A stretch of DNA of 64,000 nt from Actinoallomurus spadix. GTDB taxonomy: Bacteria; Actinomycetota; Actinomycetes; Streptosporangiales; Streptosporangiaceae. This document shows positions 1 through 64,000 of the stretch, in pieces. How positions within the stretch are numbered: the first letter of the stretch is position 1; the number at the start of each line of letters is the position of its first letter. The stretch covers positions 62,001-126,000 of the forward strand of contig NZ_JAMXMX010000005.1 of the NCBI RefSeq assembly GCF_024055725.1, given 5' to 3'. Below the pieces are notes generated by a model that was not told where the DNA came from, made no database searches, and worked only from the letters and a program-made list of their open reading frames with translations. The translations under genes were made by a program, and so were the position numbers.

Positions 1-2507
1 TCACGATGCCGACCACCGCGAACTGGGACACCTGGGCGTTCACCACCGCGCCGGGTCTGCACCTGACCGCCGGCCGGCACACACTCGTGGTCTCCCGTGC
101 CGCGAGCGACTCGGGCGACGTGAACGTCGACAGCCTGGCGCTGACGGCACCCGGCGCGCCGTACCCGACGACGGCGCCGTCGGCCGACTGCGACTACGGC
201 ACCGTGTGCGAGGCCGAGGCCGGCGCGCTCGCCGGCGGGGCGAAGCTCGCCGCCGACCACAACGGCCACTCCGGTGAGGGGTTCGCCGCCGGGCTGGAGC
301 GGGCCGGCGCGTCCGACACCGTCACGATCCAGAACGTCCCCGCCAACGGCTCGTACGGGCTGCAGGTCCGCTACTCGAACGGCGGCGGAACCTCCCGGAC
401 GATCTCGACCGCGGTGAACGGCGGAACGGCCACGACGGCGAACCTCGCGCCGACCGCCGACTGGGACAGCTGGTCGACGGCGGTCATCCCGGTGACCCTG
501 ACCAAGGGCACCGACACGATCGCGCTCGGCTGCCCGACGGCGGACAGCTGCCACGTCAACCTCGACACCGTCGCGGTCGCCCCGGCCTCCTCGGCGATCC
601 TGCCGGCGCACAGCCCGCTCGGGGGGTACCGGCGCGGCCTCGACGGCGTCAACGGCAGCGCGGTCACCACGCCCGGCCTGCTGTACCGCGACGGGTGGTA
701 CCTGCTCGACGACACGCCCTCGGCCATCTTCGACCCGGACACCCGCACGGTCCACGCGCGGCCCGGCCACGACGGCAAGCCCTACCAGGACGGCTACCTG
801 TTCGGCTACGGCCAGGACTACAAGCAGGGTCTCACGGACCTGAAGACGCTGACCGGACCGTCGGAGCTGCTGCCCCGGTGGGCCTACGGCATCTGGTTCT
901 CCGAGTACTACGACTTCACCGCCGCCGCCTACCAGAACGACCTCCTGCCGAAGTTCCGCTCGGAGGGCGTCCCCTTGGACGTCCTGGTCACCGACACGGA
1001 CTACAAGGCGCCCACCGACTGGAACGGCTGGGAGATCGACACCAACAGGTTCCCGGACCCGGCGGCGTTCTTCGCCTGGGAGCACGCGCAGGGACTACAC
1101 AGCGCGCTGAACATCCACCCGAGCATCGCGAGTGGCGACCCGGCCTACGCCCAGGCGCAGGCCACGGCCAAGAACAAGCTGGCCGTCTCCGGCTGCGGAG
1201 CGCCCTCCGGACAGACCTGCCACACGTTCGACTGGGGCGACCCGGACCAGCTCGCCGCCTACTTCGACCTGCACAAGAAGATGGAACAGCAGGGCAACGA
1301 CCTGTGGTGGCTGGACTGGTGCTGTGATGGCTCCCAGTCCTCGCTGGCCGGCGTCACGCCCGACGCGTGGATCAACCAGCAGTACGCCGACGACACCGCC
1401 AAGCGCGTCGGCCGCGGGTTCGCCTTCTCCCGGGCGTACAGCTCCCTCCAGGCCTCGGGCTACAGCGGTCAGGCCCCGGTGCCGACCGGTCCGTGGGCGG
1501 ACAAGCGCACGACGGTGCACTTCACCGGAGACACCGCATCGAGCTGGGACACCCTGAAGTTCGAGGTCGGCTACACGCCGGGTGAGTCCGCCGCAACCGG
1601 CCTGTCTGCGGTCAGCCACGACATCGGCGGGTTCAACGGCCCGTCCCATCTCGCCGACGACCTGTACGTGCGCTGGGTGCAGATGGCGGCCTTCCAGCCG
1701 ATCCTGCGGTTGCACAGCAACCACAGTGACCGGCTGCCGTGGCAGTACGGCGACCAGGCCCGCACCGCGGCGGAGAAGTTCCTGAACCTCCGCGAGAACC
1801 TCGTTCCCTACACCTACACACTGGCCAAGGAGGCCACCGACACCGGCGTGCCCGTCGTCCGGGCGACGTACCTGGAGTACCCGGACGAGCAGGGCGCCTA
1901 CGACGCGGCGGCCCGGGAGTACTTCTACGGCTCGAACGTGCTGGTGGCTCCGGCCACCTCGTCCGGAACGACGGCGACCACGTCGGTCTGGTTCCCGCCG
2001 GGACAGTGGACCGACTACTTCACCGGCAAGACCTACACGGGCCCGGGCACCCAGAACGTCACGACGGACTGGAACTCGATGCCGGTGTTCATCAAGGCCG
2101 GCGGAATCCTGCCGACCCGGACGGACACCGTGTCGAACGACGAGCAGAACCCGCTGACCAAGGTCACGGTGAACGTCGCCGGCGGCACCGACGGCGTGTT
2201 CCGGCTGTACGAGGACGACGGTCACTCCACCGACCCGAACGCCTCGGCGACCACCACCATCCGCTACACCGAGCGTGACGGTGGCCACAGCCTGCGCATC
2301 GCACCCTCGCAGGGCAGGTTCACCGGCCAGGTCACGAAACGGCAGTGGACCGTCGTGTTCCACGCCGCGACCAAGCCGGCGGCCGTCCAGGTCGACGGCG
2401 AACCGGCACCCCAGGGGAGCTGGACGTACGACGGTGGCAAGGGGACTCTGACGGTCACCCTCCCCGCCCGCACGACCCACGCCGGAACGACGGTCGACTA
2501 CCGCTGA
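1..2507 (+). CDS. Secreted GH31 glycosidase with CBM35-like modules (5' truncated)
   Basis: The frame is open to the left edge, so the true start and signal peptide lie outside. The visible part begins with the end of one beta-sandwich carbohydrate-binding module, followed by a second complete one of CBM35/CBM6 type (about residues 60-195) with the usual ending VNLDTVAVAP. The GH31 (alpha/beta)8 catalytic domain follows. LWWLDW carries the likely nucleophile Asp (codon at 1314), FTGDTASSW the likely acid/base Asp (codon at 1530), and HDIGGF is a further family motif. The C-terminus has the DUF5110-type beta domain (RLYEDDG). GH31 enzymes cleave alpha-glucosidic or alpha-xylosidic bonds; the substrate cannot be told here. 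The LacI gene nearby may control it. Confidence 0.9.
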   Translation, partial: TMPTTANWDTWAFTTAPGLHLTAGRHTLVVSRAASDSGDVNVDSLALTAPGAPYPTTAPSADCDYGTVCEAEAGALAGGAKLAADHNGHSGEGFAAGLERAGASDTVTIQNVPANGSYGLQVRYSNGGGTSRTISTAVNGGTATTANLAPTADWDSWSTAVIPVTLTKGTDTIALGCPTADSCHVNLDTVAVAPASSAILPAHSPLGGYRRGLDGVNGSAVTTPGLLYRDGWYLLDDTPSAIFDPDTRTVHARPGHDGKPYQDGYLFGYGQDYKQGLTDLKTLTGPSELLPRWAYGIWFSEYYDFTAAAYQNDLLPKFRSEGVPLDVLVTDTDYKAPTDWNGWEIDTNRFPDPAAFFAWEHAQGLHSALNIHPSIASGDPAYAQAQATAKNKLAVSGCGAPSGQTCHTFDWGDPDQLAAYFDLHKKMEQQGNDLWWLDWCCDGSQSSLAGVTPDAWINQQYADDTAKRVGRGFAFSRAYSSLQASGYSGQAPVPTGPWADKRTTVHFTGDTASSWDTLKFEVGYTPGESAATGLSAVSHDIGGFNGPSHLADDLYVRWVQMAAFQPILRLHSNHSDRLPWQYGDQARTAAEKFLNLRENLVPYTYTLAKEATDTGVPVVRATYLEYPDEQGAYDAAAREYFYGSNVLVAPATSSGTTATTSVWFPPGQWTDYFTGKTYTGPGTQNVTTDWNSMPVFIKAGGILPTRTDTVSNDEQNPLTKVTVNVAGGTDGVFRLYEDDGHSTDPNASATTTIRYTERDGGHSLRIAPSQGRFTGQVTKRQWTVVFHAATKPAAVQVDGEPAPQGSWTYDGGKGTLTVTLPARTTHAGTTVDYR

Positions 2508-2526
2508 CCCGGCTCAGTTGATCATC

Positions 2527-2560
2527 GGCGCCCGCCGCCTCCCCCGAGGCGGCGGGCGCC
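2527..2560 (+). terminator. Strong hairpin after the GH31 gene
   Basis: A perfect 14-bp stem (GGCGCCCGCCGCCT / AGGCGGCGGGCGCC) with a 6-nt loop starts 20 nt after the GH31 stop. There is no T-tract, as is common for actinomycete terminators. Confidence 0.8.
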
Positions 2561-2683
2561 GGTGTGTTCCGTCCGTGACCGACCCCTGCGGGGTAGGAAC
2601 CCCGTCCTGTCAGGGGAGGCGCACGGGCCGGCGCGCGGGCGATCGTGGATCCGTCCCACCCGCCGTCACCCGGAGATGCCCCA

Positions 2684-2818
2684 TTGAGCGGGAAACTGAA
2701 GATGAAGCTGTTGATGATCGCCGCCCTGACGGCGCTGATCGCCGGAGCCATGCTGGCCACGGGATCGGGCGGGCCCGAGTCCGCGGCCGGCCGGCAGACC
2801 GCCGAGGGCACGCGATGA
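2684..2818 (+). CDS. 44-aa putative membrane or secreted peptide
   Basis: A TTG start at 2684 is preceded by GGAG (2672-2675) at 8-nt spacing; an in-frame ATG at 2702 lacks a good ribosome site. The peptide has a basic N-terminus (MSGKLKMK), one hydrophobic stretch (LLMIAALTALIAGAMLA) and a polar tail of about 20 residues. That is a single-span or signal-peptide-like layout. I recognise no family. The ribosome site and the basic-hydrophobic-polar pattern argue that it is translated, but a chance frame in GC-rich DNA cannot be excluded. Confidence 0.4.
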   Translation: MSGKLKMKLLMIAALTALIAGAMLATGSGGPESAAGRQTAEGTR

Positions 2819-2915
2819 CCGCCGTCGGCGTACGGACCGGGCGGGCGGATGCGTCCGGCGGGACCCGGGGGCCGGTGCCGCGCTGGGCCGACCGGGCTCG
2901 GCCGGGGATCCGGAG

Positions 2916-3035
2916 ATGCCGCACGGTGCCAAGCTCGTGATCATCGATCTCTGCTATGCGCCGCTCATCGCCTGGGGGCCGCTGCTGGCGGCCGTCACCG
3001 TGGCGTACGCCGTCCGTCGCCGGCGCCACGGCTGA
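2916..3035 (+). CDS. 39-aa putative single-span membrane peptide
   Basis: ATG at 2916 opens a 39-codon frame with one hydrophobic segment (LIAWGPLLAAVTVAYAV) and a positively charged end (RRRRHG), which predicts a cytoplasmic C-terminus. GGAG lies directly against the ATG, but GGGG at 2904-2907 is at workable distance. It sits 97 nt after the preceding peptide, so the two could share a transcript. No family is recognised. Confidence 0.35.
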   Translation: MPHGAKLVIIDLCYAPLIAWGPLLAAVTVAYAVRRRRHG

Positions 3036-3065
3036 CCGGGGGCCGGTGAGGCGTCGGCGCGAGAA

Positions 3066-3085
3066 CCCCGGCCGTCCCGCCGGGG
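3066..3085 (-). terminator. Hairpin downstream of the LacI gene
   Basis: CCCCGGC, 6-nt loop, GCCGGGG: a perfect 7-bp stem 49 nt beyond the LacI-family stop, between convergent units. Confidence 0.55.
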
Positions 3086-3133
3086 ATCTCGCGCCGACCG
3101 GCTTGAAGGGAGACGGCGGTGCACCTTCCTTGG

Positions 3134-4135
3134 TCAGATCGGCGGCGACTCCCCCGAGCCACGGACGATGAGGCGGGTCGGCAGTAGCACGCGCTGCGGC
3201 GGCAGGTCCTCGCCGTTCATGCGACGGCACAGCAGTTCGGCGGCGCGGCGGCCCATCTCGGCCGGGTAGTGCGCCACGACGGTGACGGGAGTGGCCAGCA
3301 TGTCGGCCAGTTCGAAGTCGTCGAAGCCGACGAGGGCCGTTCTCGTCCCGGCCGCCTGAATGGCGCGCAGCGCGCCGATGGTCAGCCGGTTGTTGCCGGC
3401 GAACACGGCGGTCGGCGGGTCGCCCAGAGCCAGCAGCTCGGCCGTCGCGGCCTCCGCCCCGGCGACGTCGTGCGGGCCGAGACGCACCAGCGACTCGTCG
3501 ACCGGGATGCCGTGGGCCTGGAGTGCCTCGTCGTAGCCCCGGCGGCGTTCGCGTGCGGTGAAGATACCGGGCAGGTCGGCGAGGCAGGCGATGCGGCGGT
3601 GCCCGTGCGCGATGAGGTGCTCGACGGCGGACCGGGCCCCGCCGACGTTGTCGATCAGGACGACGTCGGCGCGGATGGCCTCCTCGGGTGGGCGGTCCAT
3701 GAAGACCGCCGCGGTCCCCATGTTCAGCTCGGGGATCAGGTAGCGGTGGTCGGCGGCGGAGGGCACCACGAGGAGCCCGTCGACGCGACGCTCGCACAGG
3801 GAGCGGATGAGGTGCCGCTCGCGGGCCGGGTCCTCGTCGGAGCAGCCGGAGATGACGAACAGGTCGTGGAGGCGCGCGACCTCCTCCACGCCGCGGGCGA
3901 TCTGCGAGTAGAAGGGGTTGGCGACGTCCTTGATCACCAGGCCGAGGCTGCGGGTGCGCTTTCCGCCGCGCAGGGCGCGCGCGATGTCGTTGCGCCGGAA
4001 CCCCAGCGCCGAGATGGCGTCGTTCACCTTCTCCGCGGTGTCCGGGCGGACGCCCACCTCGCCGTTGACGACGCGGGACACGGTCTTGAGGCTCACCCCG
4101 GCGTGCCGCGCGACGTCCCGCATGGTCGGACGCAT
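3134..4135 (-). CDS. LacI-family transcriptional regulator
   Basis: 333 aa, the normal length of the family. The N-terminal helix-turn-helix (MRDVARHAGVSLKTVSRVVN) and hinge helix with the DNA-contacting ALRGGKRT segment are intact. They precede a periplasmic-binding-protein-like sugar sensor (LGLVIKDVANPFYSQIARG). ATG 4135 is preceded by GAAGGGGG. The nearby GH31 glycosidase suggests a sugar or glycoside effector. A perfect palindrome 36 nt upstream of the start looks like its own operator, implying autoregulation. Confidence 0.93.
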   Translation of the reverse strand: MRPTMRDVARHAGVSLKTVSRVVNGEVGVRPDTAEKVNDAISALGFRRNDIARALRGGKRTRSLGLVIKDVANPFYSQIARGVEEVARLHDLFVISGCSDEDPARERHLIRSLCERRVDGLLVVPSAADHRYLIPELNMGTAAVFMDRPPEEAIRADVVLIDNVGGARSAVEHLIAHGHRRIACLADLPGIFTARERRRGYDEALQAHGIPVDESLVRLGPHDVAGAEAATAELLALGDPPTAVFAGNNRLTIGALRAIQAAGTRTALVGFDDFELADMLATPVTVVAHYPAEMGRRAAELLCRRMNGEDLPPQRVLLPTRLIVRGSGESPPI

Positions 4136-4167
4136 GCGCCCCCTTCGCTCCAGCCTCGGTCCACTAA

Positions 4168-4185
4168 GACGACAACGTTGTCATC
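4168..4185. promoter_or_regulatory. LacI-type palindromic operator
   Basis: The core GACAACGTTGTC (4171-4182) is a perfect 12-bp palindrome with a central CG, the usual LacI/GalR operator form. It extends to 18 bp with one mismatched pair and lies 36 bp upstream of the LacI-family start codon. Confidence 0.7.
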
Positions 4186-4238
4186 TCATCCCCGGGAGCG
4201 CTCGTCAAGAGTACCGCCCGGGAAAGGCCACGAGTTGA

Positions 4239-5006
4239 TCAAAAGGGCAGCAGATCCGGCCGCTTGGCGGCGATCTCGTCGCCCGACGACCGGCCCTGCA
4301 GGCGCCGCTGGATCCACGGCAGGAGATACGTGCGGGCCCACTGGAGGTCGGCCCTGCGGGAGGTCAGCCAGTCGACGGGCGGCGCGGGCGGCCACGGGTC
4401 GCGCCAGTCGCCCGTCACGGGAACGCCCAGCGCCTCGCAGGCGGCGAAACCGACCCGGCGGTGCCCCTCCGGGGACAGGTGCAGCCGGTCCTCGGCCCAC
4501 GCCCGGGGGTCGAGGAGCTGCCGCATCGACCACAGGTCGACGAGGCGGCAGTCGTGCCGGTCCGCGATCGCGCGCAGGTGCAGGTTGAACATGGCCGCCC
4601 TGCCGCGGATCCGGCGCAGGACCGGCACGCCTCCGGGATCGAAACCGGTGAAGATCAGCACGTCGGCACCGGTGGCGCGCAGGCGGCGTACGGCGTTGTC
4701 GAACACCACGGCGAGCGCGTCCGGGTCGGCTCCGGGGCGGAGCAGGTCGTTGCCCCCGCCCGCGAACGTGATCAGCTCGGGCCGCAGTTCGATCGCGCGG
4801 GGCACCTGCTCGTCGACGATCTGGCGCAGCAGCCTGCCGCGTACGGCGAGGTTGGCATACCGGAGTTCCGGCCCGGCGGCGGCGAGATGCTCGGCGAGCC
4901 GGTCGGCCCAGCCGCGGTACCCCGCGGCCGGGGCCGGGTCTTCCAGTCCCTCCGTGAAGCTGTCGCCGATGGCGACATAGGAGGTGTACGTCGAGGATTC
5001 AGTCAC
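4239..5006 (-). CDS. SGNH/GDSL-type hydrolase
   Basis: 255 aa with all family blocks: IGDSFTEG (catalytic Ser), NLAVRG (Gly block), GGGNDLL (Asn block) and DRLHLSPEGH (Asp and His). This is an SGNH esterase or lipase fold. No signal peptide is visible, so it probably acts in the cytoplasm. The GTG start at 5006 fits the conserved YVAIGDSFTEG beginning near residue 10. Substrate unknown. It is upstream of the LacI gene on the same strand, but the operator lies between them, so it is probably a separate unit. Confidence 0.9.
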   Translation of the reverse strand: MTESSTYTSYVAIGDSFTEGLEDPAPAAGYRGWADRLAEHLAAAGPELRYANLAVRGRLLRQIVDEQVPRAIELRPELITFAGGGNDLLRPGADPDALAVVFDNAVRRLRATGADVLIFTGFDPGGVPVLRRIRGRAAMFNLHLRAIADRHDCRLVDLWSMRQLLDPRAWAEDRLHLSPEGHRRVGFAACEALGVPVTGDWRDPWPPAPPVDWLTSRRADLQWARTYLLPWIQRRLQGRSSGDEIAAKRPDLLPF

Positions 5007-5050
5007 GTCCGACCATGATGCAACACGCGGTCATCGGGCCGTCAACCGGG

Positions 5051-5650
5051 TCAGTGATTGATGGGCACGCCCCTCGCGCGCATGGCCAGCGCGTGCTCGA
5101 CGAGGGTGATCAGCGTCGTCTTGGTCGACTCGCGGTTCCGGGCGTCACAGGTGACGATCGGAACGTGCTGCCCGATCGTCAGCGCCTCGCGCACGTCCTC
5201 GATGCCGTGGTTGTACACGCCGTCGAAGCCGTTGATGCCGACGACGAACGGCAGGCCGGACTCCTCGAAGTAGTCGACCGCCGGGAAGGCGTCGGCCAGC
5301 CGGCGGGTGTCGACGAGCACCACCGCGCCGATCGCGCCCTTCACCAGGTCGTCCCACATGAACCAGAACCGGTGCTGACCGGGCGTCCCGAACAGGTACA
5401 GGATGAGTTCCTGGTCGAGGCTGACCCGGCCGAAGTCCATGGCCACGGTCGTGGTCGTCTTGTCCGGCGTGGCGGAAAGGTCGTCGACCCCGGTGCTGGC
5501 CGATGTCATCACGGCCTCGGTCGTCAGCGGCATGATCTCTGAGACCGAGCCGACGAAGGTCGTCTTCCCGACGCCGAAGCCACCCCCGACGATGATCTTT
5601 ACGGAGGTCATCCCGGGCGAAGCGCCCGGGCTAGAGCTTGCGAAGTCCAA
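5051..5650 (-). CDS. cvnD: Conservon GTPase CvnD
   Basis: 199-aa small Ras-like GTPase of the actinobacterial conservon type. GGFGVGKTT is the P-loop, FGTPGQ resembles the DxxG region, and GINGFD stands at the base-recognition site. I chose TTG 5650 because GGAAAGGG stands 6-7 nt upstream and the resulting MDFASS start matches known CvnD proteins. This start overlaps the DUF742 gene by 20 nt. In the family the GTPase acts downstream of the sensor kinase-roadblock complex at the membrane, in a G-protein-like signalling unit. Confidence 0.93.
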   Translation of the reverse strand: MDFASSSPGASPGMTSVKIIVGGGFGVGKTTFVGSVSEIMPLTTEAVMTSASTGVDDLSATPDKTTTTVAMDFGRVSLDQELILYLFGTPGQHRFWFMWDDLVKGAIGAVVLVDTRRLADAFPAVDYFEESGLPFVVGINGFDGVYNHGIEDVREALTIGQHVPIVTCDARNRESTKTTLITLVEHALAMRARGVPINH

Positions 5651-6080
5651 CGAGAACCCTTTCCAGCAGCTGGAGGTCGGGCTGCCCCTCGGTGAAGGGG
5701 GACTGGTGCACGCGTACCAGGCCTTCGTGCGCCATGTCAGCGATGAGCACGCGCGCGACGCCGAGCGGCAGCCTCAGCAGCGCCGACACCTCCGCCACCG
5801 AACGCCAGTTCCGGCACAGATCGATGATGGCTTTGTATTCAGGAGTGAGGGTCGTGATGTCCCGGCGGGGATACGGCGCCGCCGAGATCAACGCCTCGAT
5901 GGGCAGGTCGTACCTCGGTTTAGTACGCCCGCCGGTGACGGCGTACGGCCGCACCAGCGAACTGCCCTGTCCCGCGTCCGGGGGCTGCGGGGGCGGCCCC
6001 GGTGGCGGGTTGTGGTGCGGTCCGGACCCCGGCCCGTGGTACCCGCCGAAGTCCCGGTTGCCGTACCGGCCCCCGTCCAC
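5631..6080 (-). CDS. cvnC: Conservon DUF742 protein CvnC
   Basis: 149 aa starting at GTG. A Gly/Pro/Arg-rich N-terminus of about 55 residues leads to the DUF742 core: SLVRPYAVTGGRT, LTPEYKAIIDLC and a winged-helix-like part (SVAEVSALLRLPLGVARVLIADMAHEGLV). It ends with RVLVGLRKL. It lies between the roadblock and GTPase genes, the fixed conservon order, and is translationally coupled to the GTPase. Confidence 0.93.
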   Translation of the reverse strand: MDGGRYGNRDFGGYHGPGSGPHHNPPPGPPPQPPDAGQGSSLVRPYAVTGGRTKPRYDLPIEALISAAPYPRRDITTLTPEYKAIIDLCRNWRSVAEVSALLRLPLGVARVLIADMAHEGLVRVHQSPFTEGQPDLQLLERVLVGLRKL

Positions 6081-6083
6081 GGC

Positions 6084-6485
6084 TTAACCGATCCCTGGTT
6101 CCGCGCGCAACGCCGGAGTGAGCACCCGGCCGACGCGCTCGACGAGCAGTGCCATCTCGTAGGCCACCAATCCCATGTCGCAGTCGGGCGCGGCCAGGAC
6201 GCCGAGCACCGATCCGTCACTGATCGCCATCACGAACAGCAGGCCGCGCTCCATCTCCACCAGGGTCTGGGTGACCGCCCCGCCCTCGAAGATTCGCGCC
6301 GCGCCCTGCGTGAGGCTCGTCAACCCGGAGGCGATCGCGGCGAGCTGGTCGACGCGGTCGGCCGGGAAGCCTTCGGAATACGCCATCGGCAGGCCGTCGG
6401 AGGACACCACGACCGCGTGCGCGACGCGAGGGACGCGCTCGACGAATGTGGTCACCAGCCAACTGAGATCCTGGCGGCTGTTCAC
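6084..6485 (-). CDS. cvnB: Conservon roadblock/LC7 protein CvnB
   Basis: 133 aa; the whole protein is a roadblock/LC7 domain (VVVSSDGLPMAYSEGF, LAAIASGLTSLTQGA, GVLAAPDCDMGLVAYEM). Such proteins act as regulators of the partner GTPase and bind the conservon kinase. The GTG start overlaps the kinase stop as GTGA, showing tight coupling. Confidence 0.94.
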   Translation of the reverse strand: MNSRQDLSWLVTTFVERVPRVAHAVVVSSDGLPMAYSEGFPADRVDQLAAIASGLTSLTQGAARIFEGGAVTQTLVEMERGLLFVMAISDGSVLGVLAAPDCDMGLVAYEMALLVERVGRVLTPALRAEPGIG

Positions 6486-9400
6486 TGGTTCTCCCGTTCA
6501 TCATCTTCGGGCCGGATCGCGGCGCGACCCCTGCGTACGCCCTGCTGGAAGCTGGAGAAACGGTTCCGTACCGTTTCGGCCTCCGGCGGCTGGAAGGCCG
6601 GCCGGGCCGGAGGCTGGATCGGTTGCTGCATCGACTGCTGAGGCTGCGGTGCCGGCCTCGCCGAGGCGATCGACCCGGGGATCCGGTTACTGCCCGGCAC
6701 CCGTTTCGGCAGCCCTGCCGCGGTCTTCCCACCCACCGCGGGGGCCCGCACCGTCTCCGCCGCCCGGAACCCCTCGTCTGCGGGCGAGGACCACTCCGGC
6801 GGAGGAGTCGACTCAGATCTAGCCATTGATCCTGTCTTGCGGCGTTGGAACCATTCCGACTGCATTGCCTCGAAGATAGGGGAACGTCCTCCGTTCTGGT
6901 CTCCCAAACGACCTTCCTCGCGCATCGAACCGGTCGCCGGCGGCTGAGTCGACTGCCGCGCCGGCGGGAACGGGGGGTTCTGCGGCCGGGACGGACGCGC
7001 CGGAGGCGGTGCGCCGCCCGGAGTCCCCGCCCGGCCGGGGGCCGACGAGGCGGCGCCTCTGCCCGGAGGCGAGGTGTTCGCCTGCTTCCGCTTGGGGAGG
7101 GGCGCGCCCTGCGGGCCCCGGGGCTGCTCGGACTGGCCGTACGCCGGTTCGGCCGGCTCGGCCGGACGCCGTTCGGGCTCCCGCCGGCCGCCCCAGACCG
7201 GCTCCGCCGGCTCCGGCTCGTCCCAGACCGGCTCCGCCTGCCTGCGCAGTGGCTCGGCGGGGCTCCGCGGCGACTCGAAGGGGCTCGTGGGCGGCTCGGC
7301 CTCCATCGGCGCGGGTTCGAAGGCGGTACGCCCCGTCTCGGGAACGGCGCGGGCGGGTTCCCACGGCGTGTCGGGGACCGGCGCCGGAGCGACCGGCTCG
7401 GCGCCGCGCGCCAGCTGCCCGTGGACGGCGGGCGCCTCCACCGAGGACGCCCGGCGGGGGGCCGCCTCCACCGGCGAGTCGAGACGGCGGGGCGTCGGCG
7501 GGTTGCCGTCCTGGATGGCGTTGGCCGGCAGGATGACGAAGGCGGTCAGGCCGCCCGACAGGGCGGCGCGCAGCTCGACGCGGATGCCGTGGCGCTGGGC
7601 CAGCCGACCGACCACGAACAGGCCCATCCGGCGGGAGATCGAGACGTCGATGGTCGGCGGGTTGGCCAGTTTCCAGTTGGCCTCTTCCAGCTCCTGCGGT
7701 GACATGCCGACGCCGTTGTCGGAAATCTGGAGCATCGCGCCACCGCCGCTGAGCAGATGACCCGACACCGCGACCTTGGTGTGCTCGGGCGAGAACGACG
7801 TGGCGTTCTCCACCAGCTCGGCCGTCAGGTGCACGAGGTCGTTGACGACCCGGCCGATGACCGAGACGTCGTCCTGGATCCGCAGGGTGACCCGTTCGTA
7901 CTGCTCCACCTCGGACAGCGAGGCCCGGACGATGTCGACCAGGGCGACCGGCTTGTTCCAGCGGCGGGTCTGCTCCTGGCCACCGAGGACCAGAAGGTTC
8001 TCCCCGTTACGGCGCATACGGGTCGCCAGGTGGTCGAGCTTGAACAGCGACTCCAGCCGGGCGGCGTCCTGCTCGCTCTGCTCCAGGTCCTCGATCAGCC
8101 GCAACTGGCGCTCGATCAGCGACTGGCTGCGGCGGGACAGGTTGACGAACATCGCGTTGACGTTGCTCCTCAGCAACGCCTCGTTGGACGCCAGGCGCAC
8201 CGCCTCGCGGTGGACCTCGTCGAAGGACCGGGCGACCTCACCGATCTCGTCGGTGGTGTGCACGTCGATCGGCTCGACGTGGAGCGGCTCGTTGCCCGCG
8301 TCGGGTTCGCGCAGTCGGCGGACCATCTCGGGCAGACGGTTGCTCGCCACGTCCAGCGCGCCGGCCCTCAGCGTTCGCAGCGGGCGCACCATCGAACGGG
8401 CCACGATGACGGTCGCCATGAGGACCAGGATCAAGACCAAGAACAGCAGAGAGGTGTCGATGACGGCACCACGCTGGGCCGTCTTCTTGTGCTTCCCGCT
8501 GACAGAGAGGATATGGCTGGCGATGTTCTGCTCGACCGTGTTCATCCGGTCCAGGCGGTTCGTCATGTCGTCGAACCACCGCCGGGTGTCCTGGGGGCCA
8601 AGCGGCTTCAACTTGAGCGCCCGTGAGTCCTGGGCGACTCTTATCGCCTGCAGGCGTGTGTACTCGGAGCGGTCGATCTCCGGGCTGGTCACCGTGTCCT
8701 CGTACAGCTGGCGCTCGTTGACGGTCGCCGACACGTCGAACGTGCTCAACGCGCTGTCCCGCTCGGCACGCGCCGATTGGAGCGCCTGAAGCTCGACCGG
8801 CTCGAACCGCCCGGAGTTCAGCGCCGCCGTGAGAAGAGCCCGCTCACGCGAGGACGCCTCCTTGGCGCGGGACAGCGCCCCGAGGGCCCGCACCGCCTCG
8901 GATACGTCGGTCTCCGTGCTGCCCTGGGCGATCCGGTCGTCGAGGTCGAAGAGCTCGGAGATCAACTGCGAGTACTTGCTGATGCCGGGCAGCGCGGGAA
9001 GACCAGGCTGGGCGGTGATCTGCCGCAGCGCCGGAAGGGAGTTGAGGCGGATGAGCAGGTTCTGCACTCCCGCGCGCACGGGCGGCGAATATCCCGCGTC
9101 GATGCCACGGGCCTTCGCCCTGACCGCCAAGGCCGCGCTGTCCGTCGTCCGCTGACGTTGCCGCAGCTCCGCGAGCACAGCCGCGTCCGACGAGGTCTCA
9201 TAGAAGGCGGTCATGTCCCGCTCGTCCGCGAGCGCCTGGGCGAAGACGGTCACCTTCTGGCCCAAGCCGGCGAGGTGCTCGATCCTTGCGAAGACGGTAG
9301 CGTCACCGAGCGCGCTCGAGACCCGCAGGCCGGCCAGCAGGACGGCGACTGCCGTGGGAATGGCGATCAGCGCGACCAGGCGCACGGGCACACGCCAGTT

Positions 9401-9514
9401 ACGCAGACTCATTCGCCGCCATCGAGAATGCCGGGTCGTGGCCGCGTTGGCGCTGTCTGGGGGTGGCGTGACCACCGGACCTCGATCCAGGCCACTTGAC
9501 GTCGCTGTCTGCAC
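6482..9514 (-). CDS. cvnA: Conservon nitrate/nitrite-sensor-like histidine kinase CvnA
   Basis: About 1010 aa from GTG 9514, which has GAGGAGGG just upstream. Layout: cytoplasmic N-terminus, first membrane span (about residues 45-65), an extracytoplasmic NIT-type helical sensor (GQKVTVFAQALADERDMTA), a second span (LFLVLILVLMATVIVA), HAMP-like linker, and a GHKL ATPase (ELVENATSFSP N-box; DNGVGMS G1 box). A Pro/Arg/Glu-rich tail of roughly 300 residues follows and looks disordered. No classical H-box is obvious, as in other CvnA proteins. It heads cvnA-B-C-D; no P450 gene follows cvnD here. Confidence 0.9.
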   Translation of the reverse strand: MQTATSSGLDRGPVVTPPPDSANAATTRHSRWRRMSLRNWRVPVRLVALIAIPTAVAVLLAGLRVSSALGDATVFARIEHLAGLGQKVTVFAQALADERDMTAFYETSSDAAVLAELRQRQRTTDSAALAVRAKARGIDAGYSPPVRAGVQNLLIRLNSLPALRQITAQPGLPALPGISKYSQLISELFDLDDRIAQGSTETDVSEAVRALGALSRAKEASSRERALLTAALNSGRFEPVELQALQSARAERDSALSTFDVSATVNERQLYEDTVTSPEIDRSEYTRLQAIRVAQDSRALKLKPLGPQDTRRWFDDMTNRLDRMNTVEQNIASHILSVSGKHKKTAQRGAVIDTSLLFLVLILVLMATVIVARSMVRPLRTLRAGALDVASNRLPEMVRRLREPDAGNEPLHVEPIDVHTTDEIGEVARSFDEVHREAVRLASNEALLRSNVNAMFVNLSRRSQSLIERQLRLIEDLEQSEQDAARLESLFKLDHLATRMRRNGENLLVLGGQEQTRRWNKPVALVDIVRASLSEVEQYERVTLRIQDDVSVIGRVVNDLVHLTAELVENATSFSPEHTKVAVSGHLLSGGGAMLQISDNGVGMSPQELEEANWKLANPPTIDVSISRRMGLFVVGRLAQRHGIRVELRAALSGGLTAFVILPANAIQDGNPPTPRRLDSPVEAAPRRASSVEAPAVHGQLARGAEPVAPAPVPDTPWEPARAVPETGRTAFEPAPMEAEPPTSPFESPRSPAEPLRRQAEPVWDEPEPAEPVWGGRREPERRPAEPAEPAYGQSEQPRGPQGAPLPKRKQANTSPPGRGAASSAPGRAGTPGGAPPPARPSRPQNPPFPPARQSTQPPATGSMREEGRLGDQNGGRSPIFEAMQSEWFQRRKTGSMARSESTPPPEWSSPADEGFRAAETVRAPAVGGKTAAGLPKRVPGSNRIPGSIASARPAPQPQQSMQQPIQPPARPAFQPPEAETVRNRFSSFQQGVRRGRAAIRPEDDERENQ

Positions 9515-9922
9515 TGCCCTCCTCTGCCTCCCCCTCGTATTGGGTGGGTACAAGATTGCCCTCGCACCCGCGAACCGGAACAGAACATACACCGCGCATT
9601 GACCCCGAATGCGGTTGTCAGCGTTATTCGGCTCGCAATGTTGCACGCCCGGCCACAACTCCGCCCCCTCGCCAGGTGTCTCGCGACGGGCTCCTACTCT
9701 GGTCCCTCGTCTTCCAGATCGCTAGACTCCCCTGCCTTGGGAGCTGAAGGTGAGTCGGCGATGCATCACCCTTCACTCCGGGTAGTTATCGCGTTGCGAA
9801 AAGTCAATTCGCCGATGGCGGCGAAACAGACGCACGTAAGGGAGAGCCTGCCATTACACGTCGATTCTCCGAGGGGTCTCTTCGTCGCCGCACGCGGGCA
9901 GCACGTTTGCCGGGAGTGCTCA
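9515..9922. other. Divergent intergenic region between conservon and ABC cluster
   Basis: About 400 bp, less GC-rich than its surroundings, separating cvnA (minus) from the permease operon (plus). TAGACT at 9723-9728 is a plausible plus-strand -10. The permease frame stays open back to an ATG at 9761 with AAGGTGAG upstream. The extension has coding-unlike composition, so I left it out of the permease call, but a longer N-terminus is possible. Confidence 0.4.
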
Positions 9923-10771
9923 TTGACTGATTTCCCTGCCGACACTCTGGCCTCCGAACCGCGTTCGGAGGCCAGAGTTCGAATATTGCCACGTCGCAGC
10001 GGACGCGTCGTGCGCGGGCTGATCGGCGTCTTCGTCCTGTTCCTGGCCGGGGAGGTTCTCGGCCGCACCGGCCTGGTGGACCGCTCCTACCTTCCGCCGT
10101 CGTCCGTCGTCCTGGTCCACGCCGGCCGCCTTCTGGTCAACGCCGACTTCCTGCGCGACGTCCTGTTCACCCTCGGCGGGTGGTCGTCGGGCTTGGTCAT
10201 AGCGGTCGTCATCGCGGTACCCGCCGGCCTCGTGATCGGCAGCGTGCCGATCGTGAACTCCGCCGCCCGGGTCCTCGTCGAGTTCCTGCGGCCGATCCCC
10301 GCGGTCGCGCTGGCCCCGCTGGTGGTGTTGTTCATCGCCAGCCAGAGCGAGATGGAGCGCACCCTGGCGGCGTACGCCGCGATGTGGCCGATCCTGATGA
10401 ACACCATCTATGGTGTCGGGGACGTCGATCCGGTCGCCCGCGACATGGCACGCTGCTTCGGCCTGCGTCCGAGCGCGGTGCTGCTCCGGATCGCGCTGCC
10501 GAGTGTCGCCCCGTTCGTGGCGACCGGAGTACGCCTGGCCTCCTCGGTGGCCCTCATTGTGACGATCAGCACCGAACTGATCTACGGAAGCGGAGGCGGC
10601 GGGCTCGGCCAGTACATCTTCGCCGCCAGTGGGGATCCCGATGGCACGCCTGACGTCTTCGCGGCGGTGGCGATCACAGGCGCGCTCGGCCTGGCCTTGG
10701 ACCTTCTGCTCACCCGAGGGGAACGCCGCGCCTTCCGATGGCACTTCGACCGGTTGGGGAAGAACGGATGA
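9923..10771 (+). CDS. NitT/TauT-type ABC transporter permease 1
   Basis: 282 aa from TTG 9923, which has GGGAG 6 nt upstream; TTG 9986 and ATG 9761 are alternatives. Six hydrophobic segments and a BPD_transp_1 loop (ARCFGLRPSAVLLRIALPSVAPFV) mark a permease of the nitrate/sulfonate/taurine family, usually a subunit of a 2+2 importer. The next permease overlaps by ATGA, so two different permeases form the channel. A 16-bp inverted repeat lies inside the proposed first codons, which makes the start uncertain. Confidence 0.85.
   Translation: MTDFPADTLASEPRSEARVRILPRRSGRVVRGLIGVFVLFLAGEVLGRTGLVDRSYLPPSSVVLVHAGRLLVNADFLRDVLFTLGGWSSGLVIAVVIAVPAGLVIGSVPIVNSAARVLVEFLRPIPAVALAPLVVLFIASQSEMERTLAAYAAMWPILMNTIYGVGDVDPVARDMARCFGLRPSAVLLRIALPSVAPFVATGVRLASSVALIVTISTELIYGSGGGGLGQYIFAASGDPDGTPDVFAAVAITGALGLALDLLLTRGERRAFRWHFDRLGKNG
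9944..9978 (+). repeat. 16-bp perfect inverted repeat at the start of the ABC operon
   Basis: Arms ACTCTGGCCTCCGAAC (9944-9959) and GTTCGGAGGCCAGAGT (9963-9978) flank the trinucleotide CGC. In RNA this is a very stable hairpin that would bury GGAGG at 9967-9971. It lies 21 nt after the chosen TTG start and 8 nt before the alternative TTG at 9986. Confidence 0.8.
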
Positions 10772-11628
10772 GCGCTGCGGCCACCGGTATCCGAACGTCC
10801 CTGCCCCAACGGCGCCGACTCCGTAAGGCGCTCACCGGGACCGCGCTGCGCTGGTCGGTGTTCGCCGTCGCGGTCGGCCTCTGGCAGCTCGCCACTCGCA
10901 CGGTCGTCCCCGAGGACTACCAGATCTACTTCCCCCCACCCACCACGATCGGCGACCAGCTGTACCGGACCTGGTTCTCCGGCCCGGCCTCGCACGCCTT
11001 CCTTACGGCGACGGCGACCCACGACCTGTTGCCCAGTCTGGCCCGCCTGCTCGGTGCCTGGGCGGTGTCAGCGGTGGTCGGAATCGTTCTCGGTGTGTCC
11101 CTGGGCCGGTCGGAACACGCCGTCGAATACGTCGAGCCGCTCATACACTTCGGCCGGTCCATCCCCGCCACCACGGTCATCCCGGTGTTCATCGTGCTGT
11201 TCAAGTTCAGCACCGCGATGCGGGTGTCGGTGATCGTGTTCGGCGTGATCTGGACGATCCTCATCTACGCCCTCGAAGGCGCGCGGTCGGTTGAACCCCT
11301 CCAGCTCGATCTCGCCCGGGTGTTCAAGCTGGGCCGGTTGCGCCGGCTTTCCCTCATCGTCGTCCCCGCCGCCGCCCCCAAGATCTTCGCCGGCCTGCGC
11401 ATCAGCCTGTCGTTGTCGATCATCTTGATGACGACCTCCGAGCTGGTCGGCGCCTCCAACGGGATCGGATTCTTCCTGGCGAACGCCAAAAAGACCTTCG
11501 CGTTGCCCGAGATGTGGTCCGCGATCGTGTTGCTCGGCATCCTGGGATACGTCCTCAACAGCGCATTGTTGCAGGTCGAGCGGCGAATTATGGGATGGCA
11601 TCGCAACACCCGGCGAATCGAAGACTGA
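10768..11628 (+). CDS. NitT/TauT-type ABC transporter permease 2
   Basis: 286 aa from ATG 10768, which overlaps the previous stop (ATGA) and has GGGGAAG upstream. It has six transmembrane segments and the EAA-type loop (ARVFKLGRLRRLSLIVVPAAAPKIFAGLR). LYALEGARS-like spacing and an ASNGIGFFL segment are typical of sulfonate/nitrate-family permeases. It pairs with permease 1 and the ATPase at 14170. Confidence 0.92.
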   Translation: MSAAATGIRTSLPQRRRLRKALTGTALRWSVFAVAVGLWQLATRTVVPEDYQIYFPPPTTIGDQLYRTWFSGPASHAFLTATATHDLLPSLARLLGAWAVSAVVGIVLGVSLGRSEHAVEYVEPLIHFGRSIPATTVIPVFIVLFKFSTAMRVSVIVFGVIWTILIYALEGARSVEPLQLDLARVFKLGRLRRLSLIVVPAAAPKIFAGLRISLSLSIILMTTSELVGASNGIGFFLANAKKTFALPEMWSAIVLLGILGYVLNSALLQVERRIMGWHRNTRRIED

Positions 11629-11895
11629 CGGTCGCCGGACACCAAACCTCGGCAGGCTACTCAAGATTGCGATACATATATCACTCTCAGTAATCCAAGG
11701 AATCGGACCGGTTCATTGAGAACGGCAGCCCGACACCTCCACTTGTATCATCCTTTCTCAGTCTCCTATCATTCTCCGCGACGCGGGCGTCCCCGATGAT
11801 TGCGCCCGCAACGGGACATGATAGTCACAGTCTCCGCCCTCGGACGATTCCTGAGCCGACGCTCCACGTCGTCCAGCCTCAACAGAGGAGTTGAA

Positions 11896-12861
11896 GTGAA
11901 AACGCGCCGCCAGATATTCGCGACGGCCGCCGTCGCGTTGATGGCCCTGTTCGCCGCCGCATGCAGCGGGTCGAATGCAGCAGAGAAAAAAGATTCAGGA
12001 GGGCTGGAGAAGAAGAACATCAAGGTAGGCGTTCTGCCGACGTGGGATGCGGCCGCCGTCTACCTGGCCATCAAGAAGGGCTACTTCACGGCCGAGGGTC
12101 TTAATGTGACCCCGGTGACCATGGCCAACCCCGAAGAGGCCATCTCCAAGAATGTGTCGGGCGCGGTCGACTTCGCACACAACGGCTACGTCTCACCGAC
12201 GATGGCGTCGAACCGGGGCCTCAAGCTGCGCATCATCATTGATGGCGCTCAGGCGAAGTCCAACATGTACGTCGTCGTGACTCCGAAGAAGACTTCGATC
12301 CACTCCCCGAAGGACCTCGCCGGCAAGAAGATCGGCATGACCACCAGCAAAGGCCTGCCGGCGCTGCTTACGAGTGCGGCCCTGCAGCTTGCCGGGGTCG
12401 ACACTAAGTCGGTGCAGTTTGTGGACGTCCCATATACCAACATGGGAGCCGCCCTGCAGAACGGATCCATCGACGCCGCCTTCGCGACCGACCCGTTCCT
12501 CACCCGCTTCGAGCAGACCCTCGGCGCTCGCGTCGTGCTGGACACGATCAACGGACCGACCGCCGATTTCCCGATCGGTTGCTACCACACCTCGGAGCGA
12601 TTCGCGAAGCAGAATCCCAAGACGGTCGCCGCGTTCCAGCGGGCCATGGCCAAGGCTCAAACCCTGGCCGCCACCGACCGCAACGAGGTGGCGCAGGTGT
12701 TGCCCACCTACATCAAGGGACTGACACCGCAGGCCGCTCAGACGATCACCATCGGTACGTTCCCCACCTCGTTGAACAAGAGCCGGGCGCAGCGGGTCGC
12801 GGACTTCATGCTCCAGCAGCACGTGCTCACCACCCATTTCGACGCGTCGACCCTCGAGTGA
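11896..12861 (+). CDS. NitT/TauT-type substrate-binding lipoprotein
   Basis: 321 aa from GTG 11896 behind GAGGAG. The signal peptide ends in a lipobox (LFAAAC, Cys about residue 23), so the protein is a membrane-anchored solute receptor. The body is an NMT1/SsuA-like domain: IKVGVLPTWDAAAVYLAIKK, DLAGKKIGMTTSKG, GSIDAAFATDPFL. A 270-bp, relatively AT-rich gap precedes it, so it may have its own promoter. Ligand unknown; the next genes suggest an aromatic carboxylate. Confidence 0.9.
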   Translation: MKTRRQIFATAAVALMALFAAACSGSNAAEKKDSGGLEKKNIKVGVLPTWDAAAVYLAIKKGYFTAEGLNVTPVTMANPEEAISKNVSGAVDFAHNGYVSPTMASNRGLKLRIIIDGAQAKSNMYVVVTPKKTSIHSPKDLAGKKIGMTTSKGLPALLTSAALQLAGVDTKSVQFVDVPYTNMGAALQNGSIDAAFATDPFLTRFEQTLGARVVLDTINGPTADFPIGCYHTSERFAKQNPKTVAAFQRAMAKAQTLAATDRNEVAQVLPTYIKGLTPQAAQTITIGTFPTSLNKSRAQRVADFMLQQHVLTTHFDASTLE

Positions 12862-12995
12862 CGGCTGACGGCCTGACCGCTCGCTGACCGTAGGGGCGGC
12901 GGGCAGCGTGACCACACGCCGCTCGCCGCCCCGCGCCGACGCGTCGGCAAAATCGGTGTGGACCATTCCACGCCGGGAAAGGATTCACGGAGGAC

Positions 12996-14060
12996 ATGAC
13001 CACCGAACCGTCCACGCCACCGCGTATCGGCGGAGAGGCCGGCTACAAGCGCATCGCCACTGAGGAGGCCTTCGCGCCCCCAGAGCTGATCACGCTGTGG
13101 CGCGAGATGCTCGAAAGCGGCGGCGACCTTGATCCAGGCTTCGTCAGCCTGGTCGGTTACTTCTACACTCACAGCAGCGAGCGGGCCAGGACGACGCGTG
13201 AACGTCTCCAGGACCTCGGCGAGCGTCGGCTGGCCGACATGGACGCGGCCGGTATCGACCGCCAGATCATCTCACTCACCGCGCCGGGTGTTCAGATACT
13301 CGACGCCGACCGGGCAGTGGCCATGGCCACCCTGGCGAACGACCGGCTCGCCGAGGCATGCGGTCGTCATCCCGACCGATTCACCGGCCTGACCGCCGTC
13401 GCCCCTCAGGATCCCGACGCCTCCGCTAAAGAGATCGAACGCGGAGCCGGGCTGGGTCTCAAGGGTGTGATCATCAACTCGCACACACACGGTGAGTATC
13501 TCGACGACCAGAAGTTCTGGCCCATTCTGGAGGCGGCCGAGGCACTCGACGCACCTGTCTACCTGCATCCGACGGCTCCGCCCCGCACGATGATCAAGCC
13601 GCTCCTGGAGGCGGGGCTGGACGGGGCGATGTTCGGGTTCGGCGTCGAGACCGGGATGCACGCGCTCCGCATGATCACCTCTGGGGTCTTCGACCGGTTC
13701 CCGCGCCTGAAGCTGGTCCTCGGTCACCTCGGTGAGGCACTGCCGTTCTGGCTCTACCGCGTGGACTTCATCCATGCCGCGACGGTCCGCTCGCAACGGT
13801 ATGCGGCCATCCGCCCCCTCGCCCGGAAGCCTAGCGACTACATGCGCGAGAACGTCTGGGTCACCACCAGCGGAAACGCCTGGGAGCCGGCGATCATGTT
13901 CTGCCGTGAGGTCCTGGGCTCCGACCGCGTGCTCTACGCGATGGACTACCCGTACCAATACGAGGTCGACGAGGTCATCGCGCAGGATCGCCTGCCAATG
14001 GACGACGCGGATAAGAAGGCGTTCTTCCAGACCAACGCGGAGCGGTTGTTCGGACTGTGA
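12996..14060 (+). CDS. LigW-like metal-dependent decarboxylase (amidohydrolase family)
   Basis: 354 aa, amidohydrolase-2 (ACMSD) family. Along its length it resembles what I know of 5-carboxyvanillate decarboxylase LigW: RIATEEAF (metal Glu), ERRLADMDAAGID, INSHTHGEYLD, VYLHPTAPP (metal His), GHLGEALPFWLYR, TTSGNAWEPAI and YAMDYPYQYE (metal Asp and active-site Tyr). The TEEAF form without an HxH is normal for LigW. These enzymes remove CO2 from ortho-hydroxy aromatic acids. It sits between binding protein and ATPase genes of one importer, so the imported compound is probably its substrate or precursor. Confidence 0.88.
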   Translation: MTTEPSTPPRIGGEAGYKRIATEEAFAPPELITLWREMLESGGDLDPGFVSLVGYFYTHSSERARTTRERLQDLGERRLADMDAAGIDRQIISLTAPGVQILDADRAVAMATLANDRLAEACGRHPDRFTGLTAVAPQDPDASAKEIERGAGLGLKGVIINSHTHGEYLDDQKFWPILEAAEALDAPVYLHPTAPPRTMIKPLLEAGLDGAMFGFGVETGMHALRMITSGVFDRFPRLKLVLGHLGEALPFWLYRVDFIHAATVRSQRYAAIRPLARKPSDYMRENVWVTTSGNAWEPAIMFCREVLGSDRVLYAMDYPYQYEVDEVIAQDRLPMDDADKKAFFQTNAERLFGL

Positions 14061-14131
14061 CCGTTGTCGTCGACGTTCAGCGAGATCGTACGGGTGCGGA
14101 TCGCCCTAGTACTGATCTTGCTCATTTTGTC

Positions 14132-14150
14132 GGCCGACCCGGCGTCGGCC
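14132..14150 (+). promoter_or_regulatory. Short hairpin between decarboxylase and ATPase genes
   Basis: GGCCGAC-CCGGC-GTCGGCC is a perfect 7-bp stem in the 109-bp gap. It could lower readthrough or stabilise an mRNA end. No T-tract follows. Confidence 0.35.
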
Positions 14151-14169
14151 CGCTCTCAGAGGACCTTTG

Positions 14170-14943
14170 ATGCTCGAAGTGAAGAACCTCTCCCACGCAT
14201 ACGCCGAAGCAGCCACGAAAGTACTCGAGAACATCGACCTCAAGGTCGACTCGGGCGAGCTCGTAAGCATCGTGGGTCCCTCCGGCTGTGGCAAGTCCAC
14301 TCTGCTGCGGACCATCGCCGGACTGATCCGCCCGACCAGCGGGCAGATCAGGCTCGGCGGCACCCTGGTCCAGGATGTGCCGGACAACCTCGCCGTCGTC
14401 TTCCAGGACTACTCCCGGTCACTGCTGCCCTGGATGTCGGTCCGCGACAACGTCGCGTTCCCGCTCCGAGGGCGTGGCATGGACCGCAAGGCTCGGCGAG
14501 CGGCCGCAGAGGAGGCGCTGGACGCCGTAGGGCTCTCCTACGCGGCCCGTAAGTACCCCTGGCAGCTCTCCGGCGGGATGCAGCAACGGGTGGCGATCGC
14601 ACGCGCTATCGCCTACCGGCCGGCGCTGCTGCTGATGGACGAGCCGTTCGGGTCGGTGGACGCCCAGACCCGCGAGGAGCTCGAGGACCTCGTGCTGAGC
14701 GTCCGGGCGAACCAGGAGATGACCATCTTGCTCGTCACCCACGACATCGACGAGAGTGTCTACGTCGGCGACCGCGTCGTGGTGCTGGGCCGTCACCCCG
14801 GCCGAGTCATTGGCGACGTCGCCGTCGCCCTGCCCGGGAACCACGACCAGATCACCACGCGGGAGTTGCCGGAGTTCGTTCACCTCCGTGCCGAGATCGG
14901 CCGGCTGGTACGCCAGGCCGCGGAGGCCAACCCCGCGGCGTGA
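14170..14943 (+). CDS. NitT/TauT-type ABC transporter ATPase
   Basis: 257 aa from ATG 14170 with AGAGGA 6 nt upstream. It has Walker A (GPSGCGKST), Q-loop (VVFQDYSRSLLPW), signature (LSGGMQQR), Walker B (LLLMDEPFG) and the switch His (LLVTHD). The PW after the Q-loop is typical of SsuB/TauB/NrtC-type ATPases. It completes the importer of the two permeases and the lipoprotein, even though a decarboxylase gene interrupts the set. Confidence 0.94.
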   Translation: MLEVKNLSHAYAEAATKVLENIDLKVDSGELVSIVGPSGCGKSTLLRTIAGLIRPTSGQIRLGGTLVQDVPDNLAVVFQDYSRSLLPWMSVRDNVAFPLRGRGMDRKARRAAAEEALDAVGLSYAARKYPWQLSGGMQQRVAIARAIAYRPALLLMDEPFGSVDAQTREELEDLVLSVRANQEMTILLVTHDIDESVYVGDRVVVLGRHPGRVIGDVAVALPGNHDQITTRELPEFVHLRAEIGRLVRQAAEANPAA

Positions 14944-15059
14944 CCGGTCGCTGACGACGGCCTCGGCCGTGGACTTGTGTGAACGCGGGCGGTCGGCCGT
15001 AGGGACCCATGCGCTCGCGGACCTCGTGTCCGACCACTCTTTCCAGGAGGGACGCTGTC

Positions 15060-16343
15060 GTGGACGTGCTGATCGTGGGCGGGGGCATCGCCGGCCTCAC
15101 TGCCGCACTCGCGCTGCACAAGGCGGGTTTCGGCGTACGCGTCGTGGAGGCGGCACCCCGGCTGGGGCCGCTTGGTGTGGGCATCAACCTGCAACCGCAC
15201 GCCGTACGGGAGCTGACCGAGCTCGGGCTCGCCGAGGCGCTGGAGGCCAGCGGGATCCAGACCCGCGAGATGATCACGATGGACCGGTTCGGCAACCGGA
15301 TCGCCGTTCATCCACGCGGCCGCCACGCGGGGTATGCCTGGCCGCAGTACTCCATCCACCGCGGCGAGCTGCAGATGCTGCTCCTCGACGCGGTGCGCCG
15401 ACGGCTCGGTGGCGATGCCGTACGGACCGCGCTCTCCTTCGAGACCTACGGTGAGGACTCCGAGGGGATCGAGGCGCGGCTGCGCGACCGTGCGAGCGGT
15501 GAGGCCGTCACCCTGCGCGCGGACGTGCTGGTGGGCGCGGACGGCATCTTCTCCGCCGTCCGGCGGCTACTGCACCCGGACGAGGGCGAGCCCCTGTGGA
15601 ACGGTGTCCGCGTATGGCGTGGCGTCACCGAGGTCGACGAGTTCCTGACCGGCGACACCATGCTGGTCATGGGCTCCCACAATGTGGGGCGCATGGTCCT
15701 GTACCCCATCTCCAGGACGGCGGCCGAGCGTGGTCGCTGCCTGGTCAATTGGGTGGCGGAGTTTCGCGTCTCCTCGGATCCTCAGGGCGAGGACGCTTCG
15801 GCGAACTGGACTCGCGAGGGCCGGTTGGAGGACGTGCTCCCCTACTACGCCGACTGGCGCCACGACGGTTTCGACGTGCCCGAACTGCTGGCGAATTCCC
15901 AGTCCATCCTCGACTACCCCATGGTCGACCGCGACCCGTTGCCCTTCTGGGGCCGGGGCCGGGTGACGCTGGCGGGGGACGCCGCCCACCCGATGTACCC
16001 GGTGGGCTCCAACGGCGGCTCGCAGGCGATCCTGGACGCCCGGGTCCTCGCCCGGGAACTCGCCTCCTCGGCGACGGACCCGCAGGCCGGGCTCCGGTCG
16101 TACGAGGAGATCCGCCGCCCCGAGGCCAACGCGGTGGCGATGGCCTGCCGGAACATGCCGCTGGACCGGATGCTCGACCTGATCGCCGAGCGCGCGCCCG
16201 AGGGATTCGCCCGGATCGAGGACGTTCTCGACGCCGAGGAGGTCGCCAGTGTGCGGGGAATCTGGAAACAGACCACCGACCTGGACGCCGAGGCCCTGAA
16301 CAAGCGGGAGTCGTGGGATCCGATCAGGCCGATCGCCGGCTGA
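15060..16343 (+). CDS. FAD-dependent aromatic hydroxylase-type monooxygenase
   Basis: 427 aa from GTG 15060, 9 nt after AGGAGG. It has GGGIAGL (FAD Rossmann), VGADGIFSAVR (DG motif) and LAGDAAHPMYPVGSNGGSQA (GD motif), the three signatures of group A flavoprotein monooxygenases such as salicylate and hydroxybenzoate hydroxylases. The GSNGGSQAILDA ending is common in the PhzS-like branch. Such enzymes hydroxylate, or oxidatively decarboxylate, activated phenols with NAD(P)H and O2. As last gene of the cluster it would act on the product or substrate of the LigW-like enzyme. Confidence 0.9.
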   Translation: MDVLIVGGGIAGLTAALALHKAGFGVRVVEAAPRLGPLGVGINLQPHAVRELTELGLAEALEASGIQTREMITMDRFGNRIAVHPRGRHAGYAWPQYSIHRGELQMLLLDAVRRRLGGDAVRTALSFETYGEDSEGIEARLRDRASGEAVTLRADVLVGADGIFSAVRRLLHPDEGEPLWNGVRVWRGVTEVDEFLTGDTMLVMGSHNVGRMVLYPISRTAAERGRCLVNWVAEFRVSSDPQGEDASANWTREGRLEDVLPYYADWRHDGFDVPELLANSQSILDYPMVDRDPLPFWGRGRVTLAGDAAHPMYPVGSNGGSQAILDARVLARELASSATDPQAGLRSYEEIRRPEANAVAMACRNMPLDRMLDLIAERAPEGFARIEDVLDAEEVASVRGIWKQTTDLDAEALNKRESWDPIRPIAG

Positions 16344-16397
16344 CCCCGGCATGTCCCCGGCCGTGTGGGCCTCACTTCGCCCGTGACCAGGCGAGCC

Positions 16398-18023
16398 TCA
16401 CTTCGCGTCCGCGTAGCACTCGACCGCGACGGCCTCCATCGGGAACCGGACCGAAGTGTCGCCGAACACCAGCCGGCGCGCCTCCGCCGCCGAATCCCGG
16501 ACCGCGGCGATCATCGCCCCGGCCAGATCCTGAGGGGCGTGCACGATCACCTCGTCGTGCTGGAAGAAGACGAGCCGTGGGGCGGCGTCGCCGGAGCCCA
16601 GCGCGTTCAACCTCCGGCGCAGCGCCGCCAGGAGAACGAGCGCCCAGTCGGCGGCGCTGGCCTGGACGACGAAATTGCGGGTGAACCGGCCACGGCTGCG
16701 CACCGCGGATCCGCCGCCGTCCTGGACGGCGAGGTCGCGCCACTCCTGTGACGGCGGCGGACACGTACGGCCCAGCCGTGACCGCACCACGCGCCCCGTC
16801 TCCCCCGCGCGGGCCGCCGCCTCCACGTAGTCGTAGGCGGCGGGGAACCGGCGGCGCATCACCGCCAGCAGCTGCGGCGCCTCGCCGCTCGTCCCGCCGT
16901 ACATGGCGGACAGCAGCGCGATCTTGGCCTTGTCGCGGGCGCCGCCGAAGACGCCCGCGAGCGCGGAGTACAGGTCGTTCTCCCCCGCCGCGGCGGCGAA
17001 CGCCTCGTCCCCGGCGAGCGCGGCCAGCACCCGTGGCTCCAGCTGCGCGGCGTCGGCGACCACGAGGCACCATCCCGGATCGGCGACGACCGCGCGCCGC
17101 AGCACCTTCGGGATCTGCAGCGCTCCCCCGCCGTTCGTGGCCCAGCGCCCGGACACGACGCCGCCGACGACGTACTCCGGGTGGAACCGGCCGTCGCGCA
17201 CCCAGGTGTCGAGCCAGGACCAGCCGTGCGCGACGTAGAGCCGGGCGAGTTCCTTGTACTCCAGCAGCAACCGGGCGGCCGGATGCTCGACCTGCCGCAG
17301 CACGTGCGACCGCGTCGAGGAGATCCGCACGCCCGCCTGCGCGAACGCCTTGACGATCTGCGACGGCGAGTCCGGGTTGATCCGGCGGCCCAGCGCCTCG
17401 CCGATCCGGTCGGCGAGGCGCGGCAGCCCGCGCGGCCGCAGGCCCGGGGCCGGACGGGGGCCCATGAGGTCGGTGAGCAGCGCGTCGTGGACGTCGGCGC
17501 GCCAGGGCAGGCCGTCGTGGCCCATCTCCGCGGCCGCCAGCGCGCCCGCCGACTCGGCGGCGGCGAGCATCCGCAGGCCGGTCGCGGCGACCCGGCGCTG
17601 CTGCTCGGCGTGGACGGCGACGACCGCGTCGATGTCGTCCGACGGGCCCTCGTCGAACAGCGTCGGCAGGTCGCCCGCGCCGACGGGGTCCTCAGGGACG
17701 GGACCTCCCCGCAGGCGGGCCAGGGCCGCCGCGACGGATCGCGGCTCGCCGAAGCGGCCCGCGTGCCCGAGCAGGAGCGTCTCGGTCAGCTCGAGGTCGT
17801 GGCAGCGCGCCACCCGCACCCCGGCTCCGAGCAGGCGCGGATAGAGGCCGGCGGTCGAGGACCACACCCAGCGGACGCCGCCGGACGGGGACGCCGTGGC
17901 CTCCTGCCGGGCGATGGCGGCGACGAGGTCGGCGACCGGCTCGGCCGGTCCGGCGGGGGTGCCGTCCTCCGCGACCGGCCGCAGCACCCCGCCCTCACCC
18001 ACCGCGCCGGCTGCGATCCGCAT
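16398..18023 (-). CDS. Bifunctional 3'-5' exonuclease/DNA polymerase, family A, lacking the 5' nuclease
   Basis: 541 aa. The N-terminal third is a shortened DnaQ-like exonuclease region. The C-terminal two thirds are a family A polymerase with motif A (DAAQLEPRVLAAL, classical DYSQIELR), motif B (RDKAKIALLSAMYGG) and motif C (FFQHDEVIV). It is far shorter than PolA (about 900 aa) and has no 5' nuclease domain. Actinomycetes often carry it as a second, PolA-like enzyme of unclear role, presumably in repair. Motif A departs from the canonical Tyr. Confidence 0.9.
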   Translation of the reverse strand: MRIAAGAVGEGGVLRPVAEDGTPAGPAEPVADLVAAIARQEATASPSGGVRWVWSSTAGLYPRLLGAGVRVARCHDLELTETLLLGHAGRFGEPRSVAAALARLRGGPVPEDPVGAGDLPTLFDEGPSDDIDAVVAVHAEQQRRVAATGLRMLAAAESAGALAAAEMGHDGLPWRADVHDALLTDLMGPRPAPGLRPRGLPRLADRIGEALGRRINPDSPSQIVKAFAQAGVRISSTRSHVLRQVEHPAARLLLEYKELARLYVAHGWSWLDTWVRDGRFHPEYVVGGVVSGRWATNGGGALQIPKVLRRAVVADPGWCLVVADAAQLEPRVLAALAGDEAFAAAAGENDLYSALAGVFGGARDKAKIALLSAMYGGTSGEAPQLLAVMRRRFPAAYDYVEAAARAGETGRVVRSRLGRTCPPPSQEWRDLAVQDGGGSAVRSRGRFTRNFVVQASAADWALVLLAALRRRLNALGSGDAAPRLVFFQHDEVIVHAPQDLAGAMIAAVRDSAAEARRLVFGDTSVRFPMEAVAVECYADAK

Positions 18024-18105
18024 GAGCCGATTCTGCCCGGCCCCACCGACGTTCCGAGCGGGCGGATGCCCGCAGCTGAACCGGGCGGATGCGCGCGAAT
18101 GAAGA

Positions 18106-18133
18106 AGGAAGGCCCCGTGACCAGGGCCTTCCT
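18106..18133 (-). terminator. Rho-independent terminator of the DUF4234 gene
   Basis: A perfect 10-bp stem (AGGAAGGCCC / GGGCCTTCCT) with an 8-nt loop. On the minus strand it is followed by a T-rich tract (TTCTTCATT), rare in this window. Confidence 0.8.
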
Positions 18134-18147
18134 CCGAGATTTCTGCG

Positions 18148-18672
18148 TCAGGCCGCGAGGGGGACCTGGGCGCCCGCGGGCGCGCCCTCGTAGCGGTCGA
18201 CGACCTTGTTCAGCTCGATCTGGTAGTAGAGCACGCCGAAGCCGAAGAAGCCGAGGATGAAGCCGAGGCCGCCGCTGCAGGTGGGCTGGAGGCCGGCGGC
18301 CTGCTGGGCGTTACGGATGTGCCCGGCCAGCTTGACCCACTGGATGAGCGGCCAGATGCCCAGCGTGATCCACCCGAACAGCATCGAGCACAGCGCCGCG
18401 GCGGCGCTGACCGGACGCCGGCGGTCGAAGTTCGCCAGCTCCGCGTGCACCGAGTAGTACCAGACCAGGCCGTAGATGCCGAGGGTGATGAGCGGCAGGC
18501 CCAGCCACGCGCCGAGCGGGTTCCGGCGCTTCATCTGGATGCCCATGAGGGCCGGCTGCCCGTGCTGGGCGGGCACCATCTGCCCGGGGTCCTGCGGGTA
18601 GCCGGGCTGCCCCTGGTACTGCGGCGTCGCCCCCGCGTACTGCTGGTGCTGCTGAGGGTAGGGGTTGCTCAT
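18148..18672 (-). CDS. DUF4234 membrane protein with Pro/Gln-rich N-terminus
   Basis: 174 aa. The first 45 residues are rich in Pro, Gln, Tyr and Gly and look disordered. They are followed by the DUF4234 domain with about three membrane segments (LPLITLGIYGLVWYYSVHAE, LFGWITLGIWPLIQW, FILGFFGFGVLYYQIELN). AGGAGAGG stands before the ATG. The function of the domain is not known. It is transcribed alone, with its own terminator. Confidence 0.85.
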   Translation of the reverse strand: MSNPYPQQHQQYAGATPQYQGQPGYPQDPGQMVPAQHGQPALMGIQMKRRNPLGAWLGLPLITLGIYGLVWYYSVHAELANFDRRRPVSAAAALCSMLFGWITLGIWPLIQWVKLAGHIRNAQQAAGLQPTCSGGLGFILGFFGFGVLYYQIELNKVVDRYEGAPAGAQVPLAA

Positions 18673-18772
18673 TAAGGCCTCTCCTGAGGTCGGGGGTGCG
18701 GCAGGGCGAAAGCCGCCGTTCGTGCATCAGTCAGACGCCGGACAGGGCGGAACGGTTCACACGGGAGAACCG

Positions 18773-20194
18773 TTATCTCCGGAAATCGAGCGTCAGTTCG
18801 TCTTCGAGCGGCGGGTCCAGCTCGTGTTCCCGGCATCCGGTCGCCGCGAAGCAGCGGATCCGCAGACCATCCGGGGTGACGTCGAGGCGAAGGAAGCTCT
18901 TGAACAGAGGCGGCCGATCACAGTCGGACACCGGGGAGAGGAACCGCTGATAGATGCGCCGGACCGGGAGGCGCAGGCGGGACCGTCGATGCGGCCGCGA
19001 CGGCACGCCGAGCAGCGACGCGACGATCCTGCAACGCAACGTCACCGCCGCCCGGGTAGGGCGCCGCGGCGGTATCCCGAGCCGCTGCTCGATCACCGCG
19101 GCCGCCTCGTCCTCGGTGAGCTCGAAGAACCGCCGCAGCCGGAGCCTCCTGCCGTACAGCCTGCCGTAGAAGGCGAGGCAGTCGCCGCGCATGGGGTAAC
19201 AGCGGAACTCGTCCTCCGTGACGCCGCCCACCGTCACCCTCGGAATCGTGTGGGTCGCGTGCATGAAGGCGCCGCCGCCGCCCGCCACGATGTACTGGAT
19301 CACGCGGTCCCCCACCCGCACCGGATACCGCTGGTAGTTGTGGATGTCCCCGCCGATCGCCGCGACATAGTTGCAGGCGGGGTCGCGGACGATCTCGTCC
19401 ACGGTCCCGCCGCCCGCGATCGGGCAGGGGTGCGCCGCGTCGTCGACGTACAGCGGCTTGCCCGTGATGAGGATCTTCGGCCTCGGCCCCTGGGACACGC
19501 GCCGCAGCCACGCGCCCTGGTCGGCGTCGATGCCGCCGAGGATGCCCGTGTCGATCCCGATGAGGCGCAGCGGGCCGGCGTCCATCATCCAGTACGGTCC
19601 CGGCTGCACCGCCCGCTGTCCCGGCGCGCCCCGCAGGACCTCCGCCGCGGCGAGACGCTCCTCGTCGGCGACCTCGGGTTCCTTCCAGAACAGCCGCCGC
19701 CACCACGCGGCCGAGAACGTCCTGGGCCGGCCGTCGGGGGACAGCGGGGGCGCGCCGCAGAAGACGCGCATGAATCCGCCGAGGCCGTCGTACCAGTCGT
19801 GGTTGCCGGGCACGGCGTAGATCGGGGCGTGGTAGCCCTGATAGGGGCGGAAGAACTTCGCGGGGTAGTCGTTCACGCTCCCCGTCGGGTAGATCACGTC
19901 GCTCGCGATGACCGCGAACCGGGTGCCCTCGGCGATCCGCTCGAAGCCCGGCACCACGGCGTACTGGGAGTCGTCCCCCTCCCCCGTGTCCCCAAGGATC
20001 ATGAAGGAGAAGGAGTCCGGGTCGTCGCGCTCGATCGCGAGGTCCGGCGCGGCGCCACGCGCCGCCTGCTCGCGGACCCAGCGCGCCCGCTCGTCGTCGG
20101 TCGGGTCGCCGAACCACCGGGCGAGGACGTCGTTGCGGGCCCGCCACAGCGTCGCGGGGCTCACCCAGGACAGGGCGCGGACCCGGCTCGGCAT
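18773..20194 (-). CDS. Calcineurin-like metallophosphoesterase
   Basis: About 473 aa. Metal-binding blocks: MILGDTGEGDD, IASDVIYPTG (DxxY form of GDxxY), AVPGNHDWYD, AIGGDIHNYQ and YIVAGGGGAF. These are the five motifs of the calcineurin-like phosphoesterase fold, here with a long C-terminal extension. No signal peptide is visible. The start is uncertain: ATG 20194 gives a compact N-terminus (MPSRVRALSW), while the frame runs to ATG 20299. Neither has a clear ribosome site. The substrate is unknown. Confidence 0.85.
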   Translation of the reverse strand: MPSRVRALSWVSPATLWRARNDVLARWFGDPTDDERARWVREQAARGAAPDLAIERDDPDSFSFMILGDTGEGDDSQYAVVPGFERIAEGTRFAVIASDVIYPTGSVNDYPAKFFRPYQGYHAPIYAVPGNHDWYDGLGGFMRVFCGAPPLSPDGRPRTFSAAWWRRLFWKEPEVADEERLAAAEVLRGAPGQRAVQPGPYWMMDAGPLRLIGIDTGILGGIDADQGAWLRRVSQGPRPKILITGKPLYVDDAAHPCPIAGGGTVDEIVRDPACNYVAAIGGDIHNYQRYPVRVGDRVIQYIVAGGGGAFMHATHTIPRVTVGGVTEDEFRCYPMRGDCLAFYGRLYGRRLRLRRFFELTEDEAAAVIEQRLGIPPRRPTRAAVTLRCRIVASLLGVPSRPHRRSRLRLPVRRIYQRFLSPVSDCDRPPLFKSFLRLDVTPDGLRIRCFAATGCREHELDPPLEDELTLDFRR

Positions 20195-20411
20195 GAGGGA
20201 GGTGTACGTTCCCGGCTCCCGGCACGTCCAGCCGGCACCGGCCGCGGAGTCGCGGGAAGAGGGGGGCACCGGGGCACCGTAGCAGTGAAGATCACGCATC
20301 GCCGCCGGTTCGGCGCATTCCGGCCAGGGCTCCCGCAGTGCCGTCGGCGACGCCCTCGCGAGGCGCCGTCCGGGCGCCCGCGCGGGAGCACGGCGGGGCT
20401 TCGAGCAGCCC

Positions 20412-20930
20412 CTACGCCCCGGTGTGGCCCGGCGGCCGGGGCTGCTCGAACCGCTCGCGCGGCGGCGGCTCGTCGCCCGCCGGATACGGCTCGGGCCGGT
20501 CGTACGGCGCGGGGGGCCGGGACTCGTGGTGACCCGGCGGCCGCGGTTCGTACGACGCGGGAGGCCGTGGCCCGGTCTCCGCCGGACCGGGGTCGTACCG
20601 GTCCGCGGACCGCGGTTCGTCCCGCCCGGCCGGCGGGGGTTCGAACTCCCCGGCGAGCGGAGGGTCGTACCGGCCGGCGGGCGGGGGTTCGTACTGGCCG
20701 GTCTGCGGCAGCGGCGGCCGGGTCTCCGGCGCGGCGCTGAGCAGCGCCTCGGCCAGCACGGCGATCTGGTCCGACGGGAGCCGGAACGTCCCCTGGCACA
20801 CGCCGCCGTTCCAGATGCTCAGCACGACGACCCCGGCGTCCGGATGGCGGCTGAGCCGCAGCGCACGGTCCGCTCCCCGCGAGTCGAAGAACACGTCGCC
20901 CTGCCTGGGCAACGGCGTGGCCGCTGACAT
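20412..20930 (-). CDS. Small conserved domain with Pro-rich repeat tail, function unknown
   Basis: 172 aa. Residues 1-68 form a compact domain (GDVFFDSRGADRALRLSRHP, VVVLSIWNGGVCQGTFRLPS) of a kind I associate with uncharacterised actinomycete proteins. Residues 69-172 are a low-complexity tail of roughly eight imperfect units of the type EPPPAGRYDPP with alternating acidic and Arg residues. The tail is probably disordered. No signal peptide. The antisense frame over this region is a shadow. Confidence 0.65.
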   Translation of the reverse strand: MSAATPLPRQGDVFFDSRGADRALRLSRHPDAGVVVLSIWNGGVCQGTFRLPSDQIAVLAEALLSAAPETRPPLPQTGQYEPPPAGRYDPPLAGEFEPPPAGRDEPRSADRYDPGPAETGPRPPASYEPRPPGHHESRPPAPYDRPEPYPAGDEPPPRERFEQPRPPGHTGA

Positions 20931-21060
20931 GGGGCAAGTGTGTCCCCGGGGTCCGCCGGCTGTCCAGCCCGCGGCCGAAGAGGATGATCTTTCTCACCCG
21001 GGCCTTCGTCCCCAGGCACCCGGCCGCGCGCCGGTGACCGGCCCCGGCCCTACCGCTCGC

Positions 21061-21453
21061 TCACGCGAACGCGCGCGGGTCGCCGGTGGAGACGATCTCG
21101 CGCCCCAGCGGCAGCAGCGACACCGGAATGAGCTTGAAGTTCGCGATGCCGAGCGGGATCCCGATGATCGTGATGCACAGCGCGATCCCGGTGAACAGGT
21201 GACCGATGGCCAGCCACAGCCCGGCGACGACGAACCAGATGACGTTGCCGATCGCCGACATCACGCCGGCGTCGCCTCGCCGCACCACCGTCTTGCCGAA
21301 CGGCCAGAGCGCGTACGCCGCGATGCGGAAGGAGGCGATCCCGAAGGGGATCGTGATGATGAGGACGCAGCAGACGATCCCGGCCAGGACGTAGCCGATC
21401 GCCAGCCACAGCCCCGCGAGGAGCAACCAGATGATGTTGAGGATGGTCCGCAT
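21061..21453 (-). CDS. YccF-family inner membrane protein
   Basis: 130 aa with two copies of a two-helix unit (IIWLLLAGLWLAIGYVLAGI ... ITIPFGIASFRIA and VIWFVVAGLWLAIGHLFTGI ... IGIPLGIANFKLI). This is the internal duplication of the YccF (DUF307) family. Four membrane segments are expected. The molecular function is unknown. Confidence 0.92.
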   Translation of the reverse strand: MRTILNIIWLLLAGLWLAIGYVLAGIVCCVLIITIPFGIASFRIAAYALWPFGKTVVRRGDAGVMSAIGNVIWFVVAGLWLAIGHLFTGIALCITIIGIPLGIANFKLIPVSLLPLGREIVSTGDPRAFA

Positions 21454-21545
21454 GTTCCCTGTTTCTTCCCGACCGGTGACGCCTCGTTCGCAGAGTCAGA
21501 CGCTCTGTCAGGCGCGGTGGTTCCCGGGCATCGGGGCGCCGCGCG

Positions 21546-22451
21546 TCACCGAGGGCGGATCAGGGTGGAGACCTGGGCCGTGTCGTCGCCGGGAACCGGA
21601 TCGGGCACGCCGCCGGCCGCGGCGATCCGGCCACGCGCGACGAGCTCACCGCGGGCGTCCGGCAGCACCCGGACGTCGAACCGCGCGGCCAGCGACCGGC
21701 CGGGCTCGAGCCGGCGCACCACCAGCGCCGCCTCCCGCGCGCCGGTGTACCCGTCGACGCCGGTGGGCAGCCACGCCCCGGTCCGTACGGTCCCGGGCGG
21801 CAGCGCGCTGCGCACCGTGACCGGGCCGGGCGTCCCGGGCCCGTGGTTGGTCAGGCGCACCGCGTACGAGAAGCGGCCGCCGGGCCGGACGGTGGGCGGC
21901 GCGACGATGGACAGCTCCAGGTCGGCCGGGCGCGCCGGCCCCTCACCGGAGGGCCGGTCGGCCGGGAACCGCCATGGCCGGTCTGCCGGAAACCGCGCGG
22001 ACCGGTCGGCCGGTTCCTTCGGCGGCGGCTCCGCCGGGAGGACCGACGGGGTCCCGGCCGGGGACGGCGACGGCGTGGACGACGGGTTCCGCGCCGGCGC
22101 GGCCTGGTGCGCGGCGGCCGGGCCCGCACCGCGCCGCGCCGTCCGGCCGGGGGCCGGGCGCGCGGGCCGGCGGCCGTACGGGGCGGCGAGAGGGCCGTGG
22201 GCCATCGTCTGGGCCGACGGCGCCGGCCGTGGCGTCCGGCCCGGGCCGGGAGCGGCGGTGCCGCGGACGGCCCGGCGCTCCGGCTCGGCCCCGTCCGGAT
22301 ACGTCCTCGGAAAGCGGTGCCCCACGCGGGCCCAGGGGACGTACCGCGCCGGCAGTCCCCCAGCGGGCCGCCCGTCCTGCCGGGAAGCCAGGGCCGCCAG
22401 CACCGGCAGGCCCAGCGCGATGCCCGCCACCGCGGCCAGCGCGTGTTTCAC
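21546..22451 (-). CDS. Secreted or anchored protein with DUF11-type beta domain
   Basis: 301 aa from GTG 22451, preceded by GGGGGCG; an upstream in-frame GTG lies at 22472. An N-terminal hydrophobic segment (ALAAVAGIALGLPVLAALA) precedes a Pro/Arg/Ala-rich linker of about 150 residues. A C-terminal Ig-like DUF11 domain follows (VAPPTVRPGGRFSYAVRLTN, LPPGTV, DVRVLPDARGEL, GDDTAQVST). Such domains are common in surface-exposed bacterial proteins. No sortase motif is visible. Confidence 0.7.
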   Translation of the reverse strand: MKHALAAVAGIALGLPVLAALASRQDGRPAGGLPARYVPWARVGHRFPRTYPDGAEPERRAVRGTAAPGPGRTPRPAPSAQTMAHGPLAAPYGRRPARPAPGRTARRGAGPAAAHQAAPARNPSSTPSPSPAGTPSVLPAEPPPKEPADRSARFPADRPWRFPADRPSGEGPARPADLELSIVAPPTVRPGGRFSYAVRLTNHGPGTPGPVTVRSALPPGTVRTGAWLPTGVDGYTGAREAALVVRRLEPGRSLAARFDVRVLPDARGELVARGRIAAAGGVPDPVPGDDTAQVSTLIRPR

Positions 22452-22531
22452 AGTGATCGCCCCCGAAGTCACGGCACACCCGGGACCGTATCGCCGTCGC
22501 CCCCTGAGGCCGGTAAACCGCGCGCCAAGTG

Positions 22532-23419
22532 TCAGGCCGGATCGGCGATCACGTTGAGCGCGCCGGGCAGCACGCGCGCCGTCGCCGGCAGGTCGCCCAG
22601 CAGCTCGCCGTCGGCTCCGTACGGGATGTCCCGGTCGGCCTCGACCCGCACTTCACGGCCCCGCAGCACCTCGACCACCGGCCGGTGGACGTGCGTGCCC
22701 TTCGGCAGTTCCCGCATGACGGCGAAGAACAGGCGCTTCGGCGCGTGCCGGATGATGACGACGTCGAGGAGCCCGTCGTCGACCGCCGCGCCGGGCGCGA
22801 TGTGCAGGCCGTAGCCGTAGAACCCGGAGTTCGCGACGACGACCGTGTAGCCCCGCTCCTCGTGGAGCTCGCCGTCCACGGTGACGCGGTAGGAGACCGG
22901 CCGCCAGGTCGCGATGGCGCGCAGCGGGCCGAGGTAGTACGCGAGCGGGCCGGGCAGGCGGGTGAGCCGGTTGATGTGGACGTTCGCCACGGAGTCGACC
23001 CCGGCGTACACGCTGCCCGCGACGACGCGCGAACCGCCGTCCGGCGTGGTCACCTCGATCGCGTCGATCCGCCGCGGCTCGGCCTCCAGCAGCAGGGCGG
23101 CGAGCCGGTCCGGCTCCTCCGGCAGGCCGAGCTGGCGGGCGAAGTCGTTGCCCCGGCCCGCCGGCAGGATGCCGAGCACGCCGTCCGTGCCGGCGAGGGC
23201 CCCGGCCAGCCCGCCGACCATGCCGTCGCCGCCCGCGGCGACGACCGTGTGGCCCTTGTCCGCCGCGGTCCGCGCGAGTTCGGCCGCGTGCTCGAGGCTG
23301 CGGCTGTACTCCACGGTCATCTCCGCGCCGGCCTCGCGCAGCAACCGCGCCAGCGGGATGAGCCGGGCGGCCGCGTCGCCACCGGCGGCCGGGTTCACCA
23401 CGGCGGTGAACGAACGCAT
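22532..23419 (-). CDS. Diacylglycerol kinase-family lipid kinase
   Basis: 295 aa from ATG 23419 with AAGGG upstream. VVNPAAGGD starts the DAGK catalytic domain. GGDGMV (usual GGDGT) and ILPAGRGNDFAR are the nucleotide-binding motifs, and the C-terminal beta-sandwich ends before residue 295. It phosphorylates a lipid alcohol, probably diacylglycerol, at the inner leaflet. The neighbouring AGPS-like, TetR and GlpD genes place it in a lipid-backbone module; M. tuberculosis Rv2252 is the counterpart I recall. Confidence 0.9.
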   Translation of the reverse strand: MRSFTAVVNPAAGGDAAARLIPLARLLREAGAEMTVEYSRSLEHAAELARTAADKGHTVVAAGGDGMVGGLAGALAGTDGVLGILPAGRGNDFARQLGLPEEPDRLAALLLEAEPRRIDAIEVTTPDGGSRVVAGSVYAGVDSVANVHINRLTRLPGPLAYYLGPLRAIATWRPVSYRVTVDGELHEERGYTVVVANSGFYGYGLHIAPGAAVDDGLLDVVIIRHAPKRLFFAVMRELPKGTHVHRPVVEVLRGREVRVEADRDIPYGADGELLGDLPATARVLPGALNVIADPA

Positions 23420-23481
23420 CCTGAGCACCCTTCTTTCCGGTACCGCGAGTCCGGCCCCGCGCACGGCGGCCGTGTCCTCGA

Positions 23482-23518
23482 CCGGATCGTACGGGTCCTG
23501 CGCCGGATCGTACGGGTC
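23482..23518. repeat. Two 16-bp direct repeats, 21-bp period
   Basis: CCGGATCGTACGGGTC occurs at 23482-23497 and 23503-23518, just beyond and into the stop of the flavoprotein gene. Read as an upstream extension of the kinase frame it would encode a repeated DPYDP unit. Confidence 0.75.
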
Positions 23519-25094
23519 ATCCGGCGGCGGGCGGGATGAGCACGCCGGGGTTGAGGACGCCGGCGGGGTCGAGCCGGTCCTTGACGGCACGCAGGATCTC
23601 GACGCCGAGCGGGCCGATCTCGTCGGCGAGCCGGTCCCGGTGGTCGGTGCCGACGCCGTGGTGATGGGTGATCGTTCCGCCGGCTCCGATGATCGCGTCG
23701 CTCACGGCGGCCTTCGCGCGCCGCCACCGCCCGACGGGGTCGTCGCCCTGGGCGGTGACCACCGTGAAGTACAGCGACGCCCCGTCCCGGTAGACGTGCG
23801 AGATATGGCACATGACCAGCGAGGACGGCAGTTCGCGGGACAGTGTCAGCCGGACGGCGTCGGCGAGCCGCGGCACCGCCGACCAGAACGCGGCGGTCTC
23901 CAGCGTCTCGGCGAAGGCGCCGGCGTCGAGGAGGGCGTCGCGGAGGTAGGGCGCGGAGAACCGGCCCGCGGCCCAGCTCTCCCCCGGAGCGTCGCCGAGC
24001 GGCTCACCGCCGCAGGCGGTCAGGACGGCGTGCGTGCCGGCGCGGCGCGCCGCCACGTCCTCCCGGCGGCCCTCGTAGCCGCAGACCGCCAGGCAGCCGT
24101 CGCCGCTCGCCGCGCCGATCTCGCCGGGCCGGGCCAGGCCGATCATCGTCTCGGTCTCGTCGGAGAGCCGGAGCACGGTCGGCAGCGGCCCGTCCTGGGC
24201 CAGGGCCCGCACGGCGGCGGTGCCCTCCGCGAACGTCGGGAACCGCCAGCCTTCGTACCGGCGTGTCTCCGGGAGCGGGCGGATCCGGGCGGTGACGTCC
24301 GTGATCACGCCGAAGGCGCCCTCGGAGCCGAGCACCAGTTCCCGCAGGTCGGGGCCTGCCGCGGACTTCGGGGCCCGGCCGAGCGTCAGGGTGCCGCGCG
24401 GCGTGGCGACGGTCAGCGCGGCGACCATCTCGTCGAACCGGCCGTAGCCCGCCGACGCCTGGCCGGAGGACCGCGTGGCGGCGAATCCGCCGATCGTCGC
24501 CCATTCGTACGACTGGGGGTAGTGGCCGAGCGTGAACCCGTGCTCGGCCAGCAGCGCCTCGGCGCGCGGGGCGCGCAGACCGGCCTGGAGGGTCGCGGTC
24601 CGCGCGACGGCGTCGAGCGCGGTGATCCGGTCCAGGCGGCGCAGGTCGAGCGCCACGACGCCGGCGAACCCGTCCCCCGCCGCGGTGAGGCCGCCGACGA
24701 CCGAGGTCCCGCCGCCGAAGGGGACGACGGCGACGCGCTCGCGGGAGCACCGGTCCAGGACGGCGAGGACCTCCTCGTGGCCGGCGGGGAGCACGACGGC
24801 GTCCGGGGCGGCGCTCGCGTCGCCCGCGCGGAGGCGCAGCAGGTCCGGCGTCGACTTCCCCCGCGTGTGCCGGATCCGCGTCTCGTCGTCGGTCAGCACG
24901 CCGCCGGGACCGACGATCTCCGTCAGCGCCCGCACGGCGGGGGCCGGCGGGGGCGGCGCCACCTCCGCGAGCGGCACGGACGGGACGGGATCCGGCCGGA
25001 CTCCGAGCAGCTCCCGCAGCAGCCCGACGACGGAGTCGGGCAGCCGGGTGGCCCGGTCCGGGTCTCCCCAGCCGTTCCAGCGCATCGCCGGCAT
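23517..25094 (-). CDS. FAD-linked oxidase, AGPS-like (alkyl-dihydroxyacetonephosphate synthase family)
   Basis: 525 aa from ATG 25094 behind GGGAGGG. FAD_binding_4 domain: VVPFGGGTSVVGGLTA, TLQAGLRAPRAEALL, GHYPQSYEWATIGGFAATRS (PP-loop region). The C-terminal FAD-oxidase domain ends ITHHHGVGTDHRDRLADE, with the conserved His cluster of AGPS and D-lactate dehydrogenase relatives. AGPS makes ether-lipid precursors, but bacterial members may act on other substrates. It diverges from TetR with a 46-bp shared promoter region and is probably under its control. Confidence 0.88.
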   Translation of the reverse strand: MPAMRWNGWGDPDRATRLPDSVVGLLRELLGVRPDPVPSVPLAEVAPPPPAPAVRALTEIVGPGGVLTDDETRIRHTRGKSTPDLLRLRAGDASAAPDAVVLPAGHEEVLAVLDRCSRERVAVVPFGGGTSVVGGLTAAGDGFAGVVALDLRRLDRITALDAVARTATLQAGLRAPRAEALLAEHGFTLGHYPQSYEWATIGGFAATRSSGQASAGYGRFDEMVAALTVATPRGTLTLGRAPKSAAGPDLRELVLGSEGAFGVITDVTARIRPLPETRRYEGWRFPTFAEGTAAVRALAQDGPLPTVLRLSDETETMIGLARPGEIGAASGDGCLAVCGYEGRREDVAARRAGTHAVLTACGGEPLGDAPGESWAAGRFSAPYLRDALLDAGAFAETLETAAFWSAVPRLADAVRLTLSRELPSSLVMCHISHVYRDGASLYFTVVTAQGDDPVGRWRRAKAAVSDAIIGAGGTITHHHGVGTDHRDRLADEIGPLGVEILRAVKDRLDPAGVLNPGVLIPPAAG

Positions 25095-25127
25095 CGGCCC
25101 TCCCTTCCTGCGGGACGCGTCGGGATT

Positions 25128-25133
25128 TACACT
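25128..25133 (+). promoter_or_regulatory. -10 element of a probable leaderless TetR transcript
   Basis: TACACT lies exactly 7 nt before the ATG of the TetR gene, which has no ribosome site. Transcription would start at or next to the start codon. GTGTAA occurs twice in direct orientation on the opposite strand here. Confidence 0.55.
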
Positions 25134-25140
25134 GTTACAC

Positions 25141-25721
25141 ATGACGTCCATTCGTCACAAGAAGGACGCGATGCTCGACGCCGCCCGCGACTGCGTCCTC
25201 GCCGTCGGCGTCCGGCGCACGACGCTCACCGACGTCGCACGGCGCGCCGGCGTGTCCCGCATGACGATCTACCGGCGCTGGCCGGACGTGCGCACGCTCG
25301 TCGCCGACCTGATGACCCGGGAGTGGGCCGCCGTGGTCGCCCGCGTCATCCCGCCCGGCGATGGCGCCCCGGTCCGGCCACAGGCCGTCGAGGCGCTCGT
25401 CGCGGGGGTCGCCGCCCTCCGCGAGCACCCGCTGTTCCACAAGATCCTGGAGGTCGACCCCGAGGTCCTCCTGCCGTACCTCCTGCAGCGGCGCGGCACG
25501 ACCCAGGACGCCATGCTGCACGCGTTCGAGAAGACTCTGCGCGCAGGCCACCGCGACGGCACCATCCGCGCCGGCGACCCCGCCCGGCAGGCCCGCGCCG
25601 TCCTGCTCGTCGTGCAGTCCTTCGCCATGTCCGGGCACATCGTCGCCGACGGCGCCCCGGCCCTGTCGCCGCAGGCCTTCGACGACGAGCTGCGGCGGAT
25701 CCTCGACCGGTACCTCGCGCC

Positions 25722-25725
<4 letters not shown>
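25141..25725 (+). CDS. TetR-family regulator of the AGPS-GlpD module
   Basis: 194 aa. N-terminal helix-turn-helix (TLTDVARRAGVSRMTIYRRWPDVRTLVADL) and an alpha-helical ligand domain. It lies between the divergent flavoprotein gene and glpD, whose ATG overlaps its stop (ATGA). The order matches Rv2250c in M. tuberculosis as I recall it. It likely represses the 46-bp divergent promoter. The ligand is unknown, perhaps a lipid or acyl species. Confidence 0.92.
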
Positions 25726-27269
<1,544 letters not shown>

Positions 27270-27283
27270 CCGCGTCTCCCTGC

Positions 27284-27334
27284 GGGCCCGGCCCGCCGCC
27301 GGGGGATGCCCGGTCGGCGCGCGGCGCCGGGCCC
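27284..27334 (+). terminator. Possible terminator after glpD
   Basis: GGGCCCGGC (27284-27292) pairs with GCCGGGCCC (27326-27334) across a GC-rich loop that can form its own small stem. Position and strength fit termination. Confidence 0.45.
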
Positions 27335-27432
27335 CCTCCCCTCCGCGCCTCCGGGGGTGGCCAGGCGTGCGGAAAAGTGGCAACCTAGCGATTGCTTGCT
27401 TTCTTGCGCGGTGCACCGACGGAGGGCCCGAC

Positions 27433-28275
27433 ATGATCGAATTCCATCCCGTGACACGGCACATCGGCGCCGAGGTGACAGGAGTCGACCTGCGGAGACC
27501 CCCGTCCGACGACGAGGTCGCACAGATCCGCCGGGGCCTGCTCGACCACCTGGTCCTGTTCTTCCGCGACCAGGAGATCACCGACGAGCAGCACCTGGCC
27601 TTCGCCCGGCGGTTCGGCACGCTGAACGAGCCGCCGATGAAGACGTCGGCGAGCGCCATCCACGTCCTCGACCAGAAGGATCCCAAGGGCGAGGGCGGGG
27701 ACTCCTGGCACAGCGACAACACCTTCATGCCGGTGCCCCCGATGGGGTCGCTGCTGCGCGCCGTGATCCTGCCCGACGTCGGCGGCGACACCCTCTGGGC
27801 CAACATGTACCTCGCCTACGAGTCGCTGCCCCGGTCGATCCAGCGGCTGTGCGACGAGCTCGAGGCCGAGCACGACCTGACCATGTCGGTGACGAAGGCC
27901 ATCGCCAAGGGCCACCGGCTCGACCTGGAGGAGATGCGGCGCGCGTGGCCGCCCGTACGGCACCCCGTCGTGCGGATCCACCCGGAGACCGGCCGCAGGG
28001 CGCTGTTCGTCAACCGCAGTTCGACCACCCGCCTCGTCGGGCTGGACGACCGGGAGAACGAGGCGCTCCTGCCGCTGCTCCAGGACGTCGTCCGGTCACC
28101 GGAGTTCCAGGTGCGGCTGAAGTGGCGGGTCGGCACGCTGGCCTTCTGGGACAACCGCCCCACCCAGCACTACGCGGTCGCCGACTACACCCAGCGCCGC
28201 AAGATGCACCGCGTCACCATCAACGCTCCGGCCGAGATCGACGACGGCGTCCCGAAGGGCCCCCGGCAGGCCTGA
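27433..28275 (+). CDS. TauD/TfdA-family Fe(II)/2-oxoglutarate dioxygenase
   Basis: 280 aa from ATG 27433, 6 nt after GGAGGG. The iron triad is SWHSDNTF (HxD) and RPTQHYA (distal His), and the 2-oxoglutarate Arg is in RKMHRVTI. The start (HPVTRHIGAEVTGVDL) is typical of taurine/2,4-D dioxygenases. No transporter gene adjoins it, unlike the TauD at 48173, so the substrate is open: a sulfonate, alkyl sulfate or aryloxy acid. It is apparently monocistronic. Confidence 0.9.
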   Translation: MIEFHPVTRHIGAEVTGVDLRRPPSDDEVAQIRRGLLDHLVLFFRDQEITDEQHLAFARRFGTLNEPPMKTSASAIHVLDQKDPKGEGGDSWHSDNTFMPVPPMGSLLRAVILPDVGGDTLWANMYLAYESLPRSIQRLCDELEAEHDLTMSVTKAIAKGHRLDLEEMRRAWPPVRHPVVRIHPETGRRALFVNRSSTTRLVGLDDRENEALLPLLQDVVRSPEFQVRLKWRVGTLAFWDNRPTQHYAVADYTQRRKMHRVTINAPAEIDDGVPKGPRQA

Positions 28276-28317
28276 CCCGGGACCGCCCCGGCAGTACGGC
28301 CGGGGACCGGCCCGCGG

Positions 28318-28770
28318 TCAGATCTCCACCGCGGTCGCGTGCGCCGCTCCGGGCGCGAACGGCCGGGGCGGCGCCGGCCGGGGTCCCCCCACGGACGACG
28401 GCTCGCCGTCGCCTGCCGACAGCCGCCGGACCAGCTCGACCAGGGCACCGGCCTGGGCCACCGGCACCCACGCGGCCAGCAGGTTCATGGCGTCGGGAAG
28501 GGTCTCGGCGAAGACGTGCTCGACGACGTCCCCGGCGTTCCCCTCGAGCTGCAGCAGGAACTGCAGGGGCGGCTTCTCGCGGGAGTAGACCGCCAGCGTC
28601 AGCGGGGCCGCGGCGAACTCCTCGTCGCCGATCCGGCACCAGGCCTCGAACCCCAGCCCCGCCATCGCGGCGTACACGTCGCCGCCCTGCGGGTCGCAGG
28701 CCGCCATCACCGGGTCCTCGCGCTCGATCCACTCGCCGTTGACGAGGCACCAGGCGGGAACGGGCTCCAT
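28318..28770 (-). CDS. Hypothetical protein
   Basis: 150 aa from ATG 28770; the frame is open further upstream but the extension is Arg/Pro-rich and unlikely. The recognisable part (VPAWCLVNGEWIEREDPVMA, MAGLGFEAWCRIGDEEF, EKPPLQFLLQLEGNAGDVVE) looks like a folded alpha/beta domain with a Pro-rich C-terminus. I recognise no family. No signal peptide or membrane segment. Start uncertain, no clear ribosome site. Confidence 0.5.
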   Translation of the reverse strand: MEPVPAWCLVNGEWIEREDPVMAACDPQGGDVYAAMAGLGFEAWCRIGDEEFAAAPLTLAVYSREKPPLQFLLQLEGNAGDVVEHVFAETLPDAMNLLAAWVPVAQAGALVELVRRLSAGDGEPSSVGGPRPAPPRPFAPGAAHATAVEI

Positions 28771-28894
28771 CGCGATCACAGCGTCACGGTAGGACGCCAC
28801 CGGGTCACTGGCGAGGACGCCACGCCAGGGACGCACCGGGGGGCGAGGCGCGGGCCCGCTCACAGTCCCGGCGAAAAGTACGCCGCCGGGCGAG

Positions 28895-29365
28895 TCACCG
28901 CGCCGCCGGGCCGGCCGCCGGGCCTTCCCCGGAGCGCCGGGACGGAGGCACCGGTTCGGGGCGGTCCGTCTCACCGCTCAGGGCGAGGACGGGACGGGGA
29001 CCGCCCGGCCGGTACGGGTTCTCGGCCGCGTCCGGGGCGCCGTGGCGGAGGGCGTCCGGCGCGCATCGGTCCGGCGGCAGGAGGTCGATGACGACACCCC
29101 GGCATTCCTTGATCGCCTCGTCGAGGGCGGCGATCGCCTCGTAGATCTTCCGCGCGCCCACCTCGACCTCGACGTGCTCGCGGAAGTGCCCGAGCGCGGC
29201 GTGCAGGTCGAGTCCGACCTCGAAGAGACGGTGGATGAGCATGTCCACCCGCTCGTACGGCGGAGCGGTCTCGTCACCGGCCGGCCGAGGCGCCGCATCC
29301 GGGGAGACGCTGCCGGGTGCGGCCGCGGGGCTCCCGGCGTCCCACCTCATCTCGGCACCGGTCAC
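28895..29365 (-). CDS. Short protein with a DHp-like two-helix segment
   Basis: 156 aa from GTG 29365, preceded by AAGGGGCGAGG. Residues about 40-100 (DMLIHRLFEVGLDLHAALG ... ALDEAIKECRGVVIDLLPP) resemble the dimerisation helices of DevS/NarX-type kinases, whose pattern is VIQRLFAVGLSLQ ... LDxTIREIRxxIFDL. The phospho-acceptor HD pair and the ATPase domain are missing. The flanks are Pro/Arg/Ala-rich. It could be a dimerisation or decoy partner of a histidine kinase; this is inference from pattern alone. Confidence 0.55.
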   Translation of the reverse strand: MTGAEMRWDAGSPAAAPGSVSPDAAPRPAGDETAPPYERVDMLIHRLFEVGLDLHAALGHFREHVEVEVGARKIYEAIAALDEAIKECRGVVIDLLPPDRCAPDALRHGAPDAAENPYRPGGPRPVLALSGETDRPEPVPPSRRSGEGPAAGPAAR

Positions 29366-29554
29366 ACGCCTCGCCCCCTTCGCACGGTCCGCCGGAGGCG
29401 GTGCCGCAGATTTGCCGGTTTTGGTGGGGGATTGACGGTATTCACACTTCTTACCCAAGCTGACGCGTCGTACCCGGCGAACGCCCGGATGCGGCTCGCC
29501 GTTGTGGGTAGGGCTGCAGTGAGAAAGGCCACTCACCCGTGCGAGGTGGTCGCC

Positions 29555-30202
29555 GTGAGCTGGAGCCGTCAGGGTGTGCGGCTGCCCTTCACCGATCGCG
29601 ACGAGGCCGGGCGCCTGCTCGCGGAGGAGCTCGTGCCGCTGGGACTCGACGATCCGCTCGTCCTCGCCCTGCCCCGTGGCGGCGTGCCGGTCGGCCGGGA
29701 GATCGCCCGCCGCCTGGACGCGCCGCTCGACGTCCTGGTGACACGGAAGATCGGCTGCCCGGGCCAGCCGGAGCTGGGCGTGGGCGCGATCGCCGAGGGC
29801 GGGGAACCCGTCTTCGACGCCGACCTGATGGGCCGGGTGGGACTTACCCCGGCGGACGTGGAGGAGACCGTACGACGCGAGCGCGCCGAACTCGCGCGGC
29901 GCGTCACGGCCTACCGGGGGGATCGGGCCCTGCCGTCCGTCGAGGACCGGGACGTCGTGGTCGTCGACGACGGATTGGCCACGGGCGGGACGGCGCGGGC
30001 CGCGCTCGCGGCGGTCCGGGCGGGAAGGCCCCGGCGGCTCGTGCTCGCGGTGCCGGTCGGCGCCGCGCAGACGGTGAAGGCCCTCGCCGGCGAGGCCGAC
30101 GACATCGTGGTGCTGGCCGCCCCCTGGACGTTCCGCGCGGTGGGCCAGTGGTATGTGCGCTTCGACCAGTTGTCCGACGCCGACGTGCAGAGATTGCTCT
30201 GA
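29555..30202 (+). CDS. Phosphoribosyltransferase-family protein
   Basis: 215 aa from GTG 29555 with GAGGTGG 5 nt upstream. The PRPP-binding motif VVVVDDGLATGGTARAAL and the earlier LALPRGGVPVGREIARRL segment identify a type I PRTase fold. The WTFRAVGQWYVRFDQLSD ending is common in stand-alone actinobacterial members, where neither base substrate nor product is established. It is divergent from the DHp-like gene. Confidence 0.88.
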   Translation: MSWSRQGVRLPFTDRDEAGRLLAEELVPLGLDDPLVLALPRGGVPVGREIARRLDAPLDVLVTRKIGCPGQPELGVGAIAEGGEPVFDADLMGRVGLTPADVEETVRRERAELARRVTAYRGDRALPSVEDRDVVVVDDGLATGGTARAALAAVRAGRPRRLVLAVPVGAAQTVKALAGEADDIVVLAAPWTFRAVGQWYVRFDQLSDADVQRLL

Positions 30203-30234
30203 CCTGCCGTCCCGCCGTGGCGCGGGGTCCGCGC

Positions 30235-30274
30235 GCGGGCGGCGCCGCGGTGGTGTCCCGCGGCGGCCGCCCGC
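30235..30274 (+). terminator. Terminator after the phosphoribosyltransferase gene
   Basis: GC-rich arms at 30235-30250 and 30258-30274 pair over 16 bp with a single bulge and a 7-nt loop, 33 nt after the stop codon. Confidence 0.6.
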
Positions 30275-30309
30275 CTCGCCGACGAGTCCTCAGCGGTCGT
30301 ACGTGCGCC

Positions 30310-30315
30310 TACACT
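30310..30315 (+). promoter_or_regulatory. -10 element, leaderless geometry
   Basis: TACACT is followed after 7 nt by a GTG that opens a 59-codon frame, the same layout as at 25128-25141. Confidence 0.4.
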
Positions 30316-30322
30316 GTTGATC

Positions 30323-30502
30323 GTGGGCGGACGCGAGCTGAACGTGCTGTCGCCGCTGAACGAACCGGCGGCCGCGCGGATGACGGCCGGCACGGCGACC
30401 GTGCCGGCGCCTGGTGCGGGCCACCAAGCGGCCGAGCCGGGCGCACTCGCGGAGGTCGCCCGGCGCTCGGGGGATTCGTTCGCCCGTCGCATGAAGGGGT
30501 GA
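30323..30502 (+). CDS. Possible 59-aa leaderless peptide
   Basis: GTG 30323 stands 7 nt after TACACT with no ribosome site. The product begins MGGRELNVLSPLNEPAAARM and ends SGDSFARRMKG; it has no Cys, no membrane segment and no family I recognise. It fills the gap before the convergent WhiB gene. The only support is the promoter spacing and an uninterrupted frame. Confidence 0.3.
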   Translation: MGGRELNVLSPLNEPAAARMTAGTATVPAPGAGHQAAEPGALAEVARRSGDSFARRMKG

Positions 30503-30586
30503 AGCTTCTGAGATTCTCGGCGCTCTCGCCGTTCGGCCCGCGGCCAGCGGGCCTCGGCCTCGCGGCCGCGCGTAGCGAGGGGAACG

Positions 30587-30883
30587 CTACGCGGCGTTGG
30601 CGCGACGCATGCGACGGCGGCGCTCGGACGCGCGCTCGTCTTCGTTCAGGCCGCCCCAAGTGCCGTACTTCTCGGGCCGGGAGACGGCGTAATCAAGGCA
30701 TTCGTTGCGCACGGGGCAGCGCATGCACACGGCCTTGGCCTTACGCTCGCGGATCTCACGCTCCGGCTGACGCTCGCCGTCGGGGCCGAAGAACAGGATG
30801 AGGTCCTCCCCCCGGCACTCGGCAGCGTCCTGCCAGCCCCAGCTGGGACGGGGGAGGTTTGCCTGCCGACGTACCTGAGCCAT
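30587..30883 (-). CDS. WhiB-family iron-sulfur transcriptional regulator
   Basis: 98 aa from ATG 30883 with GAGGTGG upstream. The four cluster Cys are in AECRGEDL, VCMRCPVRNECLDYA (CxxCxxxxxC spacing). The GTWGGL turn and a basic Arg-rich C-terminus (ERRRRMRR) for DNA binding follow. WhiB proteins are actinobacterial redox or NO-sensitive partners of sigma factors. I cannot assign it firmly to a named WhiB/Wbl class. Monocistronic. Confidence 0.95.
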   Translation of the reverse strand: MAQVRRQANLPRPSWGWQDAAECRGEDLILFFGPDGERQPEREIRERKAKAVCMRCPVRNECLDYAVSRPEKYGTWGGLNEDERASERRRRMRRANAA

Positions 30884-31039
30884 AGAACTACCACCTCGTA
30901 GCTTGCTGGTGAGCAAATTTCGGTCACGGGCGCTACAGCAGTAAGAAGCGCGCAAAATCTTGCAACGTCTTGAAGCGCCGTGATGTTCCCCGAGAGCCGC
31001 CGTGTCCCCTTGGGAACGGCGAATAGGGCCTCGGAGAGG

Positions 31040-31951
31040 CTACACGAGGGCCGCCCCGTTGAGAAGGGCCAGGTCCCTTTTAACATACGTGGCGAGGTTC
31101 TCCGAACATCCCGCGCCGCAACCGCCGAGGCCGGCCCGCTCTACCCGGACGCGGTATCTTGCCTGGCCGGCGCGTACGACGGCGGTGCCGGCGACCATCG
31201 ACTCCACCGTGACGCCGTCCACCGCGAGGACCCCGGTGTGCGCGCGCACGAAGTGCTCGGCGGCCTGCACCGGCTCGGGCAGGCCCGCGCGTCCACGGTA
31301 GCGGTCGAGCACTACTTCTCCGTACTCGTACGCCCTCGCGGCCGCCACCGCGCGCCGTTCGTCCAGGTCGCCGTAGTACAGGCCGTGCGGGAGGCAGACG
31401 AGGTTCGCGGCGTAGCGGTCACCGCCCACATGTGTCGTTTCCCACACTTGCGCTCCGAAGCGCTCGCGGAGTGCGCGGGCCAGTGGCGCGCCGGTCCGCG
31501 CGCAGCAGGCGTTGCGGCGGCCGTGGGCGCAGACGAGCAGGAGCGGGCCCGGGACCGGCCGGCCGAAGCCGGGGGGCCGCCCGGCCGCCACGGCCGCCAG
31601 GTCGAGGCCGCCGAGTTCGGCCGGGGCGGTCAGCTCGCGCGCCTCCAGCCAGGGCGTCACGGGCCGGCCGTCCGGGGCGGTGTCCCCGGAGAAGCCGGTG
31701 TACACCCACAGCGGAGGAGTGGGACGTCTCCCGCGCGGCGCCCGGATGAACTGGACGCGCACTCCGTGCCGTCCGGCCCGGCCGAGGGCGTCGGCGACCG
31801 GCTCCGGCAGGTCGGTGTCCTCGACGCGCTCGGGCCACGGCCCCGGGTGCTCGATCAGCAGCCACGAGCGCGCCCCGGTCGTGGCGCTGGCCAGGCACGG
31901 GCGCTCCCCCGTGTGACTTCCCGGGCAGTGTGCACAGCGGTCGTCCGCCAC
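31040..31951 (-). CDS. Sucrase/ferredoxin-like (thioredoxin-fold 2Fe-2S type) protein
   Basis: 303 aa. Family motifs: CAHGRRNACCARTGAPLA (metal or cluster Cys), WETTHVGGDRYAANLVCLPH, and a C-terminal AGCSENLATYVKRDLALL. This matches the sucrase/ferredoxin-like family (Aim32 relatives), believed to bind a 2Fe-2S cluster. A 23-bp iron box starts 59 bp upstream, so expression should respond to iron. That fits a role in iron-sulfur or iron metabolism rather than sucrose. Confidence 0.85.
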   Translation of the reverse strand: MADDRCAHCPGSHTGERPCLASATTGARSWLLIEHPGPWPERVEDTDLPEPVADALGRAGRHGVRVQFIRAPRGRRPTPPLWVYTGFSGDTAPDGRPVTPWLEARELTAPAELGGLDLAAVAAGRPPGFGRPVPGPLLLVCAHGRRNACCARTGAPLARALRERFGAQVWETTHVGGDRYAANLVCLPHGLYYGDLDERRAVAAARAYEYGEVVLDRYRGRAGLPEPVQAAEHFVRAHTGVLAVDGVTVESMVAGTAVVRAGQARYRVRVERAGLGGCGAGCSENLATYVKRDLALLNGAALV

Positions 31952-32009
31952 AGGGTCCCCTGATCGATCGGCCGGCTCGGCGCCGAGCCGGTAACGGTCA
32001 CGCGCATTT

Positions 32010-32032
32010 GGTTAGGTGAGACTAACCTAACC
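32010..32032. promoter_or_regulatory. IdeR/DmdR-type iron box
   Basis: TTAGGTGAGACTAACCTAA (32012-32030) matches the actinobacterial iron-box consensus TTAGGTTAGSCTAACCTAA closely. The flanks extend the dyad to 23 bp with 10 of 11 pairs matching. It lies between the divergent sucrase/ferredoxin-like gene and efeO and may serve both. Confidence 0.88.
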
Positions 32033-32078
32033 ATCTCCGGGCGGTTCCATGCGCCATCCGCGAAGAAGACCCTGGTGA

Positions 32079-32117
32079 CGCCGTCGTTACGCGGGTGTGA
32101 ACACCCGAACGACGGCG
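32079..32117 (+). promoter_or_regulatory. Long hairpin in the efeO leader
   Basis: Outer arms CGCCGTCGTT / AACGACGGCG enclose an inner stem CGGGTGT / ACACCCG with a 3-nt bulge, about 16 bp in all. It lies between the iron box and the efeO start, 139 nt before the latter. It could be a terminator-like attenuator or an mRNA-stability element. Confidence 0.55.
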
Positions 32118-32256
32118 GAGCGCGCACCGGATCCGGGACCTCGGCCCCCGCCACCACGTTCTAGAGTGTCGGAGTCCGTCCGCCCGACGATCAACGCGCC
32201 GGCGCGGGCGGCGACCACCGACCAGGGACGGCGGCACGCCGGGCCCCGAGGAACCG

Positions 32257-33417
32257 ATGGAGTTCGCGATGCGCTTGCCGGCGCTCGCAGCGGGCGCGGC
32301 CCTGCTGCTCGCCGTGGCCGGCGACGGCGCGGGCCCGGCGCCCAAGGCGCCGCCGGCGCCCGCGATCGAGGCCGGCGCCTCCCGTTGCGGCACCGGCCGG
32401 GTGCCCCTGCGGCCGGGTCCGCAGGTGCTGCCGCTGCGCAACGACGGCGGCACGTCCACGAACGTCACCCTCATCGATCCCCGGACCGGCGCGATCTACG
32501 CGGAGCTGGAGGGCATGGGCCCCGGGACCGTCCGCTCGCTGCGGGTCACGCTCGGCCCCGGCTCGTACGCCTTCCGCTGCGCGCAGGACGGCCCCGGCGA
32601 CCCGGTCACCGGCCCCGTGACGAGGATCACCGGCACCGGGGGCGGCGGGACGCCGGGGATCGTCCCGGTCTCCGAGAACGACCTGTACGCGTCGGCGCGC
32701 GCCTACCAGACCTACGTCTCCACCGGCCTCGGCCGTCTGGTCGCCCGGACCGACGCGCTGCGGTCCGCCGTCGACGACGGCGACCTCGGCGCGGCGCGGG
32801 CCGCCTGGACGCCGGCGCACCTGGCGTACGAGCGCCTCGGGGCGGCGTACGGCACGTTCGGCGACTTCGACGGCCGGATCGACGGCCGGCCCGCGGGACT
32901 GCCCGGCGGTGTCCACGACGCGGGCTTCACCGGGTTCCACCGCGTGGAGTACGGCCTGTGGCACGGCGAGTCCGCCTCCTCGCTGGCCGGCGCGACGGAC
33001 CGTCTCGCGCGGGACGTCCGCGCCCTGCGGTCCGCGTGGCCCGACGAGCGCGTCGAGCCCGCCGACCTGCCGCTGCGCGCGCACGAGATCCTGGAGAACA
33101 CCCTGCAGTTCCAGCTCACCGGCGAGGCCGACCAGGGCAGCGGCACGACACTGCGGACCGCCGCCGCCAACCTCGAGGGCACCCGGGAGCTCGTCGACCT
33201 GCTCCGCCCGCTCCTGCGCCCCCGGTACGCCGGCCTGGCCGGCGTCGACGCGTCGATGGACCGGATGGCCGCCCTCCTGAAGGGACGCTCATCGGTCGGC
33301 GCGCTCTCCCGCGCCGACCGCGAACGCCTGAACGGCGCCGCGGGGGAACTGCTCGAACGCCTCGCCCCGATCGCCACGATCTGCGCGCCCCGACGTCGCC
33401 CCCAGGGAGCGGAATGA
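32257..33417 (+). CDS. efeO: EfeO-type iron uptake protein (cupredoxin plus M75 domain)
   Basis: 386 aa. A signal peptide ([18 protein letters not shown]; start ATG 32257 or 32269, both with ribosome sites) is followed by an EfeO cupredoxin-like domain ([27 protein letters not shown]). A peptidase-M75/imelysin-like domain with the HxxE iron motif in [10 protein letters not shown] comes next. EfeO delivers iron to the EfeU permease outside the membrane. It overlaps efeB by ATGA. No efeU is present. The iron box upstream indicates derepression under iron limitation. Confidence 0.92.
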
Positions 33418-34661
33418 CGCCCTCCGACCGCCGGTCCTTCCTGCGCGGCGCCCTGGCCGCCGGCGTGGCCGGAGCCGTGACCGGTCCCTCCGCCGCCCGG
33501 GCGGCCGGAGCCGTGACCGGCTCCCCCGCCGACCGGGCCACGGTCCGCTCCTTCCACGGTCCGCACCAGGCGGGCATCCTCGAACCGCCGAGGCGGCGGA
33601 CCGCCGTCGTGGCGTTCGACGTCATCGCGACGGGCCGCGGGGAGCTCACCGAGCTGTTCCGCACCCTCACCGACCGCGCCCGCGCGCTCACCGCCGGGGG
33701 CGCGCCCGTTGAGGCCGGGATCAGCGCACCGCCCGCCGATTCGGGGGTGCTCGGGCCCGACCTGCCGGGCGGCGGGCTCATGATGACCGTCGGGGTCGGC
33801 GCGTCCCTGTTCGACGACCGATACGGACTGGCGTCCCGGAAGCCCCCCGGCCTGACGCCCATGCGGACCTTCCCCAACGACGCGCTCGACCCCGCCTGGT
33901 GCCACGGTGACCTGAGCGTGCAACTGTCCGCGGACGAAGAGGACACGGTCGTGCACGCGCTGCGGGACGTCGCCCGGCACACGCGTGGCGCCCTGCAGGT
34001 GCGGTGGAAGATCAACGGCTTCGCCGGTCCGCCGCGGCCCAGCGGCACGCCGCGCAACCTCATGGGCTTCAAGGACGGCATCGCGAACCCCGACGCGGCG
34101 GACGCCCGGGAGATGAGCCGCCTGGTCTGGGCCGCCCCCGGCACGACCGGGCACGGCCGGGACGCGCCGGAGCCGGCGTGGACGGCCGGCGGCTCGTACG
34201 CCGTGATCCGGCTGATCCGGATGCTCGTGGAGTTCTGGGACCGGGTGGGGCTCACCGAGCAGGAGCAGATGTTCGGCCGGGCACGGGACACCGGCGCCCC
34301 CCTCGACGGGAACCACGAGCTCGACGAGCCCCGGTACGCCGAGGACCCGATCGGGAAGGTCATCCCGCTGACGAGCCACATCCGGCTGGCCAACCCGCGT
34401 ACGCCGCAGGCCGCCGACAGCCGGATCCTGCGCCGCAGCTTCAACTACGACCGGGGCGTGGACGCGGTCGGGAACCTCGACATGGGGCTGATCTTCACCT
34501 GCTACCAGCAGGACGTCGCCCGCCAGTTCGAGGCGGTCCAGACCCGGCTGTCGGACGAGCCGCTGACCGACTACATCCGGCCGTTCGGCGGCGGTTACTT
34601 CTTCGCGTTGCCCGGCGTCCGCGACGCCGCGGACTTCTACGCCCGCGCCCTCCTGAGCTGA
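33414..34661 (+). CDS. efeB: EfeB-type deferrochelatase / Dyp peroxidase
   Basis: 415 aa. A twin-arginine signal ([17 protein letters not shown]) shows folded, heme-loaded export. Dyp-peroxidase motifs are GFKDGIANP (GxxDG with catalytic Asp) and [10 protein letters not shown] (proximal heme His). Family members oxidise Fe(II) or release iron from heme outside the membrane, working with EfeO. It starts within the efeO stop (ATGA), so the two are translated together. Confidence 0.93.
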
Positions 34662-34750
34662 GCGCTCCCTCGGCCGCGTCGAACACCCCATCGTCGGCGT
34701 AAGAGCCCCTGATGGGGCGAATCAGCCGTTCCGGGGACAGACGGCCCCTA

Positions 34751-34772
34751 GATCGGATAAAGATCAGATAAA
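34751..34772. repeat. Tandem 11-bp repeat GATCRGATAAA
   Basis: GATCGGATAAA and GATCAGATAAA stand head to tail in the AT-rich part of the gap before the phospholipase gene. It may be a binding site or contain a -10. Confidence 0.6.
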
Positions 34773-34788
34773 GAGATTTGAAGGAGCC

Positions 34789-34830
34789 ATGGCGTCCTGT
34801 TCACGTACGCGTCACCTTGTGTCAGCGTGA
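34789..34830 (+). CDS. Possible 13-aa upstream reading frame
   Basis: ATG 34789 follows AAGGAG at 2-nt spacing and encodes MASCSRTRHLVSA before a TGA, 83 nt upstream of the phospholipase start. The TRHLVSA end vaguely recalls sulfur leader peptides, but the RRHxDL core is absent. It overlaps a PHO-box-like element, so at most one of the two readings is likely to be right. Confidence 0.25.
   Translation: MASCSRTRHLVSA
34799..34820 (+). promoter_or_regulatory. PHO-box-like direct repeat
   Basis: GTTCACGTACG and CGTCACCTTGT are two 11-nt units resembling the actinomycete PhoP site (repeats of GTTCACC with 11-nt period). The next gene is a secreted phospholipase C, a usual phosphate-starvation target. 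Confidence 0.4.
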
Positions 34831-34913
34831 TCGTCGTTGCGGGTCGATGGGATCCCGGCTGAGCCGGGGCTCCGTCGGAGGACCGGTGTTTCACAACTTC
34901 AGGAGGCAACAGG

Positions 34914-36539
34914 ATGGGTCCCGGAAAGTGGAAGGGCCGACGGTCCGCGCTGATCGCCGGATCGGTGGCCGCGGCCGGAGCGCTCGCGCTGGCCGCGGTG
35001 CCGAGCTGGGCGAGCGGCGGGCGACAGGAGGGCGCCTCGCTGACCGCGGCCGTGACGCAGGTCCGCACCGCCACGCCGATCAAGCACGTCGTCGTGCTCT
35101 TCGGCGAGAACATCTCCTTCGACCACTACTTCGGCACGTACCCGAAGGCGGCCAACACCGACGGCACGAAGTTCATCGCCAAGCGGCACACGCCCCGGGT
35201 CGACGGGCTGACGAAGAAACTGCTCAAGCACAACCCGAACCAGTACAACCCGAAGCGCCTGACCTCCGCGCAGGCGCTCACCTGCGACCAGGACCACGGG
35301 TACGGGGCCGAGCAGAAGGCCGTCAACGGCGGCAAGATGGACAAGTTCGTCGAGTACACCGAGAAGGACACGTGCACCGGCCAGCCTCCGCTGTTCGGCG
35401 AGCCCGGTCTGGTGATGGACTACTACGACGGCAACACCGTCACCGCGCTGTGGAACTACGCGCAGAACTACGCGATGAGCGACAACTCCTGGGACACGGT
35501 CTTCGGCCCGTCCTCCCCGGGCGCGATCAACCTCATCTCCGGCCAGACCCACGGTGTCTACGCCGTCGACCCGGTCACCCACAAGAAGGTCAGCGACTCC
35601 TACGTCGTCCAGTCGCCGGACGCGAACGGCGTCGGCACGATGATCAACGACCCGGACCCGGCCTTCGACGACTGCTCGGGCAACAACCACACGTCGAGCC
35701 ACAACCTCGCCGTGATGACCGGCAAGAACATCGGTGACCTGCTCAACGAGAAGAAGGTCACCTGGGGCTGGTTCCAGGGCGGCTTCCGGCCCACCGGCAA
35801 GGCCGGCGGCTACGCCGTCTGCGGCGCCACCCACCAGAACATCGGCGGGATCACCCAGACGGACTACAACCCGCACCACGAGCCGTTCCAGTACTACGAG
35901 TCGACGGCGAACGAGAAGCACCTGCCGCCGTCCTCGGTCGCGGCGATCGGCCGCACCGACCAGGCCAACCACCAGTACGACCTGTCGGACTTCGACGCGG
36001 CGCTGAAGGCCGGCAACCTGCCCGCCGTCAGCTTCCTCAAGGCCGCCAACTACCAGGACGGCCACGCCGGGTACTCCGACCCGCTGGACGAGCAGCAGTT
36101 CTACGTGGACACCATCAACAAGCTCCAGCAGTCGCCGGAGTGGAGGTCCACCGCGGTCGTCATCGCCTACGACGACTCCGACGGCTGGTACGACCACAAG
36201 GCCCCGCGGATCCTGAACGGCTCGGCGGACGCGTCCCAGGACACGGCGCTGTGCGGCAAGGCCAAGGTGGCCGGCGGCTACCAGGACCGGTGCGGCCCGA
36301 GCCAGCGTCTCCCGCTCCTCGTCATCTCGCCGTACGCCAAGGTGAACCACGTCGACCACCGCTCCACCGAGCAGACCTCGGTGCTGAGGTTCATCGAGGA
36401 CAACTGGGGCGTCGGCCGGATCGGCGACACGTCGTTCGACCAGCGCGCCGGCAGCCTGAGCGGCATGTTCGACTTCCGCCACCCGCGCGCGGGCCGTCTC
36501 ATCCTCGACCCGAAGACCGGAGCCCCGGTCGCCCACTGA
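34914..36539 (+). CDS. Secreted phospholipase C / acid phosphatase (phosphoesterase family)
   Basis: 541 aa from ATG 34914 behind AGGAGG. Sec signal peptide (basic WKGRRS, hydrophobic core, cleavage near SWASG). Phosphoesterase-family motifs: HVVVLFGENISFDHYFGTYP (metal and nucleophile region), YAMSDNSWDTVFGPSSPG, VVIAYDDSDGWYDH and LVISPYAK. These enzymes release phosphate or phospho-head groups outside the cell. The RR pair is not followed by a full Tat motif, so Sec export is more likely. Two strong hairpins follow the gene. Confidence 0.9.
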   Translation: MGPGKWKGRRSALIAGSVAAAGALALAAVPSWASGGRQEGASLTAAVTQVRTATPIKHVVVLFGENISFDHYFGTYPKAANTDGTKFIAKRHTPRVDGLTKKLLKHNPNQYNPKRLTSAQALTCDQDHGYGAEQKAVNGGKMDKFVEYTEKDTCTGQPPLFGEPGLVMDYYDGNTVTALWNYAQNYAMSDNSWDTVFGPSSPGAINLISGQTHGVYAVDPVTHKKVSDSYVVQSPDANGVGTMINDPDPAFDDCSGNNHTSSHNLAVMTGKNIGDLLNEKKVTWGWFQGGFRPTGKAGGYAVCGATHQNIGGITQTDYNPHHEPFQYYESTANEKHLPPSSVAAIGRTDQANHQYDLSDFDAALKAGNLPAVSFLKAANYQDGHAGYSDPLDEQQFYVDTINKLQQSPEWRSTAVVIAYDDSDGWYDHKAPRILNGSADASQDTALCGKAKVAGGYQDRCGPSQRLPLLVISPYAKVNHVDHRSTEQTSVLRFIEDNWGVGRIGDTSFDQRAGSLSGMFDFRHPRAGRLILDPKTGAPVAH

Positions 36540-36554
36540 GCGGACGTCTCGTCC

Positions 36555-36621
36555 CGGGGCTCCGCGACCCGGTCCCGGAGCCCCGCGTCCCCTGGAAGCC
36601 CCCGCCCCGGCGGGGGCTTCC
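36555..36621. terminator. Double terminator between phospholipase and YihY genes
   Basis: First hairpin: CGGGGCTCCG / CGGAGCCCCG (36555-36564, 36576-36585). Second: GGAAGCCCCCGCC / GGCGGGGGCTTCC (36594-36606, 36609-36621). Both are perfect and lie between convergent genes, so they may work in both directions. Confidence 0.8.
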
Positions 36622-36725
36622 GCCATGTCCGGCCTCCCGGGCCCCGGCGGGCCCCAGGTCCGGCGGGCCTCCCGGCTCCCGAGTCGCGGCTCCTTGCGGC
36701 GGGCCCCGGCTCCCGGCGGTGAGCC

Positions 36726-37673
36726 TCAGGACTCGCGGCCGGGCGCGGGGGCCTCGTCCTCCAGGCGGGCGCGCGAGGTGAACTCCCCCGGCCAGAGCTT
36801 GTCGATCTCGGCGTTCAGGGCGGCGCCGATCAGGACGGCCAGCGCGGTGACGTACAGCCAGGCGAGCACGGCGATGGCCGCGCCCAGCGACCCGTACACC
36901 GACACGGCCGTCGTGGAGCCGTCCAGGTAGAGCCGGAGCACGAGGCTGCCCAGCCCCCACATGGCCATCGCGGTGATCCCGCCGGGGAGCTCCCGCCACC
37001 AGGCCGTCCGCACCGGGACGCTCAGGTGGTACAGCAGCGCGAGGAAGATCACCGCGACGATGACGAGGACCGGCCAGTAGAGGACGCGCACGACCGCGGC
37101 GCCGGCCGGGACCCAGTGCAGCACGAGGGTCGGCCCCGCGACCAGGACGGGGATGACGATCAGCCCGACGCCGAGGCCGGCGAGGTAGAGGAAGAAGGCG
37201 CGCAGGCGGGTGCGGATCACCCCGCGCACGCCGGACAGGCCGTGCGCGATCGTGATCGTGTCGACGTAGACGTTCAGCGCGCGGGAGCCGGCCCACAGCG
37301 AGATCAGGAAGCTCAGCGAGACGATCCCGACCTGACCGCCGCGCAGGACCTCGTCGAGCAGGGGCTCGACGACGGACTTGACGGTCTGGTCCGTGAGCAC
37401 CGTCTGGGCGCGGTCCAGCACCCACGCACGGGTCTCGATGATCGTCCTCTCACCGAGCAGGTTCCGGAAGTGCCCGAGCAGGCCGATCAGGCCGAGCGCC
37501 AGCGGCGGCAGTGAAAGGAGGGTGAAGAACGCCGCCTCCGCGGCCAGCCCGGTCACCCGGTAGCGGAACGCCGACAGGGTGGTGCCGCGGACGACCTGCC
37601 AGACGGCGGAGCGCATCCGTGCGACGGCGGACGGCCCGGCGACGCCCGTCGAAGCATCGGAGGCGGAGGTCAT
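36726..37673 (-). CDS. YihY/BrkB-family membrane protein
   Basis: 315 aa with six predicted membrane segments. Family marks are the start LSAFRYRVTGLAAEAAFFTLLSLPPL, LISLWAGSRALNVYVDTI, and the end LGAAIAVLAWLYVTALAVLIGAALNAE. YihY proteins are integral inner-membrane proteins of unproven function (once called RNase BN, since corrected). The acidic/Pro C-tail is cytoplasmic. Monocistronic. Confidence 0.92.
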   Translation of the reverse strand: MTSASDASTGVAGPSAVARMRSAVWQVVRGTTLSAFRYRVTGLAAEAAFFTLLSLPPLALGLIGLLGHFRNLLGERTIIETRAWVLDRAQTVLTDQTVKSVVEPLLDEVLRGGQVGIVSLSFLISLWAGSRALNVYVDTITIAHGLSGVRGVIRTRLRAFFLYLAGLGVGLIVIPVLVAGPTLVLHWVPAGAAVVRVLYWPVLVIVAVIFLALLYHLSVPVRTAWWRELPGGITAMAMWGLGSLVLRLYLDGSTTAVSVYGSLGAAIAVLAWLYVTALAVLIGAALNAEIDKLWPGEFTSRARLEDEAPAPGRES

Positions 37674-37866
37674 GAGGCCCTACCGTAGGGGCTGATACGC
37701 CCGGTGTGCGGCATGACGCTCATCTCGCCGATCACCTTCGGCCGGCCGCTCCGGACCCGGGTCGGGGCCGGAGATCCCCGTCCGGAACGGAGATCCGAAG
37801 GCTCCTCCCTCAGATGACCCGGTCAGGGCGGCGGACGCATCATTCCACTGTGACGATCGCCACATC

Positions 37867-38649
37867 TCAGGCGAATCGCCCCGGCGGCCGGCCACTGCCG
37901 GGCGGTCCGGCGAACGCCTGCGCGATCCGCATCCACTCCTCCGCGACCGGCCCGGTGACCGTGAGGCCGACGTCGGCGGGATTCCGGCGTTGCGTGACGA
38001 CCAGGCAGAAGTCCAGGGCCGGGCCGCGTACGACGTCCGCGGCGTCCTCCGGCCCAGCGGTCCAGGCGCCGCCGCCGGGGAGGGCGAGCTCCACGCGCAC
38101 CGGCGCCTGCGGCACCGGCCGGCCGTGGACGGCGAAACTCCACGACAGGGTCCGGACCCCGAGCTGGGCGACGTGGCGGAGCCGGTCGGTGGGCGCGCGC
38201 CGGGCGCCGACGGCGTCGGCCACGTCCTGGCCGTGCGCCCAGGTCTCCATCAGGCGGGCCGTCGCGAAGGAGGCCGCGCCCATGTCGGGGCCGTACCAGG
38301 GGATCCGGGCCTTCGGGTCGAGGGCGGCGAGCGCCTCGATCATGCGGCCCCGTGCCGTCCGGAACCATGCGAGGACCTCGCCGCCGGGCATGGCGCGCCG
38401 TTCCGCCACGATCCGGTCCGTGTCGAAGCCCTCCTCGGCCAGCCGGCGGACCTCGTCGCGGAAGGCGCCGGGGTCCGTCACGGCGCGTACGGCGGCCTCG
38501 TCGAACCAGGCCAGGTGGGTGACCTGATCGCGTACCGTCCAGCCCTCCGCGGGCGTGGGCAGGTCCCAGACGCCGGGCGTGAGGAGGCGTTCGAGATCGC
38601 CCGTCTCCTCGCGCAGGTCGGTGAGCAGTTGATCGATCGCCACGGCCAC
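37867..38649 (-). CDS. TIGR03084-type DinB-fold metal-binding protein
   Basis: 260 aa from GTG 38649. It has an N-terminal maleylpyruvate-isomerase/DinB four-helix domain (LPTPAEGWTVRDQVTHLAWFDE, METWAHGQDVAD; likely metal His residues) and a C-terminal domain that closes with VGLTVTGPVAEEWMRIAQAF. Many members are mycothiol-dependent enzymes of actinobacteria; the reaction of this subfamily is not known. Confidence 0.88.
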   Translation of the reverse strand: MAVAIDQLLTDLREETGDLERLLTPGVWDLPTPAEGWTVRDQVTHLAWFDEAAVRAVTDPGAFRDEVRRLAEEGFDTDRIVAERRAMPGGEVLAWFRTARGRMIEALAALDPKARIPWYGPDMGAASFATARLMETWAHGQDVADAVGARRAPTDRLRHVAQLGVRTLSWSFAVHGRPVPQAPVRVELALPGGGAWTAGPEDAADVVRGPALDFCLVVTQRRNPADVGLTVTGPVAEEWMRIAQAFAGPPGSGRPPGRFA

Positions 38650-38708
38650 GCGCCCAGCGTACAGAACGAAGTTCGGTCACCGCTGCCGCGGCGACGCCGG
38701 GCACGTCC

Positions 38709-38795
38709 GGTCACGAGGCGCCGGGCGATCACCGGGCGCGGCCGGTCACCAGGCGCCGGGCGATCACCGGGCGCGGCCGGTGACCAGGCGCCGGG
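38709..38795. repeat. 35-bp tandem repeat, about 2.4 copies
   Basis: AGGCGCCGGGCGATCACCGG begins copies at 38716 and 38751; a partial third starts at 38786. The 35-bp period is nearly perfect (GGTCAC varies at the unit joins). It is intergenic, between the DinB-fold gene and a small Cys-rich gene. Confidence 0.85.
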
Positions 38796-38856
38796 CGTAC
38801 GCACGCGGCACCCGGCGCGGGCGGTGAGCCGGGCGCCGAGTGGGCACAATGGATAC

Positions 38857-39015
38857 GTGATCTGCGAAGCGTGCCGGGAGCGGCGGCACGGCGAGTGCCG
38901 GGGCGGCACGTGGTGCGACTGTCAGCACCGGCCGCCCGAAGCCGACACTCCCGAGGAGCCGGCCGCGCCCGCCGAGGGCGGCGAGCCGGACATCAACTGG
39001 CTCCGGCAGGGCTGA
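38857..39015 (+). CDS. 52-aa Cys-rich zinc-finger-like protein
   Basis: GTG 38857 gives MICEACRERRHGECRGG followed by TWCDCQHRP: five Cys and two His in the first 25 residues, a small zinc-binding motif. The second half is acidic and Pro-rich and ends NWLRQG. CACAAT (38845-38850) lies 6 nt upstream with no ribosome site, which suggests a leaderless message. I associate this sequence type with uncharacterised actinomycete proteins. It is transcribed toward the sulfur operon but probably separately. Confidence 0.65.
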   Translation: MICEACRERRHGECRGGTWCDCQHRPPEADTPEEPAAPAEGGEPDINWLRQG

Positions 39016-39108
39016 GACCTGCGGTCGCCCGTCCACCGACCAATGCGACGCGCGTCCGCATTTCGGACATGGTTGGACAGTCATCGAACCACATGTCATC
39101 ATCGAGAC

Positions 39109-39186
39109 ATGGCTGCTGCGGATCCGTTGCTGGTTATGCGCCGGCACGTCGACTATCTCCGCGTGGGCAGCGCGATCTGTCGCTGA
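39109..39186 (+). CDS. Sulfur-operon leader peptide
   Basis: 25 aa starting MAAADPLL and ending MRRHVDYLRVGSAICR before TGA. The core RRHVDxxRVxSAxC-R is the pattern of short actinobacterial leader peptides found before cysteine and sulfur genes, with Cys near the end. It lies 129 nt upstream of sulfite reductase. Ribosome stalling at the terminal Cys codon when cysteine is short is the likely mechanism. TTGGAC (39073-39078) and CATCAT (39097-39102) are a weak -35/-10 that would make it leaderless. Confidence 0.8.
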   Translation: MAAADPLLVMRRHVDYLRVGSAICR

Positions 39187-39315
39187 CACCTGACCACCGC
39201 CACTGCCTCATGGGCGCGCGGTATGCCGGTGTCATTCTCCAAAGCTCAGCGTTGAGCCAGCAGTGCGATCTGCCGGCGTGCTTCGCGTCCCCCACGACCA
39301 CGGAGGACGCGCACG

Positions 39316-40971
39316 ATGCCATCCCGTATGCAGCGGAAACGAGGCGAGGGCCAATGGGCCCTGGGCTACCGTGAACCGCTCAACAAGAACGAAGAGAGCA
39401 AGAAGAACGACGACGGCCTGAACGTCCGCCGTCGCATCATCGACATCTACGCCAAGGGCGGCTTCGATTCGATCGACCCCGCGGACCTGCGGGGCCGGTT
39501 CCGCTGGTACGGCCTGTACACGCAGCGCCGGCCCGGCATCGACGGCGGCAAGACGGCCGTGCTGGAGCCCGAGGAACTCGACGACCGGTACTTCATGCTG
39601 CGCGTCCGCATCGACGGCGGCCGGCTGAACCTCGACCAGCTGCGGACGATCGCGGACGTGTCGTCGAAGTACGCCCGCGGCACGGCGGACATCACCGACC
39701 GGCAGAACATCCAGCTCCACTGGGTCGAGATCGAGAACGTCCCGGCCATCTGGGAGGCCCTGGAGTCCGTCGGGCTGCACACCACCGAGGCCTGCGGTGA
39801 CACGCCCCGGGTCATCCTCGGCTGCCCCCTCGCCGGGATCGACGCCGACGAGGTCATCGACGCGACGCCACAGCTCCGCGACATCCACGACCGCTACATC
39901 GGCAACCCGGACTTCTCGAACCTGCCGCGCAAGTTCAAGACGGCGCTGTCCGGATGCACCGCGCAGTGCACGATCCACGAGATCAACGACATCGCCTTCG
40001 TCGGCGTGGTCAACGACGAGGGCGAGGCCGGCTACGACGTCTGGGTGGGCGGCGGCCTGTCCACGAACCCGATGTTCGCCAAGCGGCTGGGCGCGTTCGT
40101 CCGGCCGGAGCAGGCCCACGAGGTCTGGGCGGGCATCACCGGGATCTTCCGCGACTACGGCTACCGCCGGCTCCGGCACCGCGCCCGGCTGAAGTTCCTG
40201 ATGAACGACTGGGGTCCGGAGCGGTTCCGCGAGGTCCTGGAGAAGGAGTACCTCGGGTACGCCCTCGCCGACGGGCCGGCGCCCGGCGGCCCCCGGGACC
40301 AGCGCCGCGACCACGTCGGCGTCCACCGGCAGCGCGACGGCCGGTACTACGTCGGCTTCGCGCCGAAGGTCGGCCGGATCAACGGCGACCTGCTGCACGT
40401 CATCGCGGACCTGGCCGAGGAGTACGGCTCGGGCCGAGTGCACACGACGACCGAGCAGAAGATGGTCATCCTGGACGTCCCGGAGGAGCGGACGGAGGCG
40501 CTGGCCGCCGAGCTGGAGGCCCACGACCTGCGGGTCCGCCCGTCGACGTTCCGGCGCCAGACGATGGCCTGCACCGGTATCGAGTACTGCAAGCTCGCCA
40601 TCGTCGAGACCAAGCAGCGCGGCATGGACCTCATCGAGGAGCTCGAACGCCGCCTGCCGGACTTCGACGAGCCGCTGACGATCAACATCAACGGCTGCCC
40701 GAACTCCTGTGCCCGCATCCAGACCGCCGACATCGGCCTGAAGGGCCAGCTGGTCACCGACGCGAACGGGGAGCAGGTCGAGGGCTTCCAGGTCCACCTG
40801 GGCGGCTCGATCGGCGGGGAGTTCGGCAAGAAGATCCGCGGTCTGAAGACCACCGCCGAGGAGCTGCCCGACTACGTGGAGAGGGTCCTGCGCAACTTCC
40901 GGAAGGGCAGGAACGACGGCGAGTCCTTCGCCGCCTGGGTGCAGCGTGCCGAGGAAGGTGAGCTGAAGTGA
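39316..40971 (+). CDS. Ferredoxin-dependent sulfite reductase (siroheme, 4Fe-4S)
   Basis: 551 aa from ATG 39316, 8 nt after GGAGGA. Two ferredoxin-like half-domains surround the siroheme site. ACTGIEYCK and NGCPNSCAR supply the four cluster Cys in the CX5C...CX3C pattern, and TDRQNIQLHW is a substrate-site segment. It reduces sulfite to sulfide. The family also includes nitrite reductases, but the downstream cysH and siroheme gene and the upstream sulfur leader settle the assignment. It is coupled to the next gene by overlap. Confidence 0.94.
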   Translation: MPSRMQRKRGEGQWALGYREPLNKNEESKKNDDGLNVRRRIIDIYAKGGFDSIDPADLRGRFRWYGLYTQRRPGIDGGKTAVLEPEELDDRYFMLRVRIDGGRLNLDQLRTIADVSSKYARGTADITDRQNIQLHWVEIENVPAIWEALESVGLHTTEACGDTPRVILGCPLAGIDADEVIDATPQLRDIHDRYIGNPDFSNLPRKFKTALSGCTAQCTIHEINDIAFVGVVNDEGEAGYDVWVGGGLSTNPMFAKRLGAFVRPEQAHEVWAGITGIFRDYGYRRLRHRARLKFLMNDWGPERFREVLEKEYLGYALADGPAPGGPRDQRRDHVGVHRQRDGRYYVGFAPKVGRINGDLLHVIADLAEEYGSGRVHTTTEQKMVILDVPEERTEALAAELEAHDLRVRPSTFRRQTMACTGIEYCKLAIVETKQRGMDLIEELERRLPDFDEPLTININGCPNSCARIQTADIGLKGQLVTDANGEQVEGFQVHLGGSIGGEFGKKIRGLKTTAEELPDYVERVLRNFRKGRNDGESFAAWVQRAEEGELK

Positions 40972-41144
40972 CCGAGAGAGCCGTTCCCTTCTACTGCCCC
41001 TACTGCGGAGACGAGGACCTCGAGCCGTACGAGAGCGACGGCGGCTGGCACTGCCGTGCCTGCACGCGGGCGTTCCGGCTCCGCTTCGTCGGGCTCGGCG
41101 CGCTGAGCTCGGCGGGCGCTCCCCGGCGGGAGGGCTCGGCATGA
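40968..41144 (+). CDS. 58-aa zinc-ribbon protein of the sulfite reductase operon
   Basis: GTG 40968 overlaps the sulfite reductase stop (GTGA), and its own stop overlaps the cysH ATG. Two Cys pairs (FYCPYCGDED and WHCRACTRAF) form a zinc ribbon; the rest is basic and small. This gene recurs between sulfite reductase and cysH in actinomycetes as I recall, with no known function. Being coupled on both sides, it probably acts with one of the two enzymes. Confidence 0.85.
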   Translation: MTERAVPFYCPYCGDEDLEPYESDGGWHCRACTRAFRLRFVGLGALSSAGAPRREGSA

Positions 41145-41854
41145 CGCTCCTGTACGAGCGCCCCACCGCCGCGCTCGACCTCACCGACATCGTCGAATCG
41201 GCCGCGGACGCGCTGGAGGAGGCGTCCGCCGAAGAGATCATCCGCTGGTCGATCGCGACGTTCGGCGACCGGATCTGCGTCACATCGTCCATGAAGGACG
41301 CCGTGCTCGTCGACCTCGCCTCGAAGGTACGGCCCGGGATCGACGTGCTGTTCGTCGACACGGGCTACCACTTCGCCGAGACGATCGGCACCCGCGACGC
41401 GGTCGAGGCCGTCTATCCGGTGAACGTGGTGAACGTCACCCCCTCCCGTTCCGTCGCCGAGCAGGAGCGCGACCTCGGTCCCCGGCTGTACGGCCGGAAC
41501 CCCGACCTGTGCTGCCACCTGCGCAAGGTCGAGCCACTGAACCGCGCCCTGGAGCCCTACCTGGCCTGGATCACCGGCATCCGGCGCGAGGAGACCTCTC
41601 ACCGGCGCGGGTCGCGGGTCGTCGAGTGGAACGCCGCGCGCGGCAAGGTGAAGGTCAACCCCCTCGCCCGCTGGACCCAGGAGGACCTGCACGGCTACAT
41701 CGAGAAGCACGGCATCCTGGTGAACCCGCTGCAGTACGACGGGTACCCCTCGATCGGCTGTGAGCCCTGCACCAAGCAGGTCGCGCCGGGTGAGGACCCG
41801 CGCAGCGGCCGCTGGGCCGGCACCGGAAAGACCGAATGCGGCATCAACCTGTGA
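41141..41854 (+). CDS. cysH: Adenylyl-sulfate/PAPS reductase CysH
   Basis: 237 aa. Substrate-binding SSMKDAVLVDL and VDTGYHFAET. DLCCHLRKVEPL and GCEPCTK are the two cysteine pairs that ligate a 4Fe-4S cluster, marking the APS-reducing type. The C-terminal GKTECGINL holds the catalytic Cys. It makes sulfite for the upstream sulfite reductase. The start ATG overlaps the zinc-ribbon stop. Confidence 0.95.
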   Translation: MTLLYERPTAALDLTDIVESAADALEEASAEEIIRWSIATFGDRICVTSSMKDAVLVDLASKVRPGIDVLFVDTGYHFAETIGTRDAVEAVYPVNVVNVTPSRSVAEQERDLGPRLYGRNPDLCCHLRKVEPLNRALEPYLAWITGIRREETSHRRGSRVVEWNAARGKVKVNPLARWTQEDLHGYIEKHGILVNPLQYDGYPSIGCEPCTKQVAPGEDPRSGRWAGTGKTECGINL

Positions 41855-41934
41855 GGGCCGGGCGGGCCGGAGGGCGGGGGCCGGTTCCCCCGGGCCTCCT
41901 GCTCCCCCGAGGTCCCCTGGTCGCGGAGCGCCCC

Positions 41935-42678
41935 GTGGCCCCCGACGTTCCCCTGGTCGCGGTGGCCCACGGCAGCCGGGACCCGCGCGCGGCGGCGACG
42001 GTCGAGGAACTTCTCGATCTTGTACGTCGTTCCTCGGGGGTGCGGGTCGTGACCTCGTATCTCGACCACGCTCCCCCGGCACCGGGGCAGGCGCTCGGTG
42101 GTCTCGTCGGAGAGGGGGCCGACGAGGCCGTCGTGCTCCCCCTCCTGCTCACCGCCGCCTATCACAGCAAGACCGACATCCCCGGCGTGCTGCACGAGGC
42201 ACGGGCGGCCCACCCCCGGCTGAGACTCCACTACGGGGCCACACTCGGCCCCCACCCCCTGATGATCGGCGCCCTGGAGCGCCGGCTCGCCGAGGCCGGC
42301 GTCCGGCCGGACCCGGAGACGGCCGTGGTGCTCGCCGCGGCCGGCTCCAGCGATCCGGCCGCGAACGCGACGATCGGCCGGATGGCGCGCGGCTGGCGAG
42401 GCTGGGGCACCGTCGTCCCGGCGTACGCCTCGGCCGCCCGTCCCACGCCCGCGGAGGCCGTACGCGCGCTCTACGCCGCCGGCGCGCGGCGGGTGGTCGT
42501 GGCGTCCTACTTCCTGGCGCCGGGTTTCTTCGCGGACAAGGTGCGGGACGAGGCCCTGGCCGCCGGTGCGGTGGCCGTCTCACCGGCCCTGGGTGCCATC
42601 CCGGAGTTGGCGGAGATCACAGCGCAGCGTTACCGGGAGGCGCTCCTGCGCGCCGCCCCCGTCGCGGTGGCGGGCTGA
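41935..42678 (+). CDS. Sirohydrochlorin chelatase (CbiX/SirB type)
   Basis: 247 aa from GTG 41935 with GGAG 6 nt upstream. Two CbiX half-domains: LVAVAHGSRDPRAAATVEEL and LLTAAYHSKTDIPGVL in the first, LAAAGSSDPAANATIGRMA and ASYFLAPGFFADKV in the second. The metal-binding His are in HGSRD and AYHSK. It inserts iron into sirohydrochlorin to give siroheme, the cofactor of the sulfite reductase in the same operon. Sulfate adenylyltransferase genes, often found nearby, are absent. Confidence 0.9.
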   Translation: MAPDVPLVAVAHGSRDPRAAATVEELLDLVRRSSGVRVVTSYLDHAPPAPGQALGGLVGEGADEAVVLPLLLTAAYHSKTDIPGVLHEARAAHPRLRLHYGATLGPHPLMIGALERRLAEAGVRPDPETAVVLAAAGSSDPAANATIGRMARGWRGWGTVVPAYASAARPTPAEAVRALYAAGARRVVVASYFLAPGFFADKVRDEALAAGAVAVSPALGAIPELAEITAQRYREALLRAAPVAVAG

Positions 42679-42750
42679 GCGACCCGCGACGGCGAGGTCC
42701 GCGATCTCTTCCGGAGTACCGGAACGCCCTGTGCCGTAAGGCTTTTCGAC

Positions 42751-42810
42751 TGATCACGAATTCCGCGATCTTTATCGGATCACATGAATTCGATCACCAG
42801 AATTCGATCA
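42751..42810. repeat. AT-rich repeat cluster upstream of the riboswitch promoter
   Basis: GAATTCGATCA occurs at 42786-42796 and 42800-42810 (14-bp step); an inverted relative, TGATCACGAATTC, starts at 42751. CGATCTTT occurs twice in flanking positions. AT content is far above the surroundings. Confidence 0.6.
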
Positions 42811-42865
42811 TAAAGCGATCTTTTATTCCGGCAAACCATGTGAGCCATGTCGCAAACCTAGGTAT

Positions 42866-42894
42866 TTGGTCGACCGATATTTGTCTGCTATGTT
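42866..42894 (+). promoter_or_regulatory. Promoter of the riboswitch-CHAP unit
   Basis: TTGGTC (42866-42871), a 17-bp spacer and TATGTT (42889-42894) preceded by TGC (extended -10). Transcription from about 42901 would give a leader of nearly 600 nt. Confidence 0.6.
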
Positions 42895-43033
42895 CCCACT
42901 AAGCCCGGAGGGACGCCCCCCATGCGCCCCCCGGACACCCGCCGGCGGCGGCCGGCCCACCAGCGCAGACGGCGCGGCGCGAAGACGCGTGAGGGCCTCC
43001 GTACAGAGCCGAGACGGTTCATATCCAAAGGAC

Positions 43034-43079
43034 GCCGCTCCCGCGGAGTATCCCTCCATCCACATGGAGCGGGAGCGGC
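43034..43079 (+). repeat. 10-bp inverted repeat before the first aptamer
   Basis: GCCGCTCCCG (43034-43043) and CGGGAGCGGC (43070-43079) form a perfect stem around a 26-nt loop, ending just where the first aptamer begins. Confidence 0.6.
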
Positions 43080-43216
43080 AACGTCGAGTCCGTGAGATCA
43101 CGGAGCCGGGGACCCACGAGCAGTCCCGGGGTGAATCGGTACACCTGTCGTACCGTAGGGCGACTTCCACGCCCGAACCCGTCAGCTAACCCGGTAGGCG
43201 TACTGGAAGTAAGGAG
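43078..43216 (+). ncRNA. ydaO-type c-di-AMP riboswitch, copy 1
   Basis: Conserved blocks in order: CCGGGGACCCAC, GGGGTGAATC, CGTAGGGCGACTTCC, CGCCCGAACCCGTCAGCTAA and CCCGGTAGGCG. These match the ydaO/yuaA (c-di-AMP) class; GAACCCGTCAGCTAACC is its hallmark. The 3' end merges with AAGGAG (43211-43216), suggesting control of translation or of a closely following switch. Confidence 0.85.
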
Positions 43217-43223
43217 TCAGAAC

Positions 43224-43265
43224 TTGTCCGCGAATCTCAGGACCTTGTCCACGAGTCTTCCCTGA
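43224..43265 (+). CDS. 13-aa frame after riboswitch copy 1 (relic or uORF)
   Basis: AAGGAG stands 7 nt before TTG TCC, copying the arrangement at the CHAP gene (AAGGAG, 9 nt, GTG TCC). The frame stops after MSANLRTLSTSLP. It may be a short regulatory frame or the leftover start of a lost gene copy. Confidence 0.35.
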   Translation: MSANLRTLSTSLP

Positions 43266-43349
43266 TCTGAATAGCCGGTCGTCCTCCCTCCCCTGGGACC
43301 GCCACGACCAGACCCTGTCTCTTTGTTCGTGCCGTCCGCGCAAGCGGGC

Positions 43350-43477
43350 GACCCGCTGAATCCGCACCTCGCGGAACCGGGGACCCACCGCATTTGGGGT
43401 GAATCGGCACTCTCGTGCCGTAGGGCAGCTTCCACGCCCGAACCCGTCAGCTAACCCGGTAAGCGGCATGGAAGCCG
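43350..43477 (+). ncRNA. ydaO-type c-di-AMP riboswitch, copy 2
   Basis: Blocks CGCTGAATCCGC, CCGGGGACCCACC, TTGGGGTGAATC, CGTAGGGCAGCTTCC, CGCCCGAACCCGTCAGCTAA and CCCGGTAAGCGG match the class and copy 1. The end lies next to AAGGAG (43478-43483), the ribosome site of the CHAP gene. In actinomycetes this class usually controls cell-wall hydrolase genes, as here. Confidence 0.92.
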
Positions 43478-43492
43478 AAGGAGTACCCCCAC

Positions 43493-44245
43493 GTGTCCCC
43501 TCGACACGCCACATCCCGCTTCACCTCGAAGAGGAAGTGCCTCACCGGCCTCGTCGCCGGAGCCGTCACCGCCGGTGCGGCCGCGATGACCGTCGTGAGC
43601 GCAGGGCCCGCGCTGTCCGCGCAGACACCCACCGCGTCCCGTCCCGCCGCCCACCAGGCCGAGCAGGTACCCGTACCGCGTACGGGTAAGGCGCTACACG
43701 CCCGCCCCGTGGGCAACGACCCGCGCGTCAAGATGCACGCCGTCGCCGAGCAGAAGAAGAAGCTGCCCACCGCCGCGGACGTCCTGAAACTCGCGGAGTC
43801 CCAGGTCGGGACGACCGAGAACGCCACCGGCAGCAGCAAGTTCAACCAGTGGTTCATGACCACTCCGTACGCCAAGGCCGGCGTCGCCCGCTACGGCGGC
43901 TCCGTCAGCGACTACGCCAACGCGTCCTGGTGCGACATGTTCGTCACCTGGGTCGGCGACACTCTCGGCGTCAAGGGCATGGGCGGTGACGCGTTCACCC
44001 CCGGTCACGCCAAGTGGTTCGCCTCGCAGGGCCGCTGGGGCAGCACGCCGAAGCCCGGCGCGGTCGTCTTCTTCTCCTGGAACGGCGGCGGCATCGACGG
44101 CATCGACCACGTCGGCCTGGTCGTCAAGGACAACCACGACGGCACCATCCAGACTATCGAGGGCAACACGGACGACGCCGTGAAGGTCCGGACGCGGAGC
44201 ACCTCCACCGTCGTGGGCTACGGCTACCCGGATTACCAGCAGTAA
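43493..44245 (+). CDS. Secreted CHAP-domain peptidoglycan hydrolase
   Basis: 250 aa from GTG 43493. Signal peptide (basic RFTSKRKC, hydrophobic GLVAGAVTAGAAAMTVVSA, cleavage near LSA-QT), then a linker. The CHAP amidase/endopeptidase domain follows, with catalytic Cys in ASWCDMFVTWV, His in GIDHVGLVV and an acidic/Asn residue in IEGNTDD. It would cut peptide cross-links in the cell wall. The c-di-AMP riboswitch directly upstream ties wall remodelling to turgor and potassium signalling. Confidence 0.92.
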   Translation: MSPRHATSRFTSKRKCLTGLVAGAVTAGAAAMTVVSAGPALSAQTPTASRPAAHQAEQVPVPRTGKALHARPVGNDPRVKMHAVAEQKKKLPTAADVLKLAESQVGTTENATGSSKFNQWFMTTPYAKAGVARYGGSVSDYANASWCDMFVTWVGDTLGVKGMGGDAFTPGHAKWFASQGRWGSTPKPGAVVFFSWNGGGIDGIDHVGLVVKDNHDGTIQTIEGNTDDAVKVRTRSTSTVVGYGYPDYQQ

Positions 44246-44256
44246 TCCAACCGTCG

Positions 44257-44292
44257 GCGCGTGCCGCGCGCCGCGGGCGACGCGGCACGCGC
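44257..44292 (+). terminator. Hairpin after the CHAP gene
   Basis: GCGCGTGCCGCG / CGCGGCACGCGC, a perfect 12-bp stem with a 12-nt loop, 11 nt after the stop codon. Confidence 0.7.
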
Positions 44293-44385
44293 GACCTCAC
44301 CCTCCCGGACTCGTCTCCGGATCTCTCTCACCCCTTCCCCGGTAACCCCATGCCCTCATCCCCTCATGCCCCCGAAAGGAAAGCG

Positions 44386-45015
44386 ATGATCAGGTTCTCG
44401 GCCAAGGCCATCGCCAGCGTCGCCGCCGGAGTCACCCTCGCCGGCGCCGGCGTGACCACCGCCCTCACCTACGGGGGCACCTCGGAGGCGGCGTCGTCGC
44501 CCCAGGCGCAGAGCGCCCCGGCGAAGACCTCGCAGCAGGCACCCGCGCAGACCGAGAAGCGGGCCCAGAGCGCCGCGCAGGACCGGATGCTCCTGTCGGT
44601 CAAGAAGGACAAGGACCCTAAGACGAAGGCGGCCAAGGCCCCGGCCCTGCCGACCGGCGTCTCCACCGCGACCTCCTTCTGGGACCCGGCGACGGCGTCG
44701 GGCAAGCCGATGGCGTACGAGACGATCGCCAGCCCGTACTGGCCGCTCGGAACGAAGGTGAAGGTCACCTACAACGGCAAGAGCGAGATCGGGATCGTCC
44801 AGGACTTCGGCCCGGCGGAGTGGGCGGTCGCCCAGCACAACCCGCCGGCGCTCATCGACCTGTCGGAGAAGATGATGAAGCACCTCACCGGCACCGCGTC
44901 GAACTCGATCACGGTCAAGTTCCAGGTGCTGGAGCTGGGCAAGGGCCCCGTGTACCGCCACTCGGGAACCGGCTACTCCACGGCGACCGGCACCGTCAAG
45001 GCCGACAAGGCGTGA
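44386..45015 (+). CDS. Secreted RlpA-like double-psi beta-barrel protein
   Basis: 209 aa from ATG 44386 behind GAAAGGA. Signal peptide (FSAKAIASVAAGVTLAGAGV), a Gln/Ala/Lys-rich linker, then a barrel: TSFWDPATASGKPMAYETIA, PYWPLGTKVKVTYNGKS, VQDFGPAEW and ALIDLSEKMMKHL (the Asp of the RlpA active site is in IDLS). RlpA/expansin-like domains bind or cleave peptidoglycan. Located after the CHAP gene, beyond a terminator, it may be partly co-transcribed under the riboswitch. Confidence 0.85.
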   Translation: MIRFSAKAIASVAAGVTLAGAGVTTALTYGGTSEAASSPQAQSAPAKTSQQAPAQTEKRAQSAAQDRMLLSVKKDKDPKTKAAKAPALPTGVSTATSFWDPATASGKPMAYETIASPYWPLGTKVKVTYNGKSEIGIVQDFGPAEWAVAQHNPPALIDLSEKMMKHLTGTASNSITVKFQVLELGKGPVYRHSGTGYSTATGTVKADKA

Positions 45016-45072
45016 TCACGGCACACAAGGACACCGGCACGGCGTAACCCGCTCCCCCTCGCCTGCCGGCCG

Positions 45073-45107
45073 AACGGCGCGGGATCCCCTCGGGATCCCG
45101 CGCCGTT
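45073..45107 (+). terminator. 16-bp terminator hairpin
   Basis: AACGGCGCGGGATCCC / GGGATCCCGCGCCGTT with a 3-nt loop, 57 nt after the RlpA-like stop. One of the longest perfect stems in the window. Confidence 0.85.
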
Positions 45108-45219
45108 GCCGTTGCGCGCTACTCGCCCGCCGGAAGGCGTGCGACGCTCACCGGAAAGGCGTTGCACCGCTCGCCGGTGCACGCTTGCCGGAAGGAGTGA
45201 ACTGAGATTCAATCCTTAT

Positions 45220-45867
45220 GTGCCGTACCGCCGCACGCCCCGGATCGAGGCCCGGCTCAGCGCCTCACGGGAGCGCATCCGCGCCGCCGCGCTCGCGGTC
45301 GTCGCCGAGCGGGGTTATGCCGGCTTCTCGATCGCCGCCGTGGCCCGGCGGGCGGGCGTGGCGACCGGCAGCGTGTACCGCCACTTCCCGTCGAAGTCCG
45401 AGCTGGTCGCCGAGGTCTTCCGGGTCGCCTCACAGCGTGAGGTGGACGCGTTCGCGCGCGCCGCGTCGCCGGCGCGCACGGCGGCCGAGGACCTCGCGGC
45501 GGTGATCGGGACCTTCGCCCGCCGGGCCCTGCGCGCGCCCCGCATCGCGTACGCGCTCCTCGCCGAGCCGGTGGACCCCGCCGTCGACGCCGAGCGGCTG
45601 GTGTTCCGCCGGGCGTACGCCGCCGTTCTCGCCGGGCTCATCAGCCGCGGGATCGCCACCGGCGAGCTTCCCGAGCAGGACGTCGAGGTCAGCGCCGCCG
45701 CGCTCGTCGGCGCCATCGGCGAGGCCCTCGTCGGGCCGCTCGCGGTCGGCGCGGCGCGGCCCGACGACCGCGAACGCCACGCCGCCACGGATCCGCCTGC
45801 CGGCCTGATCCCGAATCTCATCTCCTTCGCCCAGCGCAGCATCGGAGCGGTCAGTGACAACGCATGA
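45220..45867 (+). CDS. TetR-family regulator next to AidB-like dehydrogenase
   Basis: 215 aa from GTG 45220 (start uncertain; GAAGGAG at 45191 is too far, and a CTG at 45202 is closer to it). Helix-turn-helix: FSIAAVARRAGVATGSVYRHFPSKSELVAEVF. The C-terminal domain is helical. The dehydrogenase gene starts inside its last codons, so the two form an operon, and the regulator probably controls it. Confidence 0.9.
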   Translation: MPYRRTPRIEARLSASRERIRAAALAVVAERGYAGFSIAAVARRAGVATGSVYRHFPSKSELVAEVFRVASQREVDAFARAASPARTAAEDLAAVIGTFARRALRAPRIAYALLAEPVDPAVDAERLVFRRAYAAVLAGLISRGIATGELPEQDVEVSAAALVGAIGEALVGPLAVGAARPDDRERHAATDPPAGLIPNLISFAQRSIGAVSDNA

Positions 45868-47461
45868 GGTCTTCAACCAGGTTCCCCCGCTGATCGGCCA
45901 CGACGTGGCCGACGACCCGGCACTGCTCGACGGGATCTTCCGCGAGGGCGGCGGCTGGGCGGCGGAGGCCGTCCACGAGCTGGGCCGGCTGGCGGGCACC
46001 GAACAGGCGCGGGAGTGGGGGCGGCTCGCGAACGAGCACCCGCCGGTGCTGCGCACCCACGACCGGTACGGCCACCGCATCGACGAGGTCGAGTTCCACC
46101 CCGCCTGGCACGAACTGATGCGCGTGGCGGTGGGCCACGGGCTGCACGCGCGCGCCTGGACGGAGCGGTCCGGGGCCCACGTCGCCCGCGCCGCCAAGTT
46201 CTACGTCTGGCGGGTCGACGCCGGTCACGGCTGCCCGATCTCCATGACCTACGCCGCCGTACCGGCGCTCCGGCACGCGCCGGAACTGGCCCGGCGGTAC
46301 GAACCGCTGCTGACCTCCGACACGTACGACTTCGGGCTGCGCGACCCCGCCGGCAAGCGCGGCATCCTCGCCGGCATGTCGATGACGGAGAAGCAGGGCG
46401 GGTCCGACGTCCGCGCGAACACGACACGGGCGGTGCCGCGGCCCGACGGCACGTACCTGCTGACCGGCCACAAGTGGTTCACGAGCGCGCCGATGTGCGA
46501 CGTGTTCCTCGTCCTCGCGCAGGCCCCGGAGGGTCTCACCTGCTTCCTGCTGCCCCGGGTGCTGCCCGACGGCACCCGCAACGCCATCCGCCTGCAGCGG
46601 CTCAAGGACAAGCTGGGCAACCGGTCGAACGCGTCCGCCGAGGTCGAGTACGAGGAGGCGGTCGCCTGGCGCGTCGGCGACGAGGGACGCGGCGTCCGCA
46701 CGATCATCGAGATGGTCAACATGACCCGGCTCGACTGCGTCATCGGCGCGGCCGCCGGGATGCGCGAGGGCCTGATCCAGGCGGCCCACCACGCCGCGCA
46801 CCGGCGGGCGTTCGGCCGGTACCTCATCGACCAGCCGCTGATGCGCAACGTCCTGGCCGACTTGGCCGTCGAGTCCGAGGCGGCGACGGTGCTGATGCTC
46901 CGCCTGGCCGGGGCGACGGACCGGGGCGAGACCGCGTTCAAGCGGTTCGGGCTCGCCGTGAGCAAGTACTGGGTGTGCAAGCGCTGGCCCGCCCACGCGG
47001 CGGAGGCCCTGGAGTGCCTCGGCGGCAACGGTTACGTCGAGGACTCCGGCATGCCGCGGCTGTTCCGCGAGTCGCCGCTCAACGGGATCTGGGAGGGCTC
47101 GGGCAATGTCTCGGCGCTCGACGTGCTCCGGGCCATGGTCAAGGAGCCGGAGACCATCGAGGCGTTCTTCGACGAGGTCGGCCTGGCCTCGGGCTCGGAC
47201 GCCCGCCTGGACGCCGCCGTCGCCGAGGTGAAGGACTCGCTGACCGACGTGGCGACGATCGAGCTGCGCGCCCGGCGGGTCGTGGAGCGCCTCGCCCTGG
47301 TCCTGCAGGGCTCGCTGCTGGTCCGGCACGGCCATCCGGCCGTCGCCGACGCCTTCTGCGCCTCCCGCCTGGGCGGCGACTGGGGCCGGGCCTTCGGCAC
47401 CCTGCCGGCCGGCGCCGACCTCGCGGCGATCATCGAACGGGCCCGCCCGAAGACCGCCTGA
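45854..47461 (+). CDS. AidB-like acyl-CoA dehydrogenase
   Basis: 535 aa from GTG 45854 with GGAG upstream, overlapping TetR by 14 nt. Closely follows E. coli AidB: MSMTEKQGGSDVRANTT, TGHKWFTSAPMCDVFLVLAQ, LKDKLGNRSNASAEVE, MTRLDC and PRLFRESPLNGIWEGSGN. FAD binding and the dehydrogenase fold are expected; true AidB has weak isovaleryl-CoA activity and binds DNA in the alkylation response. Without an ada gene nearby, a metabolic role in branched or fatty acyl-CoA breakdown is equally possible. Confidence 0.9.
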   Translation: MTTHEVFNQVPPLIGHDVADDPALLDGIFREGGGWAAEAVHELGRLAGTEQAREWGRLANEHPPVLRTHDRYGHRIDEVEFHPAWHELMRVAVGHGLHARAWTERSGAHVARAAKFYVWRVDAGHGCPISMTYAAVPALRHAPELARRYEPLLTSDTYDFGLRDPAGKRGILAGMSMTEKQGGSDVRANTTRAVPRPDGTYLLTGHKWFTSAPMCDVFLVLAQAPEGLTCFLLPRVLPDGTRNAIRLQRLKDKLGNRSNASAEVEYEEAVAWRVGDEGRGVRTIIEMVNMTRLDCVIGAAAGMREGLIQAAHHAAHRRAFGRYLIDQPLMRNVLADLAVESEAATVLMLRLAGATDRGETAFKRFGLAVSKYWVCKRWPAHAAEALECLGGNGYVEDSGMPRLFRESPLNGIWEGSGNVSALDVLRAMVKEPETIEAFFDEVGLASGSDARLDAAVAEVKDSLTDVATIELRARRVVERLALVLQGSLLVRHGHPAVADAFCASRLGGDWGRAFGTLPAGADLAAIIERARPKTA

Positions 47462-47604
47462 GCTCTGCGGCCCGGGGTTCACCCGCGCTTTGAGGGTCCG
47501 CCGGATACGACCACGTAGTTCCTTGGCATTTCCGTGAAAAGTCTCACAGGGAACGTCAATGAAACCATTGAAGGGAGAACGCGACCGAGAGCGAAAGAGG
47601 CGTC

Positions 47605-48090
47605 ATGACGCAGGACGAGATCATTCAGTTCGCGGCCGGCCTGCCGGGGACCGTGGTCGTCACGGCCGGTGAGGAGACCGGGGCCCCGGAGCCGGCGTGG
47701 GGGGACACGTTCATCTCCTACGACCCCCACGGTGACGCGCCCGCCGACAGATTCCTCCCCTTCGCGACCATCGTGACCAAGGACTACGAGGGGTTCGACA
47801 CCGCCTCGGACCTGAACCGTCCCGGCGTGTTCCGGTTGAACCTCGCCGTCGGGCGCAGGAGGTTCGAGGAGTTGCTCGGCTACCCGCCCGCCGCGGCCGC
47901 GGACCACCGCGGCGCGGTCGACTTCACGGTGACCGACCGGCTCCTCCCCCACCCCGCCTACGCCGTCCAGGGCTGGGTCTGCGTCCTCGACCCCGGCGAG
48001 CGGACCGCCGTGCTCGCGCGCTCCCTCCTGGAGGAGGCGCACGCCCGGGCCGCCGGACGCCTCGACCGGACCCGGCCGGACCCCGCCTGA
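47605..48090 (+). CDS. DUF6194 family protein
   Basis: 161 aa. The conserved order GDTFISYDP, PFATIVTKDYEGFDTASDLN, PGVFRLNLAVGRRRFEELLG and LLPHPAYAVQGWVCVLDPGERT fits the DUF6194 family of actinobacteria. A cytoplasmic protein of unknown function. The 143-bp gap before it is AT-richer and may hold its promoter. Confidence 0.82.
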   Translation: MTQDEIIQFAAGLPGTVVVTAGEETGAPEPAWGDTFISYDPHGDAPADRFLPFATIVTKDYEGFDTASDLNRPGVFRLNLAVGRRRFEELLGYPPAAAADHRGAVDFTVTDRLLPHPAYAVQGWVCVLDPGERTAVLARSLLEEAHARAAGRLDRTRPDPA

Positions 48091-48136
48091 CCCGCGGGCC
48101 GGCCTTCCCCGTCCGGGGGCCCGCCCGGCCGCCGGA

Positions 48137-48166
48137 CGGGACCCGGAGCCGCGCCTCCGGGTCCCG
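48137..48166. terminator. Terminator between DUF6194 and tauD
   Basis: CGGGACCCGGAG / CTCCGGGTCCCG, a perfect 12-bp stem with a 6-nt loop between two convergent genes. Confidence 0.8.
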
Positions 48167-48172
48167 CGCTCA

Positions 48173-49072
48173 TCAGGCGGCGGCGGTCACCGGGGTGTAG
48201 TGACCCGCCTCGTCGCCCTCGATGACGTGACTCCGCGCGCCGTCGACACCCACCGGAACGTCGCCCGCCACGGTCACCCGGTGCAGTTTGCGCGGCTGGT
48301 CCTCGTAGTCGTCCGGGGCGTAGTGCTGGGTGATCCGGTTGTCGAACACCACGAGGTCGCCGGGGTTCCACTGGACGCGCAGGACGTTCTCCGGCCGGAT
48401 GACGTACTCCTGGAGGAGGCGCAGGATGTCACGCGACTCGGTGCTGTTCAGCCCGACGATCCGCTGGGCGAACCCGCCGATGAACAGCCCGCGTTCGCCC
48501 GTCTCCGGGTGCACCCGCACGACCGGGTGCCCGGTCCGGTACCGCGTGGAGATGAACGTGTCCCGGTACTCCACCGCCTTCTCGGTGTTCGTACGGGGCA
48601 GGACGTAGTCGTAGTCGTTCGTGTGCACGGCCCACAGCCGGTCGGCGAACTCCCGCAACGGCTCCGGCAGGTCACGGTAGGCGGCCGCGGCGTTCGCGAT
48701 GAGCGTGTTGCCCCCGGACGGCGGCACGACCAGCGCGCGGAGCGTGGTGACCTTGGGCGGCGTGCGCACGAACGTCACGTCCGTGTGCCAGTGGTTCGAC
48801 CGGATGCCCTCCTCGCCGTCGACCGGCAGGATGTTGGGGTTCCCGTCCACGGACGGCACGGTGGGATGGGCGGTGGTCAGCTCGCCGAACCTCGCGGCGA
48901 AGCGGATCTGGCCCTCGTCGTCGAGGCCGGTGTTGCGGAAGACCAGCGCCTTGTGCTCCAGCAGGGCGGCGTTGAGGTCGCCGAACTCCTCGTCGCCGAG
49001 GTGGTCGAGGTCGGCGCCGGTGACCTCCGCGCCGATGCGTCCGCCGACCTTGCGGATGTCGAGGGTGGACAT
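48173..49072 (-). CDS. TauD-type sulfonate dioxygenase
   Basis: 299 aa from ATG 49072 with AAGAGGAAA upstream. Iron triad SNHWHTDVTF (HxD) and RITQHYA; the 2-oxoglutarate Arg is in RKLHRVTV. It is the last gene of a leader-SBP-ATPase-permease-dioxygenase operon. This is the tauABCD layout, so it probably releases sulfite from taurine or another alkanesulfonate. Confidence 0.92.
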   Translation of the reverse strand: MSTLDIRKVGGRIGAEVTGADLDHLGDEEFGDLNAALLEHKALVFRNTGLDDEGQIRFAARFGELTTAHPTVPSVDGNPNILPVDGEEGIRSNHWHTDVTFVRTPPKVTTLRALVVPPSGGNTLIANAAAAYRDLPEPLREFADRLWAVHTNDYDYVLPRTNTEKAVEYRDTFISTRYRTGHPVVRVHPETGERGLFIGGFAQRIVGLNSTESRDILRLLQEYVIRPENVLRVQWNPGDLVVFDNRITQHYAPDDYEDQPRKLHRVTVAGDVPVGVDGARSHVIEGDEAGHYTPVTAAA

Positions 49073-49098
49073 GGGTTTCCTCTTCTCTCTCAGTGGTG

Positions 49099-49986
49099 TC
49101 ACGAGTGACGGGTAGTGGGGTCGGCGGCGCGCAGCAGCAGGCGCAGCAGGCCGTCGAACGCGAAGCCGAGGACGGCGATGACGATGATCCCGCTGAAGAT
49201 CAACGGGGTTTGGAGGTAGTTGCCGGCCTGCAGGATCAGGAAGCCGACCCCTCCGGTGGCCGCGATCATCTCGGCCGCGATGATGCTGGTCCAGGCGCCG
49301 CCCATGGCGATCCGCATGCCGGTGATCACGCCGGGGACGGCGGCGCGGAGCCGTACGTGCACCATCGTGTGGAAATGCGAGGCGCCCAGGCTCCGGCTGG
49401 CGTTGACCAGCTCGGCCGGCACGGCGTCGAGGGCGCCCAGGGTCGCGATCGTGATGACCGGGAGCACGCCGAAGAAGAGCAGCGCCACCTTCGACGTCTC
49501 GCCGATGCCGAACCAGACCACGAGCAGCGGAATGAACGCGATCGGCGGCAGCGGCCGCATCACCGCGATGAGGGGGTCGGCCAGTTCGCGGACCACGCGG
49601 ACGCCCGCCATCGCCGCGCCCAGGACGAGGCCCGCGACCGTGCCGAGCCCGAAGCCGGCGAGGATCCGGCCCGTGCTGATCAGGGCGTCCTCCACGAGGG
49701 TCTTGCCCTGCGACTCCGGGTAGGGGTGGGTGAGGTAGTGCAGGAGTTCGCGGACCGTCCCGGAGACGGTGGGCAGCGTCACCGGATCGCCGATGACCAG
49801 CGCCGCGACCTGCCAGACGCCGAGCGCCAGGAGGATGCCCGCGCCGCCGTACGCCACGCGCCGCCACGAACGCCGCCTCCGCCGCTCCCGCGTCCCGCCG
49901 GTCCCGGGCGCCTCCGCCGGGGACTCCAGGCCGCCGGGAGCCTCCAGGGCGGCCGGGCGCGCCGCGCACACGATCGGCTCGCTCAT
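49099..49986 (-). CDS. Taurine/sulfonate ABC transporter permease
   Basis: 295 aa. A basic Arg-rich N-terminus is followed by six spans and the loop NASRSLGASHFHTMVHVRLRAAVPGV (EAA motif). MRPLPPIAFIPLLVVWFGIG and GGAWTSIIAAEMI are marks of the SsuC/TauC family. It overlaps the ATPase stop by 4 nt. Confidence 0.93.
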   Translation of the reverse strand: MSEPIVCAARPAALEAPGGLESPAEAPGTGGTRERRRRRSWRRVAYGGAGILLALGVWQVAALVIGDPVTLPTVSGTVRELLHYLTHPYPESQGKTLVEDALISTGRILAGFGLGTVAGLVLGAAMAGVRVVRELADPLIAVMRPLPPIAFIPLLVVWFGIGETSKVALLFFGVLPVITIATLGALDAVPAELVNASRSLGASHFHTMVHVRLRAAVPGVITGMRIAMGGAWTSIIAAEMIAATGGVGFLILQAGNYLQTPLIFSGIIVIAVLGFAFDGLLRLLLRAADPTTRHS

Positions 49987-50822
49987 CGTTCCAGCACCTC
50001 CCTGATACGCCGTTTGGCCGTGACGAACGCGAGCGTCTCGGTGTCCTCGTACGCCCGGGGGCGCGGCAGCGGGATGTCGACGACCGCCTTCGTCCGGCCG
50101 GGCCGCCCGGACAGCACCGCCACCCTGTCCCCGAGCAGGGTCGCCTCCTCGACGTCATGGGTGACGAACACGATCGTCATGTGGTGCCGCTGCCAGAGCT
50201 CCAGCAGGAACCGCTGCATCCCGGCACGGGTGATCGCGTCGAGCGCCCCGAACGGCTCGTCCATGAGGAGCACGCTCGGATGGTTGATCAGCACGCGGGC
50301 GAACGCCGCGCGGTGGCGCATCCCGCCGGACAGCTCGTGCGGGTAGGCGTCACGGAAGTCCGCCAGCCCGACGGTCTCCAGCAGCGCGTCGGCCTCCTCC
50401 TCCGTCTCCCGGGTCAGGGCGCCTCGGGCCTTGGGGCCGTACAGGACGTTCTGGCGCGTGGTGAGCCACGGGAACAGCGTCGGCGTCTGGAACAGCACGC
50501 CCCGATCGGGGCCCGGCCCCTTAACCGGCCGGCCGTCCACGAGCACCTCACCGGAGTCGGCGGGGACGAACCCGGCGAGGATGCCCAGGAGGGTGGACTT
50601 GCCGCACCCGGAGGGCCCGAGCAGGCAGAGGAACTCCCCCGCCTCGATGTCCAGGCTCACACCCTCCAGCGCGGAGGTCCGCCTGCGCCGCCCTCGGAAG
50701 GTCTTGCCGACGTCCCGGAGCCGTACGGCGGACGGCCGTTCGGTTATCCGGGGCTCCTCGACGACCGTGTTCGCCGGCGCGCCTTCCGGTGCCGCCGTAC
50801 GGGACGCTCCGGGCCCGCTCAC
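49983..50822 (-). CDS. Taurine/sulfonate ABC transporter ATPase
   Basis: 279 aa from GTG 50822, overlapping the binding-protein stop (GTGA). Walker A GPSGCGKST, Q-loop VLFQTPTLFPWLT, signature LSGGMRHR, Walker B VLLMDEPFG and switch VFVTHD. SsuB/TauB type. A 30-residue acidic/Pro extension precedes the domain. Confidence 0.94.
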   Translation of the reverse strand: MSGPGASRTAAPEGAPANTVVEEPRITERPSAVRLRDVGKTFRGRRRRTSALEGVSLDIEAGEFLCLLGPSGCGKSTLLGILAGFVPADSGEVLVDGRPVKGPGPDRGVLFQTPTLFPWLTTRQNVLYGPKARGALTRETEEEADALLETVGLADFRDAYPHELSGGMRHRAAFARVLINHPSVLLMDEPFGALDAITRAGMQRFLLELWQRHHMTIVFVTHDVEEATLLGDRVAVLSGRPGRTKAVVDIPLPRPRAYEDTETLAFVTAKRRIREVLER

Positions 50823-51838
50823 GAGCAGCCTCCGGCCTGCGCCTTGTCCCAGAAGCGCGGGTCGATGTGCGCGGCGATCCGAGCGGCGGGCGGAACGCTC
50901 TTCGCCCGGCCCTGCGACACGAGGAACTCGGCGGTGCGCTGGAAGTTCGCCGCGAGCCGGCCGGAGGAAGCCGTTCCGTCCTCGCCCTTGAGCCAGCCGG
51001 TCTCCTCGGCCGCCGGGATGTAGGGGTAGCTCTTCGTGGCCTCGACGGCGTCGTCCGGGCGCACGCCGAGGAACCGGGCGGCCGGGCGGACGTACCTGGC
51101 GGCCTGGTCGCCGTGGACGAGCGTCTGGGCCTGGGAGATCTGGCAGACCAGCCGCTGGACCACGTCGGGGTTCTTCGCGGCGTACGGCCGGCTGACGGCG
51201 AGCAGGTTGACCGCGGCGTACCCGAGCTTCGCGATGTCCGCGGCCGTGGTGAGCACCCGGCCGCCGTGCTTCTTCAGCTCCAGCAGGAACGCCTGGCTGA
51301 TGTAGACCGCGTCGATCTTGTGGGACTTCCAGGCGGCCGCCTCGGCGGCCTCACTGGCGAAGCTGGCGATCTGCACCTTGCCGGCGAGGCCCTGGCTCTT
51401 CAGCCAGCCGCGGAGCTGGAAGTCGAGGGTGGAGCCGACGAGGACGCCGACCTTCCTCAGGTCGGCGCTGGACTTGATCGCGTCGCTGACGACCAGCCCG
51501 GACTCGTCGATGCTCTCGGCGAAGACCACCTCCACGTCCGTGCCGGAGGAGAAGGCGCCGACGAACGGCGGGTTGCCGACGCCGGAGACCACCGGGAAGG
51601 CGCCGGCGCGCAGCTGGGCCATGCCGGCCACCCCGCTGTCGATCGGGCGGAGCTCGATCTTCGCCTTGACGCGGGACGACAGGCCGGGGTCGGCGGCCAC
51701 GACGGCCTCAGGGCCGGCGACGGCCCCCTGGAAGTATCCGATCTTCAGGGTCGGCGTGTCGGACGATCGCGCCTGCGCGGCGCAGCCGGTGCCGGCCAGG
51801 GTCAGGGCCAGGACGGCCGAGAGAGATCTTCTGGGCAT
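50819..51838 (-). CDS. Taurine/sulfonate-binding lipoprotein
   Basis: 339 aa from ATG 51838. Lipoprotein-like signal (LSAVLALTLAGTGCAAQ; Cys about residue 19). SsuA/TauA-type body: TLKIGYFQGA, ELRPIDSGVAGMAQLRAGAF, SGVGNPPFVGA and KVGVLVGSTLDFQL. It captures the sulfonate outside the membrane. First structural gene of the operon, 155 nt after the leader peptide stop. Confidence 0.92.
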   Translation of the reverse strand: MPRRSLSAVLALTLAGTGCAAQARSSDTPTLKIGYFQGAVAGPEAVVAADPGLSSRVKAKIELRPIDSGVAGMAQLRAGAFPVVSGVGNPPFVGAFSSGTDVEVVFAESIDESGLVVSDAIKSSADLRKVGVLVGSTLDFQLRGWLKSQGLAGKVQIASFASEAAEAAAWKSHKIDAVYISQAFLLELKKHGGRVLTTAADIAKLGYAAVNLLAVSRPYAAKNPDVVQRLVCQISQAQTLVHGDQAARYVRPAARFLGVRPDDAVEATKSYPYIPAAEETGWLKGEDGTASSGRLAANFQRTAEFLVSQGRAKSVPPAARIAAHIDPRFWDKAQAGGCS

Positions 51839-51993
51839 GAGGGGAATGCGCTCCTGTACGGGGCGGCGCCGCCTTCGGGCACGGCGCACTCGCCGGACGG
51901 GTGCCGTGGGGCACCGTCACGGGCGAACGGGCACGGGGAGGAGAGGACGCGACCCGGCGGTGGGGTCACGGGAGAGGGAGAACGGCGAGGTCG

Positions 51994-52071
51994 TCAGCCG
52001 CGACAGCGGGCTGCGGCGACACGGACCAGGTCGACGTGCCGCCGGCGGGTGAGAGCGGGCCGGACGCGCAT
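51994..52071 (-). CDS. Leader peptide of the sulfonate operon
   Basis: 25 aa: MRVRPALTRRRHVDLVRVAA, then ARCRG and TGA. The core RRHVDLxRVxxAxC-R is the actinobacterial sulfur leader pattern and matches the peptide at 39109. It lies on the same strand as, and upstream of, the SBP-ATPase-permease-tauD genes. TTGACT, 18 nt, TTCCAT and 7 nt lead to the ATG, so it may be leaderless. Cys-codon stalling would link sulfonate use to cysteine supply. Confidence 0.82.
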   Translation of the reverse strand: MRVRPALTRRRHVDLVRVAAARCRG

Positions 52072-52078
52072 GGAATCG

Positions 52079-52108
52079 ATGGAAACACGACGAACCAGGG
52101 CTAGTCAA
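52079..52108 (-). promoter_or_regulatory. Promoter of the sulfonate operon
   Basis: On the minus strand: -35 TTGACT (52103-52108), 18-bp spacer, -10 TTCCAT (52079-52084), 7 nt before the leader ATG. Confidence 0.5.
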
Positions 52109-52110
52109 TA

Positions 52111-52125
52111 TTTCCTACTAGGAAA
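52111..52125. promoter_or_regulatory. Perfect palindrome, candidate activator site
   Basis: TTTCCTACTAGGAAA is a perfect 15-bp dyad about C52118, three bp upstream of the sulfonate promoter -35 (centre near -47). It could also serve the divergent MFS gene. Confidence 0.65.
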
Positions 52126-52195
52126 CCATGGAATTGACCGTCCCAACTCTGGGTAAAGATCGGCCGGGAGCGACGGACCGGACCAAGGACGACAC

Positions 52196-53515
52196 ATGGG
52201 CGTACCCCTCCTCGGCGACATCCGTGACCAGGCCGGCGGCCTCGATCGAGACCAGCGCAACGCCTTCCTCGCCGCGTTCCTCGGCTGGACGATGGACGCG
52301 TTCGACTACTTCCTCCTCGTCTTCGTGATCACCGAGGTGGCCAAGGACTTCGGCACCTCGGCCGAGAAGGTCACCGTCGCGACCACGCTGACGCTGATCG
52401 CCCGGCCGCTCGGGGCGTACCTGTTCGGCCTGTGGGCGGACAAGGCCGGCCGGCGGATCCCGCTCATGGCGGACGTGCTGTTCTACTCCGTCATCGAGAT
52501 GATCTCCGGCTTCTCGACCTCGCTGACCATGCTGCTCGTGCTGCGGTTCCTCTACGGCATCGGCATGGGCGGCGAGTGGGGCCTGGGCGTGTCCCTGGCC
52601 ATGGAGAAGATCCCGCCGGCCAAGCGCGGGTTCTACTCCGGACTGCTCCAGGTCGGGTACCCGGCGGGCTACCTGGTGGCCGCGCTCGCGTACTTCGTCA
52701 TCACCCCGATCTTCGGCTGGCGCGGCCTGTTCGTCTTCGGGGCGGTGCCCGCGCTCCTCGCGCTGTACGTGCGGTACCGCGTGGGCGAGTCGGAGGTCTG
52801 GGAGCGCACGAACGCGCGGCTGCGGATGACGCGCACGCCGCTACGCGAGGTCTTCTTCCACCGGAAGGTCCTGGTCCGGTTCTTCTACCTCGTGCTGCTC
52901 ATGACCGCGTTCAACTTCATGAGCCACGGCACGCAGGACGTATACCCGACTTTCGTGAAGAAGGGCCTGGGGCACTCTCCCCACTTCGCGGTCGGCATCG
53001 CGGTGATCTACAACGTCGGCGCCATCCTCGGCGGTGTCGTGGCCGGTACGCTCTCACAGCGCTTCGGCCGTCGGCGGGCCATCGTAGGCTCGGCGCTGCT
53101 GGCCCTGCTCGTGGTGCCGCTGTTCGCCTACTCCAAGAGCACGGCCATGCTCGCGATCAGCGCGTTCCTCATGCAGCTCTTCGTCCAGGGTGCCTGGGGC
53201 GTCATCCCGGCGCATCTGACGGAGATGTCGCCCGATGCCATCCGCGGCTTCTATCCGGGCGTGACCTACCAACTCGGCAATCTGCTCGCCGCGATCAACC
53301 TGCCCTTGCAGGAGCGCCTCGCGGACGCGCACGGGTATTCGTTCGCCTTCGCGGTCGTGGTGGCGCCGACGCTCCTCGCCGTGATCCTGCTGACCGCGTT
53401 CGGCCGTGAGGCGCACGGCGTGGAGTTCGGTGGCGCTCCGGCCCTGCCGCCGGACCGGGCGGAGGCCGACCGGGTGACCGGGCCGGAGACGCACCCTGGC
53501 ACGGGCCTTTCCTGA
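52196..53515 (+). CDS. MFS transporter, SHS-type (sialate/lactate:proton symporter-like)
   Basis: 439 aa with 12 membrane segments. The A-motif-like [16 protein letters not shown], the early [19 protein letters not shown] and [19 protein letters not shown] are typical of the SHS/JEN1-like carriers for lactate, pyruvate or sialate. The central [14 protein letters not shown] is also characteristic. It diverges from the sulfonate operon, and a sulfonated or carboxylated small acid is a possible substrate. AAGGA stands upstream of ATG 52196. Confidence 0.9.
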
Positions 53516-53575
53516 CCTCACGTAGAGTGCATCCCTGGCGGATCCGGATAAATGCCCTGGTCAGCCGCGCGACCG

Positions 53576-53599
53576 GCCCCGGGCCGCGCGGCCCGGGGC
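53576..53599. terminator. 24-bp GC palindrome after the MFS gene
   Basis: GCCCCGGGCCGC / GCGGCCCGGGGC abut without a loop; as RNA it folds with a small GC loop. It lies 60 nt after the MFS stop and 95 nt before glgX. Confidence 0.55.
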
Positions 53600-53694
53600 G
53601 CGGATTCCCGGACGTGCCCGGCCATGCCATTCGCGTCTCGGCCCCGGTACGGCGACAATTCGATGAGGCATGTCCGTGGACACCGAGGAGAGCG

Positions 53695-55842
53695 ATGCAG
53701 GAGGTCTGGCCCGGCACCCCCTACCCCCTGGGTGCCACCTGGGACGGGACCGGCACGAACTTCGCGCTGTTCTCGGAGGTGGCGCGGCGGGTCGAGCTCT
53801 GCCTGTTCGACGAGGACGGCATCGAGAGCCGCCATGTCCTGCCCGAGGTGGACGGCTTCGTCTGGCACGGCTACCTCCCCGGCGTCGGCCCCGGTCAGCG
53901 GTACGGCTACCGGGTCCACGGGCCGTACGATCCGGCGCGGGGCCACCGGTGCAATCCCGCCAAGCTCCTGCTGGACCCGTACGGCAAGGCCGTCGACGGC
54001 GACGTGCGCTGGCACGAGTCCCTCTTCTCGTACCGGTTCGCGGCGCCGGCGGAGCTCAACACCGAGGACAGCGCGCCGTACATGCCGAAGAACGTCGTGA
54101 TCAATCCGTTCTTCGAGTGGGGTGACGACCGCCCGCCGCGGACGCCGTACCACGAGACGGTGATCTACGAGGCGCACGTCAAGGGCCTCACCCGGCTCCA
54201 CCCGGCCATCCCGGAGGGCCTGCGCGGCACCTACGCCGCGCTCGCCCACCCCGCGATGATCGACCATCTTCTCCAGCTCGGCGTCACGGCGATCGAGCTG
54301 ATGCCGGTGCACCAGTTCGTCTCCGAGCACGCCCTGGTGGCGCGCGGGCTGACCAACTACTGGGGCTACAACACCATCGGGTTCCTCGCGCCGCACAACG
54401 CCTACTCCTCCACCGGGCAGCTCGGCGAGCAGGTCCTGGAGTTCAAGGCCATGGTGCGGGCGCTGCACCAGGCGGGCATCGAGGTGATCCTCGACGTCGT
54501 CTACAACCACACCGCCGAAGGCGACCACCTGGGGCCGACGCTCAGCTTCCGCGGGATCGACAACGCCGCCTACTACCGGCTCCGGGACAACGACAAGCGG
54601 TACAACCTCGACTACACCGGCTGCGGCAACAGCCTCAACGCCCGGCACCCGCACGCGCTCCAGCTGATCATGGACTCGCTGCGGTACTGGATCACCGAGA
54701 TGCACGTGGACGGGTTCCGGTTCGACCTCGCCTCGGCCCTGGCCCGGGAGTTCCACGACGTCGACCGGCTGTCGGCGTTCTTCGACCTGGTGCAGCAGGA
54801 CCCCATCGTGTCGCAGGTCAAGCTGATCGCCGAGCCCTGGGACGTCGGCGAGGGCGGCTACCAGGTCGGCAACTTCCCGCCGCTGTGGACCGAGTGGAAC
54901 GGCAAGTACCGCGACTCTGTCCGTGACTTCTGGCGGGGTGAGCCCGTGCTGCAGGAGTTCGCCTCCCGCCTCACCGGCTCCAGCGACCTGTACGCCGACG
55001 ACGGCCGCCGCCCGCTGGCCTCGATCAACTTCGTCACCTGTCACGACGGGTTCTCCCTGCACGACCTCGTCGCCTACGACCGCAAGCACAACGAGGCGAA
55101 CGGCGAGGACAACCGCGACGGCACCGACGACAACCGCTCGTGGAACCACGGCGCGGAGGGCGAGACGGACGACCCGGCGATCCGGTCGCTGCGCGCCCGC
55201 CAGCAGCGCAACCTCCTCGCCACACTGCTCCTGTCGCAGGGCGTGCCGATGCTGTCGCACGGCGACGAGCTGAACCGCACGCAGGACGGCAACAACAACG
55301 CCTACTGCCAGGACGGTGAGATCGCCTGGGTGTCCTGGGACGGCGACGCGGACCTGGCCGGCTTCATCCGCACGGTGTCGGAGCTGCGCCGGGAGCACCC
55401 GGTCTTCCGGCGGCGGCGTTTCTTCCAGGGGCGCACGCACGGCGGCGAGCTGGACGGCCAGCGCGACATCTGCTGGCTCACCCCCTCGGGAACGGAGATG
55501 ACCGAGGCGGACTGGAACATCGGCTACGCCAAGGCCGTCGCGGTGTACCTCAACGGCGACGCGATCACCGAGCCGGACCCGCGGGGACGGCGGGTCCGCG
55601 ACGATTCCTTCCTGCTGCTGTTCAACGCGCACTCCGACGGCATCGTCTTCCACATCCCGGACGAGCGCTTCGGCGAGCGCTGGGAGATCGTCCTCGACAC
55701 GGCGACGCCGAGACCGGCCGACCGCGAGCCGGTCAAGGCCAACGACGAGCTGGCGGTCGCCGACCGCGCCCTCGTCCTGCTGCGCCGCGTCCTCCCCGCC
55801 TGGTCAGGACCGGCCAGGGCCGTCGACGACGGTCAGGGCTGA
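53695..55842 (+). CDS. glgX: Glycogen debranching enzyme GlgX
   Basis: 715 aa from ATG 53695 with GAGGAG upstream. N-terminal CBM48 (PLGATWDGTGTNFALFSEVA), then a GH13 domain: VILDVVYNHTAEGD, DGFRFDLASAL (nucleophile Asp), KLIAEPWDVGEGGYQVG (acid/base Glu), VTCHDGFSLHDLV. The family-specific YDRKHNEANGEDNRDG loop is present. It hydrolyses alpha-1,6 branches of limit dextrin in glycogen breakdown. Its end overlaps the next, convergent gene by 10 nt. Confidence 0.95.
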   Translation: MQEVWPGTPYPLGATWDGTGTNFALFSEVARRVELCLFDEDGIESRHVLPEVDGFVWHGYLPGVGPGQRYGYRVHGPYDPARGHRCNPAKLLLDPYGKAVDGDVRWHESLFSYRFAAPAELNTEDSAPYMPKNVVINPFFEWGDDRPPRTPYHETVIYEAHVKGLTRLHPAIPEGLRGTYAALAHPAMIDHLLQLGVTAIELMPVHQFVSEHALVARGLTNYWGYNTIGFLAPHNAYSSTGQLGEQVLEFKAMVRALHQAGIEVILDVVYNHTAEGDHLGPTLSFRGIDNAAYYRLRDNDKRYNLDYTGCGNSLNARHPHALQLIMDSLRYWITEMHVDGFRFDLASALAREFHDVDRLSAFFDLVQQDPIVSQVKLIAEPWDVGEGGYQVGNFPPLWTEWNGKYRDSVRDFWRGEPVLQEFASRLTGSSDLYADDGRRPLASINFVTCHDGFSLHDLVAYDRKHNEANGEDNRDGTDDNRSWNHGAEGETDDPAIRSLRARQQRNLLATLLLSQGVPMLSHGDELNRTQDGNNNAYCQDGEIAWVSWDGDADLAGFIRTVSELRREHPVFRRRRFFQGRTHGGELDGQRDICWLTPSGTEMTEADWNIGYAKAVAVYLNGDAITEPDPRGRRVRDDSFLLLFNAHSDGIVFHIPDERFGERWEIVLDTATPRPADREPVKANDELAVADRALVLLRRVLPAWSGPARAVDDGQG

Positions 55843-56249
55843 CCCCGGCCGACCCTGATCGCGGTGAGCAGCACCAGCACGAACGTCAGGATGGCGACCG
55901 TGCCGTGGGCGAGCACGCCGATCAGGGGAAAGTGCTGCTCGGCGCCGCGCGCGTGCTTGCCGCCACGGCCGGTCAGCCAGCGCGTCAGCAGGGTGAAGCC
56001 CAGGAGCGCCACGACCGCCAGCAGGGCGAACGACTCCCACGCGTACGCGACGCGCGCCGTCTGCAGGAACCTCACCCAGGCGCCCAGGGACACCACGGCG
56101 AGCGCGGGATGGCCGAGGACCACCACCAGCGGGAATCGGGTGACCTTCGTGCCCTGGCGCCGCAGACCGCCGTTGGCCAGCCAGACGATCAGCAGGTAGG
56201 CGCCCGCGACCGCGGCCAGGATCCACATCACTAGCGCGGCGATGCCCAA
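55833..56249 (-). CDS. Four-span membrane protein, function unknown
   Basis: 138 aa from TTG 56249 with AGGGGG 6 nt upstream; the frame is open to TTG 56282. Four hydrophobic stretches (LVMWILAAVAGAYLLIVWL, FPLVVVLGHPALAVVSL, FALLAVVALLGFTLL, VAILTFVLVLLTAI) with His in the second and fourth regions (GHPA, AHGT). No family is recognised. Confidence 0.75.
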   Translation of the reverse strand: MGIAALVMWILAAVAGAYLLIVWLANGGLRRQGTKVTRFPLVVVLGHPALAVVSLGAWVRFLQTARVAYAWESFALLAVVALLGFTLLTRWLTGRGGKHARGAEQHFPLIGVLAHGTVAILTFVLVLLTAIRVGRGQP

Positions 56250-56354
56250 ACTCGTCCCCCTTTTGACCCGGCTCTTCCTCAAGTGTCACCCGGACAACGC
56301 TGCGACAAGAGCGCGATAACGTCACGAACCGAACGCTGTGCCACCCTGGGTGTC

Positions 56355-57086
56355 ATGCGACGACTCGAACCCGCCGGCCTCGCGGACCTCGCCGAGGCGT
56401 ACGCCTATCCGGACACCGCCCCCTGGCTCCGGGGCAACATGGTCGCCAGCGCCGACGGCGCCGCGACGTTCGAGGGCAAGGCCGGAGGTCTGGGGAACGA
56501 GGCCGACCGGCGCCTGCTGTCCCTGCTGCGCGGGCTGGCCGACGTCGTCGTGGTCGGCGCGGCGACGGTCCGCGTCGAGGGGTACGGCCCGGTCCGCCCT
56601 GGCGAGTGGTGGGGCGACATCCGTACGGGACGGGCGCCGGCGCCGCCGCTGGCCATCGTGTCGCGCTCCCTGGACCTCGACCTGGACGCGCCCGTCTTCA
56701 CCGAGGCGGCGAGCCGCACGATCATCATCACCTGCGCCGCGGCCGGGGAGGACCGCCGCAGGGGCTGTGCGAAGCACGCCGACGTGATCGTCGCCGGGGA
56801 GGACGCGGTCGACGTGGCCGCGGCCCTCGACGCGCTGGCCGAGCGCGGACTCACCCGTCAGCTCACCGAGGGCGGCCCGCGGCTGCTCGCCCAGTTCGTC
56901 GCGGCGGAGCGGCTCGACGAGCTGTGCCTCACCGTCAGCCCGCAGATCACGGCGGGCGACGCGGCACGGATCATCGACGGCCCGGGATCCGCGTCGACCC
57001 GGCTGCGTCTCGGGCACGTCCTGGAGGAGGAGGACTTCCTGTTCCTCCGGTACACGCGCCGCGTGGACGACGGAGGAGCGTCGTAG
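56355..57086 (+). CDS. Pyrimidine reductase-family protein (RibD C-terminal domain)
   Basis: 243 aa. RibD_C/DHFR-like fold: NMVASADGAATFEGKAGGLG, ADVVVVGAATVRVEGYGP, LTRQLTEGGPRLLAQFVAA. Related to the NADPH-dependent reductase of riboflavin synthesis, but no riboflavin genes adjoin and the deaminase part is missing. Actinomycetes often have such stand-alone copies with unknown substrate. Confidence 0.88.
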   Translation: MRRLEPAGLADLAEAYAYPDTAPWLRGNMVASADGAATFEGKAGGLGNEADRRLLSLLRGLADVVVVGAATVRVEGYGPVRPGEWWGDIRTGRAPAPPLAIVSRSLDLDLDAPVFTEAASRTIIITCAAAGEDRRRGCAKHADVIVAGEDAVDVAAALDALAERGLTRQLTEGGPRLLAQFVAAERLDELCLTVSPQITAGDAARIIDGPGSASTRLRLGHVLEEEDFLFLRYTRRVDDGGAS

Positions 57087-57106
57087 GCGTGTTCTAGTGT
57101 GAGGTC

Positions 57107-58168
57107 ATGGACCTGCCCGTGAGCCCGCCCGTGGCGCCGATGCTGGCCAAGGCCGTCAAGGAGCTGCCCCGGGGTGACGTCCTGTACGAGCCGAAGTGGG
57201 ACGGGTTCCGGGCGATCGTGTTCCGGGACGGCGACGAGGTGGCGATCTACGGGCGCAACGGCAAGCCGCTGGACCGCTACTTCCCCGAGCTCGTCGCGGG
57301 CTTCCGCCGTGAGCTGCCCGAGCGGTCCGTCCTCGATGGGGAGATCGTCGTCCGGAGCGGCCACGTCCTCGACTTCGAGGCGCTGCAGCAGCGCATCCAC
57401 CCCGCCGCCTCCCGGATCAAACTGCTCTCCGAGGAGACGCCGGCGGGGTTCGTCGCCTTCGACGTGCTCGCGCTCGGCGCCGAGTCGCTGCTGGAGACCC
57501 CGTTCGGCGACCGGCACGCCCGGCTCGCCGAGGCGCTCGCCGGCGCCAAGCCGCCCGTCCATCTCACGCCCGCCACCGACTCCTACGACGTCGCCCTGCG
57601 CTGGTTCGACGAGTTCGAGGGTGCCGGGCTGGACGGCGTGGTCGTCAAGCCCCTGGACGGTGTGTACGAACCGGACCGGCGGGTGATGTTCAAGGTCAAG
57701 CACGAGCGCACCGCCGACTGCGTCGTGGGCGGGTTCCGCTGGCACAAGTCCGGGCCGGTCGTCGGCTCGCTGCTGCTCGGCCTGTACGACGGTGACCGGC
57801 TCCAGCACGTCGGGGTCTCGGCGTCCTTCCCGATGAAGCGCCGCGAGGAGCTGGTCGCGGAGCTGGAGCCCTATCGGGTCACGGACCTCGCCGGGCACCC
57901 GTGGGCCGGGTGGGCGGAGCAGACCGACGCCACCGTCGACCGGATGCCCGGGGCGGTCAGCCGGTGGACCGGCAAGAAGGACCTGTCGTGGGTGCCGCTG
58001 CGCCCGGAGCTGGTGTGCGAGGTCGCCTACGACCACATGGAGGGCCGCCGGTTCCGGCACACCGCCCGGTTCCGGCGCTGGCGGCCGGACCGCACGCCGG
58101 AGTCATGCGGGTACGACCAGCTCGAGGTGCCCGTCGCGTACGACCTGGACGACATCCTCGGCGACTGA
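57107..58168 (+). CDS. ligC: ATP-dependent DNA ligase LigC
   Basis: 353 aa. Adenylation motif I YEPKWDGFRAIVF (nucleophile Lys), motif III VAFDVLAL region, motif IV LDGVVVKPLDG and motif V MFKVKHERTADCVVGGF, followed by the OB-fold (ELVCEVAYDHMEGRRFRHTARFRRWRPDR). The length matches mycobacterial LigC. It seals nicks in repair. It follows the RibD-like gene closely. A LigD-type polymerase gene lies 3.4 kb away. Confidence 0.93.
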   Translation: MDLPVSPPVAPMLAKAVKELPRGDVLYEPKWDGFRAIVFRDGDEVAIYGRNGKPLDRYFPELVAGFRRELPERSVLDGEIVVRSGHVLDFEALQQRIHPAASRIKLLSEETPAGFVAFDVLALGAESLLETPFGDRHARLAEALAGAKPPVHLTPATDSYDVALRWFDEFEGAGLDGVVVKPLDGVYEPDRRVMFKVKHERTADCVVGGFRWHKSGPVVGSLLLGLYDGDRLQHVGVSASFPMKRREELVAELEPYRVTDLAGHPWAGWAEQTDATVDRMPGAVSRWTGKKDLSWVPLRPELVCEVAYDHMEGRRFRHTARFRRWRPDRTPESCGYDQLEVPVAYDLDDILGD

Positions 58169-58241
58169 CCCTCCCGGCCCGCACCCGCCGCTTCGCCGGC
58201 GCACCGCCCCGGGCCCCGCGGGACGGGTGACGCCCAGGGCG

Positions 58242-59483
58242 CTACCCCAGTTGGTCGCGGCGGCGGGTCAGGTAGGCGGTCTCGGCGGTGTTGCCGGCCA
58301 GGTCGATGGCCTTGTCGTAGGCCGCGCGGGACTCATGCCCGCGGCCCAGCCGGCGCAGCAGGTCGGCGCGGGTGGCGTGGTAGGCGTGATAGCCGGCCAG
58401 CTCGTCCTCGAGGCGGTCGACGGCCGCCATTGCGACCTGCGGGCCGTCGAGTTCGGCGACCGCGATGGCCCGGTTGAGGGCGATGATCGGCGAGGGGTCG
58501 AGGCGGACGAGCCGATCGTAGAGGGCGAGGATCTGCGACCAGTCGGTGTCGCGCATGTCGCGGGCGGAGGTGTGCACGGCGTTGATCGCGGCGAGGATCT
58601 GGTAGCGGCCCGGAGCCGCCCCGGCGGCGGCAGCGGCGAGGCGCTCGCGCACCAGCCGGTGGCCTTCGGCGATCAGGCCGGTGTCCCAGGCCCCCCGGTC
58701 CTGCTCGGCGAGGGCGACCAGTTCGCCGCCGGCCGAGACCCGCGCGGGGCGGCGGGCCTCGGTGAGCAACATCAGCGCCAGCAGCCCGGCCACCTCGCCG
58801 TCGTCCGGCAGGAGGGCACGGATCAGGCGGGTGAGCCGGATCGCCTCGGCGGGCAGGTCGCGTCGTACCGGGTCGGTGCCGGGGCCGGTCGCGAGGTAAC
58901 CCTCGTTGAACACCAGGTACAGGACGGCGAGCACGCCGGAGACGCGCGCCGGCAGATCCTCGGCGGACGGCACGCGGTAGGGGACGCGCGCCGCCTTGAT
59001 CTTGGCCTTCGCGCGGGTGATCCGCCGTTCCATGGCGGTCTCCCGCGCCAGGAAGGCGCGGGCGATCTCGGGCACGGTCAGACCGCCGACCATGCGCAGC
59101 GTCAGCGCCACCCGGGTCTCCATCGCCAGCGCCGGGTGGCAGCAGGTGAAGATCAGCCGGAGCCGGTCGTCGTCAATGGCGCCGACAGGCTCCGGCGGAT
59201 CGTCGTCGAACACGATCTGAGCCTCCCTGTGCTTACCGTCGCGCTTGCTCTCACGCCGGATCCGGTCGATGGCCTTGCGGTTCGCGGTGGTGGTCAGCCA
59301 GGCACCGGGGTTGGGCGGCACGCCGTCGGCCGGCCACCGCTCGACGGCGGTCGCGAACGCCTCGGCGGCCGCCTCCTCGGCGAGGTCGAGGTCACCGAAA
59401 CGCCTGGTCAGGGAGGCGACCACCCGGGCCCACTCCTCGTGGTGGGCCCGGGTGACCGCCTCGCGGACGTCGGCGGCGTTCAC
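58242..59483 (-). CDS. ECF42-type RNA polymerase sigma factor with TPR-like C-terminus
   Basis: 413 aa from GTG 59483. Region 2 (LTRRFGDLDLAEEAAAEAFA, NPGAWLTTTANRKAIDRIRRE) and region 4 (LTLRMVGGLTVPEIARAFLA) are followed by a long C-terminal domain with helical repeats (AVDRLEDELAGYHAYHATRADLLRRLG). This architecture, with a DGPF gene in front, defines ECF42. No anti-sigma factor gene is adjacent. It overlaps the DGPF stop as GTGA. Confidence 0.92.
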   Translation of the reverse strand: MNAADVREAVTRAHHEEWARVVASLTRRFGDLDLAEEAAAEAFATAVERWPADGVPPNPGAWLTTTANRKAIDRIRRESKRDGKHREAQIVFDDDPPEPVGAIDDDRLRLIFTCCHPALAMETRVALTLRMVGGLTVPEIARAFLARETAMERRITRAKAKIKAARVPYRVPSAEDLPARVSGVLAVLYLVFNEGYLATGPGTDPVRRDLPAEAIRLTRLIRALLPDDGEVAGLLALMLLTEARRPARVSAGGELVALAEQDRGAWDTGLIAEGHRLVRERLAAAAAGAAPGRYQILAAINAVHTSARDMRDTDWSQILALYDRLVRLDPSPIIALNRAIAVAELDGPQVAMAAVDRLEDELAGYHAYHATRADLLRRLGRGHESRAAYDKAIDLAGNTAETAYLTRRRDQLG

Positions 59484-59803
59484 AGGAACGGCCGCACCTC
59501 GATCTTCCGATCGCAGATCTTCGACGCCTCGGCGGCGAGCTTGAGCGCCACATCGAGATCGGGGGCCTCCCACACCCAGACGCCGGCGAGGTACTCCTTC
59601 GACTCCACGAAGGGCCCGTCGCTGAACACCACCTGCTCGCCCCGGTTGTCGACGACCGTGGCCGCGTCGGTGTCCGCGAGCCCCCCCGCGAAGACCCAGT
59701 GGCCCTCGGCGATGAGTCGTTCGTTGAACGCGCTGATGGCGGGCTGCCTGTCCGTGCTGCCGGGATTGCTCTTGTCATCGATCACAGAGACCAGGTACCG
59801 CAT
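59480..59803 (-). CDS. YCII-related DGPF-domain protein
   Basis: 107 aa from ATG 59803 with AGGAGAGG upstream. The motif SDGPFVESKEYLAGVWV gives the family its name; the beginning MRYLVSVIDD and end KIEVRPF are typical. A dimeric ferredoxin-like fold is expected. DGPF proteins are the usual targets or partners of ECF42 sigma factors. First gene of the pair. Confidence 0.93.
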   Translation of the reverse strand: MRYLVSVIDDKSNPGSTDRQPAISAFNERLIAEGHWVFAGGLADTDAATVVDNRGEQVVFSDGPFVESKEYLAGVWVWEAPDLDVALKLAAEASKICDRKIEVRPFL

Positions 59804-60058
59804 CTGAACATCCTCTCCTGTGGCGCCGAGACGGCGTCGTACTCCGGTCGGGGATCTCACGCCGTCGGCGCGTACCGCGGGCGCCCGGCCGGCCGGTGGA
59901 CCTGGATCGTCATCAGCTTCATGATGGCGGTTCCCTCGCCTCGGCGCCGCCCCTCGTGGGCGGCCTCACCCCTGCTACGAACACCACCGCCCCGATCCGA
60001 CACCGTCTCCCCGGATTTCTTCAGAAGAACGCGCGGCTCTTCTCCCGGCATACCAACC

Positions 60059-60070
60059 AAGCGTACGCTT
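60059..60070. promoter_or_regulatory. Palindrome upstream of the aldehyde dehydrogenase gene
   Basis: AAGCGTACGCTT, a perfect 12-bp palindrome 58 bp before the start codon. It resembles a repressor operator. The remaining 59804-60127 gap shows no gene. Confidence 0.55.
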
Positions 60071-60127
60071 TGGCAAAATGCCGAGTGGCGCGGACGGATT
60101 CGGCCGCGCCCGGGAGAAGGGGTCGCG

Positions 60128-61564
60128 ATGCGGGAGTTCTCCAACCTGATCGGCGGCGAGCCGCGCCCCGCCGACCGCACGCTCGACTCCGTCGATCCCT
60201 CGACCGGGAGGGCCTGGGCGAGGATCCCGCGCAGCACGGCCGGCGACGCGGACGCGGCCGTCACGGCGGCCCGCACGGCGTTCCCCGCCTGGTCCGCGAT
60301 GCCGGCGGCCGGGCGGGCGCACCTGCTCCGCGAGGTGGCCGGGGTCTTCGCCGCCAACGCGCGGGAACTGGCCGAGCTGGAGACCCGCGACAACGGCCGC
60401 ATCATCACCGAGACCGCCCGGCGCGACCTACCCGGCATGACCTACCTCTGGCAACTGGCCGCCGCCGAGTGCGGCGCCGCCGTCGAGGGCAGAACCGTCA
60501 TCCTCGGACCCGGCAGCCTGGGATTCACCCGGCGCGTCCCGTACGGGGTGGTGGTCGGGATCATCCCCTGGAACTCCCCGATCTCCACGTTCTCGGCGAA
60601 GGCGGCGTTCGCGCTGGCCGCCGGTAACACCGTCGTCATCAAGCCCGCCGAACAGGCGGCCGCGTCGACGCTGCGGCTCGGCGAGCTGCTGCGCGAGGTC
60701 CTGCCGCCCGGGGTGCTCAACATCGTCTCCGGCCTCGGCGAGGAGGCTGGGGACGCCCTCGTCCGCCACCCCGGCGTGAACCGGATCAGCCTCACCGGCT
60801 CCACCGAGACGGCGCGGATCATCACCCGGGCCAGCACCGACGCCCTCAAACCCCTCGCCTTCGAGCTCGGCGGCAAGTCGCCCAACATCGTCTTCGCGGA
60901 CGCCGACCTGGACCGTGCCGCCCTCGGCGTGTCGACGCAGAGCGTCTTCACCGCGAACGCGGGCCAGGTGTGCGTGGCGGGCTCGCGCATCCTCATCCAG
61001 CGGCCGGTCTTCGCCGAGATGATCGACCGGATCACGGCGATCACCCGGGGCATCCGGCTCGGCGACCCGCTGTCGGAGGAGACGACGATGGGGCCGATCG
61101 TCTCGGCCGAGCAGTTCCAGCGGGTCACCGGCTACCTGGAGATCGCCGCGAAGGAGGGTGCGGAGCTGGTCTTCGGTGGGCGCTCCGGAGGCGAGATCGT
61201 GGACGAGGCGTACGCGGGCGGCTACTGGGTCGAGCCGACGCTGTTCACGACCGAGGACAACGCGCTGCGCGTCTGCCAGGAGGAGATCTTCGGCCCGGTC
61301 GCCGTGGCGCTGCCCTTCGACACCGACGAGGAGGCGATCGCGATCGCCAACGACTCGGCGTACGGCCTGGCGGCGGGCGTGTGGACGCGGGACCTCGGCC
61401 GCGCACACCGCATGTGCCGGGACGTCGAGGCCGGCACCGTCTGGGTGAACACCTACCGGAAGATGCCTCCGGGCCTGCCGTTCGAGGGCCTCAAGGACAG
61501 CGGCTACGGCCACGACTCGGTGCTCGCGAACACCCGCGAGAAATCCTGTCTGATCGAGACCTGA
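60128..61564 (+). CDS. NAD(P)-dependent aldehyde dehydrogenase
   Basis: 478 aa from ATG 60128 behind GAAGGGG. Cofactor site GIIPWNSP and KPAEQAA; Glu in ELGGKSPNIV, catalytic Cys in NAGQVCVAGSR, EEIFGPV. A standard class of aldehyde dehydrogenase near betaine- or hydroxymuconic-semialdehyde dehydrogenases. The substrate is not deducible. It ends 17 nt from the convergent polymerase gene. Confidence 0.93.
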   Translation: MREFSNLIGGEPRPADRTLDSVDPSTGRAWARIPRSTAGDADAAVTAARTAFPAWSAMPAAGRAHLLREVAGVFAANARELAELETRDNGRIITETARRDLPGMTYLWQLAAAECGAAVEGRTVILGPGSLGFTRRVPYGVVVGIIPWNSPISTFSAKAAFALAAGNTVVIKPAEQAAASTLRLGELLREVLPPGVLNIVSGLGEEAGDALVRHPGVNRISLTGSTETARIITRASTDALKPLAFELGGKSPNIVFADADLDRAALGVSTQSVFTANAGQVCVAGSRILIQRPVFAEMIDRITAITRGIRLGDPLSEETTMGPIVSAEQFQRVTGYLEIAAKEGAELVFGGRSGGEIVDEAYAGGYWVEPTLFTTEDNALRVCQEEIFGPVAVALPFDTDEEAIAIANDSAYGLAAGVWTRDLGRAHRMCRDVEAGTVWVNTYRKMPPGLPFEGLKDSGYGHDSVLANTREKSCLIET

Positions 61565-61581
61565 GCCGCCCGATCAGGGGC

Positions 61582-62631
61582 TCAGTCGCGGCGGGCCTTG
61601 CTCGGCTGGACGCGCTTGGGCTCACCCGCCATCTTCGGATAGTTCGGCGGATAGGGCATGTCGCCCAGCCCATGCTCCCGCTCGTCCCGGTCGGCCCACT
61701 CCAGCAGCGTCTCCAGGGAGAACGCCCGCTCGTCGATCGCGGCGTGCGGGTCGCCGACCTTGGCGAAGCGCTCCGGCATCGTGGCGATCGTGAAGTCCTC
61801 CGGATCGGCGTCGCGCAGCTCCTCCCAGGTCAGCGGCGCCGACACCGGGGCGTACGGCTTCGGGCGGACGCTGTAGGCGGACGCGATCGTCCGATCACGG
61901 GCGTTCTGGTTGAAGTCTACGAAGACCTTCTCACCGCGCTCCTCCTTCCACCAGTTGGTGGTGACCAGGCCGGGCATCCGGCGCTCGATCTCCCGTCCGA
62001 ACGCCAGCGCGCCGCGGCGCACCTCCGTGAAGGTCCAGCGCGGCTCGATCCGCACGTAGATGTGGACGCCGCGCCCACCGGAGGTCTTGGGGAAGCCGGT
62101 GCAGCCGAGCTCGTCGAGGATCTCGCGGACCCCCTCCAGGGCAACCTTCCTGGCCTCGGCGAAGCCGGTGCCGGGCTGGGGGTCGAGGTCGATGCGCAGC
62201 TCGTCGGGATGGTCGACGTCCGCGCAGCGCACCGGCCACGGGTGGAAGGTGACGGTGCCGAGGTTGGCGCACCAGGCCACGGCCGCGAGCTCGGTGGGGC
62301 AGATCTCGTCGGCGTGGCGCCCGCTGGGGAACGCGATCCGGGCCGTCTCGAGCCAGTCGGGCGCGTTCTTCGGCACACGCTTCTGGTAGAACGCGTCGCC
62401 CCGGTTGTCGGCGCGCGTCGCCATCTTCGCGCCCTCGAACACCCCGCCCGGCCAGCGCTCCAGCGTCGTCGGGCGGCGACGCAGCGCGCGCAGGATGCCG
62501 TCACCGACGGCCAGGTAGTAGTTCACCAGGTCCAGCTTGGTCTCCCCCCGCGCCGGGAAGTAGACCTTGTCCGGATTGGTGATCTTGACGACGCGATCTC
62601 CGACCTGGATCTCCACGTAAGGCGATGCCAT
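61582..62631 (-). CDS. LigD-type NHEJ polymerase domain, stand-alone
   Basis: 349 aa from ATG 62631. Archaeo-eukaryotic primase fold: VKITNPDKVYFP start, LRIDLDPQPGTGF (catalytic DxD), KTSGGRGVHIYVRI (SGxxGxH motif) and VFVDFNQNARDRTIASAYSVR. In LigD this domain fills gaps and adds nucleotides at double-strand breaks; here it is separate from ligase and nuclease. Partners would be a Ku protein, not seen in the window, and LigC at 57107. Confidence 0.93.
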   Translation of the reverse strand: MASPYVEIQVGDRVVKITNPDKVYFPARGETKLDLVNYYLAVGDGILRALRRRPTTLERWPGGVFEGAKMATRADNRGDAFYQKRVPKNAPDWLETARIAFPSGRHADEICPTELAAVAWCANLGTVTFHPWPVRCADVDHPDELRIDLDPQPGTGFAEARKVALEGVREILDELGCTGFPKTSGGRGVHIYVRIEPRWTFTEVRRGALAFGREIERRMPGLVTTNWWKEERGEKVFVDFNQNARDRTIASAYSVRPKPYAPVSAPLTWEELRDADPEDFTIATMPERFAKVGDPHAAIDERAFSLETLLEWADRDEREHGLGDMPYPPNYPKMAGEPKRVQPSKARRD

Positions 62632-62701
62632 AACCGCACGGTACAACCGCCCGGCGACAGATCGCCGGAATGGCGACCGCCCCGCCCGGGTTATGCGGGA
62701 C

Positions 62702-63103
62702 ATGACAGTCATTCGCAAGAGCGAGGAAGAGTGGAAGGTTCAGCTCTCGCCGGAGGAGTTCCACGTCCTGCGTGAGGCGGGCACGGAGCCGCCGTGGTCC
62801 GGGGAGTACGTCTCGACCAAGACCGAAGGCGTCTACCGCTGCCGGGCCTGCGGCGCGGAGCTGTTCCGCTCGGACACCAAGTTCGACTCGCACTGCGGCT
62901 GGCCCAGCTTCTACCAGCCGACCGAGTCGGACGCGGTGACGCTGCTGCGCGACACGTCGCACGGCATGATCCGCGTCGAGGTCCGCTGCGCCCGGTGCGA
63001 CTCGCACCTGGGCCACGTCTTCGAGGGCGAGGGCTACCCCACCCCGACCGACCAGCGGTACTGCATCAACAGTGTCTCGCTGAATCTCGAACCGGCCGAA
63101 TAG
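62702..63103 (+). CDS. msrB: Peptide methionine (R)-S-oxide reductase MsrB
   Basis: 133 aa. Zinc sites YRCRACGAELF and VRCARCDSHLGHVF, substrate motif SHCGWPSFY, catalytic Cys in RYCINSVSL. It repairs methionine R-sulfoxide in proteins. ATG 62702 (or 62693) has only a weak ribosome site. Monocistronic, divergent from the polymerase gene. Confidence 0.95.
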   Translation: MTVIRKSEEEWKVQLSPEEFHVLREAGTEPPWSGEYVSTKTEGVYRCRACGAELFRSDTKFDSHCGWPSFYQPTESDAVTLLRDTSHGMIRVEVRCARCDSHLGHVFEGEGYPTPTDQRYCINSVSLNLEPAE

Positions 63104-63166
63104 GCCCCTCGGACGGAATAGAAATTGCGCCGGCACGTGGCCGCGCCGGCGCATTTTCGACGACTG

Positions 63167-63511
63167 TCAGTGGCGCTTCACTTCGATCGTTTCAAGGTTC
63201 TTCGCCGGCACCCATCCGGTCTTGCCGTTGCCCGCCCTGACCTCGAGGTAGCCGCGGGAGGACCGGCCGGTGCCGGTGGTCGCGGCACCGGCGGCGAGGT
63301 GGCCGACGACCCGCGATTTCGCGTTCGCCGCCGCCCGAACGGTGAGCTCATGGCCCTTTCTGACGCCGACGACCCGGTAGGCGTGGGCGCTCAGGACGTG
63401 CGCGGCGGCGGGCCGTACGGCGGCCTCCGCCGTCGCCCCCATGGCCAGGATGCCACCCGCGCCGATGGTCACGGCGGTGACGACGGCGACGGCCCGATTG
63501 CGCAGATTCAT
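63167..63511 (-). CDS. Small secreted SH3-domain protein
   Basis: 114 aa from ATG 63511 with GGGAG upstream. Signal peptide (NLRNRAVAVVTAVTIGAGGILAM in part; cleavage near AEA-AV), then a bacterial SH3 domain: RKGHELTVRAAANAKSRVVG, GYLEVRAGNGKTGWVPAKNL. Such proteins bind cell-wall peptides. The gap up to 63726 is AT-richer and holds no gene I can support. Confidence 0.85.
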   Translation of the reverse strand: MNLRNRAVAVVTAVTIGAGGILAMGATAEAAVRPAAAHVLSAHAYRVVGVRKGHELTVRAAANAKSRVVGHLAAGAATTGTGRSSRGYLEVRAGNGKTGWVPAKNLETIEVKRH

Positions 63512-63726
63512 TTGCACTCCCTCGTGTTCGCAGGTCTTTCAGATGCCGACCAAATTAACCGGCCCGCCTGGAGAAACAATGAAGCACGACGAGGAACCGC
63601 ATGAAATGAATTTCAGAGCGGAATGAAGCGCATTAAGGCCGCATGAGGACCACGGCACGCGTCCCCTCATCACGACGCGTTCCCTGAGTGCGGCGCGCCG
63701 CCCGGCGAGGGTGGCGCGCCGCCCGC

Positions 63727-64000
63727 TCAGCGCAGGACCGACAGCCGGTCGAGGACGCCGAACGGCTGCAGCCCGTAGGCGTAGAAGTCCACCGCGTCGG
63801 CCGTCGCCGCGACCGCGCCGGTCTTGGCCGCCAGCTCGGCCGCCGAGGCGGTGTCCGGCGGGCCCGGGCGCAGCAGAGCCCGCAGCTCGCGGCCCGGACC
63901 GAGGGCGGCGCGGTACGCCTCCAGGTCGGCCGTCACCCGCTCGGTGTCCCGCGCGTACGCGGTGACGGCGTAGCCGCCGGTGACCCGCGCGACCGCGGCC
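63727..64000 (-). CDS. C-terminal part of an unidentified protein (runs off the window)
   Basis: The frame is open through the right edge; only the last 91 residues are visible. They include GRELRALLRPGPPD, ELAAKTGAVAATADAVDFYA and YGLQPFGVLDRL. The alternation of helix and strand-like segments with a GADxVDFY-like turn suggests the end of a TIM-barrel enzyme, but I cannot name it. An internal GTG at 63936 is unlikely to be the start. Confidence 0.6.
   Translation of the reverse strand, partial: AAVARVTGGYAVTAYARDTERVTADLEAYRAALGPGRELRALLRPGPPDTASAAELAAKTGAVAATADAVDFYAYGLQPFGVLDRLSVLR

Follow-up and report, generated by a model that had tools for sequence, protein, structure and literature searches.

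Two c-di-AMP aptamers in one leader ahead of a CHAP-domain gene across the genus Actinoallomurus

We found that the leader of a CHAP hydrolase gene in Actinoallomurus spadix holds two complete aptamers of the c-di-AMP (ydaO/yuaA) class, followed by the gene on the same (+) strand. Actinoallomurus is a genus of soil actinomycetes, and the whole stretch of DNA analysed here, 64 kb in length, is called the window. Judged by its sequence, the locus carries a c-di-AMP doublet that belongs to a known kind and holds throughout the genus; less usual is the layout after the first aptamer (copy 1). We propose, with close to even confidence, that two c-di-AMP OFF checkpoints could stand in series in one mRNA leader ahead of a wall hydrolase.

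The doublet and its leader

The cmscan search of the whole window gave exactly two matches above the gathering score of any family, and both belonged to RF00379 (gathering score, 38 bits); across the 64 kb, every other Rfam family stayed below its cut-off. Copy 1 lies at 43072..43214 (+ strand, 82.0 bits, E 1.6e-17) and copy 2 at 43344..43479 (+ strand, 92.1 bits, E 2.4e-20), and both are full length (model positions 1-134 of 134). Thus, two complete aptamers of the same class share one leader before one gene, which is a tandem arrangement. Two tandem ydaO riboswitches had been proposed in a sequence-only reading of this DNA, and the covariance-model scan that it suggested as a check indeed scores two regions, not one. 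The stretch marked in that reading begins at the putative promoter (42866), while the aptamers themselves begin at 43072. Chance similarity or a single copy is ruled out by the two full-length matches. In addition, an assembly duplicate is ruled out because the copies differ (81% identical over 122 nt) and the doublet recurs in other assemblies.

Both window copies contain GAACCCGTCAGCTAACC and three further conserved blocks, so the hallmark and the other class blocks claimed for them are all present. Furthermore, the ligand-core blocks picked from the RF00379 consensus line of the window scan (GGGGACCC, GGGGUGAAUC, GUAGGGC, and GCCCGAACCCGUCAGCUAACC) were all found in both copies. A pseudoknot between a loop and the 3′ tail is a feature of the c-di-AMP riboswitch class. 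In copy 1, the loop strand ACUUCCA (43163..43169, + strand) pairs over 7 bp with the 3′ strand UGGAAGU (43204..43210, + strand), which adjoins the ribosome site. Absence of this pairing from copy 1 had been named as a possible refutation, and the pairing is there. In copy 2, GCUUCCA (43428-43434) pairs with UGGAAGC (43469-43475), again over 7 bp on the + strand, and the outer pair is A-U in copy 1 and G-C in copy 2. In both copies, AAGGAG and then a start codon come after the 3′ pseudoknot strand, and the endings are as originally read. After copy 1, the Shine-Dalgarno (SD) sequence AAGGAG (43211..43216, + strand) stands 7 nt before the TTG TCC of a short upstream frame (TTG at 43224). After copy 2, the AAGGAG of the CHAP gene (43478..43483, + strand) sits 2 nt 3′ of the pseudoknot strand and 9 nt before GTG TCC (GTG at 43493).

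The gene itself (43493..44245, + strand, GTG start) encodes a CHAP-domain protein of 250 aa (PF05257, E 2.1e-12), which is probably a secreted cell-wall hydrolase, its secretion and hydrolase role being taken from the family. Among the loci found by searching with the CHAP protein, those with the gene order of the window (CysH, CbiX, CHAP, DPBB) are Actinoallomurus. A second gene that is probably wall-acting (44386-45012, DPBB/lytic transglycolase-like) lies 140 nt 3′ of the CHAP gene; its DPBB match (PF03330, E 2.3e-6) is slightly below the curated cut-off. A DPBB relative is also found downstream of CHAP in the Actinomadura loci L031-L037.

A putative promoter was read from the letters at 42866..42894 (+ strand): TTGGTC (42866-42871), 17 nt, and TATGTT (42889-42894) with TGC before it (extended −10). 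At this place, six of the seven orthologous leaders have TGCTATGTT and the leader of genome G005 has TGCTATCGT, and two related leaders of the CHAP paralog chap2 carry TGCTATGTT and TGCTAAGTT at the corresponding place. The putative promoter is missing from the output of a consensus promoter scan, and the same scan, which thus missed the putative main promoter, listed none between the two aptamers.

Meanwhile, a structured element 5′ of copy 1 (42908..43032, + strand) is conserved in all seven orthologous leaders with 79% mean column identity. It ends in GCCGAGACGGTTCATATCC, is present at the CHAP locus in 7 of the 8 genus genomes, and has 28 predicted pairs, five of which changed on both sides. 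No Rfam family matched it above cut-off, and the idea of a third ydaO copy was rejected, as there was no RF00379 match even at E up to 10. Of 150 family genomes, a covariance model of the element matched 5, and these are precisely the Actinoallomurus in the sample.

The chap2 leaders (L002 1779-1903 and L022 2492-2573, both − strand) contain a diverged relative of this element. This relative scored 26.0 bits (R1; E 0.0033) in the window's genome (G000) and only 17.0 bits in G004. Its alignment with the 5′ element scored 102 against a shuffle maximum of 62 in G000 and 93 against 75.5 in G004 (500 shuffles each). Besides a similar −10, the chap2 leader has one aptamer and an SD-spaced ATG frame of 6 codons. 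Among three chap2 leaders, this frame occurs in G000 and G004, with no recognised aptamer before it, and not in G003. The similarity between the CHAP and chap2 mid-leaders (between the end of copy 1 and the start of copy 2) was not significant: 31.0 against a shuffle mean of 24.4 (sd 4.2, maximum 41) in G000, and 29.5 against 23.6 (sd 4.3, maximum 44.5) in G004. Thus, we claim no homology for the short upstream frames of CHAP and chap2.

Conservation within and beyond the genus

Eight Actinoallomurus genomes (G000-G007) were compared, and six of them had two RF00379 matches above the cut-off at the CHAP locus. The scores of copy 1 and copy 2 were 82 and 92.1 bits in G000, 80 and 88.9 in G003, 79.1 and 88.9 in G004, 56.2 and 90.6 in G005, 41.1 and 88.9 in G007, and 39.1 and 85.3 in G001. 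In G002, copy 2 scored 89.4 bits, and copy 1 was below the Rfam cut-off and visible only in the alignment. Copy 1 of G001 was unlisted by a faster scan and listed at 39.1 bits by another. A CHAP ortholog was not found in G006 (87% complete, 500 contigs), in which the two matches were 46% and 36% identical. Counting copy 1 of G002 from the alignment, both copies occur in all seven species having the locus, so the two aptamers in series described for the window hold at the same locus throughout. A comparison with sister genomes for a gene after copy 1 had also been suggested. None was present between the copies in the seven loci, in which the counterpart of 43224-43345 spans 88-122 nt.

The two copies are conserved unequally. 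In copy 2, all seven species have the four ligand-core blocks exactly as in the window. The core of copy 1 is intact in three (G000, G003, and G004) and altered in G005, G007, G001, and G002, most of all in G002. Pairwise distances among G001, G002, and G007 were 0.14-0.15 in the 5′ element, 0.24-0.38 in copy 1, and 0.07-0.10 in copy 2 (between G007 and G002, 0.15, 0.38, and 0.10, respectively). Among G000, G003, and G004, they were 0.03-0.14, 0.05-0.11, and 0.03-0.05. Thus, in the species in which copy 1 decays, the 5′ element is the slower-evolving of the two. These comparisons point to a clear evolutionary asymmetry, with copy 2 held constant and copy 1 eroding in part of the genus. Over the seven species, the predicted pairs of copy 1 are kept in 92.4% of cells, a percentage equalled by 28 of 500 shuffles. 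Double-sided changes affect four pairs, compared with 0.8 in the shuffles, of which 1 in 500 gave as many; the number of further pair types was equalled by 203 of 500 shuffles. In one short helix just 53.8% of cells are paired, and in the pseudoknot 83.3%.

To describe the distribution beyond the genus, the CHAP protein was searched against genome contigs, which gave 24 loci, and cmscan was run on 23 of them (all except L046). At least one RF00379 match was found in 20 of the 23 loci, and none by cmscan in L026, L027, and L041. Two matches were found in three loci, all from Actinoallomurus (L024, L025, and L028), and 15 matching loci from Actinomadura, Sphaerisporangium, and Nonomuraea have one aptamer each. 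In the 14 of these single-aptamer relatives that were inspected (all except L039), a GGAG-type ribosome site and the start of a long ORF follow in every case, the first start codon lying 4-16 nt after the end of the aptamer match. RF00379 matches occur in at least 98 of 150 family genomes, among the best 150 matches listed.

The sequence-only reading had called tandem aptamers of this class ahead of a wall hydrolase unusual. By pattern search among 345 genomes of the order, two hallmark sets at about the window's spacing occur in 4, each of them an Actinoallomurus; the gap range used just misses the window's own doublet. In a sample of 394 genomes of the class, in which G000 is the sole Actinoallomurus, the pattern had no match at the shorter spacing and a single one, that of the window, at the longer. 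These searches demand exact hallmarks and set spacings, and thus understate other doublets. On the literature side, the phrase "tandem c-di-AMP riboswitch" occurs only in PMC9481103 among the literature searched, and a search for Actinoallomurus with riboswitch gave nothing relevant by title. However, 77 c-di-AMP doublets are already published; a terminator seems to separate the two aptamers in most of them and to be lacking in some (PMC9481103). The arrangement is thus unusual by the exact-hallmark patterns, which only Actinoallomurus showed, and familiar for the class.

A tree was built from a selection of 40 aptamers; the sequences are short and the resolution is weak, and copy 1 of G001 was entered one base off its scan position. 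Copy 2 grouped with the aptamers of chap2 and two Nonomuraea CHAP aptamers (bootstrap 86). The copies 1 grouped together with the aptamer C33a of the window's genome, with a support of only 54, apart from copy 2. Since copy 2 groups apart from copy 1, it is unlikely to have been duplicated recently within the genus. The earlier suggestion that a leader and its gene were duplicated and the first gene then collapsed meets a mixed result. The TTG TCC after copy 1 resembles the GTG TCC of several CHAP paralogs, but there is no gene between the copies in seven species, and copy 2 groups apart from copy 1.

Two further aptamer pairs were observed in G000 (C10 29499-31105 and C33 402226-404881; loci L003, L005, L006, and L007). 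Their aptamers are about 1.5 and 2.5 kb apart, with an ORF after each. In L005 near 1501, the SD after aptamer C33a is followed by CTG TCT, which is a possible CTG start.

The short frame, the linker, and competing explanations

Between the ribosome site at the end of copy 1 and the main gene, the window has a short ORF. This upstream frame (uORF; 43224..43265, + strand) starts with TTG and has 13 codons and a TGA (43263-43265). We compared the seven species for frames that reach a stop within 15 codons and are preceded, at a distance of 4-12 nt, by a sequence resembling a ribosome site, the accepted site spellings being of our own choosing. An SD-spaced short frame occurs at the aligned place in five of the seven leaders: TTG and 13 codons in G000, TTG and 6 codons in G003 and G004, and ATG, 6 codons, and TAG in G001 and G002, whose ribosome sites are weak. 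G005 has just a CTG, and G007 has none. Start and stop codons change between the TTG...TGA and ATG...TAG versions with the frame kept, and the 21 extra nt of G000 relative to G003 and G004 also preserve the frame. The 13-codon frame of G000 contains an imperfect in-frame repeat, TTGTCCGCGAATCT / TTGTCCACGAGTCT, and the extra 21 nt are missing in G003 and G004. In shuffled linkers, a frame of this kind arose in 0.067-0.107 of cases per leader. Because the seven leaders are related, so that the counts are not independent, and because the ribosome-site spellings were chosen, conservation of the uORF in five of seven leaders is suggestive and not significant. Furthermore, G002 retains its ATG uORF although copy 1 is unrecognisable there, so the presence of the uORF is not tied to that of the aptamer. 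The proposal that a short frame couples the two copies thus gains mildly from the recurrence and the kept frame, and loses from the leaders of G007 and G005.

The linker between the copies has a mean identity of 57% with few invariant columns. A GC-rich hairpin, H1 (GGUCGU...ACGACC, 43277..43309, + strand), starts 11 nt 3′ of the uORF stop in the window, is followed by AGACCCUGUCUCUUUGUU, and appears in all seven leader folds, with U-A to C-G exchanges in its stem between species, read by eye. RNAalifold did not recover H1 on the automatic linker alignment, and a scripted search for the single best hairpin chose other hairpins in G005 and G007; individual folds were used instead. The folding z-scores of the linkers range from −4.06 to −0.58 (G000, −1.89; G005, −0.58). 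A second hairpin, H2 (43333..43350, + strand), just 5′ of copy 2, folds in G000, G003, G004, G007, G001, and G002 and is broken up in G005. Before copy 2 there is a T-rich stretch, reaching 6 T per 8 nt in G000, G003, and G004, while the other four leaders have 5; in the first three, a small second hairpin also follows H1. The bases right after H1 are not U-rich. A consensus scan of the window found no + strand terminator in 42650-45200, and the sole terminator-like site there is on the other strand, inside the CHAP gene. In the G000 fold, the first ribosome site may pair with the pyrimidine tract; judged by eye, this possible pairing is poorly kept in the other species compared (all but G003).

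Ribosome sites lie 3′ of both copies, H1 is found in all seven folds, and the window has no canonical terminator. The expression platform is probably translational, since the single-aptamer relatives share the layout of aptamer, ribosome site, and start codon. However, as transcription termination has been reported for Streptomyces rpfA (PMC10117811), we only infer a translational platform here.

The two checkpoints could work as follows. Copy 2 would be a translational switch, in which the bound aptamer and the pseudoknot helix keep the ribosome off the CHAP gene; the pseudoknot helices end 0-2 nt before the ribosome site. Copy 1 would place the same block on the ribosome site of a uORF of 6-13 codons, an action taken by analogy with the riboswitch-uORF leaders of Mycobacterium tuberculosis. 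At low c-di-AMP, the uORF would be translated, and ribosomes covering the leader would hinder H1, as would a terminating ribosome at the uORF stop, 11 nt before H1, so that elongation into the CHAP gene would be favoured. At high c-di-AMP, the uORF would be silent, H1 would form, and the pyrimidine-rich untranslated leader would be exposed to Rho or decay, a Rho step suggested by one short pyrimidine-rich stretch. The two steps would multiply and give a steeper response. Copy 1 would be an accessory, dispensable in the part of the genus where its core is altered or lost and copy 2 stays constant. Since the core of copy 1 is altered in four of seven species, by sequence the first step cannot be important genus-wide. 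The missing uORF of G007, the lone CTG of G005, and the weak ribosome sites of G001 and G002 also count against the uORF step. It is doubtful, though worth stating, that uORF translation gated by copy 1 decides whether polymerase passes or stops at H1 and the pyrimidine-rich stretch, through Rho or H1 itself, with copy 2 gating translation of the hydrolase.

Copy 1 might instead be a functionless relic of an earlier riboswitch and gene unit, or of a duplicated leader, whose gene was lost and whose aptamer is eroding. We regard this as a serious rival, though on the unlikely side. Within the group of G001, G002, and G007, copy 1 has diverged faster than either copy 2 or the 5′ element, which fits such a history, as does the match of TTG TCC to the GTG TCC with which several CHAP paralogs begin, and loss of the first gene in the two other aptamer pairs of G000, each with an ORF, would yield a doublet. 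However, the core of copy 1 is intact in G000, G003, and G004, and no gene lies between the copies in any of the seven species. The kept pairs and the four double-sided changes also speak against a relic, with the caveat that 28 of 500 shuffles reached the paired percentage and 203 of 500 the further pair types.

A weak terminator between the copies is a serious rival to two checkpoints. Here the doublet would be of the classical pseudo-cooperative type, a reading that we think improbable: copy 1 would control transcription through H1 as a non-canonical terminator, copy 2 would control the gene, and the short frame would be incidental. H1 stands at the same place in every fold, with compensating stem changes by eye, and the T-rich stretch is found in all seven leaders; this stretch raises the terminator slightly and lowers the two checkpoints slightly. 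In addition, most published doublets apparently have a terminator between the aptamers (PMC9481103), and the rpfA report points the same way. Nevertheless, the consensus scan showed no terminator-like site between the copies in the window, the bases directly 3′ of H1 are not U-rich, RNAalifold missed H1, and linker folding is ordinary in G005 and only mildly unusual in G000. Finally, the two copies could form one obligate joint unit, as has been raised for doublets without a strong terminator (PMC9481103). This is very improbable, since copy 1 decays while copy 2 stays, which an obligate joint unit does not allow, and the linker has few invariant columns.

Comparison with known systems

Why bacteria stack two sensors for one signal is an open question, and a 2022 review in RNA Biology noted that the mechanisms of c-di-AMP doublets merit more study (PMC9481103). 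Like the published doublets, the locus described here has two ydaO aptamers, one leader, and one gene, and some of those doublets also apparently have no strong terminator between the copies. It differs from them in the ribosome site at the end of each copy and in the short frame after copy 1; the words Actinobacteria, Streptomyces, cell wall, and uORF do not occur in the main text of that review. The genus offers a natural series, with three species in which both cores are intact, one intermediate, and three with a decayed copy 1. As the series shares the gene and the second aptamer, a dose-response comparison would show what the first aptamer adds.

The nlpC leader of Corynebacterium glutamicum is alike in having a ydaO-type aptamer before a wall peptidase and no canonical terminator, and its regulation is most likely at translation (PMC9960051). 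It differs in having a single aptamer, and the part of that paper covered describes no uORF and does not mention "tandem". Streptomyces rpfA is alike as an actinomycete wall hydrolase under c-di-AMP OFF control. It differs in the premature transcription termination reported for it, and no tandem is mentioned in the covered part of PMC10117811.

The closest layouts with a uORF come from Mycobacterium, in which riboswitch-controlled uORFs have been published for B12 and Mg2+ (PMC12810186, PMC11260477). The Mbox of M. tuberculosis has its ribosome site at the aptamer's end and controls a uORF, combining a translational platform with Rho-dependent termination (PMC12810186), and two B12 riboswitches of this species have leaders with a uORF (PMC11260477). 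These leaders resemble the present one in that a riboswitch adjoins a short uORF, translated there and predicted here. They differ in their ligands, and no second aptamer of the same class between uORF and gene is described in the covered parts of these papers. Literature searched for c-di-AMP with uORF gave no c-di-AMP riboswitch with a uORF. If copy 1 does decide polymerase passage through the uORF and copy 2 gates the hydrolase, this would be the first known c-di-AMP switch acting via a uORF, within the literature searched, and it would come with a natural species series of loss of the first gate. Thus, uORF control by a riboswitch, described in Mycobacterium for other ligands, may extend to c-di-AMP and wall hydrolases.
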